A stretch of DNA of 23,164 nt, taken from Pseudomonadota bacterium. Lineage in GTDB: Bacteria; Bdellovibrionota_C; UBA2361; OMIW01. Shown here in pieces: positions 1-23,164 of this stretch. Position numbers and translations under genes: made by a program. How positions within the stretch are numbered: the first letter of the stretch is position 1; each line of letters starts with the position of its first letter. Location: positions 1-23,164 of the forward strand of contig OMIW01000179.1 in assembly GCA_900299205.1 (NCBI GenBank). The letters are read 5' to 3'. Below the pieces are notes generated by a model. The model saw nothing but the letters and a program-made list of their open reading frames with translations. It was not told where the DNA came from and did not search any database.

Positions 1-549
1 ATTGAGTCGCTTATCGACCGGCCCGTCCGCACCCTTTCGCTCGGTGAGCGGATGCGCTGCGAGCTTGTAGCGAGTATTTTGCACAAACCTGAGGTTCTCT
101 TTCTCGACGAGCCAACGATTGGACTCGATGTCACCGCAAAGGGGATTATTCGAGAAATGCTCATCGAGCTATCAGAGAGGGAGCGAATCACCCTGCTCTT
201 TACCTCACACGATATGGGAGATATTGAACGGGTCTGCCCTCGTGCGATCGTTATCAATGAGGGATCTGCGATATTCGATGGTTCAGTCGCTGAGCTGAAG
301 GCTCAATACGGCAAGGAGCGGATAGTACGGGTTCATACCTCGACCGAAAGGTTCTCGATTTCGCTGGCGGGGGTCACACCAACCGATCAAACTCCGTACG
401 CCGTCACGTTGCTCGTTGATGGGGAGATAGCACCCGTGCCACGCGTCCTCGCCGAAATTGCTGCCCGTCCAGAGGTAATCGATATCTCAAGTTCAGAGGC
501 ACCCCTTGAGGAGGTTATTCGATTGATGTATGCCGCGACATCGGCTTAG
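1..549 (+). CDS. ABC transporter ATP-binding protein, 3' part (ABC-2 type exporter)
   Basis: The reading frame is open from the first base, so this is the C-terminal 182 residues of an ATPase whose start lies outside the window. It would hydrolyse ATP to power the two permeases that follow. Visible motifs are a variant signature LSLGER (residues 12-17 of the fragment), Walker B FLDEP (34-38) followed by TIGLD (D-loop), and the switch histidine in TSHD (about 70). Walker A must lie upstream. The region after residue 90 is the extra C-terminal domain common in ABC-2-type ATPases. The internal ATG at 52 is not the start, because the signature lies upstream of it in frame. Pairing with two ABC2_membrane_6-like permeases suggests the uncharacterised family often labelled viologen-exporter type. 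The substrate is unknown. Confidence 0.93.
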   Translation: MESLIDRPVRTLSLGERMRCELVASILHKPEVLFLDEPTIGLDVTAKGIIREMLIELSERERITLLFTSHDMGDIERVCPRAIVINEGSAIFDGSVAELKAQYGKERIVRVHTSTERFSISLAGVTPTDQTPYAVTLLVDGEIAPVPRVLAEIAARPEVIDISSSEAPLEEVIRLMYAATSA

Positions 550-710
550 GTCGCTCGAGAGCGGGTGCGATGAGGTCTGTTGGTAGCTGAACGCTCGCTC
601 ATACTAACGGGCTTTTATGACCCGTATCCGATCGCCAACCCCTACCTCAAAAGATGATCCATGGGCGATGACGAACCCTTATTTTTGAAACTACTTTAAG
701 TGAGCTCACC

Positions 711-1493
711 ATGAGACTCTCCCTGTACTCGACCCTTTTCCTTCTGGGGTTCCGAACCGAGCTTCGCCTCTTTGTAGCAACCATGATTCGGAGCACCTTT
801 TTACTGCTCCTACTCTTTATTTTCTCCCGTCTCTGGGCACTCATCTTGCCCGATGGATTATCGATGCCGCAGCTTCTTTGGTACTTTCTCATAACCGAAC
901 TGATCATGATCTCGACTCCCCGAGTCTATCTCAGGATGGAAAGGGATATCAGCGACGGCACCTTTGCAGTTCTGATCCAGAAACCGATCAATTACGCCAC
1001 AACCCGTATCGCAGAGTCGCTCGGCGTTCTTCTGGGTAGGCTCCCTAGCTTTGTTACCCTTGGTGCGACCGGCACCCTCTTCTTTACCAGCGAAGTGCCT
1101 GCGGGGCTAAGGTCTCCTTTTGCCCTTATCATTGCGTTTCTGCTCATTTATCTTGCGGCCTCAGTACTGACAATTTCTTACGCCATCATCGGGCTCTGTA
1201 GCGCATTCCTCCGCGATACAAGAACACTCTCGATGGTCTGGGATAAAGGGGTCTGGTTACTCGGTGGGCTGATGGTGCCGATTATCCTGTATCCACCGTG
1301 GCTTCAACAGATCGCTCCGTGGACCCCTTTCTACTACCTTCTGTTTGGGGTCGCACAAATTGCGCTAAACGGAGTGACGGTTGTTTGTATTCACACAGCG
1401 ATTGCGCTTTGCCTATGGGGGGCGTTTGGGATGGTTCTCGTCGGACTGCTTCAACGAAAGATCGCGAGCGATATAATCGGGGAGGGGGGATGA
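711..1493 (+). CDS. ABC-2 family permease, first subunit
   Basis: A 260-residue, very hydrophobic protein with about six predicted membrane segments, expected in the inner membrane as half of the exporter channel. The stretch around residues 75-98, with D-G-T-F then QKP, resembles the conserved cytoplasmic 'G-t-l-d-x-x-L-x-r-P' loop of the ABC2_membrane_6 (PF06182-type) permeases. The start at 711 has a GTGAG element a few bases upstream. The gene ends in an ATGA overlap with the next permease, so the two are translationally coupled. It lies 161 bp after the ATPase; a small hairpin with ACGGG/CCCGT arms sits in that gap. A typical family member has about 260 residues, so this looks complete. 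Substrate cannot be told from sequence. Confidence 0.85.
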   Translation: MRLSLYSTLFLLGFRTELRLFVATMIRSTFLLLLLFIFSRLWALILPDGLSMPQLLWYFLITELIMISTPRVYLRMERDISDGTFAVLIQKPINYATTRIAESLGVLLGRLPSFVTLGATGTLFFTSEVPAGLRSPFALIIAFLLIYLAASVLTISYAIIGLCSAFLRDTRTLSMVWDKGVWLLGGLMVPIILYPPWLQQIAPWTPFYYLLFGVAQIALNGVTVVCIHTAIALCLWGAFGMVLVGLLQRKIASDIIGEGG

Positions 1494-2278
1494 AAAATAT
1501 CATCGTCTGGTATGCAACCTTAGTGCTGACGAGTTTGAAATCCGCAACATCACGGCGTCTTGCGTTCCTGTTCTCTGTCTTGATGATGGTCGCCAATAAC
1601 CTTCTTTTCTTCGTTACCTGGTGGATTATTTACCAAAAAACCCCATCAATCGGAGGATGGGAGTTTCGGGATGTGCAGATGCTCATCGGCATCACGACGT
1701 TAAGTTATGGTTTGTCCGTACTCCTCTTTTTCGGTGCAGGAAAGCTCTCTGATGAGATACTCGACGGCGGCCTTGATACGTACCTGATGGCTCCTCGAAA
1801 TACCATGCTCTCTGTGTCATCATCAAAATGCAACATAACGGGTCTGGGAGACATTATAACCGGATTGATACTTCTCGGGATTGGGGTGAACTCGCCGACG
1901 GAGGCGGTACTGTGTATCTTTTTTTCTATGACCGGCGCGTTCATTCAGTTTGCCTCAACGGTGCTTTTTCATTCAATCGCTTTCTGGCTGAGCGGTTTGC
2001 GAGAAGTTAGTGATTTGGCATCAAGCACCCTTCTCCTACTCAGTTCTTATCCCGGATCTCTTTTCACCGGCATGGTTCGGGTGGCGATCTTCACGATAAT
2101 CCCCGCTGGATTTATAACCACCCTTCCGGTTCAGGTAATAAGAACTCTCGACCCAGTCGGGGCTGCCGTTATTATAGGAGCAACCGTCGGCTACCTTGCT
2201 CTCGCTTCCTGGGTATTCTCCCGAGGACTCCTTCGGTACGAATCGGGAAGCCGGATTGATTTAGGAGGACAGCGATAG
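1490..2278 (+). CDS. ABC-2 family permease, second subunit
   Basis: A 262-residue polytopic membrane protein, the presumed partner of the preceding permease in a heterodimeric channel. The family loop is clear: DEILDGGLDTYLMAPRN at about residues 85-101, matching the G-x-LD-x-x-L-x-x-P pattern of ABC2_membrane_6 permeases. The open frame runs further upstream to 1298, but the first 64 residues there lie inside the previous gene and are not hydrophobic. The ATG at 1490, overlapping the upstream TGA by four bases and preceded by GGGGAGGGGGG, is the sensible start. The order ATPase-permease-permease is the standard layout of this exporter family. Substrate unknown. Confidence 0.85.
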   Translation: MKNIIVWYATLVLTSLKSATSRRLAFLFSVLMMVANNLLFFVTWWIIYQKTPSIGGWEFRDVQMLIGITTLSYGLSVLLFFGAGKLSDEILDGGLDTYLMAPRNTMLSVSSSKCNITGLGDIITGLILLGIGVNSPTEAVLCIFFSMTGAFIQFASTVLFHSIAFWLSGLREVSDLASSTLLLLSSYPGSLFTGMVRVAIFTIIPAGFITTLPVQVIRTLDPVGAAVIIGATVGYLALASWVFSRGLLRYESGSRIDLGGQR

Positions 2279-2316
2279 GTAGTGAGCCGATTGTATAAAC
2301 TGAACGACATAATGCG

Positions 2317-2847
2317 ATGGAAGTAACTCTCAAACCAGCAGAACAAAAAAAAGATCGTGAGTTTGCCCGACAGGTTCATCATGAGGCGTACCGTGATGTA
2401 GTGACTCGCCAATTTGGCGCATGGGATATCAAACAACAGGACGGCTTTTTTGAAAAAGCATGGGACTGCTCGTGGGGGGATTTGTCCGAGCAGGTTGGAA
2501 AGGACGGTATAACGACCGATCAAATCAACTCAACTGCAACCATCGCTCGCACGTATAATCTCATCCTCATGGACTCAGCCCCAGTCGGAGTTGTCGTCTT
2601 TGAAGTTTCTCATACTCACCTCTTTCTCTCAGAGCTCCAGATCCTACCGCAATATCAGAATCAAGGCGTCGGCTCTGCGGTCCTCAAACTACTGATGCAG
2701 GAGGCTCAAAATAAAGCACGCCCCCTTCGGTTACAGGTTTTGCGCGAAAATAGCGGAGCCCGACGATTGTATGAGCGATTCGGTTTTCAACCAGTTTTAA
2801 GCGAGCACGGTAATGAAACTCATGTGGTGATGGAGTGGCAGAAATGA
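2317..2847 (+). CDS. GNAT family N-acetyltransferase (first of a pair)
   Basis: A 176-residue GCN5-related acyltransferase, expected to move an acetyl group from acetyl-CoA to an amine. Motif A, the CoA pyrophosphate loop, is LQILPQYQNQGVGSAVL (about 107-123) with the Q-x-x-G-x-G core at 114-119. Motif B is seen as LRENSGARRLYERFGF (about 142-157), the usual end of the fold. The N-terminal 70 residues are less typical. There is no clear Shine-Dalgarno sequence before 2317; a TATAAA-like element lies just upstream. The gene ends in an ATGA overlap with a second GNAT, so the two are coupled. The substrate cannot be inferred. Confidence 0.88.
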   Translation: MEVTLKPAEQKKDREFARQVHHEAYRDVVTRQFGAWDIKQQDGFFEKAWDCSWGDLSEQVGKDGITTDQINSTATIARTYNLILMDSAPVGVVVFEVSHTHLFLSELQILPQYQNQGVGSAVLKLLMQEAQNKARPLRLQVLRENSGARRLYERFGFQPVLSEHGNETHVVMEWQK

Positions 2848-3431
2848 CGATTACCTTTGTTGGTCCTCGCGTATTGAGCGATCCATCAGAAGATATCTTC
2901 GGATTGGCATCATCGGTTTATCACAAATCCACTCTCCTTCCGGTGACAACATTGTCGGGATGGTATCGGCGCAATCCAGAGATTTTTTGGTTGGTTCGGG
3001 ATAAAGAGCGATTAATTGCTTACCTTAGTATGTTGCCAATCTCGGAGGATGCTTTTCGGTTTACCCTCGAGCCTTCATTTGATGAACATCTCTTGACGGC
3101 TGATACGATAGAGCCGTATACCGCCGAGGGAAATTATCGTGGATTTATCTCGTCAATCGTGGTACACCCCGACTATCGAGGAGGCAGAGTATCTCGTCCT
3201 TTGCGCACCTTTTTCCTCAATACCCTTATTAACTGGTGGGCCAATCGCCGCAGAATTATTGGTTTGTCGGCAGAGGCGCTCAATGATCACGGGGCTGCGA
3301 TGATGAGCTCGTTGGGCTTACACGTAAATCTGCGTTCCGAGCATGGCTCGTTACTGATGGTGAACAACTGTAGCGAAAGCAGCCTGACTCAGTGTCGCGA
3401 TGGATTGCTCGGAAGGATGCATAGCGTTTAG
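2844..3431 (+). CDS. GNAT-like N-acetyltransferase (second of a pair)
   Basis: A 195-residue protein starting at the ATG that overlaps the previous stop (ATGA); a GTG nine bases earlier is also in frame but less likely. The acetyl-CoA motif is IVVHPDYRGGRVSRPL (about 105-120), which keeps the V-x-P-x-Y-R-G pattern, although the last glycine of R-G-x-G is shifted. The segment LSAEALNDHGAAMMSSLGL (141-159) matches the N-x-x-A-x-x-x-x-x-x-G-L end of GNAT folds. It is only distantly similar to its neighbour, so this is not a recent duplication. The pair may act on related substrates or form a heterodimer; that is inference. Substrate unknown. Confidence 0.8.
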   Translation: MTITFVGPRVLSDPSEDIFGLASSVYHKSTLLPVTTLSGWYRRNPEIFWLVRDKERLIAYLSMLPISEDAFRFTLEPSFDEHLLTADTIEPYTAEGNYRGFISSIVVHPDYRGGRVSRPLRTFFLNTLINWWANRRRIIGLSAEALNDHGAAMMSSLGLHVNLRSEHGSLLMVNNCSESSLTQCRDGLLGRMHSV

Positions 3432-3524
3432 CGCGTTTCGGGTTTCTACTGGCGTCTGTGGGGCGAGTTGTAGGGCGAGTTCCCTCGTCCTTTACGGGTT
3501 AGACGCATCGAGAGGAGGCAAGCT

Positions 3525-3815
3525 ATGGTGAGAGTTGAGACGCCCAAAAAAATGGAAAAGCTCCTGGAAGATCCCAATTTCCGTGAAGCATTGCGCCGTG
3601 CTTTGCCAGGTAATGAGGGATTCTCGGTTGGTGATAAAACGTATGAGTTCGTCCCGATGCATGATCTGAGGCGCCATTCATCGTCCAATTCTACAGAGTG
3701 CGATCAATCCGCTCCTCAGGAGCGTAAGGAAGGCTCTGAGTCGGTACCGAAAGCCCTTGTATTTCCAAACCTTCGCGAACTCCTTGGACGAGCCCTCAAT
3801 TCTGGGAAAAAATGA
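3525..3815 (+). CDS. Small hypothetical protein, 96 aa
   Basis: I do not recognise this protein. It is 96 residues, charged, without membrane segments or cysteine pairs (a single Cys near residue 58). The N-terminal 45 residues look helical (MEKLLEDPNFREALRRAL). A Ser/Glu-rich linker (about 50-75) follows, then a second short helical motif, FPNLRELLGRAL. The two helical parts resemble each other in outline (an 'N-F/L-R-E-A/L-L-x-R-A-L' pattern at about 18-27 and 84-92), perhaps a duplicated binding motif. The start is strongly supported by AGGAGG seven bases before ATG. It lies 93 bp after the second GNAT and could be in the same transcript. Confidence 0.65.
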   Translation: MVRVETPKKMEKLLEDPNFREALRRALPGNEGFSVGDKTYEFVPMHDLRRHSSSNSTECDQSAPQERKEGSESVPKALVFPNLRELLGRALNSGKK

Positions 3816-3898
3816 CGCGCGAACGATGGGATCTAAACTTCATGGACCTTTATTATAGCTCAGAGGTATAGAGGTTTAGGGTCAGGCAAAAAACGGTC

Positions 3899-4090
3899 AT
3901 GAATCGCTTCGCCTCCGACCCTCCCAAACGACTTACCGAGATCTGGTTAAATCATCGGTTTGTGCTGTCTCATACCCTTCGCAACCACACCCTACGACGA
4001 AATATACTCCGGCACGCAACATTCTCTCTTCAATCTTCGATGAAAGAGGGTCAGGTCTTTGAATACGTTTTGGTGAGTCGTTCATACTAA
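3899..4090 (+). CDS. Possible small protein (63 aa) leading the pseudopilin block
   Basis: A short frame with no recognisable domain. The product is basic, rich in Arg, His and Leu, and has no membrane segment. Its stop overlaps the next ATG by one base (TAATG), the coupling style seen throughout the following genes, and this is the main reason to list it. There is no convincing ribosome-binding site before its ATG. It could be a coupling or leader peptide for the GspH-like gene, or a chance frame in a 5' region. Confidence 0.3.
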   Translation: MNRFASDPPKRLTEIWLNHRFVLSHTLRNHTLRRNILRHATFSLQSSMKEGQVFEYVLVSRSY

Positions 4091-4557
4091 TGCAACCCGA
4101 CATGATTCGAGGTCAATCGTCCATTCAGAAAGGCAACGTACTGACCTTAATAGTCGTAAAGCTGGGGGTCGTTAGTATCGTTGCGTTCACGATATCCGTC
4201 TTCGTGAGATCCGCAGTTATCTCTCGAAGACTTGCTCTTGAGTCTGAGCGATTTGGCCTTTTTCTCGTCGAACTGACCGTGCGATCGGCATCGACAGTCA
4301 AGCCGATTGTTTTATCGCTTTACCAGGGTGACGTTCTAGTGAAAATTGAAGGCGCTCAACCAATGACGTTCATACCAGTCAACGGAGTTACGTTAGGTAT
4401 TCGGGGTGCAAACCCAGAAACGCCGAGAGAAATGCGGCATGGCCGATCTTGCTCACCCACAACATTCCTCCTCAAAGCAGCGGGGACTTCTCTATCGTGT
4501 CTCGCAACACTATCACTCCGATGTCGAGTTAGGATAATTTGCGCGGAGGAAAAATGA
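4090..4557 (+). CDS. GspH/FimT-like minor pseudopilin (divergent)
   Basis: A 155-residue protein with a prepilin-like N terminus. A short basic leader ends in QKG (Gly15), followed by NVLTLIVV and a single hydrophobic helix to about residue 38. After the helix, residues 39-65 (RRLALESERFGLFLVELTVRSA) resemble the FimT/GspH pattern of a long helix running into an 'x-R-S-A' segment, then beta-strand-like sequence. A prepilin peptidase would cut after Gly15. The usual Glu at +5 is replaced by Leu, which is unusual for a non-GspK pilin. The C-terminal 40 residues fit the family poorly. It ends in an ATGA overlap with the next gene. Position first in an H-I-J-K-like order supports the call. Confidence 0.55.
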   Translation: MQPDMIRGQSSIQKGNVLTLIVVKLGVVSIVAFTISVFVRSAVISRRLALESERFGLFLVELTVRSASTVKPIVLSLYQGDVLVKIEGAQPMTFIPVNGVTLGIRGANPETPREMRHGRSCSPTTFLLKAAGTSLSCLATLSLRCRVRIICAEEK

Positions 4558-4829
4558 TTAAGAGAAGGTCGTCATCCCGGGTGGTGGTTCAATCAGGATC
4601 GATACTGATTGAAGTTCTCGCTGGTGCCTCATTGTTGGGCATCTTTCTTACTATATCTTTCACCCTAGCGATCAGAGTGGTTAGTGTATTGACTAAAAAT
4701 CGAGAGGCCCATCGAGATGATGGGACCGTGAGACTCCTTGTTGAAGGTGATTGCTTTTACAGAGACGCCGGGATGGAATCCTGCTCGCGAGGAAAGCGAC
4801 GTCTTTTGGTCGCTTCGGGGGTAGATTGA
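4554..4829 (+). CDS. GspI/PilV-like minor pseudopilin, short
   Basis: A 91-residue protein with the clearest prepilin signal of the block: a basic leader ending SG (Gly15), then SILIEVLAGASLLGIFL, with Glu at position +5 of the mature protein and one N-terminal helix to about residue 40. This is the class III signal cut and N-methylated by prepilin peptidase. The globular part is only about 50 residues, with two cysteines (CFYRDAGMESC) that could form a disulphide. GspI-type pseudopilins are similarly small. The ATG at 4554 has GGAGG just upstream and overlaps the previous stop; the GTG/ATG-type extension to 4539 is unnecessary. The stop overlaps the next start by one base (TGATG). Confidence 0.65.
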   Translation: MIKRRSSSRVVVQSGSILIEVLAGASLLGIFLTISFTLAIRVVSVLTKNREAHRDDGTVRLLVEGDCFYRDAGMESCSRGKRRLLVASGVD

Positions 4830-5788
4830 TGGGTACAATGAGGCTGCAATGTGGACATTCTGATCCAAACTTCATACCTTCAAAGGTCGGCGAATCATTG
4901 AGGACCGTAATTTCTCCGCCTCTCCTATTACGCTCGCGTCGCTGCTCCGAGCGAGGATTGTTACTGTTTTCGGGAATCATCGCCCTCGGTCTCGTAGGGC
5001 TTATACTAAGCTATACGATACCAGCAGTTCATTCACTTATCGGCATGACGATGAGACTACGCCAGGAAGCCCACGCTCAGCGACTTGCGGCCCGGCTATC
5101 CACAATCGCGTCCCAGATTATGCAGGATCTTGACACGCACCGTCTATCGCTTGGGGTTCGGGTACACGCCGTTGGGAGCATTACCTATAAGAGTGGAAGA
5201 CCTCATGAAGTCATGCAGGGCTCTTCAAATATCCGGCCTAACGACTCAAACGCGATCACAGTTGCTGCACTCGATAGCGCAGCCGTTCTCATCCCCCGAA
5301 GTATCACCGCCATCCAGCCGACTAAGAGCTGGTTTGAGGGTTGTGTGATTCCAGGAGGTCAAACTCCGCTGACTCCCCATCGCTCATTCCTGGCAGTATC
5401 GATAGATGGGGTGGCAGAGGTGGTGGCTGATTCATTTGTCTGCCTCTCAAATAAGTGCTGCTCCGGCTACCTTCGCACCCAAGATAGCCTGTTGACGCCA
5501 CCCATTGAGAGTAAACGAATTCTTCTCGCTCTTCCCATCAATCGCCAACTCACCTATTACGTCAGCGAACGAAAGGAACTCCGTCTCTTTCAACAGGTCG
5601 GAGATTCCATGATTGAGAATCAGCCGCTCTTCGCGAATGTCCCTCGGCTCGCTTTTTCAATATCTTTTAATATCACGCCAGGGATCTCAATAACCTCTGA
5701 GGATCTACCCTTAAAAAACTATCCTATCCATCAGTACGGCTCCTTACCCCGTTTACCCGCAGATTATCTGCTTGGTCTTATTCCTTGA
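4829..5788 (+). CDS. GspJ/PilW-like pseudopilin
   Basis: A 319-residue protein with an unusually long leader of 43 residues ending CSERG, followed by LLLFSGIIALGLVGLILSYTIPAVHSL, a single pilin-like helix, and then a long charged helix (MRLRQEAHAQRLAARLSTIASQI). The large C-terminal domain looks beta-rich and contains a cysteine cluster (CLSNKCCSG at about 203-211). Size and domain order match PilW or GspJ proteins. Residue +5 after the proposed cut is Ser, not Glu. The ATG at 4829 overlaps the preceding TGA and has GGGGGT just upstream; ATG 4838 is an alternative. It would sit in the inner membrane or at a pseudopilus tip. Confidence 0.55.
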   Translation: MGTMRLQCGHSDPNFIPSKVGESLRTVISPPLLLRSRRCSERGLLLFSGIIALGLVGLILSYTIPAVHSLIGMTMRLRQEAHAQRLAARLSTIASQIMQDLDTHRLSLGVRVHAVGSITYKSGRPHEVMQGSSNIRPNDSNAITVAALDSAAVLIPRSITAIQPTKSWFEGCVIPGGQTPLTPHRSFLAVSIDGVAEVVADSFVCLSNKCCSGYLRTQDSLLTPPIESKRILLALPINRQLTYYVSERKELRLFQQVGDSMIENQPLFANVPRLAFSISFNITPGISITSEDLPLKNYPIHQYGSLPRLPADYLLGLIP

Positions 5789-5802
5789 TAAGTGAGAATA
5801 GA

Positions 5803-6579
5803 ATGGGATTGAGTGTTATCTCTCATGGATATCGCAGGTATCTCCCAGAAGAAACTCGGGGGGGATTTGCTCTTCTTCCTGTTCTTGTCCTCCTCGTTTT
5901 ACTGAGCAGCATCGCTACTGTTCTCAGTATCGAAGCAATCTCCGCTACACGGACGGCAGCGGCAGCACAGCAGGGACGGCACTTTGATCTTGATGAGCGA
6001 GCCCGCGCTTTTGCAGCTCCACCGAGAGGCGCGAGCACACCCATCTCAATAGAGCCAGAGAGTACGAGCTTCAAAAAAATTTATTTCTCAGAAACCGCAT
6101 CAGGGGTCCAGGGTATTCCCCGATTCTCCCTGATTGATTCAAGCAATGTGACGTGCTCCTTCGGCCAAGGCGACCGATTATCAAATAGGGTCTGCTCAAT
6201 CCTTCCCCCTCGGGAAGGCCCTCTCACGTCCATATCCGGGGGGCTTCACGCAACGTACGTGACAGTTCCCGAGGGGACTCGCAACCTTTATGTGCGTGGA
6301 GACGTTGAGGTTGGCACTCTTACCATACAGGGATCTCATCTCACCCTGAGTGCCCTGGGCAGAATTCGGATAGATGCGGTTGATTCTCCCCGAAATCCAG
6401 CGCCATCACTACTTCTCATCTCCCAACAGCGACAATACCGCCTCCCCTTAGCGCAACCCAACGGAGGAATCGTCACAACTGCAGAATCGAGTATAGCAGT
6501 TACTCTCCTCGATAAAAAAATATTCCCACAAAGAGAGAGCACGTTAATCGGAATGATATTTTCTCACGATCTGAGGTAG
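5803..6579 (+). CDS. GspK/PilX-like pseudopilin
   Basis: A 258-residue protein. The leader ends TRGG (Gly21) and is followed by FALLPVLVLLVLLSSIATVL, the 'G-F-A-L-L' start typical of PilX/GspK, which naturally lack Glu+5. Next comes a short helix with AATRTAAAAQQG-like composition, then a beta-rich C-terminal half. Residues around 160-190 (YVRGDVEVGTLTIQGSHLTL) have the alternating pattern of a small beta-helix. It is shorter than true GspK and lacks its large insertion, so PilX-like is equally possible. The ATG at 5803 follows GTGAGA; a TTG at 5785 overlaps the previous stop and could be a coupled start. A G7 run encodes the cleavage-site glycines. Confidence 0.55.
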   Translation: MGLSVISHGYRRYLPEETRGGFALLPVLVLLVLLSSIATVLSIEAISATRTAAAAQQGRHFDLDERARAFAAPPRGASTPISIEPESTSFKKIYFSETASGVQGIPRFSLIDSSNVTCSFGQGDRLSNRVCSILPPREGPLTSISGGLHATYVTVPEGTRNLYVRGDVEVGTLTIQGSHLTLSALGRIRIDAVDSPRNPAPSLLLISQQRQYRLPLAQPNGGIVTTAESSIAVTLLDKKIFPQRESTLIGMIFSHDLR

Positions 6580-6615
6580 GAGGCTCAATTACTATCGGGA
6601 ACGACCTTAAAGGCC

Positions 6616-6658
6616 GGGGGAGAGCCCTGATAAAAAAGGCTCCGAATGGCTCCTCCCC
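6616..6658. terminator. Hairpin between convergent pseudopilin block and hisS
   Basis: An inverted repeat of 11 bases (6616-6626 with 6648-6658; one mismatch and one wobble) lies between the two convergent stops. A nested alternative pairs GAGCC (6622-6626) with GGCTC (6638-6642). A T7 run begins about 14 bases after the outer arm on the plus strand. It probably ends transcription of the pseudopilin genes; evidence for the minus direction is weaker. Confidence 0.4.
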
Positions 6659-6667
6659 TCTCTCATT

Positions 6668-8017
6668 TCAATTTTTTTCTAATCTCAGAACCTCCCGATT
6701 CTGCTCAATCCAGCTATCAATATCCACTACCGCGGTCTGCTGCTGTGCAGCGAGGTCCTTCATTTCCAGCGTTCCCGTCTCCTCATTCACAAAGGCACAG
6801 AATCGGATACCCTTTGCATTTGCATACTCAATCTGCTTACCCAGTTTGGCTGCCTTAAAATACACCTCACTGGCAATTCCTCTCTCTCGAAACTGTTCGG
6901 CCCATTCATTCGTTCGCTGACGCGACTCCTCCGAGTAAATGGTGAAGAGAATCTGGGACGGACATTGGGCACCGACCGGGTAAAGCCGCTGCTCAAGGAT
7001 GAGCCCCATAAGTCGGGTAACCCCTATCGATCCTCCTACCGCAGGGAGGCGCTGTCCGGGGAGAAACTGCGCAGTAAGATCATCGTACCGCCCCCCTGCT
7101 GATACCGAACCAAAGGCGGGATAGTCGGGCAGGACTACTTCGAAAATAGTTCCCGTATAGTAATCAAGTCCACGCGCCAAACTCAGATCGACACAGAGAA
7201 CCGCTCTCAGATTCTCCGGCACCAGAGATATCACCTCTAATAACTCTTCTACACCCCGATGAAATGTTTCATTTTCGACACCGAGCCCTGTTAGCATGTT
7301 TTGCGCCTCACTGGCGGAGGAGCGTAAGGTCGCCCACTTGAGGATGTTTTCGGCAACTTTTCCTGCTATACCCTCCCCATCAACCAACTCCTTTCTCACC
7401 CCTTCGGGCCCAATTTTGTGAAGCTTATCGACTATCCTCACCACCTTAGCTCGCTTTTCGCCACCGATCCCAAGGGAATCATACATACCGAGCAAAATCT
7501 TTCGATTATTGAGCCGCATCTCGGCTCTGAGAATCTCAAGGCGGGCAAAGACCTTGGCTATGACCGTGACAACTTCTCCATCTGCGGCAATCGGAAGGGC
7601 ATCGCGCGCAACGATGTCGATATCGAACTGCCCGAATTCTCGATACCGTCCTTTCTGGGGGCGCTCCCCTCGCCATGACTTCTGATAACATGACCGGCGA
7701 AACGGAAAAGTTAATCGCGCCAAATGTTGAGCAACGTACCGAGCGAACGGCACCGTTAGATCGAAGTGGAGCCCGAGCTCCGCCTCTTTGCTCCCCTGTC
7801 CATCACTCTCGGCTTGAAAGCGACCGAGGGTATATATTTCCTTCTCATCCCCACCCTTTTCGGTCAGGGTTGAGAGGAGTTCGACCGACGGAGTCTCCAT
7901 ACTTGCGAAGCCGTGCAGTCGAAAAATTGATCCTATCGATGAGAGGAGCTGCTCCTCGATTATCCGCTCCTCGGGAAGATACTCAGGGAAGCCCGAAATA
8001 TTGCTAATCTTCGCCAT
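6668..8017 (-). CDS. hisS: Histidyl-tRNA synthetase
   Basis: Class II aminoacyl-tRNA synthetase of 449 residues that charges tRNA-His using ATP. Motif 2 is FRRSCYQKSWRGERPQKGRYREF (106-128). The histidine-specific signature is LARGLDYYTGTIFEV (280-294), followed by SAGGRYDDL (306-314). Motif 3 is GGSIGVTRLMGL (328-339). The C-terminal anticodon-binding domain occupies roughly residues 355-449. The 'LARGLDYYTG' form resembles the variant common outside classical proteobacterial HisRS. The ATG at 8017 (MAKISNISGFPEYLPEE) fits the family N terminus and has GAGG upstream; the frame is open 11 codons further but nothing supports a longer protein. It is transcribed divergently from the next gene and convergently with the pseudopilin block. 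Confidence 0.97.
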   Translation of the reverse strand: MAKISNISGFPEYLPEERIIEEQLLSSIGSIFRLHGFASMETPSVELLSTLTEKGGDEKEIYTLGRFQAESDGQGSKEAELGLHFDLTVPFARYVAQHLARLTFPFRRSCYQKSWRGERPQKGRYREFGQFDIDIVARDALPIAADGEVVTVIAKVFARLEILRAEMRLNNRKILLGMYDSLGIGGEKRAKVVRIVDKLHKIGPEGVRKELVDGEGIAGKVAENILKWATLRSSASEAQNMLTGLGVENETFHRGVEELLEVISLVPENLRAVLCVDLSLARGLDYYTGTIFEVVLPDYPAFGSVSAGGRYDDLTAQFLPGQRLPAVGGSIGVTRLMGLILEQRLYPVGAQCPSQILFTIYSEESRQRTNEWAEQFRERGIASEVYFKAAKLGKQIEYANAKGIRFCAFVNEETGTLEMKDLAAQQQTAVVDIDSWIEQNREVLRLEKN

Positions 8018-8082
8018 GCGATTTGAACCTCGTAACAATATGGGAGGCAACGGGACCTCTTACGGGTCAGGGATTTCCTCAA

Positions 8083-8096
8083 AGCAAATTATTGCT
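8083..8096. promoter_or_regulatory. Short palindrome in divergent hisS promoter region
   Basis: AGCAA and TTGCT arms separated by ATTA, about 70 bases upstream of hisS and about 80 upstream of the divergent small gene. It could be an operator, but such a short AT-rich palindrome can arise by chance. Confidence 0.2.
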
Positions 8097-8176
8097 CGTT
8101 ACCTTTTGCTCTTGACCGAATAACTTCGTATGATGACATTGATAACGACGCATGTCACACAGATGCCGCGAGTCCG

Positions 8177-8500
8177 GTGATGAAATCGCAGCCCACCTCT
8201 AACCCTACCGAATTTCACCCTATGAATCATCGTCTCTCTTGGCACATAGTCAAGGAACACTTTCAAGATCAATGGATTGAGCTTGCCGATTATCGTTGGG
8301 ACTGGGAGGCTCCTTACCCGACATGGGTTGTCGTTGGTGACCACGCTGACGATAGGGGAAAACTCCTGTCGATGATTTCGCGTCGGAATCAGCAGACGCT
8401 CGAAGTAGACAGGGATAGTAAATCAGAAAATCAGCCGGTCATCCTCTTCGTGGGAGCGACCCATGCGGTATCGGGGCAGTTACTTTCGCGGAGCCGGTAA
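8177..8500 (+). CDS. Small hypothetical protein, up to 107 aa
   Basis: I cannot name this protein with confidence. The core (WIELADYRWDWEAPYPTWVVVGDHADDRGKLL, then PVILFVGATHAV) looks like a single small alpha/beta domain and faintly recalls short uncharacterised 'DUF5678-like' proteins, in which a Trp/Val-rich strand is followed by a D-x-x-x-L-L helix. Three starts are possible: GTG 8177, ATG 8180 and ATG 8222; none has a good ribosome-binding site. The third gives 92 residues beginning MNHRLSW. It precedes the GH3 gene by 39 bp on the same strand and may be cotranscribed. No signal peptide or membrane segment is visible. Confidence 0.6.
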   Translation: MMKSQPTSNPTEFHPMNHRLSWHIVKEHFQDQWIELADYRWDWEAPYPTWVVVGDHADDRGKLLSMISRRNQQTLEVDRDSKSENQPVILFVGATHAVSGQLLSRSR

Positions 8501-8539
8501 TCTGATTAATTCCTAGATACCCAAGCCAGGAGTATCCCC

Positions 8540-10096
8540 ATGCTCGATGTCACTTCGCTTCTCCGAATGTACACACTTCGGCGAAAAAGCTCCCTTTCCT
8601 CCTCGTCTCCCTCGCTGGTTCAGGAAAAAACACTTCTCTCACTGATCCGATCCGCGCGGCGAACCCGTTTCGCGAAGGACCACAATTTCAGCCGAATAAA
8701 GTCGGTACGTGATTATCAACAGGCGGTACCCCTGAGGAGTTACGAACAATTCTGGAACGACTACTGGAAGGCATCTTTCCCCATTCTTGACGATGTTTCC
8801 TGGCCGGGCAGGATACCCTTCTTCGCCGTTAGCTCCGGCACATCATCAGGAACGACCAAATATATTCCATGCTCTCACGAGATGGTTCGTTCAAACACAA
8901 AGGCTGGGGTTGATCTTCTTGTTCATCATCTGACTAACCGCCCCGCCTCCCGTATTCTTGGTGGCCTCAATTTTATGCTCGGCGGCAGCACAGACCTAAC
9001 CGAGGAGGCAAAAAATGTCTGGTCAGGCGATTTGAGTGGAATCGCAGCGCGAACGATCCCCGCATGGATACGGCCCCGCTATTTCCCCCCCCCCGATTTA
9101 GCATTAATCGCGGACTGGCGTCAGAAGATTGATCGGCTTGCCGAAGAAGCGCTCACCCGCGATATCAGAATGATAGCCGGTGTCCCCAGCTGGCTCCTTA
9201 TATTCTTTGATAATATCTTGTCTCGCCGGCCCGGTCAGAAGTTAGCTGACCTTTTCCCGAATCTAGAAATGATTGTTCACGGAGGAGTTCGTTTCGATCC
9301 GTATCGGGAGCGGTTTGCATCGTTGTTAGTTGGTTCATCTGCTGAGCTTCGTGAGGTCTATCCAGCCAGTGAGGGATTTGTAGCGGTAGCTGATGGACCT
9401 CCCGGAACAGGACTTCGCCTTAACCTTGATCACGGAATTTTTTTTGAATTTGTTCCCGTTGATGAGCTCCGGAGCGGGAATCATCATCGCCACTGGATCG
9501 GCTCCGTCGAGCTTGGCGTCGAATATGCCATCGTAATCACCTCGTGCGCAGGGCTCTGGAGTTACATTCTCGGTGATACCGTGCGTTTTGTAGAGCTCTC
9601 ACCTCCCCGCATTATCATCACCGGAAGAACGAGCTATTTTCTCTCTGATTTCGGCGAACATCTCACCGGTGAGGAGATAGATGGGGCAATAAGTGATGCT
9701 GCATACGCCGTAGGTGGCTCTGTAACCGACTATGCGGTGAGCTCAGTATTTCCCGAAGGAGCGGGAGAACTAGGAGGACATCGCTTCTTTGTTGAACTTC
9801 GGGGTGCTGGTGAACCTGCTCTTTTCCCAACAGCAGAACATAAGCAATGCTTCATTCAGACGCTCGATAGCGAGTTACAACGTCGCAACGACGATTATCG
9901 AGCTCATCGGGCCGATGGTTTTGGTCTGAAAGCACCGACCATCCGCTTCCTTCCCGCTGGCTCATTCGAGCGGTGGATGGAGTCCCGTGGAAAACTGGGT
10001 GGCCAACACAAGGTTCCGCGGATCCTGCCCAAAGGGGAGATTGGGGATAGTATTGTTAGCTTTTTCAATCACTTACCCGACGAAACAATCCCCTAG
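8540..10096 (+). CDS. GH3 family (auxin-responsive GH3-like) acyl-adenylate enzyme
   Basis: A 518-residue member of the GH3 branch of the ANL adenylating superfamily. In plants these enzymes activate a carboxylic acid with ATP and join it to an amino acid; bacterial members are mostly uncharacterised. The phosphate loop is SSGTSSGTTKYIP (98-110). Motif 2 is YPASEG (274-279), equivalent to the plant Y-x-x-S-E region. Motif 3 is YILGDTVRF (342-350), followed by ITGR (360-363), and a C-terminal GKLGGQHKVPRIL segment matches the family's conserved end. Length is normal for bacterial GH3. CAGGAG lies eight bases before the ATG. Residues 182-185 (FPPP) are encoded by a C10 run at 9085-9094. The next genes are a desaturase and an exported protein, which makes a lipid-related acyl substrate conceivable (inference). 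Confidence 0.93.
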   Translation: MLDVTSLLRMYTLRRKSSLSSSSPSLVQEKTLLSLIRSARRTRFAKDHNFSRIKSVRDYQQAVPLRSYEQFWNDYWKASFPILDDVSWPGRIPFFAVSSGTSSGTTKYIPCSHEMVRSNTKAGVDLLVHHLTNRPASRILGGLNFMLGGSTDLTEEAKNVWSGDLSGIAARTIPAWIRPRYFPPPDLALIADWRQKIDRLAEEALTRDIRMIAGVPSWLLIFFDNILSRRPGQKLADLFPNLEMIVHGGVRFDPYRERFASLLVGSSAELREVYPASEGFVAVADGPPGTGLRLNLDHGIFFEFVPVDELRSGNHHRHWIGSVELGVEYAIVITSCAGLWSYILGDTVRFVELSPPRIIITGRTSYFLSDFGEHLTGEEIDGAISDAAYAVGGSVTDYAVSSVFPEGAGELGGHRFFVELRGAGEPALFPTAEHKQCFIQTLDSELQRRNDDYRAHRADGFGLKAPTIRFLPAGSFERWMESRGKLGGQHKVPRILPKGEIGDSIVSFFNHLPDETIP

Positions 10097-10115
10097 CATC
10101 AAAATAATCCAGGTA

Positions 10116-10145
10116 TTCGACCACTCCCCCCGAAGGGAGTATAAT
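10116..10145 (+). promoter_or_regulatory. Possible promoter for the desaturase, with hairpin in the spacer
   Basis: A perfect TATAAT at 10140-10145 lies 80 bp before the desaturase ATG. A weak -35 (TTCGAC, 10116-10121) is spaced 18 bp away. The spacer holds an inverted repeat, ACTCCC (10123-10128) and GGGAGT (10135-10140), which could instead be a weak terminator for GH3 or an operator. Confidence 0.3.
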
Positions 10146-10224
10146 TCCTATCATCTCAAGGGAACCGGATAAACCGGCGTTCCTGGCCATACGATTGTAG
10201 TTGTCTGTTCAGAATCAGTAAGCA

Positions 10225-11130
10225 ATGAACCCGCGCTATCTCCCCGCAGATTTTTCTCCGGTAAATATCCTCAAACAGGCGGTATTCTGGTTGATACATA
10301 TCGGCTGTTTTCTTGTTATCTGGACCGGCTTTAGCTGGACAGCGTTTTGGGTCTGCGCCACCCTCTATTTCGTGAGGATGTTTGCCATTACCGGTGCATA
10401 TCATCGCTATTTTTCTCATCGCACTTATCAGACGAGCCGTCCGTTTCAGTTCGTTTTGGCTTTCCTCGGAGCTACCTCTGCGCAGAAGGGCCCCCTTTGG
10501 TGGGCTGGACATCACCGTCATCATCACAAACATTCGGATACTGAAGAGGACATCCATTCAACGGTTGTGCAGGGAATATGGTGGGCACACGTTGGATGGG
10601 TTCTCTGCACCCACTATATTGAAACGCGATACGACCTCGTTAAGGATTTGATGCGATTTCCGGAGCTCAGGTGGCTTGATCGCAACCATCTGGTAGGCCC
10701 ACTATCCCTGATTGCTCTTCTTCTTACGGCTGGGTGGCTGCTTCAGATCCATGCACCGCAGCTTGGTACGACACCACTACAGCTGTTTACCTGGGGTTTC
10801 TGTATAAGCACCACACTGCTTTATCACGGAACCTTCATGATTAACTCTGCCGCCCATATTGTTGGGAGACGACGGTTCGAGACCTCGGATAACAGCAAGA
10901 ACAGCCTCATTTTATCCCTCATAACGCTTGGAGAGGGTTGGCATAATAATCATCACCGATATCCAGGGTCAGAGCGTCAGGGTTTTTATTGGTGGGAAAT
11001 CGATATTTCGCACTATATTCTTCGGGGTCTCGAGAAGCTTGGCCTTGTTTGGGATCTTCGGATGCCACCGGAGCGCATTTATGATGAAGCTATAGAAAAT
11101 AAGAAAAAGGGGATATCGCAATGTTGGTAA
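10225..11130 (+). CDS. Acyl-CoA/acyl-lipid delta-9-type fatty acid desaturase
   Basis: A 301-residue integral-membrane di-iron desaturase that inserts a double bond in a saturated acyl chain using O2 and electrons from a reductant. All three histidine boxes are present: HRYFSH (60-65), HHRHH (96-100) and HNNHH within EGWHNNHH (240-244). Hydrophobic segments at about 18-50, 74-88, 155-178 and 186-202 give the usual four-helix membrane topology. The extra histidine at H60 preceded by GAYHR, and the GEGWHNNHH context, match the delta-9 stearoyl-CoA desaturase family. Length is typical of bacterial members without a fused cytochrome b5 domain. The gene overlaps the next CDS by 10 bp, so the exported protein downstream is probably coexpressed. 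Confidence 0.95.
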   Translation: MNPRYLPADFSPVNILKQAVFWLIHIGCFLVIWTGFSWTAFWVCATLYFVRMFAITGAYHRYFSHRTYQTSRPFQFVLAFLGATSAQKGPLWWAGHHRHHHKHSDTEEDIHSTVVQGIWWAHVGWVLCTHYIETRYDLVKDLMRFPELRWLDRNHLVGPLSLIALLLTAGWLLQIHAPQLGTTPLQLFTWGFCISTTLLYHGTFMINSAAHIVGRRRFETSDNSKNSLILSLITLGEGWHNNHHRYPGSERQGFYWWEIDISHYILRGLEKLGLVWDLRMPPERIYDEAIENKKKGISQCW

Positions 11131-11849
11131 ACAGAGAGAGAAATCGGATTTGCTCCTCTTCGGTCATTGCCTTTAAACCAAAGAATAGGAGAACGATTGC
11201 TTGCGCTGTTGGGAGCATTTTGCTCGGAAGCATCGTGGGGATAGCGGTGCTTGAGCCGGCATTCGGTCAAAAGCCGGACGTTTCGGGTTCAATAGAGCTC
11301 GAGAACGAGCCCGTCCAAAGAACCCCCTACGATGCAGGACAAGAGGAAGCGATTGCTCTATTTGAGTCGTTGCTAGTCGAAGCAGAGATGGGCAAATTTA
11401 CCAATCACTCAGCCGGTCCCAAAGCTATCAAGCACCTCGCCGGCACATATCTGTATTGCGCGACAAAACAGGCGACCTGTCCCGTTATTCTTGAAGGACT
11501 GCTGGAAGCTGATATCGCCACTTCCTCCATAAAAAATGTCCCTGCCTGTCCGCTGTTGGAACAGTTCTGGATGTTTTATGAAAAATCGGAATTCAATAAA
11601 CGAGAGGGTTTTTTGCACAGCGTCGGACATGCCAGCGCGGTAGCGACATTTGCTCGAGAACAGCTTCCGCGTTACAAGAATTGTAAGGAAACGGTCGCAA
11701 AGGCTCTGAGAGAGGACAAAACGGCCCGACAAGCCTCTTCAAAAAAGGCGTTCGCAAATGCTGCGTATCTTCTAAACCAGTTTAAGAAAAAAATACCGAA
11801 TGTTTTTTCGGTTCTTGGTATCGAAGATTCGCCACAGCTAACTGAGTAA
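11121..11849 (+). CDS. Exported hypothetical protein with four cysteines
   Basis: I do not recognise the family. The 242-residue protein begins with a basic region (residues 1-25), then a hydrophobic stretch AVGSILLGSIVGIAVL (29-44) and a likely signal-peptidase site near AFG-QK (about 49-50), so it is probably periplasmic or anchored. The mature part is mostly helical and contains four cysteines (113, 120, 143, 188), an even number consistent with two disulphides. An HSVGH motif lies at 166-170. The ATG overlaps the desaturase stop by 10 bp and has AAGGGG about nine bases upstream, suggesting translational coupling. A link to lipid desaturation is inference from position only. Confidence 0.7.
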   Translation: MLVNRERNRICSSSVIAFKPKNRRTIACAVGSILLGSIVGIAVLEPAFGQKPDVSGSIELENEPVQRTPYDAGQEEAIALFESLLVEAEMGKFTNHSAGPKAIKHLAGTYLYCATKQATCPVILEGLLEADIATSSIKNVPACPLLEQFWMFYEKSEFNKREGFLHSVGHASAVATFAREQLPRYKNCKETVAKALREDKTARQASSKKAFANAAYLLNQFKKKIPNVFSVLGIEDSPQLTE

Positions 11850-12114
11850 AAGGACCTCAGGTATAGCTTGCGCCTCCGAAACAGACTTTTTGAGTAATCA
11901 ACTGAACTAGATTCGATAATCAGCCGGTCCTCCCCGAACCGTTGGCTCATTTCTCAACCAACAAAGCGTGCAACGAAGATTGCGCTCGACCTTATCGCGT
12001 TTGACAATCCCCTTAGAGGGCGAGGAGCAACTTGGCCTTTGCTGAGGCAGCGAAGAGCAAATCATTCTTGGTCCTCCCAACGCGCGAAAGGCGACACGAA
12101 ATAATGAGGACATT
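11850..12114. other. 265-bp intergenic region before ddl
   Basis: No coding frame with codon-like structure is seen. A TTGACA hexamer occurs near 12002 but no acceptable -10 follows at 16-18 bp. TGAGGA just before 12115 is the ddl ribosome-binding site. Nothing else is supportable. Confidence 0.5.
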
Positions 12115-13211
12115 ATGAGAAAGCCACGTGTAGGGATTCTGTGTGGAGGTCGCTCTGCTGAACATGAAATATCTCTCTTATCAGCTCGCAATATCGTCGA
12201 TGCGCTGTCGGCTGATTCGTTCGAAGTGATCATCATCGGGATTGATAAGCAAGGGCGATGGTTTCTCACGGATAAAGAGGGTATATCCTCCCCGTCGGTA
12301 GGGTCCTCTCTCTCGGTATTCGTCGGCAAGGGATCGCCTCTCTTGGTGCAACCGGGTGGATGGGTAGATTTAGAAGAATCGGTCTCCGTGACATCCGCCG
12401 CATCGCTTCTCCCCCCCTCGATGTCATATTTCCCGTTCTCCACGGCTCATTCGGGGAGGATGGAGCAACGCAAGGATTACTTCGGATGTTGAACATTCCG
12501 TTTGTAGGCCCGAGCGTTCTCGGCTCAGCCATTGGAATGGACAAAGATATAGCAAAGCGGCTGATGCGTGATGCCGGTATTCCCGTTGCGAAGTTTCTTG
12601 CGATTCCGCATACCCGACACCGATCCGTATCCTTTCAAGAACTCTCTGAGGAGCTTGGTCTTCCCCTCTTCGTTAAACCCGCGAATCTGGGCTCCTCAGT
12701 CGGTGTCGCAAAGGTGACGACCTCTGATGAACTCGATAGGGCACTCGACGATGCGTTCCGCTACGATACGAAGGTACTCATAGAGGAATTCGTCAAAGGT
12801 CGAGAGATTGAGGTGGCTGTACTCGGCAATGAGGACCCAATGGCGTCGGTCCCTGGGGAGATAGTCCCCTCTCACGATTTTTACTCCTACGAGGCCAAAT
12901 ATCTTGATGCTGCGGGTGCTCGCCTCATTATTCCTGCGAATATCGAGCCAGAGGTGACAAGAGAGGCAGAGCGACTCGCGCTTAAAACCTTCTCCTGTCT
13001 CTGTTGCGAGGGTATGGCCCGGGTTGATATGTTCCTAACAGAGCGAGGTTCGCTCTTGGTAAACGAGGTAAACACCATCCCCGGCTTTACCGAAATAAGT
13101 ATGTTTCCAAAGATGTGGGAAGTATCGGGGATACCGTACGGTGCTCTGTTAGAGCGTCTTATTCGGCTTGCTCTCGAGCGCCACGAGCGGGACACTGCGC
13201 TGTGGTCATGA
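12115..13211 (+). CDS. ddl: D-alanine--D-alanine ligase, frame broken in this sequence
   Basis: ATP-grasp enzyme that makes D-Ala-D-Ala for peptidoglycan. The N-terminal part (12115 to about 12417) carries GILCGGRSAEHEIS (7-20), where Glu16 binds the first D-Ala. The rest lies in the -1 frame: DVIFPVLHGSFGED, FVKPANLGSSVGVAKV, the omega-loop region SHDFYSYEAKYL and VNEVNTIPGFTEISMFPKMW. Adding one base to the C7 run at 12411-12417 joins the two frames exactly (LLPP-LDVIFPV) and gives 365 residues, the length of DdlA-type enzymes. As read, translation stops at 12492 after 125 residues. All motifs on both sides are intact, so a sequencing error or recent slippage is likelier than an old pseudogene. 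TGAGGA lies five bases before ATG. Confidence 0.92.
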
Positions 13212-13229
13212 AATCTAATAATCACCGAT

Positions 13230-13263
13230 AGGGCCGAGAATAGCCCCGCTCATTTTTAGCCCT
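13230..13263. terminator. Weak inverted repeat between ddl and the coiled-coil gene
   Basis: AGGGC (13230-13234) can pair with GCCCT (13259-13263), or GGGC with the closer GCCC (13243-13246), followed by CTCATTTTTA. It sits between convergent stops and may be a weak terminator. Confidence 0.25.
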
Positions 13264-13290
13264 CTTTCGCCTAAAATTAAAAACAATTCC

Positions 13291-13611
13291 TCAAAAATCC
13301 TCATCCGAGACGATATTGCTCTCTATCGCCTCGGGACCTCGGGAAAATATAGAATCATCGGTGCTCAGTCGGTTAAGCCTCTCCTCGATCGCCCGACACT
13401 GCTTATTTACATGACGGATCCCCTCGCGCAGCGCCACCAGCTCCGATCTATCCAACAATATTTTTCCCGAGCACTCACTCTCCAGATTTGCGACCTCTAC
13501 ACGTAATCTTTTTACTTCGGTCTCAAGGGACACCATATCTGGCTCAGGTCGAAACAGATTCAAGAATGCTCCCCACCAACCTACCTTGACCTCTTCATTT
13601 TTCTGGTTCAT
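13291..13611 (-). CDS. Small coiled-coil hypothetical protein, 106 aa
   Basis: Not a family I recognise. Residues about 25-85 (SLETEVKRLRVEVANLESE ... LRHVNKQ-like ... EERLNRL) have heptad spacing typical of a coiled coil. The N terminus contains WWGAFLNLFRPEP, a short amphipathic aromatic segment that could touch a membrane or partner. The tail is acidic. There is no signal peptide. It lies 88 bp downstream of the degenerate kinase on the same strand, so both may be on one transcript, but no functional link is shown by the sequence. ATG at 13611. Confidence 0.6.
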   Translation of the reverse strand: MNQKNEEVKVGWWGAFLNLFRPEPDMVSLETEVKRLRVEVANLESECSGKILLDRSELVALREGIRHVNKQCRAIEERLNRLSTDDSIFSRGPEAIESNIVSDEDF

Positions 13612-13699
13612 CGCAACATTTACCCTCTCAGGCCCTCAAATCCTAGAAAGTTACCCTCGTCTCGCTTGATATCCTCTTCAGGCTATTTTAGCTAGCACT

Positions 13700-14425
13700 C
13701 TACATCGACTGAAACTGCAATAGAGTTTCAACGCCACTCCAAGGCGCTTCTCCCGTCCCACGGAGCATACTCGACCCTCCCACTGCCTCAGCGTACGCCC
13801 TTCCGAGAACGAGTGCGATACGCCGAAATCCTCTCTCAGCTCCTGCAAAGATATCTGCACCACAAATACTCGCAAGGGTGTTAACTTCATGTTCCTCCAT
13901 ACCTGGTCCAGTATCCCGAAACCAGAGCTGAACATAATCTCCCGATTTCTTGACCCAACACCCAACACTACCCCCTGGCGGAATGGTTCGGAGGGCGGAA
14001 TGAAGAATCGCACTCACATATCTCCGAACCCGTGTATGGTCGGCTACAACCGCAGGGCAGCCTTGTTCCTCCTCCCGAAAGAGGGTAATTCCTGACCTTT
14101 CGAGAGCATCGGACCATTCTGAATAAACCTCATCGATCACCGCCGAAAGAGAAACGGTCCCCCGATAGCAACGCAGTTGCCCGGATTCGAATCGAGCCGC
14201 ATCCATCAGAAGATCAATCAGCAGAGCAAGCTCTCCAACCTGTCGGCCTATAGTTGAACTCAACCAGGGGATCCTGTCGGGCTTGGGATCGTGTGCGAGA
14301 AGAGAGCCCACAGCTGCGATTGCGTTGAGGGGATTACGGAGTTCATGAGCAAAAAGCGAGAGAAATGAAAGGGGCATAGCAACCCTGTCGATATCTTGAG
14401 TTTGCGTCCCCTCCTGATCCTTCAT
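13700..14425 (-). CDS. Soluble sensor-histidine-kinase-like protein with degenerate ATP lid
   Basis: A 241-residue protein with the HisKA-HATPase_c layout but no sensor or membrane region. The H-box is FAHELRNPLNAI (25-36; phospho-accepting His27), followed by the second dimerisation helix (to about 84). The G1 box DTGPGM (171-176) is intact. The N-box region (about 135-150, VRRYVSAILHSALRTIPPG) lacks the expected Asn that holds Mg-ATP. The G2 region reads ERGFRRIALVLGRAYAEAVGG (197-217), where G-x-G-L-G should be. It may therefore bind ATP poorly or act as a phosphotransfer or scaffold protein. AAGGAT lies five bases before the ATG. No response regulator gene is adjacent. The family assignment is firm; activity is uncertain. 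Confidence 0.82.
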   Translation of the reverse strand: MKDQEGTQTQDIDRVAMPLSFLSLFAHELRNPLNAIAAVGSLLAHDPKPDRIPWLSSTIGRQVGELALLIDLLMDAARFESGQLRCYRGTVSLSAVIDEVYSEWSDALERSGITLFREEEQGCPAVVADHTRVRRYVSAILHSALRTIPPGGSVGCWVKKSGDYVQLWFRDTGPGMEEHEVNTLASICGADIFAGAERGFRRIALVLGRAYAEAVGGSSMLRGTGEAPWSGVETLLQFQSM

Positions 14426-14500
14426 AATATCCTTTTTGATCGTTTGCGGCGGCGAAATAGGTAAATGCAGATTTATTCACTTTCGGCCCATCCGACTCTC

Positions 14501-14532
14501 TTGGCAAGATAGCATGAGCCAAAAAATGCCAA
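14501..14532. promoter_or_regulatory. Inverted repeat in divergent intergenic region
   Basis: TTGGCA (14501-14506) and TGCCAA (14527-14532) are perfect inverted copies, and GCCAA at 14518-14522 gives an alternative partner. The site lies between two divergent genes (76 bp from the kinase start, 42 bp from the other start), a position suited to a shared operator. Confidence 0.3.
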
Positions 14533-14573
14533 TCAGATAATTAATCCATCATACTGAACAGAGTGTAACGCCC

Positions 14574-15311
14574 GTGGATCCGCATACACCACAACCTCCT
14601 CAACCATACGATCTCACCTTGAGATTTATCTCGCGTCGCTGGAAGAGTCCAGAAAATGCCGCATTATTGGGGAACTCTTACAACTCGGCCACCCTCCCTC
14701 TCACTATCGAATTTACCGACTTCTTCCTCAGGTTCCATGATACGCCGGGACTACTCGACGCAACCCGAAGAAAAATTGAGATGACGTGTGGTCAGGAACG
14801 GCAGCTTGAGCGGATTGTGTGGGAATCGGCTATCATTGGACTAAGGGAGACACTGATTATTTTGGGCGGTGAGCAAGCACTGACACGAACTCGAAAATAT
14901 CTTGAGAAAAAAGTGCTTAACCCCCTTCAGGAGCAGTATCACCACGTCTTTGAGGCTGTCGAGCATTCCTCTTCGATCGATCCTGATCGCCAAAGAGAAG
15001 AGCTGAGGGCCAAGATGGAGTCTTTTCATCAAAGCGCAGAGGATGTGATCAAAGATTCCTGGGGCCAACTCGCGACGCAATCTCGGCCCATAACCGAGCG
15101 GATTCATGAACGATGGAGAGAGCTCGTGGGGGGTCGTATCTCGGATGATGTAGAAGCACTCGTGGAGCATAGCTCAGGGACGTCGGCTGATATCCTGCTC
15201 GCCCGAATCCGACTGGAGCAGCAGATTATGCGCTCGGCGGTCTACTCTGACATCAGCGCAGCACTCGACCTTCTCGGCGAACCACCCGAGCCCCCGACCT
15301 CGCCTTGTTGA
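14574..15311 (+). CDS. Hypothetical helical protein, 245 aa
   Basis: I cannot assign a family. The product is hydrophilic and mostly helical, without signal peptide or transmembrane segment. Residues about 60-110 are a mixed helical region (RRKIEMTCGQERQLERIVW ... REALTRTRKYLEKKV-like). Residues 130-220 are charged helices with coiled-coil character (DRQREELRAKMESFHQSAEDVIKDSW). The start is GTG at 14574; no ATG gives a better start and no strong ribosome-binding site is visible. The last 70 bp overlap the 3' end of the RNA methyltransferase gene on the other strand. The long uninterrupted frame and codon pattern support a real gene. Confidence 0.65.
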   Translation: MDPHTPQPPQPYDLTLRFISRRWKSPENAALLGNSYNSATLPLTIEFTDFFLRFHDTPGLLDATRRKIEMTCGQERQLERIVWESAIIGLRETLIILGGEQALTRTRKYLEKKVLNPLQEQYHHVFEAVEHSSSIDPDRQREELRAKMESFHQSAEDVIKDSWGQLATQSRPITERIHERWRELVGGRISDDVEALVEHSSGTSADILLARIRLEQQIMRSAVYSDISAALDLLGEPPEPPTSPC

Positions 15312-16627
15312 CCCTCATCGCCAAGCCGCAGAACAGAGAGAATCTCGGCATGCGATGTCTGAGCAAACATATCAAACGGCTCAATACTCTCCACCTGGTA
15401 ACCCCGCTCAATGAGCGCCTTCACATCTCGTACACAGCTCGCGAGCTGACACGACACTAAGAGTACCGTCTGACTCTTGGGTAATGATGAAGCGAGCGAT
15501 CCAAGCCCGCTCCGCGGCGGATCGACAACGAGACAGTCCCACTCCTTTTCACCAATCTCGCGGAGAAATTTCTCCACACTGATACACCGATACTCAATCG
15601 AAAGCCCTTCCTTTCGAACGAAAGGCTCGGCCGCTCCCACAAGCTCGGGGTCTAACTCAACGGCAGTTGTCGTCACCCCCCGCGATGCAATCGGTATCGC
15701 AAAATTACCCGCACCCGCGTAGAGATCGAGCACCCGGCTCGCTGACGCAGCCATCACGAGCTCAACAACCCTCTTCACTAGTTTGCTGTTTATCTCGCGA
15801 TTGATCTGAGAGAAAGACCCAAGAGGCAAGGGCATCGGGCGATTGTCGACCTCAAGTATCATCCCTGTCCCGCCCGATTCTCGAACGACTGCATCCTTGA
15901 TCCGAATCGACCATACCGAGGCCAGCTTGCATATTACTGACTCAATCGTATCAACCCTCTGAGGGGAAATATCTTCTGCGAGGACTAGCGCGATTCCGGC
16001 CATCCCTTCACCACTCTCGACCACCGCGGTGGCGGGTATCCCTGCAAGCGCCTCGGCAACGAGGGGAAGCTTTTTGAGAACCGAATTCACCTCATTAGTG
16101 GCAACAAAACAGTGGGAGAGGGGCAAGACCGATCGAGAACCTCGGCGATACAATCCCACCGATCCCGCCCGATCGATATGGAATGAAAATCGACGACGAT
16201 ACGCCCCCTCTTCACTAGGCTCAAAAGGGCGAACGAGTGAAGTCTCTCTTTCAAGTCGTGCAGCCCGAAACGCTCCGACTATCATCTCATGCTTCAGATT
16301 GAGCTGACTCTCATACCGTAATGATTGGAGGTCACACCCACCGCATTCAGCAACGACCGGACACGGAGCGATCCGGCGATGCGGTGATGGCTCAACCAGC
16401 TCTGAAAGGATACCCTCAATGAACTTGCTCTTTCGCTGAATAACGGTCGCTCGGACCAAATCCCCCGGGAGCCCGCCCGCAACAAATGCTTTGATGCCGA
16501 CAAGCTCTCGGTCAGAGCTATCCTCCACCGGACCAATCCCTCGACCCGCACCCGCCAGCCCCGTCATCCGTGCCAGCACCCAGGCGGGGGATTCGAGAAT
16601 AGACCCGTTTAAACCTCTCTGCTCCAC
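15242..16627 (-). CDS. 23S rRNA/tRNA m5U methyltransferase, TrmA/RlmD family
   Basis: SAM-dependent RNA uracil-C5 methyltransferase of 461 residues. An N-terminal TRAM-like RNA-binding domain spans about 15-80. A [4Fe-4S] cluster site has C89, C95 and C98 (CPVVAECGGC), with C173 (LSHC) as the fourth ligand, as in RlmD. The SAM motif is LDLYAGAGNFAIPI (300-313), followed by AVELD (322-326). VVDPPRSGLG (367-376) and VSCQLASCVRDV hold the catalytic nucleophile Cys393. QTSHAEILSVL has the general base Glu428. Family members end near there; the extra Gly/Ser-rich tail of about 27 residues overlaps the convergent gene. GTG 16627 has GGAGG five bases upstream. Whether it is RlmD-, RlmCD- or TrmA-like in target cannot be decided; the cluster argues for an rRNA enzyme. 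Confidence 0.93.
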   Translation of the reverse strand: MEQRGLNGSILESPAWVLARMTGLAGAGRGIGPVEDSSDRELVGIKAFVAGGLPGDLVRATVIQRKSKFIEGILSELVEPSPHRRIAPCPVVAECGGCDLQSLRYESQLNLKHEMIVGAFRAARLERETSLVRPFEPSEEGAYRRRFSFHIDRAGSVGLYRRGSRSVLPLSHCFVATNEVNSVLKKLPLVAEALAGIPATAVVESGEGMAGIALVLAEDISPQRVDTIESVICKLASVWSIRIKDAVVRESGGTGMILEVDNRPMPLPLGSFSQINREINSKLVKRVVELVMAASASRVLDLYAGAGNFAIPIASRGVTTTAVELDPELVGAAEPFVRKEGLSIEYRCISVEKFLREIGEKEWDCLVVDPPRSGLGSLASSLPKSQTVLLVSCQLASCVRDVKALIERGYQVESIEPFDMFAQTSHAEILSVLRLGDEGQQGEVGGSGGSPRRSSAALMSE

Positions 16628-16794
16628 CAATTCCTCCCTTTTGATTTTGAGCCTCTCCCGATGATACGACCCCTTATGCTAACCTAATCGAGAAGCTGAG
16701 GCACATGTCGACCACCTGCCTCTTCTCGATGTACCCGGTGCAAAACTTGGCCGCCCCCTTTCCCGCGACCCCGTCTTCTTTGGTATTTTTCCCC

Positions 16795-17406
16795 ATGGTA
16801 CCGCCCGACTGCCGATCAGAGCGCACGAGCAAGCGGGGGAGAACCCCCGCTCCATCAACAACTGCCGCCCTCACGATTTTGCTCCTTACCGTCAATCTCT
16901 CGATGCTATCATCCCCCGGGATCGCTGAGCCTATCGTCGTCATTGAAGATAAAACCACCGATAGCACAACCGGCGACGCTCCGAATCGACTTCCCCCCCT
17001 CGGCTCTCGTCGCGCCGCTTGGCTCGCTGAGCTTGACCGAACTCGCTCGAGAATAAAACGCAAAACAGGTATCGAACTTGATATCGAGCTCGCAAAGTCG
17101 CTTTGCCGCTCGGGATCGATAGAACGGTGCGAGGATGCTGTTGCTCAACTTCAGAACCAGATCACGACGATCATCACTTCGTCTGGTGTCCCTCCCCAAC
17201 CGCCATCAGCACCGCAGCCCCCTCAATCGAATACGTCGGTCGTGATCGTAACCGACCCCCGCCACCGACACCCAGACCCGACCTATCCCGCTCCCATCTT
17301 CGGCACCCCGAAGTTCCCCGAGCACCACCTCGAACACCCGAACATCCCCGAGCACCACCAATCCCCCTCAGAATCGGCAGCAGGCCAGCTCCTACCTGCC
17401 GAGTAG
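16795..17406 (+). CDS. Exported Pro/His-rich hypothetical protein
   Basis: No known family recognised. From ATG 16795 the 203-residue product has a basic N terminus, a hydrophobic stretch AALTILLLTVNLSML (about 24-38) and a likely cleavage after GIA (about 43), so it is probably exported. The middle (about 65-130) is a charged helical segment containing two cysteines. The C-terminal third is rich in Pro, Ser and His, with a 30-bp direct repeat giving (F/I)PEHH units. The frame is open to ATG 16705, which has GAGG nearby, but that start would place 50 polar residues before the hydrophobic stretch. The gene is divergent from the methyltransferase and 132 bp before efp. Confidence 0.55.
   Translation: MVPPDCRSERTSKRGRTPAPSTTAALTILLLTVNLSMLSSPGIAEPIVVIEDKTTDSTTGDAPNRLPPLGSRRAAWLAELDRTRSRIKRKTGIELDIELAKSLCRSGSIERCEDAVAQLQNQITTIITSSGVPPQPPSAPQPPQSNTSVVIVTDPRHRHPDPTYPAPIFGTPKFPEHHLEHPNIPEHHQSPSESAAGQLLPAE
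17315..17359 (+). repeat. Two-copy 30-bp tandem repeat in coding sequence
   Basis: The 15-base string TCCCCGAGCACCACC occurs at 17315-17329 and again at 17345-17359. The surrounding sequence is similar, so the period is 30 bp (10 codons) and the frame is kept. Confidence 0.7.
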
Positions 17407-17538
17407 TTTTTGTGGTAAGGTGCCCGTTTCAGCATCAGTAGTACTGAGCAACACCCGCTCGCAGCCATGACAGTCCGCAGATAGCGTGCTTCGCGGCCAT
17501 CAAAGCTATCCACTGCTATCCTCTGGAGTAGAAGACGT

Positions 17539-18096
17539 ATGAAGGCAACCAACCTCCGCAAGGGCACCGTTATCATCTTCAACAATGCCCCCCAACGCGT
17601 AATGGATTTTCACCACAACACTCCCGGCAATCTCGGGGCTCACATTAAACTCAAGCTCCGAAACCTCATCACTGGACTTCAAACCGAAACCAAGTTCGCC
17701 TCGACAGACGAAGTTCCTGAGGCAGATGTATCAAGCTACAAGGCAACATACCTCTATCACGATGGCGAGGGTTATCATTTTATGACCACTGAAACGTATG
17801 AGCAGTATGTCATCAGCGGGGAAACCCTCGGGGATGCGATCCACTTTCTCCAGGATGAAATGGTTGTCGACGTCACCCTCTACAATGACGAACCGATCGG
17901 CGTCGGACTCCCGACTACCGTGACCCTCACTGTCGCCGACACCGAGCCCGAGATGAAAGGTGCGACCGCGAGCAACTCACCCAAGCCCGCGAAAACCGAT
18001 ACCGGACTGAGCCTCTCTGTGCCACCATTCGTAAAGATAGGGGATAGAATCATAGTCAATACCGAAGAGGGAACCTACGTGAAGCGTGCGGACTAG
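17539..18096 (+). CDS. efp: Elongation factor P
   Basis: A 185-residue, three-domain translation factor that rescues ribosomes stalled at polyproline. The KOW-like domain I starts MKATNLRKGTVI; the OB domains follow, ending with the family signature region VPPFVKIGDRIIVNTEEGTYVKR (161-183). Length is standard. The domain I apex loop reads NTPGNLGAHIKLKLRNL (27-43). Aligning with E. coli EF-P, the position of the modified Lys34 is Asn31 here, so neither beta-lysylation nor rhamnosylation is possible at that site. The TPGN form is known to me from PVC-type EF-P variants. GGAG lies about 11 bases before ATG. A strong hairpin follows the stop. The neighbouring genes are not translation genes. Confidence 0.96.
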   Translation: MKATNLRKGTVIIFNNAPQRVMDFHHNTPGNLGAHIKLKLRNLITGLQTETKFASTDEVPEADVSSYKATYLYHDGEGYHFMTTETYEQYVISGETLGDAIHFLQDEMVVDVTLYNDEPIGVGLPTTVTLTVADTEPEMKGATASNSPKPAKTDTGLSLSVPPFVKIGDRIIVNTEEGTYVKRAD

Positions 18097-18111
18097 GCCT
18101 GAAACCAAATT

Positions 18112-18145
18112 GGGGCGACAGGAGTGCGGAGGCACCGGTCGCCCC
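18112..18145 (+). terminator. Strong hairpin after efp
   Basis: GGGGCGAC (18112-18119) pairs perfectly with GTCGCCCC (18138-18145), and inside the loop GTGC (18124-18127) pairs with GCAC (18132-18135) around GGAG. It starts 16 bases after the efp stop. No U-run follows, so it may be a terminator that needs other factors or an RNA-stabilising structure. Confidence 0.45.
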
Positions 18146-18221
18146 TCATGGGGCACTTTCTCAATAGGACCACCCTCAACCCCCGATCTTTCCTCGCAGA
18201 GCGCGCAATCGCCGAACCACC

Positions 18222-20009
18222 ATGGCCTCACGCCCCTCCTCTCCTCCGCCATCTCCCCTCAAAGGGCTACTACTCGGCTCGTGGGAATCGACGATCGGCG
18301 CCCGTCTTCGCTTCGCTGCGTTCGTCTTTCTCTTCATCATCTCTACCCTCAGTCAGCTGCTCGTCCCTTTTGCTATCGGTTATACGTTTGCGACCCTGAC
18401 TACCCGCGGTTTCTCTGAAGAAGCATTCGCCGATAGCTTGTGGGGTGTCGCTGCCTATACGGCCCTCCGACTCCTGAATACCTTTTCCCACCACATCGCC
18501 CGATATCTCCAGACCACAACCGCCTACTGCTCGCGGATGTACACCCTAAACCGTATCTTTGCTTCACTGATGAAGTTTCCCCTGTCGTGGCACATCGGCA
18601 CCCACTCAGGGGACAACCTCAGTAAACTCAACCGAGCTGCCGGGGCTATCGACCAGATGATCGGCACCTATGTGTGGCAGATTTTGGAGGGGGTCATTAA
18701 GCTCGTCGTAGCGAGTAGCTATCTTTTTGCGCTCGATCCAAAAGTCGCATGCACGGTAATCTTCATGAGCATTATTACCGTGCTCAGTATGATTTATTTT
18801 AATAAACGGCTTGCTGACGCGATTCGTCGCAACAATTCATTTGCAAACAAAATTAACCGAATCTGCGTTGACTATCTCTTCCATGTTGTCACGGTAAAAA
18901 CTTTGGCACTCGAGGGATCAGCAACTCAGTATCTCCAAAAGCAGCAGGACGAGGGATATGAGAATGCAAAACGGATAAGCCGATTCAGTGAGTTAAAATG
19001 GGGCTCAACCTCGGTTGGATATAGTCTCGTGATCGGCACCTCGCTGCTGATGTATCTCTACGGGCATCGCGACCCATCCCAGCCATTTAATGTTCAGGAA
19101 GCCTACGTCCTACTTGATTACCTCGACAAGGTATTCCAGGCTATCGGCTCCTTTACGGCGTATTACGGCGGGATTATCGAATCCTCAGTCGCTTATGAGG
19201 ATGGCCACTCGGTTATTTATCAGGCCGCAGCGATGAAACCTCCTGAAGTCGCCGAAGAATTTGATCCTTCCTGGTCGAACCTTGCCATCGACGATCTCAC
19301 CTTCTCCTATGCTACCGGTGAACACTCAGGATTGCAGGGATTGTCACTCGCGATAAAACGTGGTGAAAAAATAGCACTCGTGGGGCCCAGTGGAGGTGGT
19401 AAATCAACACTCCTTAAAAACCTCGGCGGGCTCCTCGTTCCCTCTTCCTATCGAATGAGCACCGATAAACAGACGCAGATACTCATCGAGGATATCGCCC
19501 GTCAAACACTATTGGTGCCGCAAGAGCCCGAGATATTCAGTGAAACGCTCCTGTATAACCTGACGATGGGCCAAGAGTTTTCTTCGCAGGATATTCAACG
19601 ATTCGTTGGACTAGCTCGGCTACACAAGGTAATAGAAAAACTTGAGAATGGTATCGAGTCCGATCTCGCCGAGAACGGATTAAATCTTTCTGTAGGAGAA
19701 AAGCAACGGGTGGCCCTCGCTCGTGGCCTCCTTCGCGCAGAAAGCAGAGCGATACTCCTGCTCGACGAACCGACATCAAGCCTCGATCCGCGAACCGAGA
19801 AGGAGATCTTCATCGGGATATTGTCTCATTTTTCTGAGAGAACGATCGCCGCAGCAGTGCACCGACTTAATTTAGTGCAGCTCTTTGACAAGATCGTATA
19901 TGTTGCTGCGGGAAAAGTTGAGGAGTTCGGTGCGTTCGATGAGCTGATACAACGTCGCGGGGCGTTTTATCGAGCTTGGGAGGATTATGAGAGGAAGGTG
20001 GGGGGATAA
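18222..20009 (+). CDS. ABC exporter, fused permease-ATPase
   Basis: A 595-residue half-transporter expected to act as a dimer in the inner membrane. The membrane domain (about 25-330) has six hydrophobic helices. The ATPase domain (about 350-590) has Walker A GPSGGGKSTLL (388-398), Q-loop Gln434 (VPQEPEIF), signature LSVGEKQ (489-495), Walker B AILLLDEP (510-517) and switch His547 (AAVHRL). The signature has Val and Glu in place of the usual Gly-Gly. The N-terminal 15 residues are Pro/Ser-rich. Layout resembles lipid/peptide or Atm1-like exporters, but substrate cannot be assigned. The ATG at 18222 is the first in frame; it lies 125 bp after efp, beyond a strong hairpin. Confidence 0.93.
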   Translation: MASRPSSPPPSPLKGLLLGSWESTIGARLRFAAFVFLFIISTLSQLLVPFAIGYTFATLTTRGFSEEAFADSLWGVAAYTALRLLNTFSHHIARYLQTTTAYCSRMYTLNRIFASLMKFPLSWHIGTHSGDNLSKLNRAAGAIDQMIGTYVWQILEGVIKLVVASSYLFALDPKVACTVIFMSIITVLSMIYFNKRLADAIRRNNSFANKINRICVDYLFHVVTVKTLALEGSATQYLQKQQDEGYENAKRISRFSELKWGSTSVGYSLVIGTSLLMYLYGHRDPSQPFNVQEAYVLLDYLDKVFQAIGSFTAYYGGIIESSVAYEDGHSVIYQAAAMKPPEVAEEFDPSWSNLAIDDLTFSYATGEHSGLQGLSLAIKRGEKIALVGPSGGGKSTLLKNLGGLLVPSSYRMSTDKQTQILIEDIARQTLLVPQEPEIFSETLLYNLTMGQEFSSQDIQRFVGLARLHKVIEKLENGIESDLAENGLNLSVGEKQRVALARGLLRAESRAILLLDEPTSSLDPRTEKEIFIGILSHFSERTIAAAVHRLNLVQLFDKIVYVAAGKVEEFGAFDELIQRRGAFYRAWEDYERKVGG

Positions 20010-20014
20010 ATGAA

Positions 20015-20054
20015 AGGCGCGCCCCGCAACCATAACTGTGTTGGGGGCACGCCT
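20015..20054. terminator. Bidirectional hairpin between convergent genes
   Basis: AGGCG-C-GCCCC (20015-20025) pairs with GGGGC-A-CGCCT (20044-20054) with one mismatch; CAAC/GTTG extends the stem past a bulged G. It lies between the ABC exporter stop (20009) and the convergent gene end (20065). There is no U-run. A shared terminator is likely from position and stability. Confidence 0.5.
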
Positions 20055-20064
20055 ATCGCGGAAG

Positions 20065-20376
20065 TTAATGCCGCATGATTACTTCAATGACCTTTTCATC
20101 CTCCTCAGACCACCCGAATTCGATGGTGTCTGGCCCCTTGCGCCCTTTCTGCACATCTGCAGGGAGCTGCCTGAAGGCCTTCACGGCCTCTTTGATAACT
20201 TCGGTAGCCTCATCGATGACCGTCCTCTTGGGAGGGTTATTGACACGCACTCCGCCCTTGAACATATAGCGAGGGCAGTCACCTTCGCCTCTGGGATAGA
20301 CGACGACCCCTTGGGCGGTGCAGAGGCAACCGATACCAGCAGTCTCCGACACTCGAGACAGGACAAACCGTTCCAT
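20065..20376 (-). CDS. Hypothetical protein, 103 aa
   Basis: Not recognised. The product has an N-terminal region with three cysteines (CLC at about 17-19, C34) and a short basic stretch. A helical segment follows (TVIDEATEVIKEAVKAFRQL, about 52-71), then a charged tail (KGPDTIEFGWSEEDEKVIEVIMRH). It lies downstream of the kinase gene on the same strand with a 90-bp gap. The opposite strand also has a long open frame here (20038-20682), but that frame continues through the kinase gene and reads as a shadow. An AAAGG precedes the ATG. No functional clue. Confidence 0.45.
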   Translation of the reverse strand: MERFVLSRVSETAGIGCLCTAQGVVVYPRGEGDCPRYMFKGGVRVNNPPKRTVIDEATEVIKEAVKAFRQLPADVQKGRKGPDTIEFGWSEEDEKVIEVIMRH

Positions 20377-20466
20377 AAACCTTTTAGAGCAGACGGTCAG
20401 AGGTTAGGCCATAATCCTGACAAAGTCAAGCAAATTCGACAAATTGTGGCAGAAGCAGTACATATC

Positions 20467-21471
20467 CTACCCCAGAACCCTTACCTGCTCCTCAAGTTCT
20501 CCCACATGCCGCGCCCAATATCCGGGGGCTCCGAAGAAGGAGAATACTCGCTGAAACGCCGGGTCGGTCCAACGACGAGCCAGCCACGCTGCATAGTGGA
20601 TGAACCGGAGGGTTCGCAACGCTTCGATTGCCCGCAGCTGTTCACGGGGGAAAGGGCGGAAGGTCTCGTAGGCCTCGAGTAGCAACTCACGATGGTACGA
20701 CGCTTCGGCGTCTCGGCCAGGCACCAGAAGCCAGACATCCTGCACCACCGGGCCCACCACCATATCATCAAAATCAACAAGTGCTGGACCCTCAGGGGTC
20801 TGGATCACGTTGGCAAGATGGCAATCGCCGTGAATACGTTGGGTAGGCAGCCCCGCAAGAAGAGGCTCACAGAGGTCGCACGCCGTTCGGGCAACCCGCT
20901 CATAAGAGCTTCGGACCTCTCGGTCGATATGGTTGTTTTCGAGAAGAAACGCGATATTTTTCAGGCCGTACGACTCCACGGTCAGATTGACTCGATGGTG
21001 TGCCTCTCGCAGTCCTCCTATTGCGTGCATCCGGGCCAATAACCGGCCCAGCCAAGGCAGGTCATCCTCCTGAAGCTCATCGGGGGAACGCCCCGCCAAT
21101 CGCGGGAAGATCGAGAAGGGAATTTCGGTGCCCTCAAGGACCCGAACCGACGCACCGTCACCATCCTGAACCGGTGCCGCCACCGGGATCTCTCGCTCGG
21201 CGAGATCGTAAAGAAACTGATGTTCCTCGAAAATCTGCTCCCGACTCCACCGCCCGGGTCGGTAAAACTTCGCAATCAAAAACCGCTTATGTTTCGGCAG
21301 ACTCGGATCGACATCAAGTTCCACCTCGAAAACCCTGTTCTCCATACTATTGAGGGCGAACCACCGTCCCGTGCACTCCACCCCGAATGACTCAACTGCC
21401 GCAAGGATCCGATCAGGGGTGAGTGCGAAAAAATCTCTTAATTGTTCGGGGGGATGAGAGGGGGTCGTCAT
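20467..21471 (-). CDS. srkA: Stress response kinase A (YihE/SrkA-type)
   Basis: A 334-residue aminoglycoside-phosphotransferase-fold Ser/Thr kinase. In E. coli SrkA/YihE counters stress-induced death and is linked to the Cpx response. The N-lobe has NRVFEVEL (45-52) and IAKFYRPGRWS (66-76), with Lys68 as the ATP-binding lysine. The catalytic loop is RIHGDCHLANVI (212-223; Asp216 base, Asn221 Mg ligand). The metal motif is LVDFDDMVVGPVVQDVWLLV (231-250), close to the E. coli form. Length is normal. Chosen start is ATG 21471 (MTTPSHPPEQLRDFFALTPD), which matches the family beginning; a GTG at 21525 would add 18 residues. Divergent from the SDR gene. Confidence 0.9.
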   Translation of the reverse strand: MTTPSHPPEQLRDFFALTPDRILAAVESFGVECTGRWFALNSMENRVFEVELDVDPSLPKHKRFLIAKFYRPGRWSREQIFEEHQFLYDLAEREIPVAAPVQDGDGASVRVLEGTEIPFSIFPRLAGRSPDELQEDDLPWLGRLLARMHAIGGLREAHHRVNLTVESYGLKNIAFLLENNHIDREVRSSYERVARTACDLCEPLLAGLPTQRIHGDCHLANVIQTPEGPALVDFDDMVVGPVVQDVWLLVPGRDAEASYHRELLLEAYETFRPFPREQLRAIEALRTLRFIHYAAWLARRWTDPAFQRVFSFFGAPGYWARHVGELEEQVRVLG

Positions 21472-21584
21472 AGGAATTTTTTCGTTCGTAGCGCCATTCA
21501 GTGTGATCGTCTTACTATAGTACACAAATCAGAAAGATCAGAATCAATCCACTGTGTCGGACCCCGCTCGGAAGGAATCAGCCT

Positions 21585-22343
21585 ATGATCACAAACCTCA
21601 GAGACCTGACCGTCATCGTTACCGGCGCATCCTCAGGCATTGGACTCGCTACTGCGACGCTCCTCGCTCGGGCAGGTGCCGCTGTTATACTCGGGGCACG
21701 ATCAGAGGAGAAGATTCGGGACCTGTCGGAAGAGCTTATCAGCCTCGGGGCTCGCGAGGCAGTTGCGATTCCTCTCGATGTCACAAGCCCTCGATCAATC
21801 GAAGCCTTTGTGAATCAGGTCGACATACGCTTTCCTCAGGTCGATGTCCTGATCAACAACGCGGGCCTCGCCCGCTCGCTCGACCCTCTTTGGGAAGGCT
21901 CACCCGACGAATGGGAGGAGATGATTCAGACGAATGTCACCGGGCTGCTTCGGGTGACGCGCAGCTTCCTGCCCGCGATGGTGAAACGAAATGCAGGGCA
22001 CATTATTTCCCTTGGATCCACCGCTGGTCACGCGAGCTACGCCGGAGGCGCCGTCTATTGTGCAACAAAGAGCGCCGTCTCCGCGATATCCGACTCACTC
22101 AGGAAAGACCTCCATGGCACACGGATTCGGGTTAGTTCAGTCGATCCCGGTGCCGTCCAGACCAATTTTAGCCTCGTCCGCTTCAAAGGAGATGCAACAC
22201 GAGCCGACAAGGTATACGAAAACATAGAACCCCTCACCGCCGACGATGTTGCCGAGATGATTCTCTTCTGCATCACCCGGCCCGCGCGGGTGAATATCAA
22301 CTACATTATTGCGACCGCGACCGATCAACAGAGTCCGTTGTAG
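21585..22343 (+). CDS. SDR family NAD(P)-dependent oxidoreductase (YdfG-like)
   Basis: A classical short-chain dehydrogenase of 252 residues. Cofactor loop TGASSGIG (13-20), NNAG (91-94), catalytic Ser145 (SLGSTAG), Tyr158 and Lys162 (YCATK), and DPGAVQTNFS (188-197). Arg39 after the second strand (LGARS) favours NADP(H). The overall sequence resembles YdfG, the NADP-dependent L-allo-threonine/3-hydroxy-acid dehydrogenase, including FSLVRFKGD and the TADDVAE segment. AAGGAA lies eight bases before ATG. The gene stands between the divergent kinase and the convergent DNA glycosylase, so it is probably monocistronic. The substrate is inferred from family only. Confidence 0.92.
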   Translation: MITNLRDLTVIVTGASSGIGLATATLLARAGAAVILGARSEEKIRDLSEELISLGAREAVAIPLDVTSPRSIEAFVNQVDIRFPQVDVLINNAGLARSLDPLWEGSPDEWEEMIQTNVTGLLRVTRSFLPAMVKRNAGHIISLGSTAGHASYAGGAVYCATKSAVSAISDSLRKDLHGTRIRVSSVDPGAVQTNFSLVRFKGDATRADKVYENIEPLTADDVAEMILFCITRPARVNINYIIATATDQQSPL

Positions 22344-22382
22344 TGCAGGCTCAGAGGGAGACTCGCGGTTGAGCCATCATCT

Positions 22383-23045
22383 TTACTTAAATACCGAACC
22401 GGTAGCCCGAGCCCAGAGATACAGATCAAGCAGATCCGGTGACTCTCCCAGATCGCAGGCAAAGGAGATAAATATCTGCTCAATCTCTCGGTACCGAGCG
22501 TCACTGATCGAGCGTGGCACCGAGGCAAGAAGCCCGCACTCAAGCAGCACCCGGAGGATGTGACGATCTAATATAGCAAGTCCCCGGCGACCAATGTTCC
22601 GAAGAGCATGCGAGGCCTCTTTCATCCCGAGACCAAGAACAAGACGCCGCAGCTGATCCCGCTCTTCCAACGGTGGTAAAGCACCATCGAGGATCCGCTC
22701 TACCGCATCACGACTTTCGAGTGCTCGGAGCAATCTTGCCGCTTTGACCCGATGAAACCGCACATAATGGGCTGGATTACGGAGGATATCTGCCACCTCA
22801 TCGTGTGAAAGCGCACCCGCAAAAAAACCCCGCTCTTCCAATACACCCATCGCCGCCTCCGCTCGATACGGCGAACTTTGCGGTGTCATCACACACACCA
22901 AAACCTCCCGAAACCACCTCTCTCGGGGCACTGCCGCAAAAAGATCCAACGCAGCGAGGATCTCCGCCCTCAGCGATGGTAGTGAGGCGAGGATAGATTG
23001 TGCACGGGGGAAACGAGTTGAGTTGGCGATAGATGACAATCGCAC
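22383..23045 (-). CDS. ogg: N-glycosylase/DNA lyase (Ogg2-type 8-oxoguanine glycosylase)
   Basis: A 220-residue helix-hairpin-helix glycosylase that removes 8-oxoguanine from DNA and cuts the strand. The HhH and catalytic motif is GLGMKEASHALRNIG (138-152) with the Schiff-base Lys142; the catalytic Asp160 lies in LAILDRHIL. The C terminus LDLYLWARATGSVFK has the hallmark tail of the archaeal-type Ogg2 family, whose last residues recognise 8-oxoG. Length is typical (about 210). No cluster cysteines of the EndoIII type are present. The start is GTG 23045, with no good ribosome-binding site; a TTG two codons in is possible. Tail-to-tail with the SDR gene and 35 bp downstream of tRNA-Asn on the same strand. 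Confidence 0.92.
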   Translation of the reverse strand: MRLSSIANSTRFPRAQSILASLPSLRAEILAALDLFAAVPRERWFREVLVCVMTPQSSPYRAEAAMGVLEERGFFAGALSHDEVADILRNPAHYVRFHRVKAARLLRALESRDAVERILDGALPPLEERDQLRRLVLGLGMKEASHALRNIGRRGLAILDRHILRVLLECGLLASVPRSISDARYREIEQIFISFACDLGESPDLLDLYLWARATGSVFK

Positions 23046-23079
23046 GGCAGATGGGCAGGAGCGGAAACAATATAGAGAA

Positions 23080-23155
23080 TGGCTCCCCGGGACGGGCTCG
23101 AACCGCCGACCCGGTGATTAACAGTCACCTGCTCTACCAACTGAGCTACCGGGGA
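23080..23155 (-). tRNA. tRNA-Asn, anticodon GTT
   Basis: Read on the minus strand, 76 nt fold as a cloverleaf. The acceptor stem is TCCCCGG/CCGGGGA followed by G and an encoded CCA. The D-arm is GCTCAGTTGGTAGAGC. The anticodon stem is GGTGA/TCACC with loop CTGTTAA, so the anticodon is GTT. The T-arm is CGGGTCGG-like with TTCGAGC. No variable-arm expansion is seen. The window ends nine bases beyond its 5' end, so its promoter is not visible. Confidence 0.97.
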
Positions 23156-23164
23156 ATAGCGCCA

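Follow-up and report, generated by a model that had tools for sequence, protein, structure and literature searches.

A block of four overlapping genes at positions 4090-6579 of the window (the whole stretch of 23,164 nucleotides analyzed here) is probably an alternative priming and tip operon for a type IV pilus (T4P), carrying minor-pilin genes in FimT-PilV-PilW-PilX order. We refer to the four genes as H, I, J and K and to the block and its relatives as the cassette. The system is of a known kind, and it is the cassette branch of it that escapes standard protein-family models: the cassette is ordinary in kind, divergent in sequence, and conserved across an uncultured order.

Four overlapping genes encode proteins with prepilin leaders

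An earlier note on this DNA had described four overlapping genes, each with a leader ending in glycine and a single hydrophobic helix. The open reading frames bear this description out, at 155, 91, 319, and 258 or 264 aa:

4090..4557, + strand: H, FimT/GspH-slot minor pilin; 155 aa, ATG start
4519..4542, + strand: basic C-terminal tail of H, RCRVRIIC; counterpart of the SLRGRxRxxC of the cassette family
4554..4829, + strand: I, PilV/GspI-slot minor pilin; 91 aa, ATG start overlapping the H stop
4829..5788, + strand: J, PilW/GspJ-slot minor pilin; 319 aa, ATG start overlapping the I stop by one base
5785..6579, + strand: K, PilX/GspK-slot minor pilin; 264 aa, TTG start overlapping the J stop

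The overlaps between H and I, I and J, and J and K measure 4, 1 and 4 bases, and an alternative ATG at 5803 would give a K of 258 aa. Core minor pilins of T4P have a type III prepilin leader with glycine at position -1, followed by an N-terminal hydrophobic helix. Leader and helix are present in all four subunits, each of which has one strong hydrophobic segment directly after the glycine. The leaders are 15 aa long in both H (QKG^NVLTLIV, mature N-terminus NVLTLIVV) and I (QSG^SILIEVL, mature N-terminus SILIEV), 43 aa in J, where the leader ends in ERG (ERG^LLLFSGI, mature LLLFSG), and 27 or 21 residues in K depending on the start (RGG^FALLPVL, mature FALLPVL). A glutamate at position 5 (Glu5) is expected in every T4P minor-pilin slot but PilX/GspK, and its loss is normally confined to the tip-most subunit. 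Among the window proteins only I has Glu5; it is missing from H, and J and K have Ser5 and Pro5.

Taken singly, the window proteins had no match to a relevant Pfam or NCBIfam model. K matched neither a T2SSK nor a PilX domain, and a phmmer search of the PDB with K returned nothing, while H, I and J each gave PDB profile matches to type IV pilins. AF2 run without an alignment gave J one long N-terminal helix (residues 41-103); at pLDDT 39-40, prediction was poor outside the helix. The C-terminal half of K is strand-rich. A relationship of J to HlyE or other hemolysins was considered and rejected, as the matches were weak helix matches.

The earlier note had also held that no ATPase, secretin or major pilin lies nearby, and tblastn with T4P and type II secretion system (T2SS) core queries indeed found none of the three in the window. 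Elsewhere in the window, a 96-aa open reading frame upstream of the cassette (3525-3815) has no family match, and a D-Ala-D-Ala ligase gene (12115-13211) is seemingly split into overlapping frames at 12115-12492 and 12360-13211, a frameshift either in the gene or in the assembly.

The cassette is conserved across the order

A search of 96 genomes for homologues of J found it in 24 of the 28 genomes of the same order (the present one included), with one match each, and in one genome of a sister order. Around the J matches in same-order genomes the H-I-J-K gene order recurs, with slot sizes of ~140 aa for H, 70-110 aa for I, ~285 aa for J and ~265 aa for K. Since J is single-copy in these 24 genomes and the gene order recurs, the block is not a product of chance. 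No relatives of the cassette were found in viral contigs. At one locus (genome G002, L043:9422-10375) the I and J slots are seemingly fused in a 317-aa open reading frame with two hydrophobic segments.

Among cassette members, the N_methyl model (PF07963) matched 12 of 22 H proteins, 12 of 22 I proteins and 9 of 24 J proteins, the GspH model (PF12019) matched 6 of 22 H proteins, and relatives of the window proteins have textbook prepilin sites. These matches, together with the features conserved in the relatives, indicate that the cassette proteins are type IV pilin-like, and with the recurring gene order they uphold the claim of a minor-pilin H-I-J-K tip module. The residues invariant in the family are P123, S142 and C151 in H, along with a tail of the SLRGRxRxxC type; C172, C210, R252 and an ENQP motif in J; and C124, C137, G192 and S213 in K. 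Glu5 is found in 17/22 H, 18/22 I, 15/24 J and 0/22 K proteins. Because Glu5 is never present in K, as in PilX of Myxococcus xanthus, K is assigned from its sequence to the PilX/GspK slot, though no domain model recognizes it.

In relatives, the ancestral context of the cassette runs TerB, short flagellin, H-I-J-K, RsmB/HslU: TerB-like genes come before the cassette and RsmB or HslU genes after it. This context is lost in the window. Of 24 loci, 16 (from eight families) have a short flagellin gene, encoding 262-298 aa, no more than 5 kb from the cassette; in nine of those 16 the flagellin gene has the same orientation as the cassette and precedes it by 42-118 bases (loci with the flagellin upstream include L033, L042, L043, L045, L048, L050, L051, L052 and L054). 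Genomes having flagellins hold 1-36 such genes. In genome G014 a pilA gene in divergent orientation adjoins the cassette. The surroundings of the cassette showed no PilY1-like gene.

The loss of this neighborhood, and that of Glu5 from H and J, could suggest that the cassette in the window lineage is a decaying or non-functional remnant. We consider this very unlikely, however, as all four frames are open and joined by tight translational overlaps, every residue that is invariant in the relatives, cysteines included, is kept in the window proteins, and some other intact cassettes likewise lack Glu5.

The genome encodes several machines that use pilins

A search of the metagenome-assembled genome (MAG; completeness 89.75%) with PF00437 found six ATPases. 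Loci read by eye comprise a type IVa pilus (T4aP) locus encoding PilT, PilU, PilB, PilC, PilS and PilR (contig C129), a T2SS cluster GspE-F-G-H-I-J (C177) and a Tad pilus (C150). PilA is encoded on C201, and GspK, recognized by its T2SSK domain, on C84, apart from the T2SS cluster. In those genomes of the order that were read, GspK is likewise encoded separately from the T2SS cluster (L106:6352-7434, L107:7858-8919). Whole-MAG N_methyl matches revealed a second FimT-PilV-PilW-PilX-like set near C91:30080-33530, with products of 155, 156, 299 and 542 aa; in genome G003 the second minor-pilin set contains tandem PilX-like genes of 481 and 476 aa (L145:4500-7482). The only secretin found in the MAG adjoins a GspC-like gene (C184), and the platform proteins found are of three types only, GspF, PilC and TadB/C. 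An identity of the cassette products as Tad pseudopilins was rejected, the Tad genes lying elsewhere.

Of the parts that the earlier note proposed to look for in the genome, PilB, GspE and a major pilin (PilA) are encoded; searches of the 89.75% complete MAG gave neither PilD nor a PilQ-type secretin. It had also treated the lack of a prepilin peptidase as grounds for abandoning the pilin reading. That gene is literally absent from the MAG, but we do not count this as a refutation because the MAG is incomplete, the genome has three other systems that use prepilins, and a relative (L070) does have PilD. PilQ, too, is present in relatives.

Relatives place the cassette nearest to type IV pili

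We built profiles from the 22-24 cassette relatives and compared them with the order's other pilin sets. The best match of each cassette slot was the corresponding T4P slot of the C91 type, with scores of 97.2 for H, 95.9 for I, 92.2 for J and 59.5 for K, and the T2SS slots scored lower, with the signal coming mainly from the N-terminal helix. HHalign with the globular parts only detected just H with FimT, at 23%, and did not separate T4P from T2SS; T2SS-versus-T4P controls were equally weak with globular domains alone. The block is thus not too divergent to place in T2SS or T4P, as had been supposed from the single sequences, since the profiles of its relatives put each slot nearest to T4P.

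The same comparison bears on the possibility that the cassette supplies alternative pseudopilins to the T2SS. The slot order and overall architecture are those of T2SS GspH-I-J-K, virtually every genome of the order encodes a T2SS, and minor pilins of T2SS and T4P are able to cross-prime (PMC13249403). Every cassette slot is nonetheless nearer to its T4P than to its T2SS counterpart, and the cassette K lacks the T2SSK domain (PF03934). T2SS ownership is highly improbable because the genome has a separate GspG-H-I-J set plus GspK elsewhere; in relatives, too, the T2SS comes with a GspG-H-I-J set of its own, and any GspK found is canonical and separate.

One family of the order, f11, is informative as to the machine served. 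In its 12 genomes we detected no PilB above the cut-off and no second minor-pilin set of the C91 type, and the cassette occurs in 10 of the 12. The f11 member G010 encodes PilMNOPQ, PilC-PilA, a second PilA-like protein, PilT and PilD at scattered loci, and the cassette is the only non-T2SS minor-pilin set found there, so in f11 the cassette most likely serves the T4P. In the genome under study, no direct physical or genetic link between the cassette and the T4P machine was seen.

T4aP genes are usually distributed among multiple loci (PMC6668835). M. xanthus has three unlinked FimU-PilV-PilW-PilX(-PilY1) sets with one T4aP machine (PMC7541494). Given such precedents, a second, unlinked set is unsurprising. 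The suggestion of an undescribed assembly accordingly finds no support, given a genome with a T4aP machine and the commonness of unlinked or multiple minor-pilin sets. Like M. xanthus clusters 1-3, the cassette has four minor pilins and a PilX slot without Glu5, and it is one of several unlinked sets in a genome with one T4aP machine; unlike them, it has no PilY1 beside it, its I is much shorter, its K has no PilX_N match, and the globular parts are not alignable (PMC7541494). It also resembles the overlapping four-gene core minor-pilin operon of the Vibrio cholerae competence T4aP, fimT-pilW-pilX-pilV (VC0858-VC0861), although the order there is T-W-X-V and a DNA-uptake role, conjectural here, has been shown there (PMC13249403).

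Cassette H proteins share a basic C-terminal tail

An RxR motif occurs within the last 20 residues of 21/22 cassette H proteins, as against 0/8 second-set FimT and 0/16 GspH proteins of the same order. It usually takes the form SLRGRxRxxC, and strict GRxR is found in 10 of the 22. The window H ends in SLRCRVRIIC, with both arginines kept and the glycine replaced. Cassette H proteins have a basic pI of 8-11.6, compared with mostly 4-5 for the C91-type FimT proteins.

In Legionella, FimT binds DNA by way of a GRxR motif at its C-terminus (PMC8897410). The window H resembles it in having a GspH-fold slot and a basic C-terminal tail of the GRxR type, but has CRVR followed by a cysteine, and Legionella FimT is an orphan gene product without the disulfide (PMC8897410). 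Because H bears a FimT-type basic RxR C-terminus that is absent from the lineage's other H proteins, it is possible, judging from sequence, that the cassette tip binds DNA for uptake; we hold this tentatively. RxR tails may be a general feature of the FimT family, and are no proof of DNA binding.

A lone PilB/GspE-like ATPase is widespread in the order

A third PilB/GspE-like ATPase, which we call ATPase X, is a lone protein of ~520 aa; in the contexts that were read, its gene lies next to rppH, recJ or both (L059:9170-10681 in G000:C91, L070:9398-10960, L078:14429-15778 and other loci). The copy in the present genome (G000) has no CxxC pairs. An alternative reading is that the cassette and ATPase X are scattered parts of a dedicated third type IV filament, distinct and order-wide, which would borrow PilC and PilQ, do without a canonical PilB and stand apart from the PilB-driven T4aP, with a possible function in DNA uptake and tip genes ancestrally linked to a short flagellin gene. 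ATPase X is present in ~24 of 28 genomes, f11 genomes without PilB included, keeps its Walker A and B motifs in most members, and branches outside the PilB/GspE clade in a tree with long branches and weak inner support. Its distances covary with those of cassette K (partial r ~0.67, corrected for GspF) as strongly as within operons, and outside f11 it covaries more with cassette K than with GspJ or GspH (0.31 and 0.22). These distances are, however, near saturation, at 3-5 changes per site, and are suggestive only; cassette H shows no covariation with ATPase X, no third platform protein was found in G000, and none of the loci read links ATPase X to pilin genes. Such a third filament therefore seems unlikely to us.

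A probable alternative tip for the type IV pilus

On the preferred reading, an alternative T4P tip operon, a prepilin peptidase would cleave the H, I, J and K products, which would then assemble into a small complex with K outermost and H innermost. This complex would prime the building of a pilus by the T4P machine that the genome's sets share, consisting of the PilC platform, PilA, PilT/PilU, and either PilB or the additional PilB-like ATPase. After priming, the complex would stay at the pilus tip. We infer assembly into such a tip; as one of two T4P-type minor-pilin sets, the cassette would provide an alternative tip, as has been proposed for the three sets of M. xanthus.

Minor pilins determine the contacts that a type IV pilus makes, and their evolution is fast enough that standard family models miss them. 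That a block separate from both the T2SS and the second set could be identified indicates that such sets are recognizable through their relatives. The tail of H gives a concrete question, namely whether a FimT-like basic tail marks a tip for DNA uptake.
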